A stretch of DNA of 64,000 bases from Exiguobacterium sibiricum 7-3. GTDB taxonomy: Bacteria; Bacillota; Bacilli; Exiguobacteriales; Exiguobacteriaceae. Location: the NCBI RefSeq assembly GCF_000620865.1, contig NZ_KK211190.1, positions 1,129,971 to 1,193,970 of the forward strand. Reading direction: 5' to 3'. Positions 1-64,000 of the stretch are shown one piece after another. The notes under the pieces were generated by a model that worked only from the letters and a program-made list of their open reading frames with translations, ran no database searches and was not told where the DNA came from. Within the stretch, counting starts at the first letter, position 1; each line of letters starts with the position of its first letter. The translations under genes and the position numbers were made by a program.

Positions 1-1635
1 CCATATGAACATCTTGTCCAGGATATCTTCGTTCCGTCGACGTTGACGACGCATCAGCAGGATGCCGTCGATGCGATTACGGAACCGGATGAAACCAATA
101 CGTTTTTACTCCATGGGGTGACCGGAAGCGGGAAAACGGAAGTGTATCTGGAGTCGATTCATACCATGCTTGAACGAGGGCGTCAGGCCATTCTGCTCGT
201 ACCGGAGATCAGTTTGACACCGATGATGGTCAAACGTTTTAAACGACGGTTCGGTGACCGTGTCGCCGTACTTCACAGTGGGTTGTCGTTAGGTGAAAAA
301 TACGATGAATGGCGAAAGATTTCGCATGGAGAAGTGGACGTCGTTGTCGGGGCACGTTCTGCGATTTTTGCACCGTTGACGAACATCGGTGTCATCATTT
401 TAGACGAAGAACATGAAACGACCTATAAACAAGAAGAAAATCCGCGGTATCATACCCGGGATGTGGCAACATGGCGAGCGGCATACCATAAATGTCCCGT
501 CGTCCTTGGAAGTGCGACGCCGATTCTAGAGACGTATGCACGTTCTCAGAAAGGAGTCTATCGTTACCTCCCTCTAAAGGAACGTTTCGGAGGCGAACTT
601 CCACCGGTCGAGATCATCGATATGCGAAAAGAACTGGAACGCGGCAATCGAACACCGTTCAGCCTGCCGCTCGTCGAAGGAATCAAACAGCGCATCGAGC
701 GTGGCGAACAGACGGTCTTGCTCCTCAATCGACGGGGATACACGACATTCGTGCTGTGTCGGGATTGCGGAGAAACGCTTCAATGTCCACATTGTGCCGT
801 CAATCTGACCTATCATCAACACCAAGATTGTCTGAAGTGTCATTATTGTGGATTTGAAGCCGCGATGCCGAAAACCTGTCCGTCCTGTGAATCGAAAAAA
901 ATTCGGCAGTTCGGTACAGGAACACAAAAAATCGAAGAAGAACTGGCACATTTAATTCCGGAAGCCAAAATCATTCGAATGGATCAAGACACGACGTCAC
1001 GCAAAGGAGCGCATGAAAAATTATTGAATGCGTTTGAGCGTGGCGAAGGAAACATCTTGCTCGGGACACAAATGATCGCCAAAGGGCTTGATTTTCCAAA
1101 CGTGACACTGGTTGGTGTCATTGCGGCGGATGCAACACTCGGAATTCCCGATTTTCGAGCGAGTGAACGAACGTTTCAGTTGATTACACAGGTTTCAGGT
1201 CGGGCCGGTCGGGGAGCACTTGCCGGACAATCGATCATCCAGACGTATAATCCGGATCATTACGTCATCCAAACGGCAAAACGACACGACTATGAAGCAT
1301 TCTATAAGCGGGAAATGCAATTGCGCAAGTTAGGCGGTCACCCGCCCTTCTGGTTTTTAGGATTGGTCACGATTTCAGCGGACCATCCGCTCGAAGCCCA
1401 AGCAGAAGCAGAAGCGATTGCCGGAGAACTCCGGCATTTGGAATCAGACGACTTGATTGTCAACGGTCCGCTCGAAGCCCCGCTCGCACGATTGAAAAAC
1501 ATGTATCGCCAGCAGGTGATTTTAAAACATAAAGGTCAAGAAGAGGTACGGGAGGCACTCCGGGCGATGCTTGCGTTACGCATCAAACAAAAAGTCCAAG
1601 TAACAGTGGATTTAAATCCATTTGTATTCATGTGA
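1..1635 (+). CDS. priA: Primosomal protein N' (PriA helicase), 5'-truncated by window edge
   Basis: PriA is the 3'-to-5' superfamily 2 helicase that reloads the replisome at stalled forks. The reading frame is open from base 1, so the start lies upstream; 544 residues are visible of a family usually near 800. Seen in order: Walker A (GVTGSGKTE) near residue 26, the DEEH helicase box (LDEEHETTYKQEE), then the zinc-binding block of paired cysteines (CRDCG, CPHC, CLKCHYCG, CPSC) near residues 250-300, and helicase motifs V/VI (GTQMIAKGLDFP, QVSGRAGR). The in-frame TTG at position 43 is not the true start because homology continues upstream. The stop sits 11 bases before the def-fmt start, which fits an operon. 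Intact as far as seen. Confidence 0.97.
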   Translation, partial: PYEHLVQDIFVPSTLTTHQQDAVDAITEPDETNTFLLHGVTGSGKTEVYLESIHTMLERGRQAILLVPEISLTPMMVKRFKRRFGDRVAVLHSGLSLGEKYDEWRKISHGEVDVVVGARSAIFAPLTNIGVIILDEEHETTYKQEENPRYHTRDVATWRAAYHKCPVVLGSATPILETYARSQKGVYRYLPLKERFGGELPPVEIIDMRKELERGNRTPFSLPLVEGIKQRIERGEQTVLLLNRRGYTTFVLCRDCGETLQCPHCAVNLTYHQHQDCLKCHYCGFEAAMPKTCPSCESKKIRQFGTGTQKIEEELAHLIPEAKIIRMDQDTTSRKGAHEKLLNAFERGEGNILLGTQMIAKGLDFPNVTLVGVIAADATLGIPDFRASERTFQLITQVSGRAGRGALAGQSIIQTYNPDHYVIQTAKRHDYEAFYKREMQLRKLGGHPPFWFLGLVTISADHPLEAQAEAEAIAGELRHLESDDLIVNGPLEAPLARLKNMYRQQVILKHKGQEEVREALRAMLALRIKQKVQVTVDLNPFVFM

Positions 1636-1646
1636 GGTGGCAAACT

Positions 1647-3032
1647 ATGTATAAAGTTGTAGAAGTACCAAATGAAGTGTTGCGTCAAAAATGCCAACGG
1701 GTAACGAAGTTTGATAAGAAATTAGGAAAAATGATTGATCGTATGTTCGACACGATGTATGAATATGACGGCGTCGGACTAGCAGCTCCGCAAATCAATC
1801 AGCCGATTCGTGTCGCCGTCGTCCATACGGATGATGAGACGGGACCCATCGAGCTGATTAATCCAGAAATCATCGAAGCATCCGGTTCAGAAGTCGATGA
1901 CGAAGGGTGTTTGAGCATGCCGGGGATTTTCGGACCGGTCGAACGGTTCGAGCAAATCGTCGTCAAATCACAAGACCGTCTTGGACGAAGTGTCAAAATT
2001 AAGGCGAACGGTTTTTTTGCACGGGCGATTCAGCACGAAATGGATCATCTGGATGGTGTATTGTTTACGGATAAATTAGTCGAAACAGAAGCATCACCTC
2101 GCGTCGTCTTCATGGGGACGCCGGACTTTGCCGCAAATACGCTCCGTGAAGTGATTGATGCCGGCTATGATGTCGTCGGTGTCGTCTCCCAGCCGGATAA
2201 ACCCGTCGGACGAAAACGTGAAATCAAACCAACACCGGTGAAGGAAGTTGCGCTGGCTCACGACATCCCCGTCTTACAACCCGTTAAAATTCGGGAGGAT
2301 TATCAAGAATTGCTCGACTTGAAACCGGACTTGATCATTACGGCCGCTTACGGACAAATCGTTCCGACAGCCGTGCTCGAAGCACCTCGATATGGTGCAA
2401 TCAATGTTCATGCTTCCTTATTGCCGAAGTATCGCGGCGGCGCTCCGATTCATCAAGCCATCATCGATGGTGAAACGGAAACGGGAGTCACGATCATGTA
2501 TATGGTGGACCGATTGGATGCAGGTGACATGTTATCAAAAATCATCGTGCCGATTGAAGAACGTGATACGGTCGGAACGATGTTCGACAAACTCAGTGCT
2601 GCCGGTGCCCGATTATTAATCGAAACATTACCGCAGTTGATTGCGGGAACGTTGACACCGGAAGCGCAACGGGAAGAGGACGTCACGTTTTCTCCGAATA
2701 TCAGCCGGGAACGGGAACGACTTGATTTTTCACGTCCCGGAGAAGCGTTATACAATCAAATTCGCGGAATGAATCCGTTCCCGAGTGCCTATACGATGCT
2801 TGGTTCAGACCGTCTGAAAGTCTACTTTGCTGAAAAAGTCCCGGGTCACGGAACGGCGGGCGAAATCATTGCCCTCGAAGCCGACGGACCGGTCATCGCA
2901 ACCGGATCAGATGTCGCACTGAAATTAGTAGATGTACAACCGGCGGGTAAAAAACGGATGGATGGTGCCACATTTATGCGTGGTGTCGGACAGACATTGA
3001 CGATTGGACAGAAAGTAGGCGAACAAGCATGA
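1647..3032 (+). CDS. def-fmt: Fused peptide deformylase / methionyl-tRNA formyltransferase
   Basis: One 461-residue ORF joins two enzymes that normally have separate genes. Residues 1 to about 148 are peptide deformylase, which removes formyl from nascent chains. Its three motifs are present: GVGLAAPQ, E86-GCLS with metal ligand Cys88, and Q129-HEMDH with His130/His134 and catalytic Glu131. Residues from about 152 are methionyl-tRNA formyltransferase, which formylates initiator Met-tRNA: VVFMGTPDF, SQPDKPVGR, INVHASLLPKYRGG with Asn253/His255, and DAGDM. The deformylase tail after LDGVLF is replaced by a short ETEASP linker. No ATG or GTG lies at the usual Fmt start, so separate initiation is unlikely. 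The ATG at 1647 follows GAGGTGG at 1634-1640; an in-frame GTG at 1632 has no such site. The 3' end overlaps rsmB by ATGA. Fusion is seen; the effect is unknown. Confidence 0.95.
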   Translation: MYKVVEVPNEVLRQKCQRVTKFDKKLGKMIDRMFDTMYEYDGVGLAAPQINQPIRVAVVHTDDETGPIELINPEIIEASGSEVDDEGCLSMPGIFGPVERFEQIVVKSQDRLGRSVKIKANGFFARAIQHEMDHLDGVLFTDKLVETEASPRVVFMGTPDFAANTLREVIDAGYDVVGVVSQPDKPVGRKREIKPTPVKEVALAHDIPVLQPVKIREDYQELLDLKPDLIITAAYGQIVPTAVLEAPRYGAINVHASLLPKYRGGAPIHQAIIDGETETGVTIMYMVDRLDAGDMLSKIIVPIEERDTVGTMFDKLSAAGARLLIETLPQLIAGTLTPEAQREEDVTFSPNISRERERLDFSRPGEALYNQIRGMNPFPSAYTMLGSDRLKVYFAEKVPGHGTAGEIIALEADGPVIATGSDVALKLVDVQPAGKKRMDGATFMRGVGQTLTIGQKVGEQA

Positions 3033-4369
3033 ACGTCAGAGATGCAGCAGTAACAACTTTATTAAAAATTGGTCAAGGTGGGGCGTTCTCCACGATTTCC
3101 GTCCACCAGATGCTTGAAAAACGTGCCATCTCAAAAGCGGATGTCGGCTTATATACGGAACTGGTGTACGGAACGCTTAGCCGTGAATTGACACTCGACT
3201 ATATTTTAGAACCGTTCTTAATGAAACAAAAGAAGCTGGACCCATTCATGCGTCCGTTATTACGGATGAGTGTCTATCAACTGTTTTATCTCGACCGGAT
3301 TCCGGATCACGCCGTCATCAACGAGGCAGTCGAGATTGCCAAGACACGCGGTAAACCGCATATCGCGAAAGTCGTCAACGGTGTGCTGCGTAACGTCCTT
3401 CGACAAGGAAAACCTGATTTCTCAGCGATTCCTTCAGTGATCGACCGGATCAGTATAGAAACAAGCCATCCGACATGGCTCGTCGAACGGTGGATCGAAT
3501 TGTTCGGAGAAGAAGAAACGTGGCAGATGTGCCGACTGAACAATGAACCGGCCCCTGTTACCGTCCGTGTCAACCGGACCCGGACAGACAGACAAGAAGC
3601 GATTGAATTACTGGAAGCACAGGGTGTCAGTGCGAAACCAGCCCACGCGGCACCAGACGGGCTCGAAATCATCAGTGGCAGTGTGCAACAGACGGATCTG
3701 TTGGAACGCGGTTACTTGTCGCTCCAGGACGAAAGTTCGATGCTGGTTGCTGCCGCGTTAGGCGCACAACCGACGGATCTTGTCTTGGACAGCTGTGCGG
3801 CTCCGGGTGGGAAAGCGATGCATATCGCCGAAGGTTTAGCGGCCGGTTCGTTGTTGGCGCTGGATCTCCATCCTCATAAAGTGAAATTGTTAGAAAAACA
3901 GGCAGTTCGTCTTGGACTGGAAAATGTTCAGGCGGAGGCACTGGATGCCCGCCAAGCAGGAACACGTTTTGAGGCGGCATCGTTTGATCGGGTGTTGGTC
4001 GACGCACCGTGTTCAGGACTCGGTGTCATTCGCCGGAAACCCGATATCAAGTGGACGAAACGTCCGGAAGATTTAACGCAGTTGCCGGTCATTCAGCGGC
4101 AGATTCTCGAAGCGGTTCTTCCACTGGTCAAACCGGACGGAACCTTCGTCTATTCGACCTGTACGATGGATCCGCTCGAAAATGAGCAGCAAACGGACTA
4201 CATCCTCAGCCAAGGATTTGTTTTTGACGAGACGTTCAAAGCGCGGATGCCGGAAGCCGTTCAATCGTTGATTGGTGAACGGGCTGAATTAAAATTACTC
4301 CCGACATCGCTTGGTACAGATGGTTTTTATATCGCTGCATTCAAAAAAATGAATGAAACAACGGGATAA
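3029..4369 (+). CDS. rsmB: 16S rRNA (cytosine-5)-methyltransferase RsmB
   Basis: RsmB (Sun/Fmu family) methylates C967 of 16S rRNA using SAM. The 446-residue protein has an N-terminal NusB-like RNA-binding half (about residues 1-140). The C-terminal Rossmann methyltransferase shows the SAM motif DSCAAPGGK, motif IV VDAPCSGLG and the catalytic STCTMDPLENE segment; the two cysteines in PCS and STC are the family's paired catalytic residues. Start ATG overlaps the def-fmt stop by four bases, so translation is probably coupled. In Bacillus rlmN follows here, but here prpC comes next after only 24 bases. Confidence 0.96.
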   Translation: MNVRDAAVTTLLKIGQGGAFSTISVHQMLEKRAISKADVGLYTELVYGTLSRELTLDYILEPFLMKQKKLDPFMRPLLRMSVYQLFYLDRIPDHAVINEAVEIAKTRGKPHIAKVVNGVLRNVLRQGKPDFSAIPSVIDRISIETSHPTWLVERWIELFGEEETWQMCRLNNEPAPVTVRVNRTRTDRQEAIELLEAQGVSAKPAHAAPDGLEIISGSVQQTDLLERGYLSLQDESSMLVAAALGAQPTDLVLDSCAAPGGKAMHIAEGLAAGSLLALDLHPHKVKLLEKQAVRLGLENVQAEALDARQAGTRFEAASFDRVLVDAPCSGLGVIRRKPDIKWTKRPEDLTQLPVIQRQILEAVLPLVKPDGTFVYSTCTMDPLENEQQTDYILSQGFVFDETFKARMPEAVQSLIGERAELKLLPTSLGTDGFYIAAFKKMNETTG

Positions 4370-4393
4370 TCAAAAACGAAGAGGAGGACGGGT

Positions 4394-5128
4394 ATGGAGT
4401 TAGCTTATTTGACGACGACTGGAAAGGTCCGTTCAAAAAATGAGGACACGGTTTTATTGGTAGGCGATGCAACACAAGGATTAGCTGTCGTCGCTGACGG
4501 CATGGGGGGACACGCAGCCGGTGAAACGGCGAGTGCCATCGTCAAGCAGATTTTTGCCGAAGCATACGCAGACATGCCAAACCGCCCGATGGAGTTATCT
4601 TCCTGGATCGAGCGATTAGTGAAAGAAGCCAATACGCAGATTTTACGTTTTTCCCAAGTCGAAAATTTGTCGATTGTCGGTACGACGATGGCCTGTGTCT
4701 GTTGGTCGGATGACCTACTTGTCATTGGACACGTAGGGGACAGCCGCGTCTACGCCCTGGAAGAAGGACGATTGAAACAACTGACGGATGATCATTCCTA
4801 TGTCAACATGCTCAAACAATTAGGGGAATTATCGGAAGCCGAGCTTGAAAATCATCCACGCCGTAATGTCATTACACGATCCGTCGGTTCGAACGAATCC
4901 GTTGATGTCGACATTCAAGTCCGGGATGCACCGGACTATGATATCGTGTTAGTGTGCAGCGACGGTTTATCGGATGAGGTTCCTCATGAAGTCATCGAGC
5001 GGTTGCTTCAAGAAGATGCACCGCTCGATACGATTGTCGAACGCCTCGTATCCGAGGCGAATGACCGGGGAGGCGCAGACAACATTACGATTGCTGCAAT
5101 CCGTTTTAAAGAAAGAGAGAGGATCTGA
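4394..5128 (+). CDS. prpC: PP2C-type Ser/Thr protein phosphatase
   Basis: Metal-dependent PPM-family phosphatase of 244 residues that opposes the neighbouring PASTA kinase. Seen motifs: ADGMGGHAAGE (metal-binding Asp and Gly), GHVGDSRVY, CSDGLSDEV and the C-terminal GGADNIT with the last metal aspartate. Near the N-terminus, VRSKNEDT carries the conserved Asn-Glu-Asp. A strong ribosome site (GAGGAGG) lies about 10 bases before the ATG. The stop is two bases before the prkC start, so both are almost certainly made from one message. Known partner substrates in Bacillus include PrkC itself and translation factors; these are not shown here. Confidence 0.96.
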   Translation: MELAYLTTTGKVRSKNEDTVLLVGDATQGLAVVADGMGGHAAGETASAIVKQIFAEAYADMPNRPMELSSWIERLVKEANTQILRFSQVENLSIVGTTMACVCWSDDLLVIGHVGDSRVYALEEGRLKQLTDDHSYVNMLKQLGELSEAELENHPRRNVITRSVGSNESVDVDIQVRDAPDYDIVLVCSDGLSDEVPHEVIERLLQEDAPLDTIVERLVSEANDRGGADNITIAAIRFKERERI

Positions 5129-5130
5129 AT

Positions 5131-7056
5131 ATGCGTTACGGAGATCGATTGAACGACCGCTACCGCATAGAACGGTTAGTTGGAAATGGCGGAATGGCAA
5201 ACGTTTATCAGGCATATGATGAAATCTTGAATCGAACTGTCGCAATCAAAATTTTACGTACTGAGTTTTCACATGATGAACAATTCATCCGTCGATTTGA
5301 ACGAGAGGCACATGCTGCGACGAGTTTAAATCATCCCAACATCGTCGCGGTTTATGACGTAGGAGAAGAAGAAGCGATTTATTATATCGTCATGGAATAT
5401 ATCGACGGTATGACACTGAAAACGTATTGTGAAGGGCGGGCATTACCGGTCACAAAAGCGATTGACATCATCAGCCAAATTTGTGATGCAATTGACCATG
5501 CCCATGCCCACCGGATTATTCATCGCGATATCAAACCACAAAATATGCTGGTTCGTGAGGATGGGACCGTCAAGGTGACTGATTTCGGCATTGCGGTCGC
5601 CATGTCGAACGCGACCCTGACCCATACGATGTCAGTCTTAGGATCCGTTCATTATTTTTCGCCGGAACAGGCGAAAGGGAAATTTGCGGATGAAAAATCA
5701 GATATTTATTCGCTTGGAGCCGTTTTGTACGAACTTGTGACGGGACAAGTTCCGTTTGAAGGCGATTCACCCGTTGCTGTCGCGCTGAAGCATCTGCAAG
5801 ATACCGCACGCCGTCCGACCGCGTTGAATCCAGCTGTACCGCAAGCTTTAGAAAATTGCATCATGCAAGCTCTCTCGAAAGCACCGCATGATCGGCAACA
5901 AACGGTCGCTGCCTTCAAAGAAGATATGGTGACCGCGATGTCAGCTGAACGGGCAAACGAAGGCATCCGCGGGGACGATTTGATGGAAAAAACGATGGTG
6001 CTCAGTCCGGTGTCTTTGCCACCAGAAGATATCGAACAAACAGCACCCGTTCCGAAGGTCGCTACCGTTATGCCGAAACCAGAAAATAAAAAGAAACGCA
6101 CGTGGTGGATCATCTTATTGTTGTTGTTCATAATGGGTGGAGCCGCAACGACGTTTGCCATGTGGCCTGACCCGACGGTCGTTGTACCGGATGTCACGGG
6201 TAAAGATGCCGATGACGCGGAAACGAAGCTTGAAAAAATGGGATTCATCGTGGAATCGACTGAACGCTCAAGTGATACTGTGGAAGAAGGGTTCGTCATC
6301 AGTCAGTCCCCTCGTAAACAGGCGACCGTCAAAAAAGGATCGACAGTGGATTTGATCGTCTCGACAGGAAGCGATCCGGTCGAGGTGCCGGACGTCTCAG
6401 ATGAGACAGAGAAAAAAGCAATCGCTATCTTAAAGGACAGCGGTTTTGAAAAAGTTGATGTCGAACGGGAAGACTCTGAAGACATCAAACGTGGAAATGT
6501 CATCCGACAATCCATTTCAGCTGGAACGGAAGTCATCGCGAAAGAACAGATGATTACCATCACGGTCTCAAACGGATCACCCGTATTTGTTCTGAAAGAT
6601 TTGACTGACTTATCGAGTGCTGAAGCAAAAGCTTATTTGGATGAGATGGGACTGGACGGAACGTTTGAACAGGAGTTCTCAAGTGAGGTCGCGCTGGATC
6701 AAGTGATTCGACAGTATCCACAAGCGGGTGCGCAAGTGGAGCCCAATGATTCGGTGACCGTCTTCATCTCACGCGGCGAAGAAGAAAAGACAATCACGGC
6801 GACGTTCCCTGAGAAAGTAGTCTATGATGGCGTCAGTGAAGACGAAGAGCCTGCGCCACGTCAACTCGTTCGGATTGAGACGGAAGATGCCAAAGGAAAA
6901 CGAACCGTCATTGAAGAATCGATTGATCAGGATGAAACGTTTGATGTTCCATTGACGATTGATCCGGGAGAAGAAGGTAAGATTACGATTTATAAAGATG
7001 ACGAAGTTTACCGGGCGAAGACGATTACGTACAACCAGGCAAAATCACAAGAATAA
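5131..7056 (+). CDS. prkC: PASTA-domain Ser/Thr protein kinase
   Basis: Membrane-spanning eukaryote-like kinase of 641 residues that senses cell-wall fragments in Gram-positives. The cytoplasmic kinase domain covers about residues 1-270 with the Gly-rich loop (VGNGGMANVY), VAIKIL lysine, HRDIKPQN catalytic loop, DFGIA and SPEQ. One membrane helix lies near residues 324-345. Outside are three PASTA repeats (about 349-414, 415-481, 483-551), each with the recurrent pattern of VPDV near its start and QSP/QYP near its end; the third begins VFVLKDL and is more divergent. A further extracellular segment of about 90 residues follows (552-641), rich in Glu/Asp and beta-prone. Pairs with prpC. Confidence 0.96.
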   Translation: MRYGDRLNDRYRIERLVGNGGMANVYQAYDEILNRTVAIKILRTEFSHDEQFIRRFEREAHAATSLNHPNIVAVYDVGEEEAIYYIVMEYIDGMTLKTYCEGRALPVTKAIDIISQICDAIDHAHAHRIIHRDIKPQNMLVREDGTVKVTDFGIAVAMSNATLTHTMSVLGSVHYFSPEQAKGKFADEKSDIYSLGAVLYELVTGQVPFEGDSPVAVALKHLQDTARRPTALNPAVPQALENCIMQALSKAPHDRQQTVAAFKEDMVTAMSAERANEGIRGDDLMEKTMVLSPVSLPPEDIEQTAPVPKVATVMPKPENKKKRTWWIILLLLFIMGGAATTFAMWPDPTVVVPDVTGKDADDAETKLEKMGFIVESTERSSDTVEEGFVISQSPRKQATVKKGSTVDLIVSTGSDPVEVPDVSDETEKKAIAILKDSGFEKVDVEREDSEDIKRGNVIRQSISAGTEVIAKEQMITITVSNGSPVFVLKDLTDLSSAEAKAYLDEMGLDGTFEQEFSSEVALDQVIRQYPQAGAQVEPNDSVTVFISRGEEEKTITATFPEKVVYDGVSEDEEPAPRQLVRIETEDAKGKRTVIEESIDQDETFDVPLTIDPGEEGKITIYKDDEVYRAKTITYNQAKSQE

Positions 7057-7093
7057 CGAGCAGGATGTTAATCCTGACAAAGGAGGGCGTAGG

Positions 7094-7999
7094 ATGGCAG
7101 AAAATCGAATTGAAGACAATCGGGATGGAACGATTATCCGCTTACAGGGTGGATTTTATGATGTCATGACGCCTCAAGGTGAAATCCGTTCACGGGCACG
7201 CGGTAATTTCAGAAAACGGGGCATCAGCCCTGTCGTCGGCGATGAAGTTGTGTTACACATCGAAAGTGAGACCGGATATATCCTAGAAGTAAAGGACCGT
7301 CAAAATTTCTTGGTTCGCCCACCAGTTGCCAATATCGATCAAGCTTTGTTGGTCGTATCGGCAGCAGAACCTGATTTTTCTGCCCATCTGTTGGACCGGT
7401 TTTTAGTGTTGATTGAAGCAAAGGAAATTCAACCGATCATCATCTTGACGAAGATGGACTTGTTACAAGGTGAAGCCGAACAGGTGGTATTGGAAGCAAT
7501 TGCCGCTTACCGGACCATCGGATATCACGTCATTGAAACGTCAAGTGAGACATTGGCCGGAGTCGAATCCGTCCGTCCGTTGTTAAAGGATAAAACGAGT
7601 GTCCTGGCCGGACAATCCGGTGTAGGGAAAAGTTCGTTGTTGAACGCCTTGGAACCTTCGTTGGCACTGGAAACGAGTCATATTTCGAAGGCGCTTGGTC
7701 GTGGACGCCATACGACCCGCCATGTGACCTTGATCCCGCTTGGCGAAGGATTGATTGCAGATACCCCGGGGTTCTCGAATCTCGATTTTCCGCATGAAAT
7801 GGAACTCGAGGAATTACGTTGGTGTTTTCCTGAATTTGTTGCTTTACAGGACGAATGCAAGTACCGGGGCTGTCTGCACTTGAATGAGCCCGGTTGTGCC
7901 GTTAAACAAGCCGTCGAGACACATGAGATCATGGTCTCCCGGTATACGAATTATGGTATGTTTGTAGAGGAAATCAAGAATCGGACACGGAGGTATTAA
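7094..7999 (+). CDS. rsgA: Ribosome small-subunit-dependent GTPase A
   Basis: RsgA (CpgA/YloQ) is a circularly permuted GTPase that helps the 30S subunit mature. The 301-residue protein shows an N-terminal OB-fold, then G-motifs in permuted order: G4 (TKMD), G1 (GQSGVGKSS), G3 (DTPG). The C-terminal zinc site has Cys-x4-Cys-x-His-x6-Cys spacing (CKYRGCLHL...GC). The ATG at 7094 was chosen because AAAGGAGGG lies just upstream. An earlier in-frame start at 6959 would overlap prkC by about 100 bases and lacks homology. Lies 37 bases after prkC and immediately before rpe, as in Bacillus. Confidence 0.96.
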   Translation: MAENRIEDNRDGTIIRLQGGFYDVMTPQGEIRSRARGNFRKRGISPVVGDEVVLHIESETGYILEVKDRQNFLVRPPVANIDQALLVVSAAEPDFSAHLLDRFLVLIEAKEIQPIIILTKMDLLQGEAEQVVLEAIAAYRTIGYHVIETSSETLAGVESVRPLLKDKTSVLAGQSGVGKSSLLNALEPSLALETSHISKALGRGRHTTRHVTLIPLGEGLIADTPGFSNLDFPHEMELEELRWCFPEFVALQDECKYRGCLHLNEPGCAVKQAVETHEIMVSRYTNYGMFVEEIKNRTRRY

Positions 8000-8000
8000 G

Positions 8001-8657
8001 ATGATTAAAATCGCACCATCAATCTTATCAGCAGATTTTGCAAATTTAGAACGGGATGTCAAAGCCGTTGAAGCGGCGGGAGCCGACTATATTCATTTTG
8101 ATGTCATGGACGGTCAGTTTGTTCCGAACATTTCCTTTGGCCTCCCTGTCCTAAGCAGTTTACGTCAAAAAACAGACATGGTTCTCGACGTCCATCTCAT
8201 GATTGATCGTCCGGAAAACTTTGTCGAAGCCTTCGTTGCAGCAGGTGCTGATATCGTAACCTTCCACGTGGAGGCGACGAATCATGTCCATCGTGTTCTG
8301 CAACAAATCAAAGCAGCCGGTGCGAAAGCGGGAGTAGTGCTCAATCCGCACACGCCACTTTCGACGATTGAACATGTACTCGAAGAAGTCGATATGGTCT
8401 TGCTGATGACGGTCAATCCGGGTTTTGGCGGTCAAGCGTTCATTCCGGGTGTGATGAACAAATTAAATCAACTGGCTGCAATGAAAGCAGAACAAAATCT
8501 ATCCTTCGAGATCGAAATCGATGGTGGAGTCAATGCGGAAACAGCGAAATTATGTATCGAGAATGGGGCAAACGTTCTTGTTGCAGGTTCCGCTATCTAC
8601 AATGCGCCGGATTATTCAGAAGCAATCACTAGTATTCGGAATGCTGCTCACGTATAA
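8001..8657 (+). CDS. rpe: Ribulose-phosphate 3-epimerase
   Basis: Interconverts ribulose-5-phosphate and xylulose-5-phosphate in the pentose phosphate pathway. A TIM-barrel protein of 218 residues, normal for the family. Seen: IAPSILSADFANL at the N-terminus, HFDVMDGQFVPN with metal/catalytic residues, DVHLMI, TVNPGFGGQ and the phosphate-binding IDGGVN. The ribosome site (GGAGG) lies inside the end of rsgA, and one base separates the two genes. In Bacillus thiN follows directly, but here a riboswitch and thiT come between. Confidence 0.97.
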   Translation: MIKIAPSILSADFANLERDVKAVEAAGADYIHFDVMDGQFVPNISFGLPVLSSLRQKTDMVLDVHLMIDRPENFVEAFVAAGADIVTFHVEATNHVHRVLQQIKAAGAKAGVVLNPHTPLSTIEHVLEEVDMVLLMTVNPGFGGQAFIPGVMNKLNQLAAMKAEQNLSFEIEIDGGVNAETAKLCIENGANVLVAGSAIYNAPDYSEAITSIRNAAHV

Positions 8658-8685
8658 TAGGAAAAGAATCAAAATTAAATGATGA

Positions 8686-8775
8686 CCGCAAGGGGTGTCG
8701 CATCAAGCGGCTGAGAGAAGTGATTGGACTTTAACCCTTCGAACCTGTTCCGTTCAGACGGACGTAGGGATGTGG
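8686..8775 (+). promoter_or_regulatory. TPP riboswitch (thi-box)
   Basis: The conserved thi-box elements appear in order: AGGGGTG, GGCTGAGAGAAG, ACCCTTCGAACCTG and GTAGGGA. The closing P1 helix can form between CCGCA at 8686-8690 and TGTGG at 8771-8775. It precedes thiT, and a terminator hairpin follows eight bases later. This is the standard arrangement in which bound thiamine pyrophosphate promotes early termination. A TATAAT at 8653-8658 could be the -10 of its promoter, but no good -35 is visible. Confidence 0.95.
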
Positions 8776-8782
8776 CGCACGC

Positions 8783-8814
8783 AGGCAGTACGGCGTTCGT
8801 CGTACTGCCTTTTT
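8783..8814 (+). terminator. Riboswitch-controlled terminator before thiT
   Basis: A perfect 10-base stem (AGGCAGTACG at 8783-8792 with CGTACTGCCT at 8801-8810) has an 8-base loop and a run of T from 8810. It lies between the TPP aptamer and the thiT ribosome site, so it is the likely expression platform. Confidence 0.9.
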
Positions 8815-8850
8815 GCCGTCCTGCGATTTTATTTTTAGGAGGAAAAAAGA

Positions 8851-9411
8851 ATGAAACGGCTACAAATGTTAATGGAAATTGCAATCTTTGCAAGTCTTGG
8901 TGTGGTATTCGATTTATTAATCCCATTTAAAATGCCGCAAGGTGGTTCAATTAGTTTGGCAATGTTGCCAATCTTCGTCATGGCCTTTCGTCATGGTGTC
9001 GTCGGTGGGGTCGTGACAGGCGCACTTGTCGGAACGATCCAACTGATGTTCGCTCCGCAAATTCTGACGGTCGTTCAGCCGTTACTCGATTATACGATTG
9101 CGTTTGGGGTCGTCGGATTGAGCGGATTATTCGCACGGCAAGTTAAAAAAGCAGCAGCAACCGGGAAAAATGGCCGTTTGATGGCAATTGTACTAGGTGC
9201 GACATTGCTTGGTGCGGGCTTACGTTATGTGTGTCACGTCATCAGTGGAATCGTGTTCTTCGCTGAGTATGCGGAAGGTCCAGTTGTCCCGTATTCGTTG
9301 ATCTATAACGCGACGTATATGGTTCCATCGTATCTGTTATGTGGTATTGTCGCAGGACTCCTGTTTACGACAGCACCACGACTTCTTCGTTATTCAGCAC
9401 GAGGTGTCTGA
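8851..9411 (+). CDS. thiT: Thiamine transporter ThiT (energy-coupling factor S component)
   Basis: ThiT (YuaJ) is the thiamine-binding membrane S component that works with a shared ECF energizing module. The 186-residue protein is hydrophobic with about six predicted membrane helices. It carries ThiT-like segments such as the N-terminal MLMEIAIFASLGVVFDLL and a C-terminal VPSYLLCG; I recognise the family from overall pattern and context. AGGAGG precedes the ATG. The TPP riboswitch immediately upstream strongly supports a thiamine role. The stop overlaps the thiN start (TGATG), so the two genes form one thiamine salvage unit. Confidence 0.93.
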   Translation: MKRLQMLMEIAIFASLGVVFDLLIPFKMPQGGSISLAMLPIFVMAFRHGVVGGVVTGALVGTIQLMFAPQILTVVQPLLDYTIAFGVVGLSGLFARQVKKAAATGKNGRLMAIVLGATLLGAGLRYVCHVISGIVFFAEYAEGPVVPYSLIYNATYMVPSYLLCGIVAGLLFTTAPRLLRYSARGV

Positions 9412-10019
9412 TGCGGGTCGTGATTGTAGCGGCCGGTCCGGCGGAAGACATCCCGTCCCTAAAGCCGTTTATGGATGAGAAGACGGTTGTCATCGCTGTC
9501 GACGGAGGTGTCACCGTGTTGGCACAACAAGGTTTCGCTTTTGACTTGGCCATCGGTGACTTTGATTCGCTCGGATACAAACCGGAAGGAGCCATCATCC
9601 ATCCGGCTGAAAAGGATGAGACCGATTTGGAACTGGCTTTACGGTACGTCAGTCAGCAGTATGAAGCAACGGAAGTGTTGGTATTCGGTGCGACCGGAGG
9701 ACGACTCGATATGACGCTTCAAAACGTCTATCTGTTAAAACAATTTCCGGCAGTCCGCTTGATGACGAAGCGGGAAGAGGTCCGTTTCTTACAACAGGGG
9801 CAGTACACTCTCCAGGCGGACCAGTATCACTATTTGTCCTTCATCCCGCTCGTTCCGACACGTTTGACACTCCAGGAGGTCAAATATCCGCTGGTGAACC
9901 ATGATGTGCCGGTCGGCGGATCCTTGACCGTCAGCAATGAATGGACAGATCAAGGGGCGGCGAACGTGACGGTGCATACCGGTGAAGTAATTGCTTTACG
10001 AAGTTTGTCAGACCGTTAA
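9411..10019 (+). CDS. thiN: Thiamine pyrophosphokinase
   Basis: Converts thiamine to thiamine pyrophosphate with ATP. The 202-residue protein shows AVDGGVTVL, the GDFDSLG motif with catalytic aspartates, EKDETDLELAL and GATGGRLDMTL, all typical of the family. The ATG at 9411 shares a base with the thiT stop. An upstream in-frame start inside thiT would add a tail with no homology. Since thiT imports thiamine and thiN activates it, the product TPP can close the loop at the riboswitch upstream. A strong terminator follows. Confidence 0.96.
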   Translation: MRVVIVAAGPAEDIPSLKPFMDEKTVVIAVDGGVTVLAQQGFAFDLAIGDFDSLGYKPEGAIIHPAEKDETDLELALRYVSQQYEATEVLVFGATGGRLDMTLQNVYLLKQFPAVRLMTKREEVRFLQQGQYTLQADQYHYLSFIPLVPTRLTLQEVKYPLVNHDVPVGGSLTVSNEWTDQGAANVTVHTGEVIALRSLSDR

Positions 10020-10066
10020 AAAACGTGATCGGCTTTAGGATATCCTAAAAGCCGATCACGTTTTTT
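10020..10066. terminator. Bidirectional terminator, thiN / permease
   Basis: A long stem of about 20 bases (AAACGTGATCGGCTTTAGGA pairing with TCCTAAAAGCCGATCACGTTT, one bulge) ends in a T run on the + strand and an A run on the left arm. It can therefore terminate both thiN and the convergent permease gene. Confidence 0.93.
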
Positions 10067-10080
10067 GGTAGTTTTGTTTT

Positions 10081-11484
10081 TTAAGATTCCAATGTCGAGC
10101 TGGCTGCCTGACGTTCAGTTTGAGCCGCAATATGTTTTCCTTTGACGAACAGATGGTAAGAGGCCCACGTCAAGAGGAAAAATGGAACACCGATGTACAA
10201 GGCAATCCGTTGATCTGCTTGGAAAGCCAGGCTGATCAGTACAAGCATGTTTAAAGAGAACGAGATGATCGGTAAGACCGGGAAGAACGGGGTCTTGAAT
10301 TTCAATTCACTGACAGCATGTCCATCTTTGATGAATTGACGACGGAAGGCGATCTGTGAAGCGGAAATCGAAATCCAACCGACTTGCGCACCGAGTCCGG
10401 CGAGTGACAACAGCCAGATGAAGACGGTATCTTCCGCGAAAAAGGCAGTCAATAGTGATAACATCGCAAACAGCATCGTAAAGCACAAAGCGCGCATCGG
10501 TACTCCGCGTGAGTTGACGATGGCAAGTTTTTTCGAAATCATGCCTTCTTGTGACATCGACCATAACATCCGAGTAGCGGCGTACAAACCTGAGTTTCCG
10601 ACCGACAGTAAGGCTGTCAACACGACGATGTTCATTAAATCAGCTGCATAAGGAATTCCGATGGCATCGAAGACCATGATGAATGGACTGCTGATGCCGC
10701 CGGCTGTTTCATAAGGAATCAATGCTCCGACAATCGTAATCGAAAGGACGAAGAAGATGAACGTCCGCCAGACGGTATTACGAATTGCTTTTGGAATCGA
10801 TTTTTCTGGATCGTTCGATTCTCCGGCAGCAACGCCGATCAATTCGGTCCCTTGAAACGCAAAGTTGACGGCAATCATCGTTGTCAACACCCCGAGGGCA
10901 CCGTTCGGGAATAATCCATTTGAAGTAAAATTGGCAAACAAACTTTCCGGACGTGCTGCCGTCATATCAATCCAGCCAAACCAAGCCGCTCCCCCGAGCA
11001 CGATGAAAAATAGAATGGCAAGGACTTTCAGACTCGAGAACCAGAACTCAGCCTCCCCGAAGGCTTTTGCGGATACCGCATTGAGACCGAATAAAATGAC
11101 GGTGAAAATGGCACACCAGATGACGATTGGTGTATCCGGAAACCACCGGTCCATCAGACTGCCGGCTGCCGTGATTTCGAGCGCTACCGTGACAGCCCAA
11201 CCCAGCCAGTAAATCCAACCGACGGCAAATCCGATACCCGGTCCAATAAACCGTGTCGTATATGTCTGAAACGATCCGGAAACCGGCATATGGACAGCCA
11301 TTTCTCCTAAACATAACATGGTCAGATACATGATGGTCCCACCCACGATGTAACTGAGAACCGCCCCGAGCGGTCCCGCTTGCGAAATCGTTAATCCAGA
11401 ACCGAGGAACAGTCCCGTACCGATAATCCCTCCGAGTGAAATCATGAAGAGATGTCGGCTTGTCATTTCTCTTTTTAACTGCAT
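10081..11484 (-). CDS. AAT-family amino-acid permease (MmuP-like)
   Basis: A 467-residue membrane protein of the APC superfamily with about 12 predicted helices, importing an amino acid or related compound by cation symport. The N-terminal REMTSRHLFMISLGGIIGTGLF and the later NFAFQGTELIGVAAGE and ALLSVGNSGLYAATRMLWSM blocks are very like the S-methylmethionine permease MmuP of E. coli as I remember it. Lysine or GABA permeases of the same family are alternatives, and the substrate cannot be fixed from sequence. It is not part of the conserved Bacillus gene order here and reads against the neighbours, so it is probably an insertion. It has its own promoter with an embedded cre site. Confidence 0.88.
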   Translation of the reverse strand: MQLKREMTSRHLFMISLGGIIGTGLFLGSGLTISQAGPLGAVLSYIVGGTIMYLTMLCLGEMAVHMPVSGSFQTYTTRFIGPGIGFAVGWIYWLGWAVTVALEITAAGSLMDRWFPDTPIVIWCAIFTVILFGLNAVSAKAFGEAEFWFSSLKVLAILFFIVLGGAAWFGWIDMTAARPESLFANFTSNGLFPNGALGVLTTMIAVNFAFQGTELIGVAAGESNDPEKSIPKAIRNTVWRTFIFFVLSITIVGALIPYETAGGISSPFIMVFDAIGIPYAADLMNIVVLTALLSVGNSGLYAATRMLWSMSQEGMISKKLAIVNSRGVPMRALCFTMLFAMLSLLTAFFAEDTVFIWLLSLAGLGAQVGWISISASQIAFRRQFIKDGHAVSELKFKTPFFPVLPIISFSLNMLVLISLAFQADQRIALYIGVPFFLLTWASYHLFVKGKHIAAQTERQAASSTLES

Positions 11485-11522
11485 GTTGACCCTTCCCCCT
11501 TGAAAAAAATAACTGCTTGTTT

Positions 11523-11551
11523 ATTGTAAGCGTTTTCAATTGTTCAGACAA
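11523..11551 (-). promoter_or_regulatory. Permease promoter (sigma-A type)
   Basis: On the - strand TTGTCT (11546-11551) and TACAAT (11523-11528) are separated by exactly 17 bases. Start of the permease gene is about 39 bases downstream of the -10. The cre site lies within the spacer and -10. Confidence 0.75.
11524..11539. promoter_or_regulatory. Catabolite-responsive element (cre) for CcpA
   Basis: TTGTAAGCGTTTTCAA fits the Bacilli cre consensus (WTGNAANCGNWNNCAW) at every defined position. It overlaps the -10 and spacer of the permease promoter, a position where CcpA binding represses. Expected result: lower permease expression when preferred sugars are present. Confidence 0.85.
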
Positions 11552-11580
11552 TTAGTTTATAGGAAAAATAAAAAAAGAAC

Positions 11581-11616
11581 AAAAAAAGAACCGGAAGGGA
11601 AGATTCCCATCCGGTT
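11581..11616 (-). terminator. rpmB terminator
   Basis: On the - strand AACCGG-ATGGGA pairs with TCCCTT-CCGGTT around a short loop, followed by a run of T. It lies just past the rpmB stop. Confidence 0.88.
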
Positions 11617-11624
11617 ACTGCGCC

Positions 11625-11813
11625 TTATACGCGTTCGACTTTACCTGATTTGAGCGCTCGAGCTGAAACCCAAACCTTTTTAGGTTTACCGTCAACGAGG
11701 ATACGTACTTTTTGTACGTTGATTCCCCAAGTGCGTTTCGTTTTGTTCAATGCGTGTGAACGGTTGTTTCCCGACTTCGGCGATTTCCCAGTAACGTAGC
11801 ATTTACGTGCCAT
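11625..11813 (-). CDS. rpmB: 50S ribosomal protein L28
   Basis: A 62-residue ribosomal protein of the large subunit. [20 protein letters not shown] at the start and [18 protein letters not shown] at the end match the short Firmicutes L28 type. The ribosome site AGGAGGCGG lies just upstream on the - strand. It is monocistronic and divergent from the Asp23-family gene, exactly as rpmB and yloU are in Bacillus. spoVM, which sits beside rpmB in spore formers, is absent. Confidence 0.98.
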
Positions 11814-11866
11814 GTGTTCCGCCTCCTTTTATGTTGTTTTGCGTTCGTCCTAATAGACACTTTGCT

Positions 11867-11895
11867 ATCTTAGCATGCTGTTAAGACGGTTGCAA
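11867..11895 (-). promoter_or_regulatory. rpmB promoter
   Basis: On the - strand TTGCAA (11890-11895) and TAAGAT (11867-11872) are 17 bases apart, with an adjacent TGC giving an extended -10. The distance to the rpmB start is about 53 bases. Confidence 0.75.
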
Positions 11896-11925
11896 CATAA
11901 AAAAAGTAGCTGACAAGAAAAAAAC

Positions 11926-11955
11926 TTGACAGACAACCTCAAAATTTAAAATAAT
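11926..11955 (+). promoter_or_regulatory. Candidate promoter for the Asp23-family gene and fakA
   Basis: A consensus TTGACA (11926-11931) is followed 18 bases later by AATAAT (11950-11955), or 15 bases later by TAAAAT. It is the best -35 in the 283-base gap between rpmB and the + strand gene. The remaining gap holds an AT-rich leader with further TATAGT-like hexamers lacking partners. Confidence 0.55.
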
Positions 11956-12096
11956 GAATGAGGATGATGGTAAAAGTTCATTTGACCGCTACTATTTTTC
12001 ACATATTCATTGTATAGTCAGTACGGCGACTTTTCAATAGTAGGTCCTTATAGTAGAATTATGAGAAGAACACAATTAACAAAGGGGGCTACTCAA

Positions 12097-12459
12097 GTGG
12101 CGATCGAGATGAAAACGACTTATGGAAAAATTGACGTAGACAACGATGTCGTTGCGCAACTTGCAGGCGGAGCAGCGATGGAATGTTTTGGTGTCGTTGG
12201 TATGGCATCCCAGTCGCAAATCAAAGACGGACTGGCTGAACTGCTGAAACGCGAAAACTTTGCACGTGGTGTCATCGTGCGGCAGGTATCGGAACAAGTT
12301 CACATCGATATGCATATCATTGTTAGTTACGGAACAAAAATCTCAGAAGTCGCAAACAACGTCCAGAGCCGTGTGAAGTATTCACTCAGCCAGGCACTTG
12401 GTTTAGAAGTGACATCTGTAAATATTTTTGTCCAAGGAGTCCGCTTGACGAATGTCTAA
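12097..12459 (+). CDS. Asp23/Gls24-family envelope stress protein (YloU-like)
   Basis: A 120-residue protein of the Asp23 (DUF322) family, which in staphylococci includes a membrane-associated stress protein. Seen: YGKIDVDNDVVAQLAGGAAMECFGVVGM near the start and the VSYGTKISEVANNVQ and VNIFVQGVRL segments at the end. A GTG start at 12097 was chosen because AAAGGGGG lies 10 bases before it. The frame stays open to 12010, but that adds residues without family similarity. The next gene is fakA, as in Bacillus (yloU-yloV). The direct role in this organism is not known. Confidence 0.9.
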   Translation: MAIEMKTTYGKIDVDNDVVAQLAGGAAMECFGVVGMASQSQIKDGLAELLKRENFARGVIVRQVSEQVHIDMHIIVSYGTKISEVANNVQSRVKYSLSQALGLEVTSVNIFVQGVRLTNV

Positions 12460-12484
12460 GGCGGGAATAGAGGAGGAAACTTTA

Positions 12485-14158
12485 GTGAGCGTAGATCGTT
12501 TAACAGGAGCGCAACTGGTCAAAATGATCCAGAATGGCGCAGCGAATCTCTATCAAAATGCGGATTTTGTCGATTCGCTGAACGTTTTCCCGGTCCCAGA
12601 CGGTGACACGGGAACAAACATGAACTTGACAATGACGTCGGGTTCGAAAGAAGCAACAAAAACAACGACAGATTCAGTCTCAGAAGTCGCCACGGTTTTT
12701 GCACGTGGTCTTTTAATGGGCGCACGCGGGAACTCAGGCGTTATCTTAAGCCAACTGTTCCGTGGTTTCTCGAAATCAATCGAAGGAAAAGATGCGATTG
12801 ATACAAAGGAATTCGCAGATGCCTTGCAAAAAGGGGTCGACACAGCGTATAAAGCAGTCATGAAACCTGTCGAGGGAACGATTTTGACAGTGGCACGCGA
12901 GACAGCTGTCGCAGCGATTGCCCAGTCAGAAACAACGACCGATTTACTTGAGTTGATGCGCGGTATCGTTGAAGCGTCAAAAGTATCACTCGAAGGCACA
13001 CCAGACTTGTTACCTGTACTTAAAGAAGTCGGCGTCGTTGATTCCGGTGGTCAAGGACTTGTTTGTATCTATGAAGGATTCCTTGCGACACTCGAAGGAA
13101 AAGAACTTGAAAAGCCGCATGCACCGGTCATGGAAGCACTCGTCGAAGCAGAGCATCACAAATCGGCTCAAAGCTTCATGTCGACGGAAGAAATTCATTA
13201 CGGCTACTGCACGGAAATCATGGTTCGTTTCCAGGACGATAAGCTGGCGAAAACACCATTCAGCGAAGAAACATTCCGGAACGAGCTCGCGGAATTCGGA
13301 GATTCATTACTCGTCGTTGCAGACGAAGAGTTATTGAAGGTCCATGTTCACGTCGAAACACCGGGTGAAGTCATCACGAAAGGTCAACGTTTTGGTGAAC
13401 TCGTTGCCGTCAAGATTGAAAACATGCGTCAACAGCACTCGACGATCCTCGAAGAAGAGGGTATCAATCAAGTGGCAGCTCCAGTCGCGACGAAAGCGAA
13501 AGCACAGTCAGCACTTGTGACGGTAGCGATGGGCGAAGGAATCAGCGAACTCTTTAAATCACTGGGTGTCAGTGTCGTCATCGAAGGCGGACAAACGATG
13601 AACCCGTCAACGGAAGACATCGTCAAAGCAATTGAAGATGCACACGCGGAACATGTCTATGTCTACCCGAACAACTCGAACATCATCATGGCGGCAGAAC
13701 AAGCGGCATCAGTTGCCTCTTGTGGTGTGACGGTCGTCAAGTCGAAGACGGTACCTCAAGGACTTGCCGCGACAATCGTCTACAATCCGGAAGCGACAGT
13801 CGTCGAAAATGAACGTCATATGATGGATGCGATCGCAGCGGTTAAATCCGGTCAAGTCACATATGCAGTCCGCGATACGAGCATCGATGGTGTCGAAATT
13901 AAAAAAGATGATCATATGGCGATTGCTGAAAAGCAAATCATCGCAACGGATCGTTCGAGTCTAGGTGCTGTCAAGAAGCTTGTTGACACACTTGTTACGG
14001 ACGAAGACGAAATCATCACAGTCCTATTCGGTGAAGGTGTGGCACAAGAAGAGGTCGACGAACTTGTTGCTTACATCGAATCCATTAATCCGGAAGCGGA
14101 AGTAGAAGTACATGACGGAAAACAACCGCTTTACTCGTATATCTTGAGCGTCGAATAA
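12485..14158 (+). CDS. fakA: Fatty acid kinase catalytic subunit (YloV-like)
   Basis: FakA phosphorylates fatty acids held by a FakB (DegV-like) partner, feeding exogenous fatty acids into phospholipid synthesis through the PlsX/PlsY route. The 557-residue protein has an N-terminal Dak2-type ATP-binding domain (NVFPVPDGDTGTNM, then GARGNSGVILSQLFRGF), a central region and a C-terminal DegV-like lobe. The GTG at 12485 follows GAGGAGG; an ATG at 12452 in the same frame would overlap the upstream gene and lacks a site. plsX lies only 4 kb downstream under FapR, a fitting functional neighbourhood. Confidence 0.93.
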   Translation: MSVDRLTGAQLVKMIQNGAANLYQNADFVDSLNVFPVPDGDTGTNMNLTMTSGSKEATKTTTDSVSEVATVFARGLLMGARGNSGVILSQLFRGFSKSIEGKDAIDTKEFADALQKGVDTAYKAVMKPVEGTILTVARETAVAAIAQSETTTDLLELMRGIVEASKVSLEGTPDLLPVLKEVGVVDSGGQGLVCIYEGFLATLEGKELEKPHAPVMEALVEAEHHKSAQSFMSTEEIHYGYCTEIMVRFQDDKLAKTPFSEETFRNELAEFGDSLLVVADEELLKVHVHVETPGEVITKGQRFGELVAVKIENMRQQHSTILEEEGINQVAAPVATKAKAQSALVTVAMGEGISELFKSLGVSVVIEGGQTMNPSTEDIVKAIEDAHAEHVYVYPNNSNIIMAAEQAASVASCGVTVVKSKTVPQGLAATIVYNPEATVVENERHMMDAIAAVKSGQVTYAVRDTSIDGVEIKKDDHMAIAEKQIIATDRSSLGAVKKLVDTLVTDEDEIITVLFGEGVAQEEVDELVAYIESINPEAEVEVHDGKQPLYSYILSVE

Positions 14159-14186
14159 TATAAAACGTGAACGTACCTTTTCACAT

Positions 14187-14223
14187 ATCCCACCATCTGC
14201 GATAATAGAGGTGGGATTTTTGT
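14187..14223 (+). terminator. Terminator after fakA
   Basis: An 8-base stem (ATCCCACC at 14187-14194 with GGTGGGAT at 14210-14217) is followed by a run of T. It separates fakA from the serine dehydratase genes. Confidence 0.8.
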
Positions 14224-14249
14224 TTAGTTGGAAGAGAGGGGAAAAGAAG

Positions 14250-14912
14250 ATGAAGTACCGGAGTGTATTTGATATCATCGGTCCGATCATGGTCGGACCA
14301 TCCAGTTCGCATACGGCGGGGGCAGCGCGAATTGGATTAATGGCAGGGAAACTGTTTGGCGAACAGCCGACGGATATTACGATTACGTTTTATGGGTCAT
14401 TTGCGGACACGTACCGGGGACACGGAACGGATGTCGCCATTATCGGCGGTGTCTTGGGGTATGATACGTTTGACGACCGGATTCCGGAATCCATCAAGAT
14501 TGCGGAACAAAAAGGAATCCGGATTCATTTTGAAACGAGTGAGGCATTGACGGACCATCCGAATACGGCACGTGTTCATTTGACGGATGGACAGGCGGAG
14601 TTTGAACTCGTGGGTATTTCAATTGGCGGGGGAACGATTGAGATTACCGAGTTGAACGGTGTCCAGTTAAAGTTGTCAGGCGGTGGACCGGCCTTGATCG
14701 TCCTGCATCATGACCGCTTCGGAGCGATCGCAGCCGTCACAAGTATTTTGGCCGATTATGAAATCAACATTGGCCATATGGAAGTATCGCGTCATGAAAA
14801 AGGCAAGCAGGCATTGATGGCCATTGAAATCGATGACCGGATGCCAACTGCCGTTCTCGAAGAAATCAACCGGTTACCACAAGTCGAGCGTTCTGTCATG
14901 ATGGGAGAGTGA
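14250..14912 (+). CDS. sdaAB: L-serine dehydratase, beta subunit
   Basis: Small subunit (220 residues) of the iron-sulfur L-serine dehydratase that turns serine into pyruvate and ammonia. The N-terminal SVFDIIGPIMVGPSSSHTAGA block is diagnostic. An ACT regulatory domain occupies about residues 147-220 (ALIVLHHDRFGAIAAVTSIL). The ATG at 14250 follows GAGGGGAAAAG; an upstream in-frame start at 14211 would run through the terminator. It is four bases from sdaAA. Confidence 0.96.
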   Translation: MKYRSVFDIIGPIMVGPSSSHTAGAARIGLMAGKLFGEQPTDITITFYGSFADTYRGHGTDVAIIGGVLGYDTFDDRIPESIKIAEQKGIRIHFETSEALTDHPNTARVHLTDGQAEFELVGISIGGGTIEITELNGVQLKLSGGGPALIVLHHDRFGAIAAVTSILADYEINIGHMEVSRHEKGKQALMAIEIDDRMPTAVLEEINRLPQVERSVMMGE

Positions 14913-14916
14913 AGAG

Positions 14917-15813
14917 ATGTTTAAATCCGTAAAAGAACTCGTCGCACTGGCGACTGAAAAAAATGTACCGATTTCAGAAATCATGATTGAACAGGAAATG
15001 ACTGTTCGGCACCTCGAACGGGATGAAGTCCTCGGGATGATGGAACGGAATCTGGAAGTAATGGAAGCAGCGGTTGAACGTTCGCTGACAGGAGACGGCG
15101 TCGAGTCCGTTACCGGTCTGACCGGCGGCGACGCTGTCTTGCTGCAACGATACCGCGCGAGCGGTCAAGGGTTATCCGGTGATCTGTTGTTAGATGCCGT
15201 CAGTAAAGCGATTGGAACAAATGAAGTTAATGCTGCAATGGGAAAAATCTGTGCGACACCGACAGCCGGTAGTGCGGGCGTCGTCCCGGGAACGTTATTC
15301 GCAGTTCGGGAACGCTTGAATCCGAGTCGCGAACAGATGCTGCGTTTCTTGTTTACATCCGGTGCATTCGGCTTCGTCGTTGCGAACAATGCGTCCATTT
15401 CCGGAGCAGCGGGCGGATGTCAGGCGGAAGTCGGTTCGGCAACGGCAATGGCGGCGGCGGCAATCGTAGAAATGGCTGGTGGAACACCCGATCAATCGGC
15501 CCACGCATTTGCGATCGCCCTTAAGAATATGCTCGGACTCGTCTGCGATCCGGTTGCGGGACTCGTTGAAGTACCGTGCGTGAAACGAAATGCCATGGGC
15601 GGAGCGAATGCGCTTGTTGCAGCCGATATGGCGTTAGCGGGAATCACGTCACGGATTCCGTGTGACGAAGTCATTGGCGCGATGTATGAAATCGGTCAAA
15701 TGATGCCATCCGCTTTACGGGAAACCGCAAAAGGCGGACTTGCCAACACACCGACCGGGCGTTGGCTCGAATCAAAAATCTTTGGGGAACTCTCGAATGA
15801 ATCCATCAAATAA
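14917..15813 (+). CDS. sdaAA: L-serine dehydratase, alpha subunit
   Basis: Catalytic subunit (298 residues) that holds the oxygen-sensitive 4Fe-4S cluster. The conserved cysteines sit in ICATPTAGSAG, GAAGGCQAEVGSATAM and GLVCDPVAGLVEVPC, as expected for the family. It needs SdaAB, whose gene is directly upstream. Its 3' end overlaps the recG start by 17 bases, so recG is probably read from the same transcript. Confidence 0.96.
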   Translation: MFKSVKELVALATEKNVPISEIMIEQEMTVRHLERDEVLGMMERNLEVMEAAVERSLTGDGVESVTGLTGGDAVLLQRYRASGQGLSGDLLLDAVSKAIGTNEVNAAMGKICATPTAGSAGVVPGTLFAVRERLNPSREQMLRFLFTSGAFGFVVANNASISGAAGGCQAEVGSATAMAAAAIVEMAGGTPDQSAHAFAIALKNMLGLVCDPVAGLVEVPCVKRNAMGGANALVAADMALAGITSRIPCDEVIGAMYEIGQMMPSALRETAKGGLANTPTGRWLESKIFGELSNESIK

Positions 15814-17827
15814 AGTAACTGCATTAAAAGGAGTCGGGCGGGATTTAGCCCGTAAACTTGAAGAAATGGATATGCTGACGATTGCGGACGTGCTTGAGCA
15901 CGTCCCGTTTCGTTATGACGATTTTGTAACCGGCAGTCTGACAGAGGCCATCCATGAAGACAAGGTGAAATTCACGGGACAGGTCCAATCAGAAGCGCTT
16001 GTCCGTTATTACGGAAAAGGAAAAAACCGGTTGACGTTCCGGCTGCTTGTCGAAGACCGTTACAGCGTTACCGTGACGATGTTCAACCGTGCCTTTTACA
16101 AAGATCAGTTGAAACTCGGCGAAGAAGTGACGGTCAGTGGAAAATGGGACTTACACCGGATGACGATTTCGGCAACGGAATTACAATTCGGAGCGATTGA
16201 AGGGGAATTGACACCGGTCTATTCGCTAAAAGGAGATATGCGGATGAAGACATTCCGGCGGGTCGTTGAACTGGCTTTTGCCGAAAGTGAAACACTCGAA
16301 GAACGCATTCCGGATAACATTCGCAAAACGTACCGATTACTGGATCGCATGACGATGTTGCGCCGGTTACATTTTCCGACGACCCGTCAAGACTTGACGA
16401 CTGCCCGAAGAAGTTATGTGTATGAAGAATGTCTATATTTCCAACTGAAGTTGCAGACGTTACGTCTTGGGAAACGAAAGGGACAAGGTCTTGCTCTTCC
16501 GTTATTTCAGGAAGACATCGATCAATTCATCGCGACGTTACCTTTCCCGCTCACGGGAGCACAACAACGAGTGACAGAAGAAATCTTAGCCGACATGCAT
16601 CGATCGGAACGGATGAATCGGCTTCTCCAAGGGGACGTCGGAAGCGGGAAAACGGTCGTGGCCGCCATTGCTCTTTTTACTGCCGTCCGTGCCGATAAAC
16701 AGGGTGCATTGATGGTGCCGACAGAGATTTTAGCGGAACAGCATGCCTCATCACTTGCCCCACTACTTGAGCCGTTCGGGATCAAAGTCGGATTATTGAC
16801 GAGTTCCGTCAAAGGGAAAAACCGATTGCTCCTACTGGAAGCATTACGGCAAGGTGAAATTGATGTGTTGGTCGGGACCCATGCCTTGATTCAAGATACA
16901 GTCGTCTTTAAGGATCTTCATCTTGTCATTACGGATGAACAGCACCGGTTTGGTGTCGAACAACGAAAACGCCTCCGGGCGAAAGCAGATCAGGCAGATG
17001 TTCTTTATATGACGGCAACACCGATTCCACGGACACTAGCGATTTCCGTGTTTGGCGATATGGATGTCTCAATCATTGACGAGATGCCGGCAGGAAGAAA
17101 AGAAATTGAAACTTATTGGGCAAAACCGGAACAAATGGAACGTGTCTTCGGATTTGTCGAAAAAGAGTTACTGCTCGGTCATCAAGCGTATATCATCACG
17201 CCACTGATTGAGGAATCTGAATCACTTGATGTTCAAAATGCAATCGAACTGCATTTGCTTTTGACAGAACGGTTTTCAGCGCAACGTGTCGGATTGATGC
17301 ACGGCCGGCTCAGTTCGTCAGAAAAAGACGACGTCATGCAGGCTTTTAAGGAAAATCAAGTACAAGTCCTGGTCTCGACAACCGTCGTCGAAGTCGGTGT
17401 CAACGTTCCGAATGCCTCGATCATCGTCATTTACGACGCGGAACGGTTTGGTTTAGCACAATTGCACCAGTTACGTGGTCGGGTCGGGCGGGGAGCTGCC
17501 CAATCATTTTGTATCCTGATTGCCGATCCGTCTTCCGACACAGGAAAAGAACGGATTAAAACGATGACAGAGACAAACGACGGATTTAAGTTAGCTGAAA
17601 AAGATTTGGAATTACGAGGGGCCGGGAACTTCTTCGGAACCGAGCAAAGCGGGTTGCCCCGATTCGTGCTGACAGATCCGGCACTCGATATCCAAGTGAT
17701 GGAGACTGCACGAAACGACGCAGTTCGCCTGTTACGTTCTGATGCCTTTTGGCAACATCCGGAGTACGCGGTTTTACGGCAATACATCGAACAGCAGGGA
17801 CTGCTGGACGGAGAAAGAATCGAATAA
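15797..17827 (+). CDS. recG: ATP-dependent DNA helicase RecG
   Basis: RecG (676 residues) remodels stalled forks and migrates branched DNA. The N-terminal wedge/OB region spans about residues 1-250. The helicase core shows Walker A (GDVGSGKTV), the DEQH box (TDEQHRFGVEQR), TATPIPRT, and motif VI (QLHQLRGRVGRG). The ATG at 15797 lies inside sdaAA after GGGGAA and matches the usual N-terminal length; an earlier in-frame start at 15740 would extend the overlap without homology. Known elsewhere to act in the same fork-restart network as PriA. Confidence 0.95.
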   Translation: MNPSNKVTALKGVGRDLARKLEEMDMLTIADVLEHVPFRYDDFVTGSLTEAIHEDKVKFTGQVQSEALVRYYGKGKNRLTFRLLVEDRYSVTVTMFNRAFYKDQLKLGEEVTVSGKWDLHRMTISATELQFGAIEGELTPVYSLKGDMRMKTFRRVVELAFAESETLEERIPDNIRKTYRLLDRMTMLRRLHFPTTRQDLTTARRSYVYEECLYFQLKLQTLRLGKRKGQGLALPLFQEDIDQFIATLPFPLTGAQQRVTEEILADMHRSERMNRLLQGDVGSGKTVVAAIALFTAVRADKQGALMVPTEILAEQHASSLAPLLEPFGIKVGLLTSSVKGKNRLLLLEALRQGEIDVLVGTHALIQDTVVFKDLHLVITDEQHRFGVEQRKRLRAKADQADVLYMTATPIPRTLAISVFGDMDVSIIDEMPAGRKEIETYWAKPEQMERVFGFVEKELLLGHQAYIITPLIEESESLDVQNAIELHLLLTERFSAQRVGLMHGRLSSSEKDDVMQAFKENQVQVLVSTTVVEVGVNVPNASIIVIYDAERFGLAQLHQLRGRVGRGAAQSFCILIADPSSDTGKERIKTMTETNDGFKLAEKDLELRGAGNFFGTEQSGLPRFVLTDPALDIQVMETARNDAVRLLRSDAFWQHPEYAVLRQYIEQQGLLDGERIE

Positions 17828-17830
17828 TAC

Positions 17831-17859
17831 TTGAAAGTGAACAACAAGGGATATATACT
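17831..17859 (+). promoter_or_regulatory. fapR operon promoter
   Basis: TTGAAA (17831-17836) and TATACT (17854-17859) are 17 bases apart, a near-consensus sigma-A promoter. The FapR operator begins four bases after the -10, so it covers the transcription start. Confidence 0.85.
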
Positions 17860-17862
17860 ACT

Positions 17863-17881
17863 ATTAGTACCAGGTAATAAT
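17863..17881. promoter_or_regulatory. FapR operator
   Basis: ATTAGTACC-A-GGTAATAAT is an inverted repeat of nine-base arms with one mismatch, close to the known FapR box built around TTAGTACC. It overlaps the start region of the fapR promoter. This predicts that FapR represses its own operon and that malonyl-CoA or malonyl-ACP relieves it. Confidence 0.9.
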
Positions 17882-17912
17882 GGTAGACATCCTTCTTGTG
17901 GGAGGAACGTAC

Positions 17913-18482
17913 ATGCGGGTACCTAAAAAAGAGCGACAAACTGAATTACAGCATACAATTGAACAAAATCCGTTCATTACGGACGAAGCACTAGCAACTC
18001 ATTTCAACGTCAGTATCCAAACGATTCGTCTGGACCGGATGGAGATGAAGATTCCGGAATTACGTGAACGAATTAAACACGTCGCGACGGAACGGTTGGA
18101 TGATGTGCGTACATTGACTGAAAATGAAGTCATTGGTGATATGATTGACCTGAAACTGGATACATCGGCGATTTCGATTTTAGAAATCCTTCCGGAACAC
18201 GCGTTCAGCCGAAATGCGATTGCCCGCGGACATATTTTGTTTGCTCAAGCCAATTCATTGGCAATCGCCTTGATTGATGATGAACTGGCCTTGACGACGA
18301 AAGCCAATGTCCAGTTCACACGGTCCGTTCATGTTGGTGAACGTGTCGTGGCGAAAGCATTCGTCAGCTCGCATCGACAAGATGGACGATCGGACATCAA
18401 TGTCGAGAGTTTTGTCGGCGACGAGTGTGTGTTCATCGGTGAATTCACGGTGTATCGAAGTAGTAAGGAGGAATCAAAATGA
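17913..18482 (+). CDS. fapR: Transcription factor FapR, fatty-acid biosynthesis repressor
   Basis: FapR represses lipid-synthesis genes until malonyl-CoA binds. The 189-residue protein has an N-terminal DeoR-like helix-turn-helix ([22 protein letters not shown]) and a C-terminal hot-dog fold effector domain ([20 protein letters not shown], then [14 protein letters not shown]). The ATG at 17913 follows GTGGGAGGA; the in-frame ATG at 17880 overlaps the operator and is unlikely. It overlaps plsX by four bases and heads the fapR-plsX-fabD-fabG-acpP cluster. Confidence 0.96.
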
Positions 18483-19474
18483 TTTTAGCAGTAGACGCAA
18501 TGGGAGGAGATCATGCTCCACGCGCCATCGTAGAAGGAGTCGTTCAATTTTTAGCGGAACGTCCAACGGAACAGATTGAAATTCGGTTGGTTGGCGATGA
18601 ATTAAAGTTACGTTCGTATGACATCAAGGATCCACGTGTGAAAATCGTTCATGCCGCATCCGTCATTACCGGAGAAGACGAACCGGTCCGCGCAATCCGT
18701 CGCAAGAAAGATAGCTCACTCGTGGTGGCTGCAAACCTGGTGAAATCAAAAGAGGCAGATGCTTTGATTTCAGCAGGCAACACGGGTGCACTCATGACAG
18801 CCGGATTGTTTGTGATCGGTCGGATCGAAGGAATTGACCGTCCGGCATTAGCGCCGACTTTCCCGACACGAAATGGAAAAGGGGTCGTCATCTTAGATGT
18901 CGGTGCCAATCCAGATGCAAAAGCAGAACATCTTTTGGATTATGCGATTATGGGGTCGGTCTACGCAGAACAAGTCAGAGGAATTAAACAGCCGAAAGTG
19001 GCATTGCTGAATATCGGATCAGAAGCCGGTAAAGGCAATGCCCTGACGAAAGAGACCTATCCTCTGCTTGAGACCGCTCCCATCCATTTTGTCGGTAACG
19101 TTGAGGCGCGAGAAGCGATGAGCGGTGAAGTAGATGTCATCGTAACTGAAGGTTTTGCCGGAAATACGCTGTTAAAGAGTACAGAGGGTGCCGCTAGTAT
19201 GATCATGGGCGTCATGAAAGAACAATTCATGAGTTCGTTCAGTTCAAAAATTGCGGCCTTGATTCTAAAGCCGAAACTGAAAAAAATGAAACAACTGCTT
19301 GCTTATGAAGAATACGGCGGAGCCGGATTGTTCGGGATTGCCGCTCCGGTCATCAAAGCACACGGCTCAAGTAATGCCTATGCATTCAGCCGGGCGTTGG
19401 CACAAGCAGAACAGATGGTTGAACAACAGGTAGTCACAAAAATCATCGAGGCAAAGACAACGAAAGAAATCTAA
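18479..19474 (+). CDS. plsX: Phosphate acyltransferase PlsX
   Basis: Makes acyl-phosphate from acyl-ACP, the acyl donor for the glycerol-3-phosphate acyltransferase PlsY. The protein has 331 residues. Seen: [11 protein letters not shown] at the start, [22 protein letters not shown] and [16 protein letters not shown], all typical. Start ATG overlaps the fapR stop (ATGA), so translation is coupled. Upstream FakA can also make acyl-phosphate, so both entry routes meet here. Confidence 0.97.
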
Positions 19475-19487
19475 AGGGGTGAGACGG

Positions 19488-20408
19488 ATGGGTAAAACGG
19501 TTTGGATGTTTCCAGGTCAAGGTTCACAAATGCCAGGAATGGGACAAACGCTTCTACATCATGAAGAGTCACGTCAAGCATTGATGGACCTTGGGACACG
19601 GATTGGTCTCGATTTAACGGATTTATTGACGACGGGGACAAAAGAAGATTTGAAGCCGACAGAAATCGCACAACCTGCCATCGTTGCACACAGCACGCTG
19701 CTTGCGAATCGTTATGCGGCACTTGGTCATCGACCGGACTTCGTACTCGGACATAGTGTCGGAGAGTACAGTGCACTCGTTGCAGCGTCTGTGTTAACAG
19801 CAAGTGAAGCGGTTTACCTCGTTCGTGAACGGGGTAATCTGATGAATCAAGTGACAGGCGGTACGATGGCAGCTGTCATCGGGCTGAACGATGTCGAAGC
19901 CGCACATCATGCGGTCGAGTCCATCGCGGCAACAGGAGAGATCGTCCAAATCGCAAACTACAACTGTCCGGGACAATTCGTGATTTCAGGACAAGTTGCA
20001 GCTGTCGAGACGGCGACTGCGAAATTAAAAGAGTTGGGTGCGAAACGTGTCCTTCCGCTTGATGTATCGGGAGCGTTCCACTCGTCGTTAATGACTCCGT
20101 TCGCCTCACGATTTGAAGATATCTTGGTTTCTTCACCTTTCCAGACGGCGAAAACAAAATTCATCTCGAACGTCGATAGTGATTTTCACGATCAGCCAGA
20201 TGAATTGATTCGTTTACTGGTTCAACAATTGTATTCACCGGTTCGTTTTGAATCCTGTGTGGAAAAATTGATTGAAGAGGGTGCGGATACATTTATCGAA
20301 TTCGGTCCGTCGTCACCACTGAGTGGTCTCGTCAAGCGGATTAAAAAAGATGTCAAGATCGTCAGTATCACGACACTTGAACAATTGGAAGCGGAGGCGA
20401 TTCGTTGA
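19488..20408 (+). CDS. fabD: Malonyl CoA-acyl carrier protein transacylase
   Basis: Moves malonyl from CoA to ACP to feed fatty-acid elongation. The 306-residue protein has the oxyanion motif FPGQGSQ and the nucleophile Ser90 in [11 protein letters not shown]; conserved SGAFHS lies later with the catalytic histidine. The ATG at 19488 follows AAAGGGG with normal spacing. A GTG-led reading at 19479 is less likely. Its stop overlaps the fabG start. Confidence 0.97.
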
Positions 20409-21136
20409 ATAAAGTAGCACTCGTAACCGGTGCATCACGCGGAATCGGAGCCGCTATCGCCAAACGATTGGCGACAGACGGATTCCGGATTGTCGTGAAC
20501 TACGCCGGGAATATAGCAAAAGCAGAAGAAGTCGTATCGTCTATCGTCGATGCGGGTGGTGAAGCCATCGCCGTCCAAGCAGACGTTGCAGACGCCGAAC
20601 AAGTGAAAGCATTGCTGAAGACGACACTGGATACGTACGGTCAGCTGGATTGCGTCGTCAACAATGCCGGTATCACGCGGGACGGTCTGTTGATGCGAAT
20701 GAAAGAAGCAGATTTTGACGCCGTTCTGAACACGAACTTAAAAGGTGCGTTTCTTGTGACGCAAGCGGCGACGCGTCCCTTGTTGAAATCGAGCGGCCGC
20801 ATCATCAATATCGCTTCCGTCGTCGGGATCACCGGTAATCCGGGTCAAGCCAACTATGTGGCGGCAAAAGCCGGTCTGATCGGATTTACGAAGTCGGTCG
20901 CCCGTGAACTGGCGAGCAAAGGCGTTACGGCAAATGCGATCTGTCCTGGTTTCATTGAAACCGATATGACGGATGAATTGACAGAAACACAACGCAATCA
21001 GACACTCGACCAAATTCCGTTAAAACGATTTGGTCAGACGGAAGATATCGCGTCGCTCGTCAGTTTTATCGCGTCAGACAATGCCCGTTACATCACTGGT
21101 CAAACTTTGGCAGTCGATGGCGGCATGACAATGTAA
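20405..21136 (+). CDS. fabG: 3-oxoacyl-[acyl-carrier-protein] reductase
   Basis: NADPH-dependent short-chain dehydrogenase of 243 residues that reduces 3-ketoacyl-ACP in each elongation cycle. Seen: [12 protein letters not shown] (cofactor loop), NNAGIT, and the Tyr-x3-Lys pair in NYVAAKAGL. The start is TTG at 20405, overlapping the fabD stop by four bases, with GGAGGCG inside the end of fabD as the ribosome site. Length and N-terminus match FabG. Confidence 0.97.
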
Positions 21137-21205
21137 GTGAACTGTGGTACTACTTTGCCAAATTGGCAATCATCTTATATACTCAACTCATGGAGGGATT
21201 TTCAA

Positions 21206-21445
21206 ATGACAAAAGAACAAATTTTAGTAGACGTGCAAGAAGCAATCGCAGAGAAGTTAGGCAAAGAACAGAGTGAAATCACACTCGACAAATCGTTTAA
21301 AGACGATCTCGGAGCAGATTCACTTGAAGTCATGGAACTCGTTATGGATCTCGAAGACAAATTCGAAATCACAATCGAAGATGACCAAGCAGAAAACCTA
21401 AAAACAGTCGGCGATGTCGTCAGCTACATCGAAACACAAGTCTAA
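21206..21445 (+). CDS. acpP: Acyl carrier protein
   Basis: Small acidic carrier (79 residues) for growing acyl chains. The phosphopantetheine is attached to Ser39 in GADSLEVMELVM. The ATG at 21206 is chosen for the TGGAGGG site and the standard N-terminus; the frame runs open back to 21137 without homology. The 69-base gap after fabG may allow separate control, but no clear promoter is visible. A stem-loop follows the gene. Confidence 0.98.
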   Translation: MTKEQILVDVQEAIAEKLGKEQSEITLDKSFKDDLGADSLEVMELVMDLEDKFEITIEDDQAENLKTVGDVVSYIETQV

Positions 21446-21452
21446 TACATGA

Positions 21453-21489
21453 AGCTGGCCCACCGCGTTTTTGCGGTGGGATTTAGCTG
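21453..21489 (+). terminator. Stem-loop between acpP and rnc
   Basis: CCCACCGC (21459-21466) pairs with GCGGTGGG (21473-21480) around GTTTTT, and flanking AGCT blocks can extend it. Only ATTT follows, so termination would be partial at best. It may set the lower level of rnc relative to acpP. Confidence 0.55.
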
Positions 21490-21502
21490 TTTAGGAGGCA
21501 TT

Positions 21503-22273
21503 ATGACGAATCAAAAAGGACGTCGTGTCCGAAAAGGACCGTATGTAAAGCGACGGAAAGACTCACGGGCTTTGGCACAAATTGAACAGAAATTCAGCCA
21601 GCTTCAAGAACGGCTGGATATTCATTTTGCGAATGTAGAACTATTGAAGCAAGCATTTACGCATTCTTCTTTTGTAAATGAACAACGTGAATCAGACGGA
21701 GATAACGAACGTCTGGAGTTTTTAGGCGATGCCGTATTAGAATTGACGGTCTCCAGGTATTTATTTCAGCACTATCCGGAACGTTCCGAGGGGGAATTAA
21801 CAAAGCTGCGTGCGGCCATCGTGTGTGAGCCGTCACTGGTCCAGTTCGCGAATCATTATGAGTTTTCTGAAATGATTCTACTTGGTAAGGGGGAGGAACT
21901 GACAGGAGGAAGAAATCGTCCGGCACTACTAGCGGATGTGTTTGAAGCCTTCATCGGTGCCTTGTATCTGGACCAAGGGATTGAAGCTGCAGAACGATTC
22001 CTCGCCGAAGCGGTTTTTCCGAAAGTGGCATCCGGATTTTTTGAAGAACAAACTGATTTTAAAAGCCAGCTCCAAGAAGCGATCCAACGTGTCGGACTGG
22101 GGCAAATCGAGTATGAAATCATCGAAGAACGTGGTCCGGCGCACAGTCGTGAGTTCATCTCGCGCGTTCACATCGCGGATAAGCTAGAAGGCATCGGTAC
22201 CGGTCGTTCGAAAAAAGAAGCCGAACAGCAGGCCGCTAAGCAAGCATTGCTGGAACTTAAAAACAGCTTCTGA
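21503..22273 (+). CDS. rnc: Ribonuclease III
   Basis: Double-strand-specific endoribonuclease that processes rRNA precursors and other RNA. The 256-residue protein has the catalytic signature [13 protein letters not shown], the second acidic site [14 protein letters not shown], and a C-terminal double-stranded RNA-binding domain from about residue 180 ending in the [13 protein letters not shown] helix. The ATG at 21503 follows TTAGGAGG. The basic N-terminal extension ([14 protein letters not shown]) is notable. Confidence 0.97.
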
Positions 22274-22277
22274 TATG

Positions 22278-22312
22278 AAAAAGGCACCCATTTTAAAATG
22301 GAGTGCCTTTTT
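22278..22312. terminator. Bidirectional terminator, rnc / UPF0435 gene
   Basis: AAAAAGGCAC and GTGCCTTTTT pair around an inner ATTTTAAAAT palindrome. A-run on the left and T-run on the right allow use from both sides by the convergent genes. Confidence 0.9.
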
Positions 22313-22322
22313 GTGAGGAATC

Positions 22323-22523
22323 TTAAACGGTTTTGAGTGATTTCAGTTCATCGACGATAGCATCGACTTCTGCTAACGTCAAAGACTCACGCATCATGAC
22401 GAAGTCATAAATCTCTTTTAAATCATCATTTTTCGTGCCGTCGAATTGTTCCGCCTTGATGACACCTTTGTTGATAATGTTTAATTTATCCAGAATGTCT
22501 ACAATCATTTGTTCAATTGTCAT
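22323..22523 (-). CDS. UPF0435 (DUF1128) family protein
   Basis: A 66-residue small acidic protein. Segments DILDKLNIINKGVIKAEQF, LKEIYDFVMMRESLT and IVDELKSL resemble the uncharacterised YfkK-type family found across Bacilli. The ribosome site AGAGGAG lies before the ATG on the - strand. It is convergent with rnc and divergent from smc; the gene is not at this place in Bacillus. Function unknown. Confidence 0.75.
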   Translation of the reverse strand: MTIEQMIVDILDKLNIINKGVIKAEQFDGTKNDDLKEIYDFVMMRESLTLAEVDAIVDELKSLKTV

Positions 22524-22560
22524 GTCTTAAAATCTCCTCTTCATTTCTTTAAGCCTAACA

Positions 22561-22607
22561 TTACCATAAAAGCTACCATTTTGTAGACCTTTCGGCTATG
22601 GTAAACT
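22561..22607 (+). promoter_or_regulatory. Inverted repeat and weak promoter before smc
   Basis: TTACCATA (22561-22568) and TATGGTAA (22597-22604) are perfect 8-base arms 28 bases apart. The right arm overlaps a possible -10 TAAACT (22602-22607), with TTTTGT 17 bases upstream as a poor -35. It could be an operator or chance; no known regulator is recognised. Confidence 0.35.
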
Positions 22608-22649
22608 AAAAGAAAATCAAAAAGAAATTTAAACATATGGGTGGTCAAG

Positions 22650-25600
22650 ATGTACTTAAAACGAATTGAAATCAATGGCTTCAAGTCATTTGCCAGTCGG
22701 ACGGAGCTCGACTTCCTTCCGGGAGTCACGGCCGTCGTCGGACCAAACGGCAGTGGGAAGTCCAATATATCGGATGCTGTGCGCTGGGTGCTCGGTGAGC
22801 AATCAGCTAAATCATTACGCGGTGGGAAGATGGAAGATGTCATCTTTGCCGGAAGTATCACGGAACACCGGAAACAATTTGCGGAAGTCACGCTCGTGCT
22901 CGACAATGAGTCGGGGACTGTTGCCTTGCCGTATCAAGAAATCAATGTAACACGGCGTGTCAGCCGGAACGGTGACAGCGATTATTTTTTAAATAAAAAA
23001 CCATGCCGATTAAAAGATGTTCTGGATTTATTCATGGATACCGGATTGTCGCGTGACGCGTTCGCCATCATCGGTCAAGGGCGGGTCGAACAAGTGATTT
23101 CCGGAAAACCGGAAGAACGACGTGCTGTCATCGAAGAGGCGGCAGGTGTCTTAAAATACCGCAACCGTAAAAAACAGGCTGAACGAAAGTTAACAGATAC
23201 AGAAACAAATTTGTCACGGGTCGATGACATCTTATTTGAACTGGGTGGACGAATCGAACCATTACGGGAACAAGCATCATTGGCAAAAGAATTTTTAGTT
23301 GCCCGTGAACGGTACGACTTCTTGGAGCGGGGCATCATTGCAACCGAAATTCAACAATATAAGACACAACTCGCTGACGTGTCGACTGAAATCGAATCGT
23401 GCCAAACTCAATTATTGACTGAGCAAGACCGGTTACAAGATACGATCGCAACACGGGAAACGCAAGAAACGTCGCTAGAACAGACACGGCGACTTGAGAC
23501 GGAAATGCAGGATCGTTTACGGCTTGTCTCGAATAAACTTGTTGAAATCGAAGGGGCATTGAACCTGGCGAAAGAACGGGAAAAACACGGGGCGGAAATG
23601 AAGGCGCGTCTGGAACAGGAAGTAGCAGTTGCTGAACAACGCGTAGCGCAAATCGAGCAAGAGGAACAGACGGTGCTGAGACAACAGCAACAGACTCAGC
23701 AACTGTACCTCGATACTGTCGCGCAACGGGAACAAGCCGATGCTGCCTTGTCTTACTCCGACCGGGATTTTGAAAAAGAGGCCGAACAATTACGTTCGGA
23801 GGCCTTTGAAGTGGCCAGCCGTCTGGCGGCGGCAACGAATGCTTACCATCGAGCCAAACAAGATCTTCTTCATGCAGAAGAACAGCAAATCAGTTTTTCT
23901 AAAAATGTCGGGTCAAAACAAACGGACCGATCGACGTATGAAGCGGAAACGATTCGTTTGGAACAACAGGTGGAAGAGTTACGGAACCGTTTAGAAACGT
24001 TGCGTCAAGAAGAACACGCACAACAAGACCGACATCGTCAGCAACAAGAGACGTTCCGGCAAATGGAGCAATCCATCATCGATCTCCACCGGCGTCGCGA
24101 TAAGACAGAAGACCGGATTGAGTTTTTGGAATCCGTCAAAGCAGACTACAGTGGTTATTTCGGAGCCGTCAAAACCGTTTTGAAACAACGGGACCGGATT
24201 GCTGGGATCCATGGGGCTGTCGCGGAACTGATTACCGTTCCTGCCCGTTTTGAGGCGGCGATTGAAACCGCTTTGGGCGGAGCGATGCAAAATGTCGTCG
24301 TCGATACAGATGTGACAGGTCGGAAACTGATTCAGGAACTACGTCGGTTAAACGCCGGGCGGGCGACATTCATGCCGCTCTCGTCCATTCAGCGTCGTGA
24401 ACTGAGTACTTCCGTGCAAGAAAGTCTATCGGGCATGTCCGGTTATCTTGGCGTCGCGAGTAATCTGGTCACGACACGAGAAGACTTCACAAAACTGAAA
24501 GATAATTTACTGGGGACGACACTGGTCGTTGAATCGCTTGAACAAGCCAATGCGATTGCCCGTTCGACAGGACATCGTTACCGGATCGTGACGCTCGAAG
24601 GCGACGTCGTCAACGTCGGGGGATCGATGACGGGAGGCAGTCGGAAAAAAGGAACACCTCTCTTCAGTCAGTCGCGTGAACTGGAAGAGTTGCAGACTGG
24701 ATTAAAACAAGGTCAGGCTGTCATTCGGGAACAAGAGCGACGCCGTGATGAAATGAGAACGGCCATCACACAACTTGCCGGTTTACTTGAAGAAAACATC
24801 CGCAACATTCAATTGGTTCAGGCGCAATTGGAAAGTGTTCGTGAAGCCTGGACAGATGCGAAGCGTAGTCTCGCCGTCACCGCCTCGGAATTGTCGGTCC
24901 ATGATGGTCAATTGAATCGTCTTGCTGAACAAGCAACCGAAGCAAAAACGATCATTGCAACATCAGAGCAGGACATGGAACAGTTGACGAAACGCCAAGG
25001 GGAACTGCGGCAGGCTCTCGATCAGCTGAAAGAAGCGCAATCACGCGGAGCTGTTGCAGTCGAGGAATTAAAACAACAACAAGCAGAAGCATTGCTCGAG
25101 GAACGGACGATCAGTATGACACGTGATCAAATCGATCGTGAAGTGACGCGTCTCCGGGAGACACTGAGTCATGCAAAATTAGAAAGAAGTCACAAACGGC
25201 GTGACTTGAAGCATGTTCTAGAAGGATTCGATGAAGCGAAGATTGATGCGCTGCATGTTGAAAAAATGCAGATGCAACAAGAACAAACTTCAGTCGAACA
25301 CGAATTGACGCTTGTGACGAAAAAAATCCAGCAGGCAGCAGAAGATTTACGTCTGTTACGGATTCAGGAAGCGCAATTGACGGAAGCACGTCAGCGGACG
25401 ACGCAACGCCTCGATCAAGCCCGGCTTGCCCAGGGACGACTCAGCACACGTCTTGAGACACGTCACGAAACACTGGAGGAAATGGGTCTGGTCGCGGATT
25501 TGATTCAACCATTAACCACTTCATTCGAGGAAGCCAAGGAAGAATTGCATCTCTTGAAACGGCAACTCGAGGAAATCGGGATTGTCAATCTCGGTGCCAT

Positions 25601-26219
25601 CGAGGAATTTGCCGAAGTCGATCAACGCTTTACGTTTTTGTCGACGCAGCGTGACGATTTAGTCAGTGCGAAAACAGATTTGTATGCCGTCATCGAAGAA
25701 ATGGACCGGGAAGTCGTTCGGTTGTTCAAACAGACATACACAGCCGTTCGCGAACATTTCCGGGAGACCTTCCGGGAATTGTTTGGCGGCGGGGAAGCCG
25801 ACTTGATTTTAGTGGATCCAACCGACCTCTTGACGAGCGGTATCGATATCGTAGCCAAACCACCCGGCAAAAAGTTACAAAATCTGTCCTTATTGTCCGG
25901 TGGGGAACGTGCCTTGACTGCAATCGCCCTACTATTCGCCATCTTAAAAACACGACCAGTCCCATTCTGTGTCCTTGATGAGGTCGAAGCAGCACTCGAC
26001 GAGGCGAATGTCGCCCGGTTTGGAGAATTCGTCCACCAACTGGCACGCGAGACACAGTTCATCATTATCACCCACCGAAAGGGAACGATGGAGTCCGCCG
26101 ACGTCCTGTATGGCGTTACAATGCAACAAAACGGTATTTCCGAAGTATTATCCGTTAAACTAGAAGAAGCGAGACGGACACTCAGTGAAGAAGTAGAACC
26201 AAAGGGGATAAAAAAATGA
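22650..26219 (+). CDS. smc: Chromosome partition protein SMC
   Basis: The condensin ATPase (1189 residues) that loops and segregates the chromosome with ScpA/ScpB. The N-terminal head has Walker A (GPNGSGKSN); two long coiled-coil arms rich in Gln/Glu/Arg flank a hinge at about residues 500-680 (including GGAMQNVVV). The C-terminal head has the ABC signature (LSGGERALTA) and Walker B (CVLDEVEAALDEAN). The ATG at 22650 follows GGGTGG. It overlaps ftsY by four bases, as in Bacillus. Confidence 0.97.
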   Translation: MYLKRIEINGFKSFASRTELDFLPGVTAVVGPNGSGKSNISDAVRWVLGEQSAKSLRGGKMEDVIFAGSITEHRKQFAEVTLVLDNESGTVALPYQEINVTRRVSRNGDSDYFLNKKPCRLKDVLDLFMDTGLSRDAFAIIGQGRVEQVISGKPEERRAVIEEAAGVLKYRNRKKQAERKLTDTETNLSRVDDILFELGGRIEPLREQASLAKEFLVARERYDFLERGIIATEIQQYKTQLADVSTEIESCQTQLLTEQDRLQDTIATRETQETSLEQTRRLETEMQDRLRLVSNKLVEIEGALNLAKEREKHGAEMKARLEQEVAVAEQRVAQIEQEEQTVLRQQQQTQQLYLDTVAQREQADAALSYSDRDFEKEAEQLRSEAFEVASRLAAATNAYHRAKQDLLHAEEQQISFSKNVGSKQTDRSTYEAETIRLEQQVEELRNRLETLRQEEHAQQDRHRQQQETFRQMEQSIIDLHRRRDKTEDRIEFLESVKADYSGYFGAVKTVLKQRDRIAGIHGAVAELITVPARFEAAIETALGGAMQNVVVDTDVTGRKLIQELRRLNAGRATFMPLSSIQRRELSTSVQESLSGMSGYLGVASNLVTTREDFTKLKDNLLGTTLVVESLEQANAIARSTGHRYRIVTLEGDVVNVGGSMTGGSRKKGTPLFSQSRELEELQTGLKQGQAVIREQERRRDEMRTAITQLAGLLEENIRNIQLVQAQLESVREAWTDAKRSLAVTASELSVHDGQLNRLAEQATEAKTIIATSEQDMEQLTKRQGELRQALDQLKEAQSRGAVAVEELKQQQAEALLEERTISMTRDQIDREVTRLRETLSHAKLERSHKRRDLKHVLEGFDEAKIDALHVEKMQMQQEQTSVEHELTLVTKKIQQAAEDLRLLRIQEAQLTEARQRTTQRLDQARLAQGRLSTRLETRHETLEEMGLVADLIQPLTTSFEEAKEELHLLKRQLEEIGIVNLGAIEEFAEVDQRFTFLSTQRDDLVSAKTDLYAVIEEMDREVVRLFKQTYTAVREHFRETFRELFGGGEADLILVDPTDLLTSGIDIVAKPPGKKLQNLSLLSGGERALTAIALLFAILKTRPVPFCVLDEVEAALDEANVARFGEFVHQLARETQFIIITHRKGTMESADVLYGVTMQQNGISEVLSVKLEEARRTLSEEVEPKGIKK

Positions 26220-27220
26220 GTTTCTTTAAAAAATTAAAAGATCGTCTGACGACATCCACGCAAGAAGTGACGTCGAAGTTTACGGAAGGCTTGACGAAAA
26301 CACGGGACGGATTGGCGAATGCCGTCAACGATCTCGTCTACCGTTTCCGGGAAGTCGACGAAGATTTTTTCGAAGAGTTGGAAGAAGTACTGATTCAGGC
26401 CGATGTCGGTGTCACGACGACGATGGATCTCGTTGAAAAGTTAAAAGTCGAGGTCAAACGTAAAAACGTCAAGGATACAAAGGAAGTGCGTGACGTACTG
26501 GTCGAAGTCGTCGCCAACATGTTGGTAGAAGAGGAAGAATCGGAACTAGATCTCAGTCACGAACTCAATGTCATCTTATTTGTCGGTGTCAACGGCGTCG
26601 GGAAAACGACGACGATCGGTAAATTGGCGAACCGTCTGAAGAACGAAGGTAAAACGGTCATGCTCGCAGCCGGAGATACGTTCCGGGCCGGCGCCATCGA
26701 TCAACTTCAAGTCTGGGGTGAACGTTCCGGTGTGCCGGTCATTCGCCAAGGTGAAGGGTCGGACCCGGCAGCGGTCATCTATGATGCGGTTCAAGCCGCT
26801 AAAGCACGAAAAGTCGACGTCCTGATTTGCGATACAGCCGGTCGACTGCAAAACAAAGTCAATTTAATGAATGAACTCGAAAAAGTAAAGCGTGTCATCG
26901 AACGGGAAATTCCGGGGGCGCCACACGAAGTATTGCTCGCCCTTGACGCAACGACCGGTCAAAATGCGATGGTTCAAGCAAAAGCCTTTAAACAAGCCAC
27001 GGATGTCAGCGGGATCGTTTTGACGAAGCTCGACGGAACAGCGAAAGGCGGAATTGTCCTTGCGATTAAGAATGAGTTGGATTTGCCGGTGAAATTCGTT
27101 GGTCTCGGTGAAAAAATCGATGACTTACAACCGTTTGATGCCGAACAATTCGTCTATGGATTATTCGGAGATGTCTTTGAAGAAAAAGAAACCGTCGAAG
27201 AAGCCCGAGAAGAGGACTGA
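26216..27220 (+). CDS. ftsY: Signal recognition particle receptor FtsY
   Basis: SRP-type GTPase (334 residues) that receives ribosome-nascent chain complexes at the membrane. The N domain covers about residues 20-110. The G domain shows GVNGVGKTTT, DTFRAGAIDQL, DTAGRLQNK and TKLDGTAKGG. The acidic A domain typical of E. coli is missing, normal for Bacilli. Translationally coupled to smc; Ffh, its partner, is encoded 430 bases downstream. Confidence 0.97.
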   Translation: MSFFKKLKDRLTTSTQEVTSKFTEGLTKTRDGLANAVNDLVYRFREVDEDFFEELEEVLIQADVGVTTTMDLVEKLKVEVKRKNVKDTKEVRDVLVEVVANMLVEEEESELDLSHELNVILFVGVNGVGKTTTIGKLANRLKNEGKTVMLAAGDTFRAGAIDQLQVWGERSGVPVIRQGEGSDPAAVIYDAVQAAKARKVDVLICDTAGRLQNKVNLMNELEKVKRVIEREIPGAPHEVLLALDATTGQNAMVQAKAFKQATDVSGIVLTKLDGTAKGGIVLAIKNELDLPVKFVGLGEKIDDLQPFDAEQFVYGLFGDVFEEKETVEEAREED

Positions 27221-27247
27221 CCACGATTTCCTTGTAAAGAAAAAAAC

Positions 27248-27276
27248 TTGACAACACACTGTGAGGGCTGTACTAT
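27248..27276 (+). promoter_or_regulatory. ylxM-ffh promoter
   Basis: Consensus TTGACA (27248-27253) and TACTAT (27271-27276) are 17 bases apart. An overlapping TATACT three bases later is an alternative -10. The ylxM start is about 45 bases downstream. Confidence 0.75.
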
Positions 27277-27321
27277 ACTATCTGTAAAGGAATTTCACTT
27301 AACAACCGTGGAGGTGTTCGA

Positions 27322-27642
27322 ATGACACTTGATAAGACGAACCGGATGAATTATCTGATTGACTTTTATCAGGAGCTTTTGACGCCGAAACAGCGGAATT
27401 ATATGTCACTCTATTATTTAGATGACTTTTCGTTAGGTGAAATCGCCGATGAGTTTGAAGTCAGCCGACAAGCAGTCTACGACAACATAAAACGTACGGA
27501 AGCGATGCTTGAACAATATGAAGAACGACTGGGCTTGTTCGCAAAGTATGAACAGCGAAAGTTACTCCTTGATCAGTTGAAGCAACTAGACCTTCCGAGC
27601 GAAGCTCACGTGACCATTACGGCACTCGAGCAATTAGAGTAG
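27322..27642 (+). CDS. ylxM: YlxM-family putative helix-turn-helix protein
   Basis: A 106-residue protein (UPF0122) with a sigma-70 region 4-like helix-turn-helix: [20 protein letters not shown] then [18 protein letters not shown]. In streptococci YlxM binds the SRP and modulates Ffh/FtsY GTPase activity. It stands 11 bases before ffh and shares its promoter. GTGGAGG is the ribosome site. Confidence 0.94.
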
Positions 27643-27653
27643 GGGGCAATTTC

Positions 27654-29006
27654 ATGGCATTCGAAGGATTATCGGAACGGCTTCAAGCCAGTCTCGCTAA
27701 AATGCGGGGTAAAGGTAAGATTTCTGAAGCGGACGTAAAAGAAATGATGCGTGAGGTTCGCCTTGCGTTATTAGAAGCTGACGTCAACTTCAAAGTCGTC
27801 AAACAATTCGTAAATGATGTGAAAGAACGTGCAGTCGGGCAAGATGTCATGACGTCTCTCACGCCAGGTCAGCAAGTCGTCAAAATCGTCCATGACGAAT
27901 TGACGAAACTGATGGGGTCAGAAGTTTCTCCATTGACGTTATCGAACCGTCCGCCAACCGTCATCATGATGACCGGTTTGCAAGGGGCAGGTAAGACGAC
28001 GACAGTCGGAAAACTTGCGAATCATTTACGGAAGAAACAAAATCGCAGTCCACTGCTCGTTGCAGCGGATATTTATCGACCGGCTGCGATCAAACAGCTC
28101 GAGACGTTAGGGAAACAACTCGAACTGCCTGTTTTCTCAATGGGAGATCAGGTCAGTCCACAAGAGATTGTCACTAATGCCCTCGACTATGCAAAAGAGC
28201 ATCACCACGATATCGTGTTGATCGATACGGCGGGACGCTTACATATCGACGAGGACCTCATGCAGGAACTGGTTGATGTGAAAGAAATCGCCAAACCGAA
28301 TGAAATCTTCCTTGTCGTCGATTCGATGACGGGTCAGGATGCCGTCAATGTTGCTGAAAGCTTTAATGAAAAGCTTGGTGTGACAGGTGTCATCTTGACG
28401 AAGCTCGACGGGGATACTCGAGGCGGAGCAGCACTCTCCATCAAGGCAGTCACCGGAGCACCGATTAAATTCGTCGGTCTTGGAGAGAAGCTGGACGCAA
28501 TCGAGCCATTCTATCCGGAGCGGATGGCGTCACGGATTCTCGGCATGGGAGATATGCTGACGCTGATTGAAAAAGCGGAGTCTCAAATGGACGCGACACG
28601 TGCCAAAGAGCTCGAAGGCAAAATGCGCGATGCATCGTTCACGTTTGACGATTTCATCGAGCAGTTACAGCAAGTGAAACAGATGGGTCCTTTGGATGAG
28701 TTGTTAGGAATGATTCCGGGTGCCGGTAAAGGAAAGATGAAGGGTCTGAAAAATGCCCAAATCGATGAGAAGCAACTTGTTTATGTCGAAGCGATTATTC
28801 AATCGATGACAAAACGAGAGCGGACTGAACCGGAAATTCTCAATGCGAGTCGTCGGAAACGGATTGCGCGCGGCAGTGGTCGTAGCATTCAAGAAGTGAA
28901 CCGATTGATCAAGCAATTTGAAGACATGCGGAAGATGATGAAACAATTCTCCGGCCAAATGGGCAAAGGGAAAAAGAAAGGCGGCTTTGGCCTCCCATTC
29001 TTCTAA
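27654..29006 (+). CDS. ffh: Signal recognition particle protein Ffh
   Basis: The SRP54 homologue (450 residues) that binds signal sequences and SRP RNA. N and G domains run to about residue 295 with GLQGAGKTTTVGKL, DIYRPAAIKQL, DTAGRLHID and TKLDGDTRGGAA. The Met-rich M domain follows, ending in the basic FSGQMGKGKKKGG tail. The start is fixed by GGGGGCAATTTC before the ATG. Operon with ylxM. Confidence 0.98.
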   Translation: MAFEGLSERLQASLAKMRGKGKISEADVKEMMREVRLALLEADVNFKVVKQFVNDVKERAVGQDVMTSLTPGQQVVKIVHDELTKLMGSEVSPLTLSNRPPTVIMMTGLQGAGKTTTVGKLANHLRKKQNRSPLLVAADIYRPAAIKQLETLGKQLELPVFSMGDQVSPQEIVTNALDYAKEHHHDIVLIDTAGRLHIDEDLMQELVDVKEIAKPNEIFLVVDSMTGQDAVNVAESFNEKLGVTGVILTKLDGDTRGGAALSIKAVTGAPIKFVGLGEKLDAIEPFYPERMASRILGMGDMLTLIEKAESQMDATRAKELEGKMRDASFTFDDFIEQLQQVKQMGPLDELLGMIPGAGKGKMKGLKNAQIDEKQLVYVEAIIQSMTKRERTEPEILNASRRKRIARGSGRSIQEVNRLIKQFEDMRKMMKQFSGQMGKGKKKGGFGLPFF

Positions 29007-29034
29007 AAGTCTTTTCACTTTTGCTGGAACGTTG

Positions 29035-29040
29035 TATACT
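29035..29040 (+). promoter_or_regulatory. Possible -10 of an rpsP promoter
   Basis: TATACT preceded by TTG lies in the ffh-rpsP gap. No strong -35 is visible at 17 bases. Similar GTATACTA hexamers occur before lepB and rbgA, hinting at a shared promoter style for this block. Confidence 0.4.
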
Positions 29041-29101
29041 AGTGAAGTTGTCAATTTGACTAAACGAAAAAAAACTATTTATTATCTGGAGGGACTTACG
29101 A

Positions 29102-29377
29102 ATGGCAGTTAAAATTCGTCTTAAGCGCATGGGCGCAAACAAATCACCTTTCTACCGTGTGGTAGTAGCAGACTCACGTGCACCACGTGATGGTCGTTTC
29201 ATCGAGCAAATCGGATACTACAACCCGGTTGCTAAACCAGAAGCAGAAGTAAAACTTAACGAAGAGCTTGCTCTTAAATGGCTCGCTGAAGGTGCTAAAC
29301 CTTCAGACACAGTTCGTAACCTCTTCTCAAAAGCTGGTATCATGGAGAAATTCCACAACGCGAAACTCGCGAAGTAA
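29102..29377 (+). CDS. rpsP: 30S ribosomal protein S16
   Basis: A 91-residue small-subunit protein. [24 protein letters not shown] and [13 protein letters not shown] are hallmark segments. CTGGAGGG precedes the ATG. A hairpin with T-run follows, and the KH-domain gene khpA and ylqD, usually next, are absent; rimM comes directly. Confidence 0.98.
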
Positions 29378-29384
29378 GACGATT

Positions 29385-29413
29385 GGAGGTGAGCGAAAGC
29401 TTACCTCCTTTTT
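29385..29413 (+). terminator. Terminator after rpsP
   Basis: GGAGGTGAGC (29385-29394) pairs with GCTTACCTCC (29399-29408) around a GAAA tetraloop, followed by TTTTT. The left arm is itself a perfect ribosome-binding sequence that the stem would hide. Confidence 0.85.
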
Positions 29414-29466
29414 GTATGGCAAAATAATAACGGGAAACAAGACTTGTAAATAAGGAAGTGGAACAG

Positions 29467-29976
29467 ATGGAATGGTTGGAAGTCGCAAAAATCGCCAACA
29501 CGCACGGCTTGAAAGGCGAATTGAAACTACTGGCAAGCACAGATTTTCCGGAACAGCGCTTTAAAGTCGGCAACGATGTATTTTTAGAATCGAACGGAAC
29601 ATACACACCGTTTACGATCAGCAGTTACCGGAAACACAAACAGTTCATCATGGTGACATTCAAAGGAATGCAACACATCAATGATGTCGAGAAATATAAA
29701 GGCTCGAAGCTGTATGTTCAGCCGGAAGCCTTACAGGAGCTCGGGGAACATGAATTTTATTATCATGAAATCATCGGCTGTACGGTCTTCGACGGTGAAA
29801 ACGAAATCGGTGTCGTCTCTGATATTTTAGAAACGGGAGCGAATGATGTTTGGACAATCAAACGTCCCGGTAAAAAGGATGTTCTGATTCCCTATATCGA
29901 ACAAGTCGTCGCCTCGATCGATGTCGAAGCAAAACGGATTCAAATTACACCGTTACCGGGTTTGATCGAAGGATGA
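29467..29976 (+). CDS. rimM: Ribosome maturation factor RimM
   Basis: A 169-residue 30S assembly factor that binds S19. The N-terminal barrel begins [16 protein letters not shown], and the C-terminal PRC-barrel has [11 protein letters not shown] and [11 protein letters not shown]. The ATG at 29467 follows AAGGAAGTGG; the GTG nine bases earlier is inside that site. Overlaps trmD by four bases. Confidence 0.96.
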
Positions 29977-30701
29977 AGATTACGGTCATGACATTGTTTC
30001 CGGAGATGTTCACAGCGCTCAATCACTCGATTGTCGCCCGTGCCCAGGAAGAAAAGCGGATCGAACTGAACTATGTCAATTTCCGAGACTATTCAACGAA
30101 TCGTCATGGGCGTGTCGATGATTCTCCATACGGTGGCGGGGCCGGAATGTTATTGACTCCCCAACCGATTTTTGACGCGATTGCGGCGTTACCAGAAGCA
30201 AACCGGCGAATCATTGCCCTAACACCGACGGGGCGCCGATTTGATCAACGTATTGCGGAGGAATGGTCAACCGAAACAGAACTCGTCTTTCTATGCGGTC
30301 ACTATGAAGGATTCGATCAACGGATTCATGATGAACTGGTGACAGATGAAGTGTCGCTTGGAGACTTTGTTCTGACCGGTGGCGAGCTTGCAGCCATGAC
30401 GATGATTGATGCGACCGTCCGCCTGTTGCCGGATGTTCTCGGAAAAGCTGCCAGTCATGAAGACGACTCGTTTTCGACCGGATTGCTCGAATATCCGCAT
30501 TATACGCGTCCTGCCGATTTTCGGGGGTTAGTGGTTCCAGATGTTTTATTGTCCGGCAACCATGCCCGGATCGAGACATGGCGCCGCGAACAGGCATTGA
30601 AGCGGACGCTTGAACGGCGACCGGATTTACTTGAGCAGGCCGATTTGTCCGAGACCGACCGTCGTTACTTGCAATCAATTTCAGGATTGTCAAACGACTG
30701 A
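29973..30701 (+). CDS. trmD: tRNA (guanine-N1)-methyltransferase TrmD
   Basis: Methylates G37 of tRNAs to prevent frameshifts. The 242-residue SPOUT protein has MTLFPEMF at the start, [24 protein letters not shown] and the knot region [15 protein letters not shown]. Translation is coupled to rimM by an ATGA overlap. Length and motifs are normal. Confidence 0.97.
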
Positions 30702-30722
30702 AACTGTGATAAGTTAAAACAT

Positions 30723-30791
30723 GTGGCAAAAGCCACCTATTAACGATGTTCCGCTGTTGGATGCCAAGGGCAAATGAAGATACGAACATTG
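30723..30791 (+). ncRNA. Structured leader before rplS (candidate L19 leader)
   Basis: The 112-base gap before rplS can fold: GTGGC-AAAA-GCCAC at 30723-30736, then CGATGTTC (30744-30751) pairing with GAACATTG (30784-30791) around small inner stems such as TTGG/CCAA. Bacilli are known to carry an autoregulatory leader for L19 in this position. I recognise the position and structured nature, not a confirmed family match. Confidence 0.5.
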
Positions 30792-30813
30792 GTGAAAAAA
30801 GGAGAAATCATTC

Positions 30814-31167
30814 ATGAACACACAACAATTGTTCCGTGAAATTACACAAGAACAAATCAAGTCAGACGTCCCTGCATTCCGTCCTGGTGATACAGTCCGC
30901 GTCCACGTTAAAGTCGTCGAGGGTACGCGTGAGCGGATCCAGCTTTTCGAAGGCGTAGTCATCAAACGTCACGGTGGCGGCATCAGCGAAACGTTTACAG
31001 TTCGTAAGATTTCTTACGGAGTTGGCGTTGAGCGTGCATTCCCGCTTCACTCACCACGTGTTGCGCAAATCGAAGTCGTTCGTTACGGTAAAGTCCGTCG
31101 TGCGAAACTTTACTACCTCCGTAACCTTCGCGGTAAAGCGGCTCGTATTAAAGAAATTCGTCGTTAA
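30814..31167 (+). CDS. rplS: 50S ribosomal protein L19
   Basis: A 117-residue large-subunit protein at the subunit interface. [36 protein letters not shown] and [18 protein letters not shown] are characteristic. AAAGGAG precedes the ATG. A structured leader lies upstream and a terminator downstream. Confidence 0.98.
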
Positions 31168-31182
31168 TCATGTGAAAAAGTG

Positions 31183-31211
31183 GCTTGTCTCCGGACAAGC
31201 TTCTTTTTTTT
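31183..31211 (+). terminator. rplS terminator
   Basis: GCTTGTC (31183-31189) pairs with GACAAGC (31194-31200) around TCCG, followed by TTCTTTTTTTT. Strong intrinsic terminator. Confidence 0.92.
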
Positions 31212-31267
31212 ATCGTTTATGCGTATACTAGGTTTAGGCAAGAGATTGAGTTGAAGGAGTGGAACGC

Positions 31268-31807
31268 GTGAAGGAGTTATTTAGTTGGATTAAGGCGCTG
31301 GTCGTGGCGCTCGTAATTGCGTTCATCATCCGAACGTTTTTATTTGTCCCGGTCATTGTGGACGGCGAATCGATGATGCCGACGTTACACAATTCGGACC
31401 GAATGATTGTCAATAAGGTTCCTTATTATTTCAATGAACCGGAACGGGGAGACATCGTCGTCTTCCATGCAACGGAAACACGGGATTACATTAAACGTGT
31501 GATTGCTGTTCCAGGTGATACGATGTACTACAAAGATGATACATTATACGTCAACGATAAAAAAGTCGAGGAACCTTATCTGAACGAGTTTAAGGCGCAG
31601 ATGAATGGTGTTCCTTTAACAGAAGACTTTACATTGGAAGAAAAAACAGCACAAAAGACCGTTCCAAAAGGAAAAGTGTTTGTAATGGGAGATAATCGTC
31701 AAAACTCGAAAGACAGCCGGGACATCGGTTTTGTAGACGAAGACCAAATCGTCGGTACGACGAACTTCGTCTTCTATCCGTTTAGCGATGTTCGATCAGT
31801 CGATTGA
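31268..31807 (+). CDS. lepB: Type I signal peptidase
   Basis: Cleaves signal peptides on the outer face of the membrane. The 179-residue protein has one N-terminal membrane helix (about residues 8-27), catalytic Ser35 in GESMMPTL, catalytic Lys76 in DYIKRVIAVPGD and the C-terminal box GDNRQNSKDSR. It resembles the SipS/SpsB class. GTG at 31268 was chosen because AAGGAGTGG lies just before; an in-frame GTG at 31259 falls inside that site. In Bacillus rplS is followed directly by rbgA. Confidence 0.94.
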   Translation: MKELFSWIKALVVALVIAFIIRTFLFVPVIVDGESMMPTLHNSDRMIVNKVPYYFNEPERGDIVVFHATETRDYIKRVIAVPGDTMYYKDDTLYVNDKKVEEPYLNEFKAQMNGVPLTEDFTLEEKTAQKTVPKGKVFVMGDNRQNSKDSRDIGFVDEDQIVGTTNFVFYPFSDVRSVD

Positions 31808-31829
31808 CGATTTCAGCCAGTAACTAAGA

Positions 31830-31863
31830 AACGGAGTTCACTGCATGTGGACTTCGTTTTTTT
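31830..31863 (+). terminator. lepB terminator
   Basis: ACGGAGTTCAC and GTGGACTTCGT pair with two G-U wobbles around TGCAT, followed by a T run. The 160 bases beyond it, up to rbgA, hold a TATACT at 31905-31910 and little else. Confidence 0.88.
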
Positions 31864-32021
31864 GTTCGGACCGTGACAGGGTTCTTTTCTGGCGAAAAGT
31901 TGCGTATACTAGAGAATGGATCGTTTCTCTCGAACAGGCAGTGGATCGGTCATACGAGACACGATGTATATATCGTTCATTATTAGCAGTCCAAGCACTA
32001 TGAAAACTTGAGGTGGAAGAA

Positions 32022-32888
32022 ATGACAATACAATGGTTCCCGGGACACATGGCGAAAGCACGCCGTGAAGTCACGGAAAAATTAAAATTGATTGATGTCG
32101 TCATCGAATTGGTGGATGCACGGTTACCGATGTCGAGCCGTAATCCGATGGTCGAGCAAATCACAGCAGGAAAACCGCGACTGATCGTCCTGAATAAATC
32201 AGACATGGCTGATGCCCGTCTGACCGAAAAATGGATGCAGGCACTCCGAAAGGACGGTGTCGACGTCGTCGCAGTCGATGCGAAGCACAGTAAAGGGTTA
32301 GGACAGATTCATGAAGGTGCCTTACGTCTGATGAAAGACAAACATGACCGGATGCGGGATAAAGGGCGGAATCCAAGTGCGATTCGAGCTTTGATCATCG
32401 GGATCCCGAACGTCGGGAAATCAACGTTGATCAATCGTTTGGCTGGACGGAACATCGCGATTACAGGAGACCGTCCAGGTGTGACGAAACGTCAACAATG
32501 GATCAAAATGAAGACGGGTGAGATGGAACTGCTTGATACACCGGGAATTCTCTGGCCGAAGTTTGATGACCAGCTTGTCGGCTACCGGTTAGCGGCAACG
32601 GGCGCCATTAAGGATGATATCCTGAATATTGATGATATTGCCTTGTTTGCCATCCGTGAGTTGATGACGCGTTATCCGGAACAATTAAAACTGCGTTATC
32701 GTCTCAAGGAAATCACGGGAGAAGCGGTTGATGTATTAGAAGCCATCGGAAAAAACCGTGGTTTCGTCACCGGCGGCTATGTCGACTTTGAGCGGACAAG
32801 TGAAATGTTGCTTCACGAGCTCCGAACGGAGAAAATTGGTCGGGTTACGCTCGAGACCGTTGAAGAGTGGGCGACCGTTACAGAATAA
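32022..32888 (+). CDS. rbgA: Ribosome biogenesis GTPase RbgA (YlqF)
   Basis: Needed for late 50S assembly. A circularly permuted GTPase of 288 residues: [14 protein letters not shown] at the start, G4 NKSD, then G1 GIPNVGKST, then G3 DTPGILWPK, and a C-terminal helical RNA-binding region. The ATG at 32022 follows GAGGTGG; the GTG at 32013 overlaps that site. Confidence 0.97.
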
Positions 32889-32892
32889 GACA

Positions 32893-32930
32893 GGCTTGGA
32901 CTTCTCGAGATGAGAAATCCAAGCTTTTTT
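32893..32930 (+). terminator. rbgA terminator
   Basis: GCTTGGACTTCTC pairs with GAGAAATCCAAGC, one mismatch, followed by TTTTTT. The rnhB ribosome site AAAGGAG begins just after. Confidence 0.9.
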
Positions 32931-32947
32931 CGAAAAGGAGTTAAGTC

Positions 32948-33700
32948 ATGAACATTACTGAAATCAAAGCACGATTAGCAATGGTCTCACGAGGAGAGTT
33001 CGAACAAATCAAAAGCGAATTCGCGCAAGATACCCGAAAAGGTGTTGTCACTGCTCTGAAACAAGCAGAGCGCCGGTTGTTAAACGAAGAGCAACAACGT
33101 GTTCAGTTTCAAGAACGATCGCTTTTTGAAAAGCTTTACCGCGCGCAAGGTCATCAGCGTATTGCCGGGGTGGACGAAGTCGGTCGGGGACCGCTTGCGG
33201 GACCCGTCGTCGCAGCAGCCGTCATTTTACCGGTGGATTTTTATCATCCCGGGCTGACAGATTCAAAACAGATGTCGAAAAAGCAACGACTTGCTGCGTA
33301 TGAGCATATTCAGGAAGTCGCAGAAGTCGCAATCGGGATCGTCGAACCGGAAGAGATTGACCGGATCAACATTTACCAGGCCTCTAAACAGGCTATGCAG
33401 CAGGCTGTCGCTCAATTGACGCCGGATGCCCTGTTAGTGGACGCGATGACGCTTGATGTTGATTTCCCACAGGAATCCTTGATTAAAGGCGATGCCCGGA
33501 GCATCTCGATTGCAGCAGCAAGTGTCGTCGCGAAAGAAACACGGGATACGATGATGGAACAATACGCCATGATCTATCCGGATTACGGCTTTGAACAACA
33601 TGCCGGATATGGTACGGTACAACACTTACAGGCACTCGACCGTGTAGGGGTGACGCCGATTCACCGAAAGACATTTAAACCGGTCCTCGACCGACTTTAG
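32948..33700 (+). CDS. rnhB: Ribonuclease HII
   Basis: Removes ribonucleotides and RNA primers from DNA. The 250-residue protein shows GVDEVGRGPLAGPVVAAAV with the first two acidic ligands, TDSKQMSKKQR and DAMTLD with further acids. An N-terminal extension of about 70 residues precedes the catalytic core, as in Bacillus RnhB. AAAGGAG precedes the ATG. Confidence 0.96.
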   Translation: MNITEIKARLAMVSRGEFEQIKSEFAQDTRKGVVTALKQAERRLLNEEQQRVQFQERSLFEKLYRAQGHQRIAGVDEVGRGPLAGPVVAAAVILPVDFYHPGLTDSKQMSKKQRLAAYEHIQEVAEVAIGIVEPEEIDRINIYQASKQAMQQAVAQLTPDALLVDAMTLDVDFPQESLIKGDARSISIAAASVVAKETRDTMMEQYAMIYPDYGFEQHAGYGTVQHLQALDRVGVTPIHRKTFKPVLDRL

Positions 33701-33713
33701 GAGGTGAGCTATC

Positions 33714-34592
33714 GTGCAGATTGAGCATCGTGCCTTACTGCCCTTTAAAATTATTGATTCGACCAACCAACCGTTACGCGAAGGGGCAAACGTCATCGGT
33801 AAAGTATTGAAACTGCTTCCGGACGGTCTGATGGAGCTGCAAGTCGGACAACGTGTCTTGACGGCAGGAACGACAGCCGAGCTGAAAGAGGGCGCGACTT
33901 ACCGGTTTCTGGTCACGAGTACAGATGGACAGCCCGTTTTAAAAATCGTTTCACAGGAAACGAGTTCTCCGAAATTACCAGTGCTTCCGACATTTGATCG
34001 AATCAATCCACTTTCAGCGGAATCCGTCCCGCAAACGACACGAGATGTCTTGCAACAGCTGGGTCAAAAAGTGATGGAAGGGTCCGGAACAGCCTTCAAA
34101 CAAGCTATCATTGAATTGGTTCAACTCGCTCGGAGTGCGGATGGTACAACAGAAGGGCAGCTCGACCGGAAGACGAGTGATCAGGTACTTGCCCAACAGG
34201 TCATTCAAGCGACGAATGAAACCGGACGCGGTATATTTTTGTTTCAATTACCGCAATTTGGTCCTTTCGAAGAAGTCGATGTCACGATGGAGGCACCTTT
34301 TGATCAAAAAGAATTTAATCCGGATCACGCACGAATTGCTTTTTACTTAAAACTGCCGAAAGTCGGTGAAATTGCATTGGATTTATTAATCACGGATCGA
34401 AAAATAGCGATTTCCGTTTTTCATCCGGATGAACGGATTGCCGCTTTTATGTCCCACTATCAGCCGACCATCGAACAACGTCTGCACGAGCAAGGATATG
34501 CTTTGATCCGCTTCGAACAAATAGAAGCGGAAAAAGAACGGATACCGTTCCAGCCGACGGATCGAAACGGAAGGGTGGACTATCAAATATGA
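33714..34592 (+). CDS. YlqG-like protein, possible FliK-like hook-length relative
   Basis: A 292-residue soluble protein I do not recognise by function. GTG start follows a perfect AGGAGGTGA. The N-terminal third is a compact beta-rich domain (KVLKLLPDGLMELQVGQRVLTAG, then ATYRFLV). The C-terminal half contains FYLKLPKVGEIALDLLITDRKIAISVF, which resembles the FliK C-terminal pattern of a Leu-rich strand, Gly-Glu, then a second strand. The gene sits between rnhB and an FlhB C-terminal-like gene, as ylqG does in Bacillus. The four-base overlap with that gene supports a joint role. FliK likeness is inference. Confidence 0.7.
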   Translation: MQIEHRALLPFKIIDSTNQPLREGANVIGKVLKLLPDGLMELQVGQRVLTAGTTAELKEGATYRFLVTSTDGQPVLKIVSQETSSPKLPVLPTFDRINPLSAESVPQTTRDVLQQLGQKVMEGSGTAFKQAIIELVQLARSADGTTEGQLDRKTSDQVLAQQVIQATNETGRGIFLFQLPQFGPFEEVDVTMEAPFDQKEFNPDHARIAFYLKLPKVGEIALDLLITDRKIAISVFHPDERIAAFMSHYQPTIEQRLHEQGYALIRFEQIEAEKERIPFQPTDRNGRVDYQI

Positions 34593-34849
34593 AAAAAGCC
34601 ATCGCCTTATCCTACGAAGAACAGATGCAGGCGCCTAAGGTCGTCGCGAAAGGATCAGAACGGGTCGCGGAGCGCATTCTCGAAGAGGCCTTACAACACG
34701 GTATTCCGATTCGGCAAGACGAGACGCTGGTCACGTTGCTCGACGCCGTCCAAGTCTCGGAACAAATTCCAAATGAATTATATGGGGTCATTGCCGAGTT
34801 GTTTGCCTTTTTATATCAACTCGATCAAACAGGAATTTCGAAGAAATAA
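34589..34849 (+). CDS. FlhB C-terminal-domain-like protein (YlqH-like)
   Basis: An 86-residue protein matching only the cytoplasmic tail of FlhB/YscU export-gate proteins: [20 protein letters not shown], then [18 protein letters not shown] and [12 protein letters not shown]. The full FlhB in this window has the matching APIVVAKG, IPIIENRPLARAL and AETLAFVYQM. The self-cleaving Asn-Pro-Thr-His is not present; the protein begins with the segment that follows it. Overlaps the upstream gene by ATGA. Possibly competes with or substitutes for the cleaved FlhB tail; not shown. Confidence 0.85.
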
Positions 34850-34869
34850 ATGCTTTCGGTCGATAACGA

Positions 34870-34898
34870 TAGACAGCGCTTCCAATTTTAACTACAAT
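34870..34898 (+). promoter_or_regulatory. sucCD promoter with cre-like sequence
   Basis: TAGACA (34870-34875) and TACAAT (34893-34898) are 17 bases apart. AGACAGCGCTTCCA at 34871-34884, over the -35 and spacer, fits the cre core with three mismatches. The promoter is convincing; the cre is only a candidate. Confidence 0.65.
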
Positions 34899-34937
34899 GA
34901 AAGAGCCGAAACTAAAGGGGTTAAGGGGGATTTTTTC

Positions 34938-36098
34938 ATGAATGTACATGAATATCAGGCAAAAGAGTTACTTCGTTCGTACGGTGTACCTGTTCCGAAC
35001 GGAATTGCAGCATTTACAGTTGAAGAAGCAGTCGATGCAGCAGAACAATTGTCAGGTCCGATCAAAGTCGTAAAAGCACAGATTCACGCAGGGGGTCGCG
35101 GTAAAGCCGGTGGTGTTAAATTGGCTAAATCGCAAGAAGAAGTGAAAGAATTCGCGACAGAGTTACTCGGCAAAACACTCGTCACGCATCAGACAGGTCC
35201 AGAAGGTAAAGTCATCCAACGTCTTCTTGTTGAAGAAGGTTGTGCGATTGACAAAGAGTATTATCTCGGGATCGTCCTCGACCGTGTAACAGGTCGTGTC
35301 GTCATCATGGGTTCAAGTGAAGGCGGAATGGATATTGAGGAAGTAGCAGAAGCAACTCCGGAAAAAATCATCAAAGAAGTAGTGGATCCGGCAGTTGGTT
35401 TACAAGCCTTCCAAGCACGGAAACTGGCGTTTGCAATGGGTGTTCCGGTTAAACTTGTCAACAAGTTCGTCGGTATGGTCACGAAATTGTATACATTCTT
35501 CGTCGATAAGGATTGTTCAATTGCTGAAATCAATCCACTCGTCACAACAAAAGACGGTGATGTCTTGGCACTTGATGCAAAACTCAACTTTGATTCAAAC
35601 GCGTTATACCGTCATGCTGATGTCGTCGCACTCCGTGACGAATCAGAAGAAGATCCACGTGAAGTGGAAGCTTCTAAAAATGACTTAAACTATATCGCAC
35701 TCGACGGAAACATCGGATGTCTCGTCAACGGTGCAGGTCTCGCGATGGCGACGATGGATATCATCAAGCATTTCAGCGGCGATCCAGCAAACTTCCTTGA
35801 TGTCGGTGGCGGTGCGACAAAAGAAAAAGTAACAGAAGCCTTTAAATTGATTTTGTCGGATGAGAACGTCAAAGGAATTTTCGTTAACATCTTTGGTGGA
35901 ATCATGAAGTGTGACGTCATTGCAGAAGGTATCGTTGCCGCAACAAAAGAAGTTGGCTTAGAATTGCCACTCGTCGTTCGTCTCGAAGGAACAAACGTCG
36001 ATGCCGGGAAACAAATTCTCAAAGATTCAGGTCTAGCGATTACAGCAGCTACATCAATGGCAGACGGCGCAGAAAAAATTGCTGCGCTCGTGAAGTAA
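34938..36098 (+). CDS. sucC: Succinate-CoA ligase, ADP-forming, beta subunit
   Basis: TCA-cycle enzyme subunit (386 residues) with an ATP-grasp fold that binds nucleotide. [20 protein letters not shown] starts the protein, and [37 protein letters not shown] and [12 protein letters not shown] are typical. The ATG at 34938 follows TTAAGGGGGA. A longer in-frame ORF from 34773 overlaps the previous gene and lacks homology. Cotranscribed with sucD. Confidence 0.97.
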
Positions 36099-36111
36099 GG
36101 GGGAGCTAAGG

Positions 36112-37026
36112 ATGAGTATTTGGGTAAATGAATCAACAAAAGTCATCATTCAAGGAATTACAGGGAATCAAGGAATGTTCCACGGCGAACAGATGATTGA
36201 TTACGGAACGAACCTCGTCGGTGGCGTGACACCAGGTAAAGGTGGAACGGAAGTACTAGGAGTGCCGGTCTTCGATACAGTCGCTCAAGCAGTCGAAAAG
36301 ACAGCTGCCAATGCTTCAATCATCTATGTACCGCCTGCATTTGCGGCCGATGCCATCATGGAAGCAGCGGATGCGAACATCGCCTTGATCATTTGTATCA
36401 CGGAAGGGATTCCGGTTCTTGATATGGTTAAAGTAAAACGTTATCTGGACGGAAAACCAGTCCGTCTGATCGGACCGAACTGTCCGGGTGTCATTACGCC
36501 AGGCGTTGCGAAACTCGGGATCATGCCAGGATACATTCATACACCAGGTCACGTCGGAATCGTCTCACGTTCTGGAACATTGACGTATGAAGCCGTTCAT
36601 CAATTGACGACAGCAGGAATTGGTCAATCAACAGCAGTCGGAATTGGTGGCGATCCGGTCAACGGAACAGATTTCATTGATACGCTCAAAGCGTTTAATG
36701 AAGATCCGGAAACAAAAGCCGTCATCATGCTGGGTGAAATCGGTGGAACGGCAGAAGAAGAAGCGGCGGAGTGGGTCAAAGCCAACATGACGAAGCCGGT
36801 CATCGGATTCATCGGTGGGCAAACAGCACCTGAAGGCAAACGCATGGGTCATGCCGGTGCCATCATTTCAGGTGGTAAAGGAACTGCTGCAGAAAAAATC
36901 AAAACACTTCGTGCCAATGGGATCGAAGTAGCAGAAACACCAGCTATCATCGGTGAGACGTTGATTCGTGTCATCAAAGAAGCCGGTATCTACGACGAAT
37001 GTGTCACAGGTTCAACTGTGAAGTAA
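36112..37026 (+). CDS. sucD: Succinate-CoA ligase, ADP-forming, alpha subunit
   Basis: CoA-binding catalytic subunit (304 residues). [13 protein letters not shown] is the CoA-binding start, GPNCPGVI and SRSGTLTYE are conserved, and phospho-His247 lies in [14 protein letters not shown]. It is 13 bases after sucC with GGGGGAG as ribosome site. Confidence 0.98.
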
Positions 37027-37037
37027 ACAAGATGTTA

Positions 37038-37070
37038 GCTGTCCTGATTGAATCAGGACGGCTTTCTTCT
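37038..37070 (+). terminator. sucCD terminator
   Basis: GCTGTCCTGAT (37038-37048) pairs with ATCAGGACGGC (37052-37062) around TGA, one G-U pair, followed by TTTCTTCT. Good stem, imperfect T run. Confidence 0.8.
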
Positions 37071-37090
37071 ATATAAAAGGAGCGTAATGA

Positions 37091-37918
37091 ATGGACAGAG
37101 AACTGTATGCACGTTTTGCGACTTGCCGGGTTCCGTATTCAATCGTTGTCTTGATCGAGCAGTACGGTCTTTTACCGGTAGAGGATTTACCCGTGTCAAG
37201 ATCCATCAAAAACCGTTATCAGCGTGCCTTACAATTGGATCAAGTCCCAACGAACCTTCTTGTTCCGGGTGACCCGTTTTTTCCGATGTCGTTGCTTCAA
37301 ATTCCTCAACCCGTCTACGGTCTTTTCTTCAGCGGTGATCCTTCCTTATTAAAACAGCCGATGATCAGTATCATCGGAAGTCGTCAACCCTCTCCTTCTC
37401 ACTCAAAACGTTTATCTTTCTTACGTCCCTTTTTCGAGTCTCCATTCGTCACGGTGTCAGGTGGTGCCCTTGGTATTGATTCTCTTGTACATCGTCTTTC
37501 CCTTAAACATCATCAAGCGACGATTGCTGTGTTAGCGAGCGGTTTTGATTGTTTGTATCCCGCCCGGCATTCACAACTGTTTCAACGGATTGAGCAAGCA
37601 GGACTGCTTTTATCGGAGTATCCCGCTCCAACCCCAATCAAGAAGTATCAGTTTTTGGAACGAAACCGGATTATCTCCGGACTGGCGTCAGGATTGATTA
37701 TCGTTGAGGCAACCCGGAAAAGCGGGACGATGAACACGGCAGGTCACGCGCTTGAACAGGGAAAAGACGTGTATTGTATCCCGGGTTGTCCGACAGAAAA
37801 ACACTTTCAAGGGACAAATCAACTGATTGCGGAAGGGGCGATTCCACTCTTGAATCCGGAAGAAGTTTCAAAAAGTATCTTGATGAACGTTGACAAATGG
37901 GAATCGAGACTACTATGA
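37091..37918 (+). CDS. dprA: DNA-processing protein DprA
   Basis: Loads RecA on incoming single-stranded DNA during natural transformation. The 275-residue protein has the Rossmann-like core with IIGSRQPS, TVSGGALGIDSLVHRLSL, AVLASGFDCLYPARH, ERNRIISGLASGLIIVEA and SGTMNTAGHALEQG. AAAGGAG lies at 37077-37083. The winged-helix C-terminal tail of some DprA proteins is missing, normal for short Firmicutes forms. Between sucD and topA as in Bacillus. Confidence 0.95.
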   Translation: MDRELYARFATCRVPYSIVVLIEQYGLLPVEDLPVSRSIKNRYQRALQLDQVPTNLLVPGDPFFPMSLLQIPQPVYGLFFSGDPSLLKQPMISIIGSRQPSPSHSKRLSFLRPFFESPFVTVSGGALGIDSLVHRLSLKHHQATIAVLASGFDCLYPARHSQLFQRIEQAGLLLSEYPAPTPIKKYQFLERNRIISGLASGLIIVEATRKSGTMNTAGHALEQGKDVYCIPGCPTEKHFQGTNQLIAEGAIPLLNPEEVSKSILMNVDKWESRLL

Positions 37919-37965
37919 TAAGTGAGATTAAAATACGAGTACGCCTCTAATAGGGAGCGATTGTA

Positions 37966-40062
37966 ATGGCAAAATATTTAGTAATTGTCGAATCACCTGC
38001 AAAGGCAAAAACCATCAAACGTTATCTCGGTTCAAACTATACCGTGAAAGCTTCGATGGGACATGTCATCGACTTACCGAAAAGTCAAATGGGTGTTGAC
38101 GTAGAACATGACTATGAACCAAAGTATATTACGATTCGTGGTAAAGGCCCGGTTTTAAAAGAGTTAAAAACGGCCGCTAAAAAAGCACAAAAAATCTATC
38201 TTGCAGCTGACCCGGACCGTGAAGGGGAAGCAATCGCTTGGCACTTAGCGAAAGCCCTCGGTGTCGATGAATCGACAGAATGTCGGGTCGTCTTTAATGA
38301 AATCACGAAAGACGCCATCAAAGATTCGTTCAAGAGACCCCGCAAGATCAACTACGATCTTGTCGATGCACAACAGGCGCGGCGTATCTTGGACCGTCTC
38401 GTCGGTTACAGTATGAGTCCGTTACTTTGGAAGAAAATTAAAAAAGGCTTGTCAGCAGGACGTGTTCAATCGGTTGCTGTGAAGATGATCATTGATCGCG
38501 AACAGGAAATCAATGCCTTTTTACCGGAAGAATATTGGACGATCAAACTGGAGCTGGACGCAAATGGTGAAAAGCTCGAAGCCAACTTCTACGGAATTGA
38601 CGGAAAGAAACGCGAACTGCACTCAGAAGAAGAAGTCAATGAAGTATTGGCCAAACTTTCAGAGTCCTTCACGGTCGATACCGTTACGAAAAAAGAACGC
38701 CGCCGGAATCCGGCCTTGCCGTTTACGACGAGTTCGCTTCAACAGGAAGCAGCCCGCAAGCTGAACTTCCGTGCGAAAAAAACGATGATGATTGCCCAGC
38801 AGTTATATGAAGGAATCGAGCTCGGAAAAGAAGGAACGGTCGGTTTGATTACGTACATGCGGACCGATTCAACCCGGACATCTGAAACCGCCAACATTGA
38901 AGCACAAGGGTTCATTGAAAATGCGTACGGAAAAGAATATATCGCTGTTGAAAAACGGAAAGAGAAAAAAGCAGCAAATTCGCAAGATGCCCACGAAGCG
39001 GTTCGTCCGACATCGACGATGCGTGACCCACAACTCGTCAAATCGTATTTATCCCGCGATCAGTTCCGATTATACAAATTAATTTGGGAACGGTTTGTTG
39101 CGAGCCAAATGGCTCCGGCTGTTCTGGATACAGTAAAAGTCGACTTAATTTCAAATGATGTCATGTTCCGGGCAAACGGTTCGACGGTTAAATTTGCCGG
39201 ATTCATGAAAGTCTATATTGAAGATACAGACGATGAGACAGTAACGGACGTCAAGGACGGTTTGTTACCGCCGCTTGAAGACGGTGAAGTCTTGGAGCAG
39301 GAAATGATTGAGCCGAAACAACACTTTACGCAACCACCACCGCGGTATACCGAGGCACGCCTCGTCCGGGCGATGGAAGAACTCGGGATTGGTCGTCCTT
39401 CGACGTATGCGCCGACACTCGATACGATCCAAAAACGCGGTTACGTGACGCTCGAAGAGAAAAAATTCCTGCCGACCGAACTCGGGGAACTGGTCATCGA
39501 TATGATCAGTGATTATTTCCAAGAATTCATCACCGTTCAATTTACGGCGGATATGGAAGCGTTGCTCGATGCAATCGAAAAAGGGGACATGCAGTGGACG
39601 GAAGTCGTCGATCCGATTTATAAATCGTTCGAAAAGCGTCTGACACGTGCAGAAGCCGAAATCGAAAAAATCGAAATCAAAGACGAACCGGCCGGAGAAG
39701 ATTGTGAAGTCTGCGGACACGCGATGGTCATCAAGATGGGCCGTTATGGAAAATTCATGGCGTGCTCAAACTTCCCGGAATGTCGGAACACGAAGCCGAT
39801 TCAAGTTGAGATTGGTGTTAAATGTCCGACGTGTGGAACAGGTGAGATCGTGGAACGCCGGAGTAAAAAAGGACGCTTATTCTACGGCTGTTCGAATTAT
39901 CCGGAATGTGAATTCGTCTCATGGGATAAACCGGTGGAAGAACCATGTCCGGTTTGTAGCAGTATGATGGTACAAAAGAAAATCAAGAACGGTGTGAAAG
40001 TAGAATGTACGTCTTGCGGACATCATGAAACACGCATCGATCAGGAGCAAGAGGAGGAATGA
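37966..40062 (+). CDS. topA: DNA topoisomerase I
   Basis: Type IA topoisomerase (698 residues) that relaxes negative supercoils. The Toprim domain ([33 protein letters not shown]) is N-terminal. Catalytic Tyr297 lies in [11 protein letters not shown]. Three C-terminal zinc ribbons are visible: CEVC...CSNFPEC, CPTC...CSNYPEC and CPVC...CTSC. The start ATG follows AGGGAG. Four bases separate it from trmFO. Confidence 0.98.
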
Positions 40063-40065
40063 CCG

Positions 40066-41370
40066 ATGAAACGGGTAACCGTAATCGGCGCCGGTCTCGC
40101 AGGTTCTGAAGCAGCATGGCAACTTGCGAAACGCGGTATACAAGTAGATTTATATGAAATGCGACCAGTCAAGCAGACACCTGCTCACCATACCGATCAA
40201 TTTGCAGAGCTCGTTTGCTCGAACTCACTTCGGGCGAATCAACTGACAAATGCAGTCGGTGTATTAAAAGAAGAAATGCGACAACTCGACTCACTGATCC
40301 TCAAGGCTGCCGATCTTGCGAGTGTGCCGGCAGGTGGTGCGCTTGCTGTCGATCGACATGACTTTGCCGGATACGTGACGGAAACGTTAAAAAATCATCC
40401 GAACGTCACGGTCCATCATGAGGAACTTGAAGCGATTCCAGATGGTCCCACCATCGTCGCTACAGGTCCTTTGACAAGTGCCGCTTTGTCCGAATCTCTC
40501 AAGCAGTTCACCGGAGAAGATTACCTGTATTTCTTTGACGCTGCCGCACCGATTCTTGACGGTGATACGATTGACCGCGATAAAGTGTATTTAAAGTCAC
40601 GTTATGATAAAGGAGAAGCGGCTTACTTGAACTGTCCGATGACAGAAGAAGAGTTTACGCATTTCCACAATGAGTTGATTCAAGCGGAAGTCGTTCCGTT
40701 AAAAGAATTCGAGAAGGAAATCTACTTCGAAGGATGCATGCCATTTGAAGTATTAGCGTCACGCGGACCGAAGACACTTTTATTCGGACCGATGAAGCCA
40801 GTTGGTCTTGAAGATCCGAAAACGGGTGAACGTCCGTATGCCGTCGTTCAACTTCGTCAGGATAACTCAGCCGGAACATTGTTTAACCTCGTTGGATTCC
40901 AAACGCATCTGAAGTGGGGCGAACAAAAACGAATCATCCGTTTGATTCCAGGTCTTGAAAATGCTGAAATCGTTCGTTATGGTGTCATGCACCGGAATAC
41001 GTTCGTCAATTCACCGAACCTGTTGCAACCGACGTATCAGACACGGACACGTCCGGATCTATTCTTTGCCGGTCAGATGACAGGCGTCGAAGGGTACGTC
41101 GAATCAGCTGCTTCCGGTTTGACGGCAGGTATCAATGCGGCTCGTTTAGTCAACGAAGCGGAGCCGGTCGCCTTCCCGAAAGAAACGATGATGGGTGCGA
41201 TGGCGCATTATATCACGACGACGGAAGGTAAGAACTTCCAACCGATGAACGCAAACTTCGGACTGGTACCGGGACTTGCCGACCAAAAAGGTCGAATGAA
41301 GAAACCAGAAAAGTATGCGCTCCTTGCCGAACGGGCATTAGAAGCAATTAAAGACTTTACCGATATGTAA
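40066..41370 (+). CDS. trmFO: Methylenetetrahydrofolate-tRNA-(uracil-5-)-methyltransferase TrmFO
   Basis: FAD- and folate-dependent enzyme (434 residues) that makes m5U54 in tRNA. The FAD-binding [21 protein letters not shown] is N-terminal, followed by [17 protein letters not shown], and later [17 protein letters not shown]. Length is standard. It is on the topA transcript and ends at a strong terminator. Confidence 0.97.
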
Positions 41371-41373
41371 GGA

Positions 41374-41418
41374 AGATGGGGGAGAAGGCGCAATCCAGCG
41401 TTCTTTTCTCCCATTTCT
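41374..41418 (+). terminator. trmFO terminator
   Basis: GATGGGGGAGAAGGCG pairs with CGTTCTTTTCTCCCATT with small mismatches around a loop. It ends the topA-trmFO unit. Confidence 0.75.
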
Positions 41419-41470
41419 TAATTTGTCATAAAAGCGTGATAATTTTGTTATTTTTCCGATTTTTGGTCTA

Positions 41471-41499
41471 TTGTCAGACTACTTACGGTGTGCTATGCT
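41471..41499 (+). promoter_or_regulatory. xerC-hslV-hslU-codY promoter
   Basis: TTGTCA (41471-41476) and TATGCT (41494-41499) are 17 bases apart, with TGC just before the -10 (extended type). An AATTTTGTTATTTTT block at 41441-41455 just upstream is a poor match to the CodY box. Confidence 0.8.
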
Positions 41500-41541
41500 A
41501 AGGGCGATTCGAGTATGAAATGGTTAGAAGGGGGCTCATCA

Positions 41542-42420
41542 ATGGGAGTAGACTCAGAGTTTGACGTACTGCGAAAATCGTTTTTACGGTATGTACACAT
41601 CGAACGTCAATTATCTCCAAATACGGGCCGTTCTTATGATCAAACACTTCGACAATACGCCGCTTTTTGCCTCGATCATCAGCTGGGATCGATTGAATTG
41701 GCAACTGCACGGCGTTATTTGTTTGCTCTTTATGATCAAAAAGCATCTAAATCAACGATCGCTCAAAAAGTATCTTGTTTGAAACAATTCGGGCGTTTTG
41801 TGACGCGGGATACAAATGACGTCAATCCTTTTGAAGGATTGAAGGCGCCAAAACGTGACCAAACGCTACCGACGTTTTTAGTACCATCAGAATACGAACG
41901 ATTTTTAGAAGTTTTCCGGACATCGGATTCATTAGGCGTACGGAATGTGGCATTGATTGAGTTGCTGTATGCAACAGGGATGCGTGTCAGCGAATTGGCC
42001 GGATTGAACGTAAAGGATTTAGATCCGGACTTGGAGTATGTGCATGTATACGGTAAAGGACGAAAAGAACGGATTACACCAATCGGATCATTTGCGAAAA
42101 AAGCCTTGACCGAGTATTTGAAGGAACGACAACCGTCCGAGGACGAAGAACAAGCGATTTTTCTTTCTCGTTCAGGTCGCCGTTTGACAACGGACGGGAT
42201 TCGGAAAATCTTAAAAAAAGCGGATCCCTTTTTATCGAAACATGTGACACCACATGCTTTACGACATAGTTTCGCGACCGATTTACTGGAACGTGGAGCA
42301 GATTTACGAGCGGTGCAAGAATTGCTTGGGCATGCTTCATTATCGACGACAGGGCAATATACACACGTCACGACGGAACGGCTACGACATGTTTATCAGC
42401 AAGCGCATCCGCGTGCCTAA
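41542..42420 (+). CDS. xerC: Tyrosine recombinase XerC (CodV)
   Basis: Resolves chromosome dimers at dif. The 292-residue protein has an N-terminal SAM-like DNA-binding domain ([19 protein letters not shown]) and a catalytic domain with Arg148 in [43 protein letters not shown] and nucleophile Tyr273. The ATG at 41542 follows AAGGGGG; earlier in-frame starts at 41488 and 41515 lack ribosome sites, and 41488 lies in front of the predicted -10. First gene of the codY operon, as in Bacillus. Confidence 0.95.
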
Positions 42421-42433
42421 GGGAGGAAATAGC

Positions 42434-42985
42434 ATGTTTCATGCAACGACGATTTTTGCGATTCAACATAACGGTCAATCTGCAATGAGCGGGGATGGAC
42501 AAGTGACTTTTGGTAATCAAGTCATCATGAAGAAAAGTGCAAAAAAAGTCCGGCGTCTCTATGGTGGGAAAGTGATTGCAGGGTTTGCCGGAAGTGTAGC
42601 TGATGCGTTTACGTTATTCGAAAAGTTTGAAGCAAAACTTGAAATGTACAACGGGAACCTGCAACGAGCTGCCGTGGAACTAGCAAAGGAATGGCGGGGC
42701 GATAAAATGCTACGCCAGCTGGAAGCTTTGTTGCTTGTCATGGATGGAACACATTTACTTCTTGTTTCAGGTAATGGAGAAGTCATCGAACCGGATGACG
42801 GGATTTTGGCCATCGGTTCAGGCGGAAACTATGCGCTTGCCGCGGGTCGGGCACTGGCTCGGCATGCCGGACACATGACAGCCGAGGAAATCGCCCGTGC
42901 CGCTCTTGAAACAGCAGGAGAGCTATGTGTATTCACGAATGATCAAATCATTTTAGAAACGATTGGGGGAAGTGCAGATGCATGA
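42434..42985 (+). CDS. hslV: ATP-dependent protease subunit HslV (ClpQ)
   Basis: Proteasome-like peptidase (183 residues) that works with Hsl[43 protein letters not shown] and [15 protein letters not shown] are diagnostic. The ATG at 42434 follows AGGGAGGA with six-base spacing. The chain would begin Met-Phe-His-Ala-Thr-Thr. Bacillus ClpQ, as I remember it, has Ser-Ser before Phe and uses an N-terminal Ser; here neither Ser nor Thr can be terminal without extra processing. Overlaps hslU by eight bases. Confidence 0.95.
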
Positions 42986-44348
42986 ATTTACACCGAGACA
43001 AATCGTGGAAAAACTAAATGAACATGTCATTGGTCAAGCGGATGCGAAACGAGCCGTCGCGATTGCACTTCGAAATCGTTATCGCCGTCAACTGCTCGAT
43101 CCGAGTCTGCGTGATGAAGTGACACCGAAGAACATCTTGATGATCGGACCGACAGGAGTAGGAAAAACGGAAATCGCCCGTCGACTTGCTAAATTGGTTC
43201 GTGCACCGTTCGTTAAAATTGAAGCCACGAAATTCACGGAAGTCGGTTATGTCGGACGTGACGTTGAATCAATGGTCCGTGATTTAGTTGAAGCTTCACT
43301 GCGCCTTGTCAAAGATGAGAAAAAAGAAGCTTTGAAAGAACGTGCTGAAGCGGTTGCGAATGAACGAATCGTTGATGCCCTTGCCGGTAAAAAAGCTTCA
43401 ACGGGTCTTGGCGGAGGAAATCCGTTTGAGATGCTGTTCGGTGGAACTCAAAAACCGCCCGAGCAAGAAACTGCCAACGATACAGCCGATCGGTCCGTCA
43501 TTCGCCAACAATTATTCCAAGGTCAACTAGAAGACCGCATGATTGATGTGGACATCGAAGAGCGGCAAATGGATTTGTTCTCCGGACAACAAGGTATGGA
43601 AGGGCTCGCGAATCTGCAGGATATGCTCGGACAAGTCATGCCGAAAAAAACAAAGAAACGCCAGCTAAGCGTTAAAGAGGCACGTCCGATTTTGACTGCG
43701 GAAGAGGCAGAACGTCTACTCGATTTGAATGAAGTCCACGACGAAGCCGTTCGTCGTGCTGAGCAGATGGGAATCATCTTCGTCGATGAAATCGACAAGA
43801 TTGCAACGAAGGGACAAGATAGTGCCGGTGTATCGCGCGAAGGCGTGCAGCGTGATATCTTACCCATCGTCGAAGGATCAACCGTTGTGACGAAGTATGG
43901 CCCTGTCAAGACGGATCATATGTTATTCATTGCAGCCGGAGCTTTCCATATGGCAAAACCATCTGACTTGATTCCGGAACTGCAAGGACGTTTTCCGATC
44001 CGGGTGGAACTCGACAGTTTGACAGAAGACGACTTCGTCAAAATTTTGACAGAACCAAATCAAGCATTGCTTAAGCAATACAAGGCTTTGCTTGGGGCGG
44101 AGCAAGTCCATGTCACATTTACGGAAGACGCGATTCGTCAAATTGCACGGATTGCGGCACAAGTAAATGATGAAACAGATAATATCGGTGCTCGCCGTTT
44201 ATATACCATCATGGAACGTGTATTAGAAGAATTATCGTTTGAAGCGGCAGAGATGCCAGAGACAGACGTCACCATCACACCTCAATATGTCATGGACCGC
44301 GTCGGAAAAGTAGCAGATGATCGTGACTTAAGTCAGTTCATCTTATAA
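42978..44348 (+). CDS. hslU: ATP-dependent protease ATPase subunit HslU (ClpY)
   Basis: AAA+ unfoldase (456 residues) that feeds Hsl[18 protein letters not shown], Walker [10 protein letters not shown], the [18 protein letters not shown] block, an I-domain of about residues 110-230, Walker [11 protein letters not shown] and the C-terminal FIL tail that docks in HslV are all present. The ATG at 42978 follows GGGGGAAG and overlaps hslV. Confidence 0.97.
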
Positions 44349-44364
44349 GTGGAGGAAGAAAATC

Positions 44365-45144
44365 ATGAATTTACTGGCAAAAACACGAAAGCTCAACACG
44401 ATGTTACAACAAGAAGCAAGCACACATGTCGACTTTAAGGTCATGGCAGATCGATTAAGTGAAGTCATGGAATCAAATACCTTTATCGTCAGCCGTCGTG
44501 GAAAGTTATTAGGAATTGCGATTAAACAACAAATCGAGAATGCACGAATTCGTGGATTCCTCGAAGAGCGTCAGTTCCCGGAAGATTATACGAAAAAATT
44601 GTTTAATGTGACGGAAACGACGGCAAACATCGCGATCGACAGCGAGCATACAGCGTTCCCAATCGATAACCGAGATATGTTCGAGACATCAAAAACAACA
44701 ATCGTTCCGATCATCGGTGGCGGTGAGCGACTTGGAACACTTGTACTTGGTCGGATGCTTGAAGATTTTAATGAAGAGGACTTAGTGCTTGCTGAATACG
44801 GAGCAACGGTTGTCGGAATGGAAATCTTACGTGAGAAAGCCCATGAAGCGGAAGATAAGGCGCGGAAAAAAGCCGTCGTCCAAATGGCGATCAATTCTTT
44901 ATCGTATTCTGAACTTGAAGCGATCGAACATATCTTCGAAGAGCTAGACGGAAACGAAGGATTGCTTGTGGCTTCTAAGATTGCTGACCGTGTCGGGATC
45001 ACTCGTTCAGTCATCGTCAATGCGTTGCGGAAACTTGAAAGTGCCGGTGTCATCGAGTCTCGTTCGCTTGGTATGAAAGGGACATACATCAAGATTTTAA
45101 ATGACAACTTCCTCTATGAATTAGAGCGGATTAAATCGAACTAA
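44365..45144 (+). CDS. codY: GTP-sensing transcriptional repressor CodY
   Basis: Global nutrient regulator (259 residues, the standard length) responding to branched-chain amino acids and GTP. The N-terminal GAF domain covers about residues 1-155; the C-terminal winged helix shows [41 protein letters not shown] precedes the ATG. It closes the xerC-hslVU operon and is followed by a terminator and the flagellar operon. Confidence 0.98.
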
Positions 45145-45167
45145 AAAAAGAAAATAATAGAATTGCA

Positions 45168-45206
45168 AAGAAGACCTAGTAAAGCACTAGGTCTTCTTTT
45201 TTTTAT
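45168..45206 (+). terminator. codY terminator
   Basis: AAGAAGACCTAGT (45168-45180) pairs perfectly with ACTAGGTCTTCTT (45186-45198), followed by a run of T. Very strong. Confidence 0.95.
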
Positions 45207-45275
45207 AGGTATTATTTATCATTTTTATAAAAAAAGGGTTTAAAAAGTGTAAAATTAACATCTCATTCCCCTTTT

Positions 45276-45354
45276 TTTGAAAAAACTTCTTTTCAAACAT
45301 TGACCTATTTGTTTCAATTATTTCAGATATGTTACTAACCGCTTACGGTATAAT
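45276..45354 (+). promoter_or_regulatory. Flagellar operon promoter region
   Basis: The gap before flgB holds TTTGAAAA-AACTTC-TTTTCAAA, a perfect inverted repeat at 45276-45297, and a consensus TATAAT at 45349-45354 without a good -35. A TTGACC at 45300-45305 is 43 bases from it. No sigma-D style TAAA-N15-GCCGATAT was found. A sigma-A promoter aided by an activator is a guess. Confidence 0.45.
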
Positions 45355-45390
45355 GCTAAGTTTTACGAGATAAATAGAGGTGGAGGTTGA

Positions 45391-45756
45391 ATGATGAACT
45401 GGCTTGGTTCAGATTATACAACGATGACACAGGCCGTCGATCGGACGGTAGCTGCGCAGAAAGTAATCTCAGCAAATATTGCGAACGTCGATACGCCTGG
45501 ATATAAATCAAAGCGCGTAGTGTTCGGAGATGTCTTGGATTCTGAAATGAAAATGAGTTTAAAACGACACGCAACAATCGGCACTTCAGGAAGTATCGTC
45601 GAACAATCGTCTGCAATGCGTAACGATGGGAACGGGGTCGATATTGATCTCGAAATGTCTGAATTATCACGCAACCAGATTGAGTACGAAGCACTGGTCG
45701 AACAATTGAACCGGAAATTTTCAGGAATTCAATCTGTCATCCGGGGAGGACGTTAA
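45391..45756 (+). CDS. flgB: Flagellar basal-body rod protein FlgB
   Basis: Proximal rod component (121 residues). The N-terminal VISANIANVDTPGYKSKRVVF is the shared flagellar rod/hook signature, and the C-terminal NQIEYEALVEQLNRKF helix completes the coiled-coil. It opens the flagellar operon, after GGTGGAGG. Two adjacent ATGs (45391 and 45394) are both possible starts. Confidence 0.95.
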   Translation: MMNWLGSDYTTMTQAVDRTVAAQKVISANIANVDTPGYKSKRVVFGDVLDSEMKMSLKRHATIGTSGSIVEQSSAMRNDGNGVDIDLEMSELSRNQIEYEALVEQLNRKFSGIQSVIRGGR

Positions 45757-45759
45757 ATC

Positions 45760-46158
45760 ATGAGTATGTTTTCAGGTTTTCATACATCCGCAACGGGATT
45801 GACGGCACAGCGTCTGCGACTCGATACCGTATCTGCCAATATCGCCAATGCTCAGACGACACGCGGTGAGCTTGTTAACGGAGAATGGCAACCATATGCC
45901 CGCAAATTAGCCGTTTTAAAAGAAACAGGCAATGGCGTGACAGTCAGCGAGATTCGAAAAGATCAAGAACCATTCAAGTTGGAATACAATCCGAATCATC
46001 CAGATGCGGATGAACTGGGATACGTTAAAATGCCGAACGTCGATTTATTGAAGGAAATGGTCGATATGATGGGGGCGACGCGTTCTTATGAAGCCAATGT
46101 CACTGCGTTGAATGCAACAAAAGCAATGTTAGTCAAAGCGATGGAAATCGGCAAGTAA
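45760..46158 (+). CDS. flgC: Flagellar basal-body rod protein FlgC
   Basis: Rod protein (132 residues). FHTSATGLTAQRLRLDTVSANIANAQT is the N-terminal rod signature; VKMPNVDLLKEMVDMM and SYEANVTALNATKAM are FlgC-specific. It follows flgB by three bases. Confidence 0.96.
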   Translation: MSMFSGFHTSATGLTAQRLRLDTVSANIANAQTTRGELVNGEWQPYARKLAVLKETGNGVTVSEIRKDQEPFKLEYNPNHPDADELGYVKMPNVDLLKEMVDMMGATRSYEANVTALNATKAMLVKAMEIGK

Positions 46159-46173
46159 GAAGGAGATGACACG

Positions 46174-46461
46174 ATGGCGATTCAACCGATTCAAAGTATG
46201 CAGATGGTCTTACCGTCTCAATCTGTTGCCAAAACGACACCAAGTGATTTCAGTGAAGTGTTGAGTCAGGCCATGAATGGTCTGAATGAGGCGCAACAAG
46301 CTTCCTCGCAAGCACGAGTCGATCTTGCGACTGGAAAAACGACGGACTTACATAACATCATGATCAAAACAGAAGAAGCATCGCTTTCTATGCAACTCGC
46401 TATCGAAGTCCGGAATAAGGGCATCGAAGCATACCAAGAAATGATGCGTATGCAACTGTGA
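46174..46461 (+). CDS. fliE: Flagellar hook-basal body complex protein FliE
   Basis: Adaptor between the MS ring and rod (95 residues). FSEVLSQAMNGLNEAQQASSQA and the C-terminal ASLSMQLAIEVRNKGIEAYQEMMRMQL are typical. AGAAGGAG precedes the ATG. Confidence 0.95.
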   Translation: MAIQPIQSMQMVLPSQSVAKTTPSDFSEVLSQAMNGLNEAQQASSQARVDLATGKTTDLHNIMIKTEEASLSMQLAIEVRNKGIEAYQEMMRMQL

Positions 46462-46489
46462 TTGTTAAGGAAAGCGTGGGAGATGTTTG

Positions 46490-48058
46490 ATGAATGAAGG
46501 ACTAAAAACGCGCTTTGGCGCATTAAAAATGACATGGCAGGAATGGTCGCTCGTTAAAAAGGCAACGATCATCGGAATCATCTTATTCCTAATTGCAGCT
46601 ATCGTTGTTGCAGCGATTTGGTTAAGTAAACCAACGATGACACCGCTATACTCGAAATTGTCTCCCCAGGAGGCAGGTCAAGTAACAGAGAAATTAAATG
46701 AAGATGGTGTAAAGTCCGAGGTTGTCAGTGGTACAGAAGGTGTGACAATCCTCGTACCGGAAGAAAGTGCAGAAAACTTAAAAGTAGAGTTGGCGACAGC
46801 CGGAATACCGAAATCAGGTCAAATTGATTATTCCTTCTTTAGCGAAAACGCCGGCTTTGGAACAACAGATAAGGAAATGAACATTCTCGAGCGGGACACG
46901 ATGCAAACGGAATTAGAAAATCTGATTACACAAGTCAATGGGATTGATGCTGCAAAGGTCATGATTACATTACCGGAAAAAAGCGTTTTCTTATCAGATA
47001 AAGAAGAGACATCAACCGTGTCAGTCGTTTTGACGTCAAGTGCCGGCAGCGACCTGAATCAGCAGACCGTCCAAGGTCTTTATCACCTGATTGCGAAAAG
47101 TATCCCGAATCTAAAAGAAGAGAACATTACCATCATGGATCAGTACTTTACGTATTATGAGCCAGGTAAGGGAACTCAGACTGCAGGGGGAACGGATCCG
47201 ATGCAGTTGAAGAAAACGACAGAAAAAGATTTGCGTCAGCAAATTCAACAGATGCTGTCGGTTGTTCTTGGTCCGCAAAAAGCATTAGTCTCTGTTACGG
47301 CAGATGTAGATGTCACGCAGCGTCAAGAAGAACAAAAATTAGTCGAACCGGTTGATCCTGATAAAATCGAGGGGATTGTCACCTCGGCAGAGAAAGTCGC
47401 CGAAGCATACACCGGGGCTGCAAATGAAGGAACTGCAGGAACGGGTGAGAATGAGACAATTAACTTCCCGCAAGGTACAGGGACGGCAGGAGATACGAGT
47501 GAGAAGACACACGACATCATTAATTACGAAGTTAATCGAATCACAAAACAGATTACCGGTGCGCCATATGAAATTCGGGATTTAGGAATTCAAGTCATCG
47601 TTGAGCCACCTAAAGGACAAAATCAAATAGATCCGCAACTTCAAACAGATTTACAGACCATGATGTATTCGATCATTCGTACTTCATTGACGAAGACAGA
47701 TGCGAAGACGACCTTAACCGATGCAGAGCTGGCGAATAAAGTCGTCGTCATGTCAAGACCGTTTGCCGAGACACCGAAACAGACAGTAACAACGGAAACA
47801 ACACCGATGTGGGTCTGGTTTGCATTAGGTGCCGCAGTACTGATTGTAGTAGGAGTTATCTTCCTGTTAATACGTAGAAGAAGAACAGCTGAGATTGAGG
47901 AACTGGAAGAATGGACACCGATCGAGACAGAGATTCCTGAACTGTCGACAGAGGACACAAGTGAAGGAACGGTCAAACGGAAACAGCTTGAGAAGCTTGC
48001 CGCATCCAATCCGGATGAATTTGCGAAGTTGTTACGCACCTGGTTAGCGGAGGATTGA
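46490..48058 (+). CDS. fliF: Flagellar MS-ring protein FliF
   Basis: Forms the membrane-embedded MS ring (522 residues). Membrane helices near residues 24-46 and 438-461 flank the periplasmic-type ring domains; TPLYSKLSPQEAGQVTEKL, SENAGFGTTDKE and VMITLPEKSVF are family blocks. The C-terminal tail (LAASNPDEFAKLLRTWL) binds FliG. ATG at 46490 chosen over the TTG at 46487, after GGGAGATG. Confidence 0.97.
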   Translation: MNEGLKTRFGALKMTWQEWSLVKKATIIGIILFLIAAIVVAAIWLSKPTMTPLYSKLSPQEAGQVTEKLNEDGVKSEVVSGTEGVTILVPEESAENLKVELATAGIPKSGQIDYSFFSENAGFGTTDKEMNILERDTMQTELENLITQVNGIDAAKVMITLPEKSVFLSDKEETSTVSVVLTSSAGSDLNQQTVQGLYHLIAKSIPNLKEENITIMDQYFTYYEPGKGTQTAGGTDPMQLKKTTEKDLRQQIQQMLSVVLGPQKALVSVTADVDVTQRQEEQKLVEPVDPDKIEGIVTSAEKVAEAYTGAANEGTAGTGENETINFPQGTGTAGDTSEKTHDIINYEVNRITKQITGAPYEIRDLGIQVIVEPPKGQNQIDPQLQTDLQTMMYSIIRTSLTKTDAKTTLTDAELANKVVVMSRPFAETPKQTVTTETTPMWVWFALGAAVLIVVGVIFLLIRRRRTAEIEELEEWTPIETEIPELSTEDTSEGTVKRKQLEKLAASNPDEFAKLLRTWLAED

Positions 48059-48062
48059 TGAA

Positions 48063-49070
48063 ATGAAGAAGTTAGAGATGAGTAGTCGGGAAAAAGCCGC
48101 CATTTTAATGATTTCGCTTGGTCCGGAAGTCGCGGCCAGCGTATACAAACATTTGTCTGAAGAAGAAATGGAATGGCTGACATTACAGATTTCGAGCATG
48201 AAACGGATTGATCCGGATGAGAAGCTCGAAGTGTTAGAAGAGTTTCACGAATTAGCGACGGCGCAAAACTATATCACGCAAGGTGGTATCGGATTTGCAA
48301 AATCCGTGTTGGAAAAAGCACTAGGTGAAGAGAAAGCGATGGAACTCATTTATCGTTTGACATCGACGCTTCAAGTCAGACCGTTTGAGTTTGCCCGCAA
48401 AGCAGATTCGAAACAATTGCTGAACTTCATTCAAAATGAACATCCGCAAACGATTGCTTTGGTATTGGCTCATTTGGATCCGGTCAAATCAGGACAGATT
48501 CTATCAGAACTTCCGACAGAAGCCCAGTCTGATGTCGCCCGACGGATTGCAACGATGGATCGGATGAATCCAGAAATCATCAGTGAGGTCGAACAAATAC
48601 TCGAAAGGAATCTATCACAAGCAGGAATGCAGGATTATGCTCAATCTGGCGGAATCGAAGCGGTTGTTCAAGTCTTGAACGGTGTCGACCGGACAACGGA
48701 ACGAACGATTCTCGATACGCTTGAAATTCAGGATCCGGAATTGGCGGAAGAAATCAAGAAACGGATGTTTGTCTTTGAAGACATCGTTACACTGGATGCA
48801 CGGGCCATTCAACGGATTATTCGTGAAGTTTCGAATGAAGACTTGTTGCTTTCGCTCAAGGTGTCTTCAGACGACGTGAAGGAAATGGTTTATCGCAATA
48901 TGTCCCAACGAATGGTCGAATCGTTCAAAGAGGATATGGAGTTCATGGGACCTGTCCGGTTGCGTGACGTCGAAGAAGCACAAAGTCGAATTGTGGGTAT
49001 CATTCGTCGCCTGGAAGATATGGGAGAAATCGTGGTAGCCCGTGGTGGAGGAGATGATATCGTTGTCTAA
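48063..49070 (+). CDS. fliG: Flagellar motor switch protein FliG
   Basis: C-ring rotor protein (335 residues) that touches the stator. SSREKAAILMISLGPEVAASVY begins the N domain; the middle has EHPQTIALVLAHL, and the C-terminal torque domain has FEDIVTLDARAIQRIIREVS with the charged helix. Four bases after fliF. Its end overlaps the fliH start. Confidence 0.97.
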   Translation: MKKLEMSSREKAAILMISLGPEVAASVYKHLSEEEMEWLTLQISSMKRIDPDEKLEVLEEFHELATAQNYITQGGIGFAKSVLEKALGEEKAMELIYRLTSTLQVRPFEFARKADSKQLLNFIQNEHPQTIALVLAHLDPVKSGQILSELPTEAQSDVARRIATMDRMNPEIISEVEQILERNLSQAGMQDYAQSGGIEAVVQVLNGVDRTTERTILDTLEIQDPELAEEIKKRMFVFEDIVTLDARAIQRIIREVSNEDLLLSLKVSSDDVKEMVYRNMSQRMVESFKEDMEFMGPVRLRDVEEAQSRIVGIIRRLEDMGEIVVARGGGDDIVV

Positions 49071-49776
49071 CGTCATAAAACGTCAAATTGTTTTTGAACG
49101 AGATCACCGGACGATAGTTCATCGTACTCCAGAGCAGACTGCTGATCCTGAGCCACTTACGTCATATGATGACATGATGCATGAAGGTCAAAGACAATTA
49201 AAACAACAGCAGGATTTGTTGGAACAACGCGAACAATCACAGCGCATGGCTTTGGAGCAAGAACGGATAAAGGTATTAGAAGAAGCAAGGCAACAAGGGC
49301 ATCAAGAAGGATACCAAACGGGTCAAAATGAAGGTCGAACCTCGTATCAACAACGAATCGAGGAAACTAATCAATTCGCAAGTCGTCTCGAACAGATGTT
49401 TTCTGACCGGATTGAGATGATGGAAGACGAATTGTGTGCACTTTCACTTCAATTGACACATCAATTTTTAGAACATTTACATGATACGGATGAAGAAGCA
49501 TTGTATCAATCGATTCATAAACTGATACTTCAATTCCGGGACCGTGAAAAATTAGTAGTGTATACATCAGCGGAAGACTTTGAAAGGGTCGTATTGTTAG
49601 ATGAACGACTCCAAACAATTTTAGGTGGAACAACGACAATCAGCTTTAGAATCGACGCTGAACTGGCAGTACGTGATTTTCGTGTCGATTCAGAAAATGG
49701 TGCCATTACAGGTGGACTGACTTCTAGTTATGACATGTTATTGAAACAGTTATCCGAGGTGCTGCAAGATGTATAA
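49063..49776 (+). CDS. fliH: Flagellar assembly protein FliH
   Basis: Regulator of the FliI export ATPase (237 residues). A long coiled coil leads into a GxxxG run (GHQEGYQTGQNEG), the FliH hallmark, then a C-terminal globular region. I chose TTG at 49063, eight bases inside fliG, because GTGGAGGAG lies about ten bases before. The ATG at 49054 is too close to that site and the ATG-type start at 49042 lacks one. Confidence 0.9.
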   Translation: MSNVIKRQIVFERDHRTIVHRTPEQTADPEPLTSYDDMMHEGQRQLKQQQDLLEQREQSQRMALEQERIKVLEEARQQGHQEGYQTGQNEGRTSYQQRIEETNQFASRLEQMFSDRIEMMEDELCALSLQLTHQFLEHLHDTDEEALYQSIHKLILQFRDREKLVVYTSAEDFERVVLLDERLQTILGGTTTISFRIDAELAVRDFRVDSENGAITGGLTSSYDMLLKQLSEVLQDV

Positions 49777-51082
49777 ACTGAAACCATTGCAAGCCGCGAT
49801 TCGGGATGTTCGTTCAGAAGATTTGGTTCAACATTCCGGTAAAGTCGTTCAAGTCATTGGTTTGATGATTGAATCGCGTGGTCCGACAGCTGTCGCCATT
49901 GGAGAACGGTGCTTGATCCGAATACATCGTGGAGACGAAATCGAGGCAGAGGTCGTTGGTTTTCGGGAAGGACATGTGTTACTGATGCCTTATGGTGAGA
50001 CGACGGCCATTGCACCTGGATCGATTGTCATCGCAACAGGGAAACCGCTCCATGTTCCTGTCGGAGATGATTTGATCGGGAAAGTCTTAGACGGGCTTGG
50101 ACGGTCATTAGATGGAAAATCACTGGCACATTTACGGACGACTTCCATTGTCCGTAAGCCACCAAGTCCACTTGATCGTCCGCGAATTGATGAAGTGTTG
50201 TCGACAGGCATTCGTGCCATCGATGGTTTATTGACCGTCGGACAAGGTCAACGCGTCGGATTATTCGCAGGATCAGGTGTCGGTAAATCAACATTACTCG
50301 GTATGATTGCCAAACGATCGACGGCTGATATCAATGTCATCGCCTTGATTGGTGAACGCGGCCGTGAAGTGAAGGAATTTATTGAAGCGGAGTTAGGTGA
50401 GGAAGGCATGAGCCGTTCGATCATCGTCGTAGCGACGAGTGATCAACCGCCACTCGTACGACTCAAAGGCGCCTACACGGCAACGGCGATTGCTGAATAT
50501 TTTCGGGATCAAGGAAAAAATGTCGTTTTGATGATGGATTCCGTCACACGGTTTGCTATGGCCCAGCGAGAAATTGGTCTGGCAACCGGGGAACCACCTG
50601 CTTCCAAGGGATATACCCCGAGTGTATTCGCCTTACTTCCACAATTGTTGGAACGAAGCGGTAAAACGACAGAAGGTTCCATTACAGCATTTTATACGGT
50701 CTTAGTTGACGGTGATGACATGAATGAACCGATTGCGGATGCGGTCCGCGGGATTCTCGATGGTCATTTTGTCCTCGACCGAAATCTCGCCAATAAAGGA
50801 CAATATCCGGCGATTCACATCCTACGCTCCATCAGCCGGGTCATGAATCAAATTACTTCGACCGAACATAAGGATAGTGCCATTACCTTCAGGCAGCTAT
50901 TGTCAACGTACCTCGATGCCGAAGATTTAATCAATATCGGTGCTTACAAAAGCGGTACAAATCCAGACATTGATCGGGCTGTTGAAAAGTATCCGGAATT
51001 GATCGGATTTTTAAAACAACGGGTGGAAGAGAAAAGTCATTTCGAAGATGGGATGGATCGTTTGATTTCGACAATCCGTTAA
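49769..51082 (+). CDS. fliI: Flagellum-specific export ATPase FliI
   Basis: F1-beta-like ATPase (437 residues) driving export of flagellar parts. Walker A GLFAGSGVGKSTLLG, LIGERGREVKEF, Walker B-like VVLMMDSVTRFAMAQREIGLA and GYTPSVFALLPQLLERSG are all present. Overlaps fliH by eight bases. Confidence 0.97.
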   Translation: MYKLKPLQAAIRDVRSEDLVQHSGKVVQVIGLMIESRGPTAVAIGERCLIRIHRGDEIEAEVVGFREGHVLLMPYGETTAIAPGSIVIATGKPLHVPVGDDLIGKVLDGLGRSLDGKSLAHLRTTSIVRKPPSPLDRPRIDEVLSTGIRAIDGLLTVGQGQRVGLFAGSGVGKSTLLGMIAKRSTADINVIALIGERGREVKEFIEAELGEEGMSRSIIVVATSDQPPLVRLKGAYTATAIAEYFRDQGKNVVLMMDSVTRFAMAQREIGLATGEPPASKGYTPSVFALLPQLLERSGKTTEGSITAFYTVLVDGDDMNEPIADAVRGILDGHFVLDRNLANKGQYPAIHILRSISRVMNQITSTEHKDSAITFRQLLSTYLDAEDLINIGAYKSGTNPDIDRAVEKYPELIGFLKQRVEEKSHFEDGMDRLISTIR

Positions 51083-51094
51083 GGGGGTGCACGA

Positions 51095-51529
51095 ATGAAA
51101 ACCATATATGAACGTATCATTCCTTTAGCGGAAGCGGAAAAGGATCGTGTTTCAAAACATACTGCTGAAAAAAAGAAACAATATGAAGTCGAGGTGGAGA
51201 AACTGTATCACCTGCTCGTTCGTTATGAAGCATTTTTGAAAGCACAAAACGAAACAGGGACGGTTGAGTTGCTTGCTTCTCAATACCGTGAACGTGCACG
51301 CGATGTTGTCAAACAACAGATCGAACGACAACAGTTATATGTCACACAGGCGAAAAATCAGTATGAACGGGCTCAAGTCGATTTAAAAGAAGCTTTAATT
51401 GAAGAAAAGAAATTCACACGACTGCAATCGAATCAATTAGAAGAAAATCGGCGGACACTCGCTTTAGTGGAACAGAACCAAATGGATGAATTAGCATTAT
51501 TGCAGTTTGGAAGAAGGCGAACGACATGA
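51095..51529 (+). CDS. fliJ: Flagellar export protein FliJ
   Basis: Small, mostly helical coiled-coil stalk protein (144 residues) that sits in the FliI ring and activates FlhA. Rich in Glu, Gln, Lys and Arg with no membrane helix. Identity rests on coiled-coil nature, length and its place between fliI and motE/ylxF. AGGGGGTG precedes the ATG. Overlaps the next gene by four bases. Confidence 0.88.
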   Translation: MKTIYERIIPLAEAEKDRVSKHTAEKKKQYEVEVEKLYHLLVRYEAFLKAQNETGTVELLASQYRERARDVVKQQIERQQLYVTQAKNQYERAQVDLKEALIEEKKFTRLQSNQLEENRRTLALVEQNQMDELALLQFGRRRTT

Positions 51530-52074
51530 GTGAGAACAAATCATCAAAACAATGGATTTTGCCTTTATTAATCATCCCATTGTTATTGCTATTATTTACA
51601 GCCTATCTCGTATTAAATTATGCTAATGGACGGCCGATTTTTTCATTGCCTTTTGCGTCAGAAGAAGTAACGAACACGAAGGTAACGTCTTCAAAAAGTT
51701 CGGAGATCGAACAACGTTTGAAATTAGCAAACGCTGAAATCAAAAAACTGCGGGCAAAGACGACGGATCAAGCAGAACTCATCCAAGCGAAAGAACAGGA
51801 AGTCGTCCGATTGATTGCGGAACGGGATCGACTAAAAAACACGCCGGCTACACCGGCAGCGACTAATAAGCCGACTCCGAAAAAGACTGCTGATGTGACG
51901 GATGTCTATGCGGAGATGACGCCGAAAGATGCAGCCAATATTTTTAACGAATTGAGTCCGACGGAAGTCGTCTCAATCATTAAAGAGATCGATGCTGAAC
52001 AACAAGCGGCCATCATGGCAAAGATGGACCCTAAAAAAGCAGCAGCGTTGACACAATTGCTGGCAGTTCAATAA
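51526..52074 (+). CDS. MotE-like membrane protein (YlxF)
   Basis: A 182-residue protein with one N-terminal membrane helix (about residues 9-30), a coiled coil (about 60-105), a Pro/Thr-rich linker and a C-terminal MgtE-N-like helical repeat: DVYAEMTPKDAANIFNELSP and MDPKKAAALTQLL. It matches B. subtilis YlxF by position and the MotE family, which in Epsilonproteobacteria acts with the stator. Its role in Bacilli is not established. Confidence 0.85.
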   Translation: MSENKSSKQWILPLLIIPLLLLLFTAYLVLNYANGRPIFSLPFASEEVTNTKVTSSKSSEIEQRLKLANAEIKKLRAKTTDQAELIQAKEQEVVRLIAERDRLKNTPATPAATNKPTPKKTADVTDVYAEMTPKDAANIFNELSPTEVVSIIKEIDAEQQAAIMAKMDPKKAAALTQLLAVQ

Positions 52075-52090
52075 GGGGTGAGAAAATAAG

Positions 52091-53260
52091 ATGAACTTGA
52101 CGGATGTACAGCAAACACAAACGGCTAAACCGGTTACGAAGTGGAACGGAAAAGAACTCCCGGCGAATGGCGTTGGAAATTTTGCTTCGCTACTTCAATA
52201 CTTAGTTCAACCTCTAGCTGAGGGCGTACAGAACCCATCACTGAATCAACAGATAATATCAACTGAAGGGGAGACGAATCTCGAAGTCAAACCGCTGTTG
52301 GAACAATTGACCGCACAGCCGGAAAAAGTGTTACAACTTCTGGAGCAACCCGAAGTAGAAGGTATGATACATGATCCAAAAAAAGCGACGGAGCTGATTC
52401 AGTTCATTAAGACGATACAAGACGGACAGCCAGGAAAAGCGATAGAGTTATTCGAACAATTCCCAGCTTCGCTCCAACAAGTACTTGCAACGGTGATGTC
52501 GACCGTCGTCGGCGTCGCTAAGGAACACGTGAAATCAAATGAATTACCGGTCGGAATGAATACTCCGGTCATACGGATGACGGACGCTACCGGAATTGCC
52601 GTGTCAGCTCCACCGGTGAGTAATCCAACATTGGTTGATTCTACAGGCGTCAAAAAAGATGCAACTGTGACTCCGTTTTCGAACCGTCTTGTACTTCCCG
52701 AACAAAATACATCAACACTGAAAACAAGTGTCATGACTAAAAAAGTGATTGAATCCATTCAGGTAGCTGCCGATCCGGAAGGAAAAGAACATCCTTCACT
52801 ACTGACCGGATTCAAATTTGAACGAATGACTAGTGCAGGATCAGCAATTGTTCCTCAACCTGTAATGACTACAAGTGTTGATGACCAGCTCATGTCACGG
52901 ATTGAGGCGGCGATGAAACAAGCGCCCTTTTTAAAAGGTGCGGATGGTTCGACGAGAATGTCAATCCGATTGTACCCAGAACAATTAGGTGAGGTCGTCA
53001 TCCAGTTGGATAAAAAAGACGGCTTATTGACGGTAAAACTTTTCGCGGCGACGGAACAAGCGAAACAACTGTTGGATCAGCAACTCGGAAAGTTACATAC
53101 GTCGTTGCAACCACAAGCACCACTCGTCAAAATCGAAACCGGGATGTTAGCAGCGAGCGTCAAAGATTTTGACCAAGGTTTACCGCAAGAACGACGGGAG
53201 CGTCAGCAAGAGGAACCTGTCCCGTACGAGGAAGAACCAGAGGAGGATGAAGATGACTGA
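52091..53260 (+). CDS. fliK: Flagellar hook-length control protein FliK
   Basis: Secreted ruler (389 residues) that stops hook growth. The C-terminal domain carries the FliK signature [21 protein letters not shown] followed by [13 protein letters not shown]. The N-terminal and central parts are low in conservation, rich in Thr, Pro and Val. It ends in an acidic [10 protein letters not shown] run whose codons also form the ribosome site of flgD. AAGGGGTGAG precedes the ATG. Confidence 0.9.
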
Positions 53261-53723
53261 ATCCATCAAAAATGATACGTCTTCTTATCAGTTACCGGAG
53301 AAAACGAAAGTACCATCCAGTAATTCGATGGACAAAGACATGTTCATGAAAATCCTGATTGCCCAACTGTCCAATCAAGACCCGACGGCACCGATGGAAG
53401 ACAAAGAGTTCATCTCTCAGATGGCCCAGTTTTCTTCTCTTGAACAGATGCAATCCATCGGTAAAGGAATCGAGACGATGATGTTAAATCAACATGCAGC
53501 GGCTTTGATGAACTACAGTAATCTGATTGGTAAAAATGTCAGTTATGAAGGTGAGACTGTCACGAAAGATGCGACAGGCACAGATATCACATCGACTGGT
53601 AAGGTTACGGCAAACGTTCTTAGTGTAAAGCGTGACGGTGTTGATGTCGTTGCCGAGTTATCGAATGGGAAAAGTGTCAGTGTCTACGAATTGACTGAAA
53701 TCAAAACAAAGGAGGAAAAATAA
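53253..53723 (+). CDS. flgD: Flagellar hook capping protein FlgD
   Basis: Scaffold for hook assembly (156 residues, short type lacking the extra C-terminal domains). [20 protein letters not shown] and [15 protein letters not shown] are diagnostic. The ATG at 53253 follows GAGGAGG inside fliK; the frame is open upstream to 53169 but without homology. It overlaps fliK by eight bases and ends sharing an A with the next start. Confidence 0.95.
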
Positions 53724-54619
53724 TGTTACGTTCAATGTATTCAGGAATCAGTGGGTTAAAGAACTTCCAAACAAAGTTAGACGTCGTCGGGAATAACATC
53801 GCCAACGTCAATACATTTGGTTATAAAAAAGGCCGTGTCACGTTTAAAGATCTTGTCAACCAATCGGTTGGTTCAGCGTCTGGTAATGGTGGAGGGGTCG
53901 GTGGGACAAACCCGAAACAGGTTGGACTCGGCGCCTCGATGTCGACAGTCGATAACGTTTATAATCAAGGAGCGTTACAAAATACAGGTCGAACGCTTGA
54001 TGTCGGGATTTCCGGTGAAGGATTCTATCAAGTCTTAACTGCAGATGGTGTACGTTATTCTCGTTCCGGTAACTTTTATACAGATCTTCAAGGGAATATC
54101 GTAACGGGAGACGGGAATTATCTCGTAGGATTGTCTGATCCACCACCTGCCAACCCGGGTCAGCCACCTGCTGATCAAGCAAACCTACCTGCAAACCAAT
54201 ACAATGCTCAGGGTCAAATCACAGGAAAAGTAAATAATGGATATATGAAATTACAAATTCCGACGGGAGCACAAAACTTAGCAATCGGAAAAGATGGATT
54301 GGTCACATTTGTTGATGGAACGGGTAACTTGCAACGAGTTGGTTACGTATCAATGGCGAATTTTGCTAACCCGGGTGGTCTTGAAAAATCAGGAGTGAAC
54401 TTGTTTGCTGCTTCTCAAAACTCGGGTATCGCAGCGACTGGAACACCAAGCACAAACGGTCTTGGGCAATTGACATCCGGTACACTGGAGATGTCGAACG
54501 TCGATTTATCAGAGGAATTCACGGAAATGATCATCGCGCAACGTGGCTTCCAAGCAAATACCCGGATCATCACAACATCAGATCAAATTTTAGAAGAACT
54601 CGTTAACTTGAAACGATGA
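53723..54619 (+). CDS. flgG: Flagellar hook / distal rod protein (FlgE/FlgG type)
   Basis: A 298-residue hook-family protein. LRSMYSGISGLKNFQTKLDVVGNNIANVNTFGYK is the N-terminal signature, and EEFTEMIIAQRGFQANTRIITTSDQILEEL ends it. Residues about 139-165 are a Pro/Ala/Asn-rich insert (DPPPANPGQPPADQ). In Bacillus this operon gene has been called FlgE and FlgG; I use flgG as the fla/che-operon name but the exact hook or rod role is uncertain. Confidence 0.88.
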   Translation: MLRSMYSGISGLKNFQTKLDVVGNNIANVNTFGYKKGRVTFKDLVNQSVGSASGNGGGVGGTNPKQVGLGASMSTVDNVYNQGALQNTGRTLDVGISGEGFYQVLTADGVRYSRSGNFYTDLQGNIVTGDGNYLVGLSDPPPANPGQPPADQANLPANQYNAQGQITGKVNNGYMKLQIPTGAQNLAIGKDGLVTFVDGTGNLQRVGYVSMANFANPGGLEKSGVNLFAASQNSGIAATGTPSTNGLGQLTSGTLEMSNVDLSEEFTEMIIAQRGFQANTRIITTSDQILEELVNLKR

Positions 54620-54852
54620 TTACTTTAACGACATTACGTGAAACGCCGCTTGTCTTAAATGCAATCTTAATCGAAGCGGTCCGGTCGACACCCGATACGA
54701 CGATTCAGTTGGTCGGGGGACAGACTTACGTGGTCAAAGAAACATTGGAAGAGGTAAAAGCAGCCACAATCGATTTTTACCGACAAGTCGGTTTAACGGG
54801 CTTGAACAGTGCTAGGAGGCTCGAAGATGGCAGAAGAAAAGAAGAAGAGTAA
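54616..54852 (+). CDS. FlbD/SwrD-family flagellar protein
   Basis: A 78-residue protein. MITLTTLRETPLVLNAILIEAV and TYVVKETLEEV match the FlbD family. In B. subtilis the same position holds swrD, needed for swarming power. Overlaps flgG by four bases and fliL by 26 bases at its Lys/Glu-rich end. Confidence 0.9.
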   Translation: MITLTTLRETPLVLNAILIEAVRSTPDTTIQLVGGQTYVVKETLEEVKAATIDFYRQVGLTGLNSARRLEDGRRKEEE

Positions 54853-55276
54853 GTTGAAATTACCACTCATCATGGTCGTCGTCGCCATCATGATGGTAGG
54901 CGCCGGTTACATGCTTTCGAAATACTTGTTAACGAGTGATCCGACCGAAGCGAAAGTCGAACAACCGACAGGCGCAGAACTCGAAGAACGAAGTTTTCAG
55001 ACAGATGATTTAACGACGAACATTGCAGACGAACGCTTCTTAAATGTTCAGTTTACAATCGTTACGGATGACGCTGCGACGCGGGAAGAACTAGAATTAC
55101 GAAAATTTCAAATCAACAATATCATCTTAGGAGATTTAGCTTCGATGAAAAAACAAGATTTAGATTCCAAACAAGACATGGCGAAACTCGAAGAAAAATT
55201 ACGGGGGCAATTTAAAAAGCTTCTGCAAGAAGGCGATGTTCAACGTGTCTACACGACGAAAAAAATCATCCAGTGA
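54827..55276 (+). CDS. fliL: Flagellar basal body-associated protein FliL
   Basis: Single-pass protein (149 residues) near the stator. A basic start (KKKSKLKLP) leads to one membrane helix (about residues 12-33), then the FliL domain with FLNVQFTIVTDDAATREELELRKFQ. GCTAGGAGG precedes the ATG at 54827. Overlaps the flbD/swrD gene. Confidence 0.92.
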   Translation: MAEEKKKSKLKLPLIMVVVAIMMVGAGYMLSKYLLTSDPTEAKVEQPTGAELEERSFQTDDLTTNIADERFLNVQFTIVTDDAATREELELRKFQINNIILGDLASMKKQDLDSKQDMAKLEEKLRGQFKKLLQEGDVQRVYTTKKIIQ

Positions 55277-55285
55277 GGTGGCCGC

Positions 55286-56269
55286 ATGAGCGAAGTATTA
55301 TCACAACATGAAATTGACGCCCTGCTATCAGCCATTTCAAGCGGAGATATGGAAGTCGAGGAAATACGCAGCCAAGAAGAAGAACGCCGCGTGAAAGTGT
55401 ATGACTTTAAACGGGCGTTACGATTCTCAAAAGACCAAATGCGAAACTTAACGCGGATTCATGAACAATTCGCACGAGTCTTGACGACCCATTTCTCAGC
55501 ACAGCTTAGAACATACGTCCAGTTTACAGTCAATACGGTCGAACAACTGCCTTATGATGAATTCATTCATTCAATTCCGAATATGACCTTGATTAATCTC
55601 GTTAATCTTCATCCGTTAGACGGACGAGTCATTTTCGAAGTGAATCCGAACATCGCTTATGCGATGCTTGATCGACTGCTTGGTGGACCGGGTGAAGGCA
55701 TGAATAAGATTGAGAACTTGACGGAAATTGAAACCCGGATTTTGACACAGTTATTCAAGCGCGCCTTTGTCCAATACGGAGCAGCCTGGGAATCGATTGC
55801 CGAAATCGAAGCGGAGTATGACGATTTGGAAATCAATCCACAATTTCTTCAACTCGTCTCACCGAATGAAACGGTCATTCTCGTCTCGATCTACGTAACG
55901 GTCGGAGAAGTGAGCGGAACACTTAACGTCTGTCTACCGTTCGTGACGCTAGAACCAATCATTCCGAAACTATCCAGTCACTTTTGGATGCAGCAAGAAA
56001 AACGAAAGTCAGCCGATAACCAAGAGTCAGAACATATGCAAACACAGTTGATGGGATCAATCGTCGATTTGAAAGCAGTGCTCGGCCAGACGGAACTTTC
56101 GTTTGGAGAGTTGTTACACCTCGAGGTAGGCGATTGCCTGTCCCTCCAGACACGTACATCCGATCCGGTTGAATTGTTCGTCGATGACCGGAAAATGTTC
56201 AAAGCGCGGCCTGGTCTGAACGGGAAGCATCTCGCTTTACAAGTCTTACAACGAATTGAGGAGGAATAA
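55286..56269 (+). CDS. fliM: Flagellar motor switch protein FliM
   Basis: C-ring component (327 residues). The N-terminal LSQHEIDALL peptide binds phosphorylated CheY. The middle has RIHEQFARVLTTHFSAQLRTYV and a CheC-like fold, and the C-terminal SpoA domain follows (LKAVLGQTELSFGELLHL). One base separates it from fliY. Confidence 0.97.
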   Translation: MSEVLSQHEIDALLSAISSGDMEVEEIRSQEEERRVKVYDFKRALRFSKDQMRNLTRIHEQFARVLTTHFSAQLRTYVQFTVNTVEQLPYDEFIHSIPNMTLINLVNLHPLDGRVIFEVNPNIAYAMLDRLLGGPGEGMNKIENLTEIETRILTQLFKRAFVQYGAAWESIAEIEAEYDDLEINPQFLQLVSPNETVILVSIYVTVGEVSGTLNVCLPFVTLEPIIPKLSSHFWMQQEKRKSADNQESEHMQTQLMGSIVDLKAVLGQTELSFGELLHLEVGDCLSLQTRTSDPVELFVDDRKMFKARPGLNGKHLALQVLQRIEEE

Positions 56270-56270
56270 C

Positions 56271-57401
56271 ATGAGCGATATGCTTTCGCAAGATGAAATC
56301 GATGCATTATTACGCGGGACCCCATCGGCTGAAGAACCAACCGATACCGGTTCAACGGATGACTTACATCAATTGGATGAGATGGAAATTGATGCACTTG
56401 GAGAGGTCGGGAATATCTCGCTAGGGAATTCTGCGACGGCGCTGTCCGCGTTATTGAATCAAAAAGTCGAAATCACGACACCACACGTGCGGATGATTAC
56501 GATGGAAGAACTGCGGAGCCGTTATCCGATTCCACACGTCGCCCTTCGTGTCGGATATACAGAAGGATTCAAGGGAGAAAACGTTTTGATTTTGACACAA
56601 CGGGATGCTTCCGTCATTGCGAACTTGATGATGGGCGGCGATGGTGTCGTGGACGAGAGCCTTGAGATGGAACCGATTGCGTTATCCGCCGTTCAGGAAG
56701 CGATGAACCAGATGATGGGGGCGGCTGCGACCTCCATGTCGACCGTGTTCTCGATGCGGATTGACATCTCACCTCCGGCAGTCGAAATTTTCGATTTCTC
56801 GCAGGAAAAAACAATTGTTGATAGTTTCTCGTTATGGGAGAGCATGGTCATCATCGAATTTGATTTGAAAATCGGTACGTTGATCGACTCGAAAATCGTA
56901 CAGTTGGCACCACTTGAATTTTCCAAACAATTGATTCAGAAATTATTCAATGCCAGTACGACAACGACCGAACCAGCGCCAACAGCTCAAGTCCCTGCAC
57001 CAGAACCGGTCCGGGAACAGCCGGCCGCGTCTCAGCCACAGCCGGAACCGCGGTATGAAGCACCACCAGAACACAAAAAAGAGCCGGTTGGGGTGAGTCC
57101 TGTCCAATTCGGTCAGTTTTCTGAAGTGCAACAAGAGGGTCCACCCGGTAACATCGGTATGCTCTACGACGTACCGTTGAATGTCACAGTTGAATTAGGA
57201 CGGACACGCCGTTCAGTTCGGGACATTCTAGAACTGACACAAGGATCGATTATTGAATTGGATAAATTAGCAGGGGAACCCGTTGATGTGTTCGTCAATA
57301 ATACATTGATTGCAACGGGAGAAGTCGTCGTCATCGAAGAGAACTTCGGTGTCCGGATTACAGAGATCGTCAATACAAAAGAACGTCTGCGGATGTTCTA
57401 A
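56271..57401 (+). CDS. fliY: Flagellar motor switch phosphatase FliY
   Basis: C-ring protein and CheY-P phosphatase (376 residues). It begins with the same LSQDEIDALL peptide as FliM. Two CheC-type active sites are intact: D-x3-E-x2-N in DALGEVGNI and S-x3-E-x2-N in SAVQEAMNQM. A Pro/Gln-rich linker (about residues 230-285) leads to the C-terminal SpoA/FliN domain (VTVELGRTRRSVRDILEL). GAGGAGGA precedes the ATG. Confidence 0.96.
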   Translation: MSDMLSQDEIDALLRGTPSAEEPTDTGSTDDLHQLDEMEIDALGEVGNISLGNSATALSALLNQKVEITTPHVRMITMEELRSRYPIPHVALRVGYTEGFKGENVLILTQRDASVIANLMMGGDGVVDESLEMEPIALSAVQEAMNQMMGAAATSMSTVFSMRIDISPPAVEIFDFSQEKTIVDSFSLWESMVIIEFDLKIGTLIDSKIVQLAPLEFSKQLIQKLFNASTTTTEPAPTAQVPAPEPVREQPAASQPQPEPRYEAPPEHKKEPVGVSPVQFGQFSEVQQEGPPGNIGMLYDVPLNVTVELGRTRRSVRDILELTQGSIIELDKLAGEPVDVFVNNTLIATGEVVVIEENFGVRITEIVNTKERLRMF

Positions 57402-57413
57402 GGAGGAAATAGG

Positions 57414-57779
57414 ATGAGTGCAAAAGTTTTGATTGTAGATGATGCAGCTTTCATGCGAATGATGATTAAGGAAATTTTATCAAAGAACGGATATGACGTC
57501 GTCGGTGAGGCAGAAAATGGTCGTGAAGCAGTTTCGAAATATAAAGAGTTAGCGCCAGATCTCGTCACACTCGATATCACGATGCCGGAAATGGACGGAA
57601 TTTCAGCACTAAAAGAAATCAAAGCCTTTAACCCGGCTGCTAAAGTCATCATGTGTTCCGCAATGGGACAACAATCGATGGTTATCGATGCAATTCAAGC
57701 CGGAGCAAAAGACTTCATCGTTAAACCGTTCCAGGCAGACCGCGTCCTCGAAGCCGTTTCGAAAACCATTTCATCATGA
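57414..57779 (+). CDS. cheY: Chemotaxis response regulator CheY
   Basis: Receiver domain (121 residues). LIVDDAAFMRMMIK has the acidic pocket, the phospho-acceptor is Asp54 in VTLDITMPEMDG, and KPF holds the conserved Lys. It follows fliY by 12 bases after AAGGAGG and overlaps fliO by four. Confidence 0.97.
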   Translation: MSAKVLIVDDAAFMRMMIKEILSKNGYDVVGEAENGREAVSKYKELAPDLVTLDITMPEMDGISALKEIKAFNPAAKVIMCSAMGQQSMVIDAIQAGAKDFIVKPFQADRVLEAVSKTISS

Positions 57780-58273
57780 GAAGACTGACCTGTTTGACCT
57801 GTCTTCTCCTGTTCCTACTAACGCATCAGGTCGGTGCGGAAACAGTGGAAGAGAAGCTCAACCCATCTAAGAAAAATGAACCTACAACACAACAGGTCGA
57901 CGGGTCATCGACAGTCGTCACGGTCGTCAAGATTGTCGTGACGCTTGCAGTTTTGATTGGTGGATTTCTTCTTGCTGTCCGTTTCATCAATGAACGGACA
58001 AAGGGAGTCCGTCAATCGAGCCGCCTGTCCCATCTCGGTGGTGTCCCGCTTGGCAAAGATCGATCCGTTCAGCTCGTGAGGGTTCACGGTAAGATTTATG
58101 TTGTCGGTGTCGGTCAGAACGTTGAACTGCTTGATACGATTGAGGAAGATGACGAATGGTTAGCCACACAAGATGTACCAGACAGCACATCACATACGTC
58201 AAATGCGTCTCCGTTTCTGGAATCGTTTAAGCAACAGCTCGATCAATTCCAGAAGAAACGAGGACAGTCATGA
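57776..58273 (+). CDS. fliO: Flagellar biosynthetic protein FliO (FliZ)
   Basis: Membrane protein (165 residues) that helps FliP assemble. A signal-like N-terminus (CLTCLLLFLLTHQVGA) precedes a loop, then one membrane helix (VVKIVVTLAVLIGGFLLAV), then a FliO beta domain (SHLGGVPLGKDRSVQLVRVHGKIYVVGVG). Bacillus calls it fliZ. Overlaps cheY and fliP by four bases each. Confidence 0.9.
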   Translation: MRRLTCLTCLLLFLLTHQVGAETVEEKLNPSKKNEPTTQQVDGSSTVVTVVKIVVTLAVLIGGFLLAVRFINERTKGVRQSSRLSHLGGVPLGKDRSVQLVRVHGKIYVVGVGQNVELLDTIEEDDEWLATQDVPDSTSHTSNASPFLESFKQQLDQFQKKRGQS

Positions 58274-58938
58274 CGACGATTGAAAACTTGATTTCCTTGG
58301 ATACACCGTCCGGGACGGCGACTTCCGTTAAATTATTGGTCTTACTTACGCTGTTGTCCTTAGCACCGTCTTTACTGATTTTGATGACTTGTTTCACACG
58401 CGTCATCGTCGTCTTATCCTTTGTGCGTTCTGCTCTAGGGACACAACAAACGCCGCCTAACCAATTGCTCGTCGGGCTGGCATTGTTCATCACATTGTTC
58501 GTCATGGCGCCTGTCTTGACGGAATTAAATACGACGGCGCTCCAACCGTACATGGATGAAAAAATCAGTCAAGATGAAGCCTTTGATCAAGCAGGCGGTA
58601 CGATGAAACGATTCATGTCTCAGTACACCCGGAGCAATGATTTGGAACTTTTCTTGAAGTATGGCAATTACGACAAGCCGGAGAAAGTGGAAGATATTCC
58701 ACTTGTCGCGTTAGTACCGGCTTATGCCATCAGTGAGTTAAAGACGGCATTTCAAATCGGTTTCATGATTTTCATTCCGTTCCTCGTCATCGATATGGTC
58801 GTCTCGAGTGTTCTGATGTCGATGGGGATGATGATGTTACCACCGGTCATGATTGCCTTACCGTTTAAATTATTATTGTTCATTTTAGTAGATGGTTGGC
58901 ATTTGATTGTCGAATCACTACTCGTCAGCATGCGATAG
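58270..58938 (+). CDS. fliP: Flagellar biosynthetic protein FliP
   Basis: Core export-gate protein (222 residues). LILMTCFTRVIVVLSFVRSALGTQQ and FIPFLVIDMVVSSVLMSMGMMMLPPV are diagnostic. ATGA overlap with fliO. Confidence 0.97.
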   Translation: MTTIENLISLDTPSGTATSVKLLVLLTLLSLAPSLLILMTCFTRVIVVLSFVRSALGTQQTPPNQLLVGLALFITLFVMAPVLTELNTTALQPYMDEKISQDEAFDQAGGTMKRFMSQYTRSNDLELFLKYGNYDKPEKVEDIPLVALVPAYAISELKTAFQIGFMIFIPFLVIDMVVSSVLMSMGMMMLPPVMIALPFKLLLFILVDGWHLIVESLLVSMR

Positions 58939-58949
58939 GGAGGGACGAC

Positions 58950-59222
58950 ATGACGCAGGAAATGATTATTCAATTAGCCAGCTCGGCTGTATGGACCTTG
59001 TTAAAGGTGTCAGCTCCGCTCTTGCTCGTCTCACTCGTCGTTGGACTTCTCGTCAGCATCTTGCAGGCGACGACCCAAATCCAAGAGCAGACCTTATCCT
59101 TTGTTCCGAAGATTGTTGCCGTTTTTTTAGCACTCGTCTTTTTTGGACCATGGATCATGGAAGAACTCAAAACGTTTACGATTGAAATTTTTAAACAGAT
59201 CGCAGAGGTTTCACGGAAATGA
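58950..59222 (+). CDS. fliQ: Flagellar biosynthetic protein FliQ
   Basis: Export-gate protein of 90 residues with two membrane helices. LVGLLVSILQATTQIQEQTLSFVPKI is the family block (the sequence here begins VVGLLVSIL). ATG at 58950 follows AGGGAGGG; the open frame extends upstream into fliP without homology. Overlaps fliR by four bases. Confidence 0.96.
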   Translation: MTQEMIIQLASSAVWTLLKVSAPLLLVSLVVGLLVSILQATTQIQEQTLSFVPKIVAVFLALVFFGPWIMEELKTFTIEIFKQIAEVSRK

Positions 59223-59986
59223 CGTTACTGTCCTTTGTCAGTGTTTTTTTACTTGTATTTGGTCGACTTGTCGGATTTTTAGTGGCTGCTCCTTTGTTCT
59301 CATCAAAGCAGTTACCCGCCCAGCATAAGTTGGCAATCGCTGCAGGACTCGCTTATTTTGCCAGTTATGCGGTCAAGACGACAGTTCAAGTCGATGATAT
59401 CGATTTCTTTTTTCGAATGGGAACAGAAGTCATCATCGGGCTGGCACTTGGTTTGCTCGCCAGTTTTTTACTATATGCGCCACAAATGGCTGGATCGATC
59501 ATTGATTTACAGATGGGGCTGGCGATGGCATCAGCATATGATCCGATGTTTGGTGGTCAATCGCCGATCGTCGGTCGATTTTTTTACATGTTGACACTCC
59601 TCGTGTTGCTGGCGTCAGATATGCATTTGATTTTACTGGATGGTATCTATACGAGCTTTAAAATTTTTCCGCCCGGTAGTGCGATTCATGTTTCCGGAGA
59701 AGCCGGCATGAGCTTAGTCGTTCGTGTCGTGGGGCTAGCCATGCTCACGGCCCTTCAAATGGCGATGCCACTTGTTGTTGCCTTATTTTTAGTCGACTTG
59801 GCGCTTGGTTTTTTAGCGAAAACCGCACCCCAGTTCAATATTTTTGCGATTGGATTTTCCGTCAAGCTATTGATGGGTTACGCGATTTTGTTTTTACTCG
59901 CCGGAGCGACCATTACTGGAATCTCCCGATTTGTTCCATTATTACAAGAAGTATTGTCCGATGCGGTTCACTTACTAGGAGGTTGA
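59219..59986 (+). CDS. fliR: Flagellar biosynthetic protein FliR
   Basis: Export-gate membrane protein (255 residues) with about six helices. FGRLVGFLVAAPLFSSKQLP, YAPQMAGSIIDLQMGLAMA and LALGFLAKTAPQFNIFAIGF are typical. One base before flhB. Confidence 0.96.
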   Translation: MTLLSFVSVFLLVFGRLVGFLVAAPLFSSKQLPAQHKLAIAAGLAYFASYAVKTTVQVDDIDFFFRMGTEVIIGLALGLLASFLLYAPQMAGSIIDLQMGLAMASAYDPMFGGQSPIVGRFFYMLTLLVLLASDMHLILLDGIYTSFKIFPPGSAIHVSGEAGMSLVVRVVGLAMLTALQMAMPLVVALFLVDLALGFLAKTAPQFNIFAIGFSVKLLMGYAILFLLAGATITGISRFVPLLQEVLSDAVHLLGG

Positions 59987-59987
59987 G

Positions 59988-61079
59988 ATGGGAAAATACA
60001 CATTAACACTTGACCTCCAGTATTTTGCGGGCGAAAAGACGGAAAAAGCATCGCCCCGAAAACGCGATGACTCTCGAAAAAAAGGTCAGGTCGCAAAGTC
60101 AGCTGATTTAACAAGTAGTTTGATGTTGTTTGGCATGTTCTTGATTTTATTTTTCTTTGGTCCGTTTCTAGGAAAACGGTTCGTCATGGTGTTAGAGCAT
60201 GGACTTAGTGCTCAAACGGTTTTAGTCGCTGTCGAAGAAGGGCGTGTTCAGGAAGTCATGATTGAAATGTTGGTCCAAATGAGTATTCTCGTGGCCCCAT
60301 TCTTTCTGACAGCCGTTATCATCGGCATTTTAGGAAATTTCATGCAAATCGGAGCATTGCTCAGCGCGGAATCAATCCAACCGAAACTTGATCGGATCAA
60401 TCCCCTGCAAGGAGTCAAACGAATCGTCAGCATGAAAGCATTGATTGAATTCTTGAAATCTGTTTTTAAACTGCTTGTCATCGGTGTGACGAGCGGAACC
60501 GTCTTATGGAATAACAAAGTAGAAATTTCACGCTTGACGTCAGAACCGATTGGTGACGCCTTGGCGATTATCGGTCATCTGACTTTCCTGTTGGGGATTT
60601 CGGTCAGTATCGCGTTGATTGTCCTTGCTGTCCTTGACTTTGCTTATCAAAAATTCGATTTTGAAAAGTCGATTCGGATGAGTAAGCAAGATTTAAAGGA
60701 TGAACATAAGAATACGGAAGGTGATCCGCAAATCAAAGGGAAAATTAAACAGCAACAACGGGAGATGGCCATGCGGCGTATGATGCAGGAAATACCGAAT
60801 GCCGATGTTGTCATTACAAACCCGACCCATTATGCCGTTGCGATTCAATATGATGACGGCAAACATGCCGCACCAATTGTCGTCGCCAAGGGAGTGGATG
60901 CTGTCGCATTCCGGATTCGGGAGAAGGCGACAGCAGCTGAGATCCCGATTATTGAAAATAGACCGCTCGCACGAGCATTATTCGCAAAATCAGAAATAGG
61001 AATGGCAGTGGATGAATCATTTTATCAGGCACTCGCTGAAACACTCGCCTTTGTCTATCAAATGAAACAAGCGAAATGA
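59988..61079 (+). CDS. flhB: Flagellar biosynthetic protein FlhB
   Basis: Export substrate switch (363 residues). LDLQYFAGEKTEKASPRKR begins it; four membrane helices lie in about residues 35-215. The self-cleavage site is Asn278-Pro279-Thr280-His281, followed by the tail with APIVVAKG and IIENRPLARALFA. FliK from this operon triggers its switch. Compare the tail-only relative at 34589-34849. Confidence 0.97.
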   Translation: MGKYTLTLDLQYFAGEKTEKASPRKRDDSRKKGQVAKSADLTSSLMLFGMFLILFFFGPFLGKRFVMVLEHGLSAQTVLVAVEEGRVQEVMIEMLVQMSILVAPFFLTAVIIGILGNFMQIGALLSAESIQPKLDRINPLQGVKRIVSMKALIEFLKSVFKLLVIGVTSGTVLWNNKVEISRLTSEPIGDALAIIGHLTFLLGISVSIALIVLAVLDFAYQKFDFEKSIRMSKQDLKDEHKNTEGDPQIKGKIKQQQREMAMRRMMQEIPNADVVITNPTHYAVAIQYDDGKHAAPIVVAKGVDAVAFRIREKATAAEIPIIENRPLARALFAKSEIGMAVDESFYQALAETLAFVYQMKQAK

Positions 61080-61093
61080 AAGGATGAAGCATC

Positions 61094-63118
61094 ATGACCA
61101 TTTCAACACGAGATTTATCTGTCCTGCTAGGCGTCATTATGATTGTCTTCATGCTCGTCATTCCACTGCCAGGATTTTTACTCGATTTTCTTATTATCAT
61201 CAACATTTTAATTGCCTTAATGGTCTTACTTGTCGCGATGAACGCGAAGGAAGCATTGGAATTTTCTGTTTTCCCGACACTCTTACTGATCGTAACCTTG
61301 TTCCGGTTGGCACTGAACGTCTCAACGACCCGGTCGATTCTTTCGAACGGGAACGGTGGGGAAGTCATTGAAGCATTCGGTGATTTCGTTGTCGGCGGAA
61401 ACGCCCTCGTCGGGTTCGTCGTCTTCCTGATTCTTGTCTTGATCCAGTTTTTGGTCATCACAAAAGGATCCGAGCGGGTATCGGAAGTATCCGCCCGCTT
61501 TACGCTTGATGCGATGCCCGGAAAGCAGATGGCAATCGATGCCGATTTGAACTCCGGCATGATTGATGAATTACAGGCCCGGACACGCCGCCAAAAAATC
61601 CAGTCGGAAGCTGATTTTTACGGCGCGATGGACGGAGCATCAAAATTCGTTAAAGGAGATGCGATTGCCGGTATCATCATCGTCATCATCAATTTGATTT
61701 TCGGAATGATCATCGGTGTCGTCCAACAAGGATTACCGATGGGAGAGTCCGTAAAGCTGTATACGCTGTTGACGGTTGGTGACGGGCTGGTCAGTCAAAT
61801 CCCGGCCTTGTTGATTTCTGTCGCAACCGGAATCATCGTCACCCGTTCGACTTCTGACGGCAATTTAGGGGAAGATATCGTCGGACAGCTGTCACGGACG
61901 CCGCTCCTCGTCATGATTGGAGCCGGCGCAATTTTCCTGTTAGGACTTTTTACTGCAATTCCCGATTACGTGACGATTCCTGTCGCGGCTGCAGCAGGCT
62001 TCTTCGCTTGGCGATTAACACGAACGTCAAAAGCAGCGCAAGAAGAAGTGGCTGTCGAAGAAGCACCAACTGAAAATCTGCGATCCAGCGAATCGGTCAT
62101 TTCGCTCTTAAACGTCGATACGATCGAATTTGAATTTGGCTATGGTTTGATTCCACTTGCCGATGAAGCACAAGGTGGGGATTTACTCGACCGGGTCGTC
62201 ATGATCCGGAGACAGTTGGCACTTGAACTTGGATTCGTCTTACCGACGGTCCGCATTCGCGACCATCTGCAACTCCCGCCAAACCATTACCGGATAAAGA
62301 TTCGCGGAAGTGAGATGGCAACCGGTGAACTGTTGCTCGATCATTATCTGGCGATGAGTCCGGGTGTCGATGATCCGGAAATCCAAGGCATCGAGACAGT
62401 TGAACCCGCGTTCGGAATGCCGGCGTTATGGATTGACGAGCGGACGAGAAGCCGGGCCGAGATGTCCGGATATACGGTCGTTGATCCGCCGTCTGTCGTC
62501 GCGACACACTTAACCGAACTCTTGAAAAAGCATGCGGCCGATTTACTCGGTCGAGAAGAGACAAAACAGCTGGTTGATCATTTGAAGGAGTCGCATCCGA
62601 TTTTAGTCGACGAAGTGACACCACAGTTGTTGTCGATCGGCGAATTACAAAAAGTATTCGTGCAGTTATTAAAAGAAAAAATCTCGATTCGAAACTTACC
62701 GCTCATTTTTGAGACACTCGCTGATTATGCGGCGGTGACGAAAGATAGTGATTTGCTAGCCGAATATGTCCGTCAAGCGTTGGCTCGACAAATTACGGAA
62801 CAAGTCTTACAAGGAGACGTATTGCATGTCGTGACGGTATCGAGTGAACTGGAGATGGATATCCAGTCGGCGATTCAAAAAACGGAGTTTGGAAATTACT
62901 TGGCGCTTGATCCGGATAAAGCAACACGTTTCATCGAGTCATTAAATGAATTGACGGCAGAATTCGAACGATACGGGGCTCAGCCAATCGTCTTGGCATC
63001 TCCAAGTATCCGGATGTTTGTTCGTCAATTGACAGAACGTTATTTCCCGGACGTGCCCGTTCTGTCCTATAACGAACTGATTCCGACAATTGAAGTCAAG
63101 AGTATTGGGGTGATTTAA
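61094..63118 (+). CDS. flhA: Flagellar biosynthesis protein FlhA
   Basis: Large export-gate protein (674 residues). The N-terminal half holds about eight membrane helices with RLALNVSTTRSIL, RFTLDAMPGKQMAIDADLNSG and the FHIPEP-type cytoplasmic loop. The C-terminal cytoplasmic ring domain runs from about residue 330. AAAGGATGAAGC precedes the ATG. Confidence 0.97.
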   Translation: MTISTRDLSVLLGVIMIVFMLVIPLPGFLLDFLIIINILIALMVLLVAMNAKEALEFSVFPTLLLIVTLFRLALNVSTTRSILSNGNGGEVIEAFGDFVVGGNALVGFVVFLILVLIQFLVITKGSERVSEVSARFTLDAMPGKQMAIDADLNSGMIDELQARTRRQKIQSEADFYGAMDGASKFVKGDAIAGIIIVIINLIFGMIIGVVQQGLPMGESVKLYTLLTVGDGLVSQIPALLISVATGIIVTRSTSDGNLGEDIVGQLSRTPLLVMIGAGAIFLLGLFTAIPDYVTIPVAAAAGFFAWRLTRTSKAAQEEVAVEEAPTENLRSSESVISLLNVDTIEFEFGYGLIPLADEAQGGDLLDRVVMIRRQLALELGFVLPTVRIRDHLQLPPNHYRIKIRGSEMATGELLLDHYLAMSPGVDDPEIQGIETVEPAFGMPALWIDERTRSRAEMSGYTVVDPPSVVATHLTELLKKHAADLLGREETKQLVDHLKESHPILVDEVTPQLLSIGELQKVFVQLLKEKISIRNLPLIFETLADYAAVTKDSDLLAEYVRQALARQITEQVLQGDVLHVVTVSSELEMDIQSAIQKTEFGNYLALDPDKATRFIESLNELTAEFERYGAQPIVLASPSIRMFVRQLTERYFPDVPVLSYNELIPTIEVKSIGVI

Positions 63119-63121
63119 CAC

Positions 63122-64000
63122 ATGATGGTCAAACGAATTATCGCAAATTCTGTCAGCGAAGCGATGGAACTGGTCAAACAAGACTTAGGAAATGATGCCA
63201 TCATTTTAAACACGCGTCAGATCAAAGTGGGTGGTTTGTTCGGCTTATTTGCACAAAAAAAAGTTGAACTCGTCGCCTCGGTGGAAGAACATCCGGTCGT
63301 CAAAACAGCACAGCCTGTAAAACAGATCTCGCCTGAGCTACAGCCAACTAAGACAGCAGTTCAAAGTCGTCCACCAACGATGGAATCGCTAAGCCCGAAG
63401 ATTGTCTCGTTCGCTTCACGTCGATTGCCGGAAGCGCTTAGCGCATACGAGGTGTTGCTCGCTGAACCGGCTCTGCAGCATGAGGCGGAGGCACTCTATG
63501 ATTTGTTAGTGTCAACCTATTACAAGACCAATGACTTGAGCCAGGTCGAACAAGCATTCATCACGACCTTGACCACCCCTATCCAAGTCACGACGGCAAC
63601 TTCCCGTTTCATCATGGTGACAGGACCGACGGGAGTCGGGAAAACGACGACACTTGCAAAACTGGCTGCGTATTACCGTCTCACGAAACAACAAACCGTT
63701 GGATTGATTACGACGGATACATACCGGATTTCAGCCATCGAACAATTGCGTACTTATGCAGATATCATCGATATTCCGCTACGTGTCGCCTATGATTTAC
63801 AGGAATTTGAACAAGCAAAAGCCGAGTTGTCAGACTGTGATGTCATCTTGGTCGACACAGCAGGGCGAAATTTTCTTGACGCAGGTTATGTCGAGCAGTT
63901 AAAAAAACGGCATGATTTTTCAGATACAGATGTGTTTCTTGTACTCAGCTTAACGTCAAAATACCGTGATTTAGAACAGATTCAACAACGGTTCGATCAA
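63122..64000 (+). CDS. flhF: Flagellar biosynthesis GTPase FlhF, 3'-truncated by window edge
   Basis: SRP-type GTPase that positions flagella; 293 codons are visible and the frame is open at base 64000. KRIIANSVSEAMELVKQDLG and DAIILNTRQIKVGG are the FlhF N-terminus, followed by a variable linker (about residues 60-115) and the NG domain with [34 protein letters not shown] and DTAGRN. Two tandem ATGs (63122, 63125) follow GGGGTGA. Third SRP-family GTPase in the window after FtsY and Ffh. Confidence 0.96.
   Translation, partial: MMVKRIIANSVSEAMELVKQDLGNDAIILNTRQIKVGGLFGLFAQKKVELVASVEEHPVVKTAQPVKQISPELQPTKTAVQSRPPTMESLSPKIVSFASRRLPEALSAYEVLLAEPALQHEAEALYDLLVSTYYKTNDLSQVEQAFITTLTTPIQVTTATSRFIMVTGPTGVGKTTTLAKLAAYYRLTKQQTVGLITTDTYRISAIEQLRTYADIIDIPLRVAYDLQEFEQAKAELSDCDVILVDTAGRNFLDAGYVEQLKKRHDFSDTDVFLVLSLTSKYRDLEQIQQRFDQ

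Follow-up and report, generated by a model that had tools for sequence, protein, structure and literature searches.

A peptide deformylase–methionyl-tRNA formyltransferase fusion gene of Exiguobacteriaceae, and an apparently new lineage of such fusions in the Thermaerobacter class

The fusion gene and its setting

In the window, i.e. the whole stretch of 64 000 nucleotides that was analysed, a single reading frame of 461 codons runs from an ATG to the stop codon at 3030-3032 without internal stops, and joins a peptide deformylase (PDF, encoded by def) to a methionyl-tRNA formyltransferase (Fmt, encoded by fmt; Table 1). Its neighbours, named partly by family knowledge, we take to be priA upstream, presumably an ordinary operon neighbour, and rsmB downstream. 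The start of rsmB shares four nucleotides (ATGA) with the stop of the fusion. At the Shine-Dalgarno (SD) position, GAGGTG is kept in 30/30 family copies, and a promoter and terminator scan of the region returned no more sites than were found in shuffles.

Table 1. Positions of the fusion gene, its parts and neighbours in the window, and of related genes elsewhere
Feature	Position	Strand	Remarks
def-fmt fusion gene, 461 aa	1647..3032	+	~51 kDa by length; unbroken in 38/38 family genomes
Peptide deformylase core, residues 1-143, metal-site motifs I-III	1647..2075	+	PF01327; Foldseek 1ws0
Linker LVETEASP (residues 144-151) in place of the PDF tail, stop, spacer and Fmt start	2076..2099	+	Varies between species
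Methionyl-tRNA formyltransferase, residues 152-461, N- and C-terminal domains	2100..3029	+	PF00551, PF02911; Foldseek 4iqf
SD-like GAGGTGG, 6 nt upstream of ATG 1647; shares bases with the priA stop codon	1634..1640	+	Sequence
priA, upstream gene, primosomal helicase	43..1635	+	3′ part of the ORF, as listed; sequence motifs and family knowledge
rsmB, downstream gene, 16S rRNA m5C methyltransferase	3029..4369	+	Sequence and family knowledge
Stand-alone second PDF of the host, 185 aa	G000:C7:1047426-1047923	-	Motifs GIGLAAPQ, EGCLS and QHEYDHLDG intact
Thermaerobacter-class fusion, example	L136:2747-4402	+
Thermaerobacter-class fusion, example	L131:1899-3398	-
Thermaerobacter-class fusion, example	L134

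Both halves were assigned by profile searches. Pfam placed Pep_deformylase (PF01327) at residues 1-148 (E 5e-50; 169.5 bits against a cut-off of 22.8), Formyl_trans_N (PF00551) at 152-328 (E 6e-41) and Formyl_trans_C (PF02911) at 351-446 (E 1e-21), and the scores exceeded the equivalog cut-offs of the NCBIfam models TIGR00079 (pept_deformyl; 163.7 bits, curated cut-off 103.95) and TIGR00460 (fmt; 324 bits, cut-off 201.5). The deformylase motifs, defined as GxGxAAxQ (I), EGCxS (II) and QHExDHLxG (III), are present as GVGLAAPQ (42-49), EGCLS (86-90) and QHEMDHL (129-135, or to 137 with the glycine of motif III). The catalytic Asn/His/Asp region of Fmt, described by the patterns NxHxSLLPxYRG and DxGD, is found as NVHASLLPKYRGGAP (253-267) and DAGD (291-294). 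Across 30 family copies these motifs vary only at L45, M132 and Y262; N253, H255 and D291-D294 of the Fmt domain are invariant in all 30. The initial annotation had described one frame leading from deformylase into formyltransferase, with all three metal-site motifs and the key Fmt motifs in place, and is borne out by the unbroken frame, the scores of both profile families and the intact motifs in both halves.

Among solved structures, those nearest in sequence are Bacillus anthracis Fmt (4iqf, E 2e-116) and Bacillus cereus PDF (1ws0, E 3e-47). An AlphaFold2 model of the fusion built on a 61-row alignment reached a mean pLDDT of 95.5 and superseded a poor one (pLDDT 68) based on nine close sequences; Foldseek matched it to 4iqf with a TM score of 0.96 and to 1ws0 with 0.94 (both by target; rmsd 0.6 for 1ws0). 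The model core is weakest at the linker block, and at a pTM of 0.71 the placement of the PDF domain relative to the Fmt domain is not settled by the model.

A def-fmt fusion was reported in 2025 in Exiguobacterium, from four reference genomes (PMC12690207, Mol Biol Evol), and the core finding is therefore already known. In that paper, an E. coli def-fmt mutant carrying the E. alkaliphilum fusion grew again at a level comparable to wild type, a complementation which shows that the gene supplies both activities; a stand-alone second PDF of Exiguobacterium is described there as well. This orthologue supports the dual activity that had been claimed for the window gene, and the experiment is of a kind that the initial annotation had called for. 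The published case is that of this very gene in this genus, with def fused to fmt and a stand-alone PDF besides; the present analysis differs from it in covering all 38 sampled family genomes, in analysing selection and the junction, and in the second, independent lineage described below.

We consider the gene very probably to encode a conventional bifunctional enzyme, predicted to be one polypeptide and born by in-frame loss of a gene boundary. Such an enzyme would have two independent active sites, the N-terminal metal-dependent PDF domain taking formyl groups off nascent chains and the C-terminal Fmt domain formylating initiator Met-tRNA.

Conservation and junction in Exiguobacteriaceae

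Every one of the 38 sampled Exiguobacteriaceae genomes, complete assemblies among them, contains a full-length, stop-free match to the fusion. The family comprises two genera, and every close named record is Exiguobacterium; named Exiguobacterium loci from the GTDB set were fused in 25 of 25 cases, and def and fmt were not fused at Fictibacillus, Planococcus, Lederbergia and other loci. In a survey of 399 Bacilli genomes, no other unbroken full-length match occurred among the ∼150 matches listed, strongest first; each of those from outside the family has at least one stop. The comparison of def-fmt junctions in related genomes that the initial annotation had recommended thus finds the family fused and the other Bacilli listed separate. 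In the latter the two genes are adjacent, as had been stated, with a stop codon and an Fmt start between them.

The fused proteins of the family measure 458-466 aa, and their linker varies in sequence and differs in length by whole codons. Chance is excluded, since the junction is open in all 38 genomes despite this variation. That an assembly or sequencing error deleted the stop codon is ruled out for all practical purposes by the recurrence of the fusion in 38 separate family assemblies, including complete ones, and in the independent published genomes (PMC12690207). The same 38 open genomes counter the refutation once envisaged, in which resequencing would restore a stop and a start at 2060-2115. 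The overall dN/dS was ∼0.03 (PDF domain, 0.026-0.031; Fmt domain, 0.031-0.036), and both fused domains are under strong purifying selection.

In 62 outgroup pairs, separate PDFs continue for 17-35 residues after DHLxG before a stop and a nearby Fmt start, and 81-186 nt lie between the glycine of DHLxG and the methionine of Fmt MGTP; in fused copies, 15-22 codons are left at the junction. Because def and fmt are already in the same frame in 21 of these pairs, the loss of a few dozen bases in frame would suffice to fuse them. The proposals that the deformylase lost its C-terminal tail, and that the fusion arose by loss of the def/fmt boundary, are supported by the shortened tail and by the disappearance of both the stop and the Fmt start. 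We infer that, in the ancestor of the Exiguobacteriaceae, the tail and stop of def and the start of fmt would have been lost in frame, probably within a tight priA-def-fmt-rsmB operon.

An ATG (M156), and in some species a GTG, lies near the boundary, and the linker is short as well as variable. The frame might thus be translated as one while Fmt is also, or mainly, made separately through internal initiation or linker proteolysis, which would make the fusion nominal. However, the window copy has no start codon at the Fmt boundary, as had been noted from the outset: the closest in-frame codons that could serve are a TTG lying within the PDF core (codon 139) and the ATG of the MGTPDF motif of Fmt, and a start at the latter (M156) would remove the first Fmt strand (E152-157 in the model). 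Likewise, in 23 of 30 fused family copies the 12 codons that precede the MGTP methionine contain no in-frame ATG, GTG or TTG, and an SD-like internal start was found in none of the 30. These counts make internal initiation of Fmt unlikely, and no conserved candidate for such a start emerged from the 30 copies; separate production of Fmt by either route seems to us highly improbable.

Fusions in the Thermaerobacter class and independent origins

Outside Exiguobacteriaceae, unbroken def-fmt matches were found in a survey of 249 genomes of the phylum Bacillota. Def and fmt share one frame in Thermaerobacter marianensis (genome G452), in its genus and in many relatives of the class. We read the one-frame arrangement directly in 53 genomes of the Thermaerobacter class (L131-L136 and 47 loci of L155-L210), and ∼15 further genomes of the class look fused as well; as these loci were picked mainly for likeness to the fused query, the proportion fused is not an estimate of frequency.

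All three Pfam domains were detected in each of three Thermaerobacter-class fusions checked. When the five set motif patterns were applied to 57 fused sequences (the 53 and four from Exiguobacterium), 42 matched all of them, and the other 15 miss one pattern each, mostly the strict D-x-G-D. A common linker of the class reads DRA..V-x-(L/I)-P-P-E-x-x-L-R-V-V-F-M-G-T, with 23 residues from DHLxG to the Fmt MGT in many families. Several linkers (L201-L203, L207-L210) are longer, at ∼40-80 residues over the same interval, and rich in Glu, Ala, Gly and Pro, which suggests flexible tethers and not a fixed interface. The idea of GTG starts with SD sites in the linkers of this class was abandoned, SD-like sites being present in only 6 of 53.

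Searches with PF01327 returned no PDF other than the fused one in 43 of the 53 genomes (6/6 and 37/47); several of the 43 are incomplete assemblies, and the T. marianensis genome is complete. If the searches were complete, the fused form must deformylate in vivo in these organisms.

At four loci of the class (L131, L132, L133 and L136), a membrane zinc-metallopeptidase-like gene with an FDPLYW-like start and an HEVGHA motif lies downstream of def-fmt. In L133 and L136 it sits between the fusion and rsmB, at the place where Exiguobacterium has rsmB.

PDF, Fmt and joined trees (INDEPENDENCE) all group Exiguobacterium with 15 unfused Bacilli (support 0.98-1.0), and in all three the Thermaerobacter class stands apart from Exiguobacterium. 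The joined tree places Exiguobacterium inside the unfused Bacilli, and the single-domain trees place it with Bacilli. An AU test rejected a single clade of all fused sequences (P = 0.00144; lnL difference 125). The Exiguobacterium fusion arose independently of the Thermaerobacter-class fusions, and the trees and the AU test do not support the view that one group acquired a ready-made fusion horizontally from the other. In the tree of the Thermaerobacter class, fused forms are intermingled with separate ones and several changes are required; given weak branches, a single origin in the class with later splits is possible.

The two sets of fusions have the same two domains in the same order and in one frame, but differ in their independent origin, in that the Thermaerobacter-class form is usually the sole PDF of its genome, and in its linker, which often contains P-P-E. 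PMC12690207 mentions no other lineage with a def-fmt fusion, and the Thermaerobacter-class fusions are absent from its account; this second, independent and deeper lineage, widespread in the class, appears to be new.

Consequences and persistence of the fusion

Fmt acts on the charged initiator tRNA before initiation, and PDF on the nascent chain at the exit tunnel. As initiation and elongation separate the two reactions, direct hand-off of a substrate between PDF and Fmt is implausible; opposite chemistry at different stages of protein synthesis means that hand-off cannot explain the fusion. The imbalance that is lethal to the cell is formylation without deformylation. Locked 1:1 production is the likeliest consequence of the fusion, and such fixed synthesis is sure provided that the polypeptide is not processed. 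Its main effect would be a supply of opposing activities in which the capacity to formylate always comes together with deformylase. In E. coli, the C-terminal tail of PDF aids ribosome binding; with this region replaced by Fmt, any ribosome contact of the fused protein must differ from that of E. coli PDF.

Why the fusion persists is a separate matter. The motif-complete second PDF of the host (185 aa) is presumably of the longer type, as are B. subtilis YkrB and S. aureus PDF, and a second PDF-like match, in a frame of ∼185-239 codons, is listed for other family genomes. As the host retains a stand-alone enzyme, deformylation in Exiguobacterium need not rest entirely on the fused domain, which could be accessory there. 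The boundary may then have been deleted and the fusion fixed without benefit, tolerated by virtue of the stand-alone PDF, an account that is compatible with a bifunctional protein and that we treat as a real possibility, if somewhat less than probable. A freely varying linker fits it, and fixation of a harmless deletion by drift is likewise compatible with the data. Yet the fused PDF is constrained like Fmt, as the dN/dS ranges given above indicate, and most genomes with the independent Thermaerobacter-class fusions have no other PDF.

We tentatively propose that def-fmt fusion is a repeated, selected architecture with at least two origins in Bacillota. In the Thermaerobacter class it would be old, extending over some 25 family-level groups, and usually the sole PDF, so that the whole N-formyl cycle would reside on one polypeptide; its stoichiometry, or a role of PDF in bringing Fmt to the ribosome (or of Fmt in bringing PDF), might then matter for function. 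As a natural experiment, the fusion allows a clean test of how doses are balanced in the formylation cycle and of the sites at which Fmt and PDF act with respect to the ribosome. The main reservation about the published Exiguobacterium case, namely its back-up deformylase, is removed by the Thermaerobacter-class lineage. The fusion also bears on the action of PDF inhibitors: reduced susceptibility often stems from loss of fmt, as PMC12690207 relates, and in organisms with the fusion a single gene encodes both Fmt and the target deformylase.

Compared with the separate def and fmt of other Bacilli, the fusion keeps the gene order and homologous domains (46-62% identity), but is devoid of the PDF C-terminal tail, stop codon and Fmt start found there. 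ArnA is also bifunctional and contains an Fmt-like formyltransferase domain; however, its partner is a UDP-glucuronic acid oxidase of the same lipid A modification pathway, and a deformylase is absent from it.

Matches to the full query from Lachnospiraceae and Clostridia (L084, L086, L113, L125, L127 and L129) turned out to be separate genes that are tightly packed or overlap. In a Clostridia MAG (L129:397-945 and 806-1882) the stop-to-stop frames of def and fmt overlap in different frames; at several Lachnospiraceae loci they are packed within ∼10 nt, which may represent an intermediate stage on a route to fusion.

Follow-up and report, generated by a model that had tools for sequence, protein, structure and literature searches.

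A FliK-type switch-domain gene coupled to a detached FlhB tail in Exiguobacterium, a candidate accessory pair for flagellar export switching

Detached homologues of the cleaved C-terminal chain of FlhB (FlhB_CC) are already known, as the family TIGR00789 (flhB_rel) and as FlhX, and the title of the paper on Helicobacter pylori HP1575 calls that protein a 'spare part' for FlhB_CC. According to a 2026 Salmonella study, the cleaved tail of FlhB holds the export gate in its early mode and docks early substrates, and its removal, driven by FliK, is the proposed flip in export specificity (PMC13344023). The final five residues of Salmonella FliK are described as important for switching in the same study and in a second one (PMC13344023, PMC10965912). 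Excerpts of two further papers touch on related genes; in Nitratiruptor, flhX-fliK is listed with those genes that lie apart from the main cluster (PMC9321776), and a ylqG mutation is listed, its function uncommented in the excerpt, in a Bacillus subtilis evolution study (PMC11523185). Our search of the open-access literature found no paper on the gene pair described here, on the flagellin cassette that contains a second such pair, or on the last-five element of its FliK-like partner.

The window, which is the whole 64,000-nucleotide stretch of Exiguobacterium sibiricum 7-3 DNA analysed, contains a two-gene module at 33714-34849, and both genes lie where the original prediction had put them (Table 1). 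We take the 292-aa partner to be YlqG-like and the 86-aa tail to be YlqH-like. The predicted translational coupling of the two genes is borne out by their ATGA overlap, with a 4-base overlap kept in 29/30 family loci read and a value of -1 at the remaining locus. The partner gene starts 13 bases after the rnhB stop, in a gene order that we read, from presumed gene identities, as rplS, lepB, ylqF/rbgA, rnhB, the pair, sucC, sucD, dprA, topA, trmFO, an xerC-like gene, clpQ, clpY and codY, followed by the flagellar operon. The pair sits among housekeeping genes, and the 11 kb separating it from the flagellar operon, which had been singled out, is a real distance but an unremarkable one, as the rnhB-linked position recurs in other families; the pair lies behind rnhB across the phylum and is no local oddity.

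Table 1. Coordinates of the gene pair and of the canonical FliK and FlhB in the window
Feature	Coordinates	Strand	Evidence
FliK-like partner gene, 292 aa, GTG start	33714..34592	+	ORF; hhalign to FliK; fold match 2RRL
Detached FlhB C-terminal tail gene, 86 aa, no NPTH	34589..34849	+	PF01312, alignment, model
ATGA overlap of the 292-aa and 86-aa genes (translational coupling)	34589..34592	+	sequence; kept in relatives
Predicted small beta-barrel (OB-like), N-terminal, partner residues 17-85, in place of the FliK ruler region	33762..33968	+	model; OB-type matches
Predicted FliK-type substrate-specificity domain, C-terminal, partner residues 202-270	34317..34523	+	PF02120, hhalign, 2RRL
VDYQI, final five residues of the partner, FliK 'last five' type element	34575..34589	+	conservation; E. 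coli FliK VDIFA
Canonical FliK of the flagellar operon	52091..53260	+	PF02120 53.3 bits
Full-length FlhB	59988..61079	+	sequence
NPTH of FlhB	60819..60830	+	sequence, alignment; absent from the 86-aa protein

Against Pfam PF01312 (FlhB/HrpN/YscU/SpaS), the 86-aa protein scores 63.4 bits, above the cut-off of 24.4, over profile positions 262-334 of 335, which is the tail region only. Its score against TIGR00789 is 97.4 bits, below the curated cut-off of 117.35, which is reached by 0/38 Exiguobacteriaceae genomes and by 2/299 genomes of the phylum. When aligned with the FlhB of the window, whose NPTH we take to be the self-cleavage site, tail residue A4 falls on FlhB A283 and the first three residues, MKK, lie opposite T-H-Y; the detached tail therefore begins shortly past the N-P bond of FlhB. 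NPTH itself was found in 0/50 detached tails of one set and 0/81 of a second, overlapping set. The claim that the gene 'equals' the FlhB tail after cleavage holds for this start and for the lack of NPTH, but 'equals' is too strong, because the tail shares 38% identity with that of the window's own FlhB. An AlphaFold model of the tail (pLDDT 86) has as its top PDB match the Salmonella FlhB cytoplasmic domain (3b0z chain B; E 9.5e-7, TM 0.84 by query length), and the protein is accordingly modelled as having the fold of the cleaved C-terminal chain of FlhB. It differs from FlhB_CC in being the product of a separate gene, with no FlhB_CN part. With FlhB_CC homology and neither a membrane domain nor NPTH, it is an FlhX-like detached tail; it resembles TIGR00789 and FlhX (HP1575) as a short homologue with a gene separate from that of FlhB, present in flagellate bacteria, and departs from them in its sub-threshold score, its coupling to a FliK-domain partner and the existence of a second, flagellin-linked type.

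Compared directly by BLASTP, the 292-aa protein and the FliK of the window show no similarity, so the likeness of the partner to FliK is visible only through profiles, fold and relatives. Its own PF02120 (Flg_hook, FliK) score of 18.7 bits is under the cut-off of 29.8 and weak alone, and same-genus orthologs exceed the cut-off (36.8 bits in G020, 37.1 in G028, 32.0 in G029 and 30.6 in G034); among ten phylum partners scanned, five are above the cut-off, two are below it and three have no match. Profile-profile comparison of the partner with FliK by hhalign gives a probability of 96.7 (E 3.8e-10), as the original prediction would have it. Overall confidence in the partner model is poor (pLDDT 63); for residues 201-270 the block means are 77-91. 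Foldseek ranks FliK_C (2RRL; prob 0.98, E 5.2e-3) first and the PscP switch domain (PscP SS, 5cuk) second. VIA-align of model residues 180-273 with 2RRL gives Z 6.0, a score shared by unrelated OB-fold entries whose match is to the other domain; the OB-type matches to the N-terminal barrel (Z 5-6) concern a common fold and are weak. Taken as homology, a predicted FliK-type substrate-switch domain in the 292-aa protein is well supported by these profile and model matches, and the suggestion that its C-terminus recalls FliK is upheld. The partner is like FliK in fold, profile and last-five element; unlike FliK, it has no recognisable hook-length ruler, carries a predicted OB-like N-terminal domain instead, and is encoded by a gene coupled to a detached FlhB tail.

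The partner ends in a last-five element of the FliK type, VDYQI, which was no part of the original prediction. Among 26 partners that are 7 to 87% identical to the window protein, D289, the Asp of VDYQI, is the sole invariant column, and E. coli FliK ends in VDIFA. Scored as [VILMFYA][DN]..[VILMFA] at the C-terminal end, the element is present in 89/94 Bacilli partners (among them 30/30 from the Exiguobacteriaceae), in 16/17 tabulated flagellin-linked partners, and in 29/76 canonical FliKs of pair-bearing Bacilli (the FliKs of two genomes of the class, G344 and G396, were on truncated loci and were left out); all these counts come from related genomes and are not independent. Canonical FliKs of the Exiguobacteriaceae lack it (0/16), and all of their ends are acidic, that of the window included. 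Outside the Bacilli, 13/17 canonical FliKs of pair-bearing genomes fit the pattern, the other four having E or S for D/N, and a lenient form of the element ends 50/51 phylum partners. For background, 69/522 genes fit in a mixed set that is rich in the partners themselves, the 5-mer pattern occurs at 1.5% of positions within partner proteins, and of the 62 window genes of at least 100 aa only the 292-aa gene fits.

A strict hand-over of the last-five element from FliK to the partner is unsupported, as the element is present in the FliKs of 4/9 pair-less Bacilli versus 29/76 pair-bearing ones (Fisher p 0.73). Across all genomes read, 39/46 pair-less FliKs have it; the favourable 26/26 of the first sample, for which 4 further, truncated loci were left out, was weakened by the 13/20 of the second. 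Given the proportions within the Bacilli, we regard the overall contrast between pair-less and pair-bearing genomes as a lineage effect. The strongest result against a simple hand-over is that 5/9 pair-less Bacilli were found with neither the element in FliK nor a partner. With the proportions in Bacilli also alike, a strict need for the pair as substitute for the FliK trigger is contradicted.

TIGR00789 matches are present in 250/299 phylum genomes. Of the 249 other than the genome under study, 182 have at least two matches each and 67 a single one; the single-match genomes comprise 65 with a full FlhB in one piece, one (G153) with FlhB split over two contigs, and one (G060) with an FlhB fragment and a tail. 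FlhB is found in all 182 listed genomes with at least two matches, at E 6.6e-74 or better; the second match was read as a detached tail among about 150 best matches and is presumed to be one in weaker-scoring genomes. Genomes with a detached tail thus also have FlhB, as a fragment only in G060. The tail is absent in 66/249 flagellate genomes of the phylum sample. No tail was found in the 49/299 genomes without a TIGR00789 match, and PF01312 matches among them are confined to G061 (below the cut-off) and G257 (E 4.5e-12). In 74 genomes with FlhB and without a detached tail, there is one FliK-domain protein in 69, none in 4 and two in 1; in contrast, 26 of 30 chosen pair-bearing genomes have two or three (E up to 0.01), which argues that tail and partner are kept and lost together. 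The partner was read upstream of the tail in 51/55 loci (the 30 phylum loci with the best scores plus 25 additional, overlapping ones). Their joint presence and absence and their dependence on FlhB speak for the original interpretation. The FlhB of G060 is represented by positions 1-187 alone (C36:15449-16027, open frame 243 aa) beside an intact tail (C1:195781-195999), which may reflect a contig end or a natural split.

The genome also carries a second pair (G000:C7:632218-632430; locus L008:6431-10396), which the original prediction did not mention and which a ComK-like gene adjoins (L008:10491-10997). All 38 Exiguobacteriaceae genomes, of two genera, have one FlhB and two detached tails, with one extra row in G004 from an apparently duplicated contig. 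The second pair forms a cassette of a 639-aa partner, a 96-aa tail, FliS, flagellin and DUF327, opposite flaG-fliD-fliS, in the same order in ten named Exiguobacterium loci and in 11/11 Exiguobacterium loci in all; the closest named genomes with the second pair are Exiguobacterium species such as E. sibiricum (93% identity over the best segment of the 639-aa partner) and strain RIT594 (94%). A profile built from six flagellin-linked tails, which include the tail of this genome and those of the 4 genomes outside the class, cleanly sets this type apart among 151 class genomes (its scores are 115-141, the next being 103), and identifies it in 12 genomes of the Exiguobacteriaceae and in a further 12, which belong to five families of the class; outside the class, flagellin-linked tails are present in 4 of the 299 phylum genomes. 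Next to the tail come FliS and flagellin in 14/16 non-Exiguobacterium loci, the exceptions being L228, with only the tail and DUF327, and L234, with flagellin on the other strand and no FliS. In a midpoint-rooted tree of the tails, with few columns and many forks unresolved, the flagellin-linked tails of different families form one clade (100/100) and the FlhB tails another (100/96). We therefore rejected the second pair as a recent duplicate of the window pair.

Upstream of the 639-aa gene, 42-48 bases before its start, TCAA-N15-GCCGATA is present in 11/11 Exiguobacterium loci, and resembles what we take to be the sigma-D consensus. The strict pattern TAAA-N13-17-(G/C)CCGAT had no match upstream of either pair, and the looser site was spotted by eye after that and then checked in the 11 loci. 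As these loci are related, its conservation is modest evidence alone. For comparison, GCCGATA occurs in 85/7804 windows of 130 bases, and GCCGATAW in the 64-kb window is at chance level (4 versus 3.1 expected). No sigma-D-like site is present in the roughly 400 bases that precede the rnhB-linked pair.

With an FlhB_CC-fold tail coupled to a FliK switch domain and a last-five element, the pair most plausibly represents another actuator and target for the same gate, and we think there is a somewhat better than even chance that it acts as an accessory export-specificity switch on the flagellar type III gate, made of an FlhX-like 'spare' FlhB tail and a FliK-type actuator. The 86-aa protein would be a ready-made FlhB_CC chain that could substitute at the FlhB_CN site for the cleaved tail of FlhB itself, and the 292-aa protein, with its OB-like N-terminal domain, switch domain and last-five element, would be a ruler-less actuator that binds the tail and loads, holds or ejects it, with a presumed effect on export. 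The rnhB-linked pair would act on the general gate, and the flagellin-linked pair, expressed with late genes, would set the gate for its own FliS-flagellin set. The interpretation originally offered, a second switch set, is partly supported, in that the switch domain, the FlhB_CC fold, the coupling, the co-occurrence and the copy beside flagellin hold; mutual binding of the two proteins, tuning of hook length and action independent of FlhB and FliK are conjectural. Against the accessory switch speak the flagellate genomes that manage with no detached tail, the Bacilli proportions for the last-five element, and the rnhB-linked pair's housekeeping surroundings and lack of a sigma-D-like site.

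Other readings account for parts of this evidence. The tail might be purely a spare part that backs up FlhB_CC upon loss of FlhB's tail, with the partner as its chaperone and no switching; its FlhB_CC fold, the wording of the HP1575 title and the genome in which an FlhB fragment lies beside an intact tail are all consistent with this, but it does not account for the partner's FliK switch domain and conserved last-five element or for the second pair linked to flagellin, and we consider it unlikely. The free tail could instead be a brake or decoy that titrates FliK or the partner and delays switching until none of it is left. Judging from PMC13344023, a soluble protein like FlhB_CC might act as a competitor at the switch domain of FliK, and the strict coupling of the two genes suits such a role, which we nevertheless hold to be decidedly unlikely. 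A non-flagellar function, perhaps alongside rnhB and rbgA in the metabolism of ribosomes or RNA, is suggested by the operon-like place after these genes and by the OB-type matches of the partner; however, no tail was found in the genomes without TIGR00789 matches and the second copy adjoins flagellin, and this reading is very improbable.

Returning to the accessory switch, we speculate on a bolder form of it, which is rather unlikely as a whole: many Bacillota flagella might have a re-armable second switch set, in which the detached tail re-occupies FlhB_CN after FliK ejects FlhB_CC and the ruler-less partner times its exit, the flagellin-linked version being a portable filament module with switch pair, FliS and flagellin that reprograms an existing gate. 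If the cassette does bring a switch pair for its flagellin, it would show how bacteria could control a second filament through one export gate. Because FlhB tail and FliK switch domain form a separate gene pair, twice in Exiguobacterium, the ejection model is testable by simple deletions and swaps.

Several further arrangements were seen. Two genomes of one family have partner-tail pairs that lie near neither rnhB nor flagellin (G175, L078:3424-5518; G223, L077 and L121). Flagellin-linked tails occur in tandem in G313 (L072:5051-8065) and G450 (L231:5847-8584), and the second partner in L072 looks broken up. DUF327 (PF03885) recurs in the flagellin cassette (L008:6431-6871, L073:8439-8891, L075:2769-3206), which suggests that it is filament-related.
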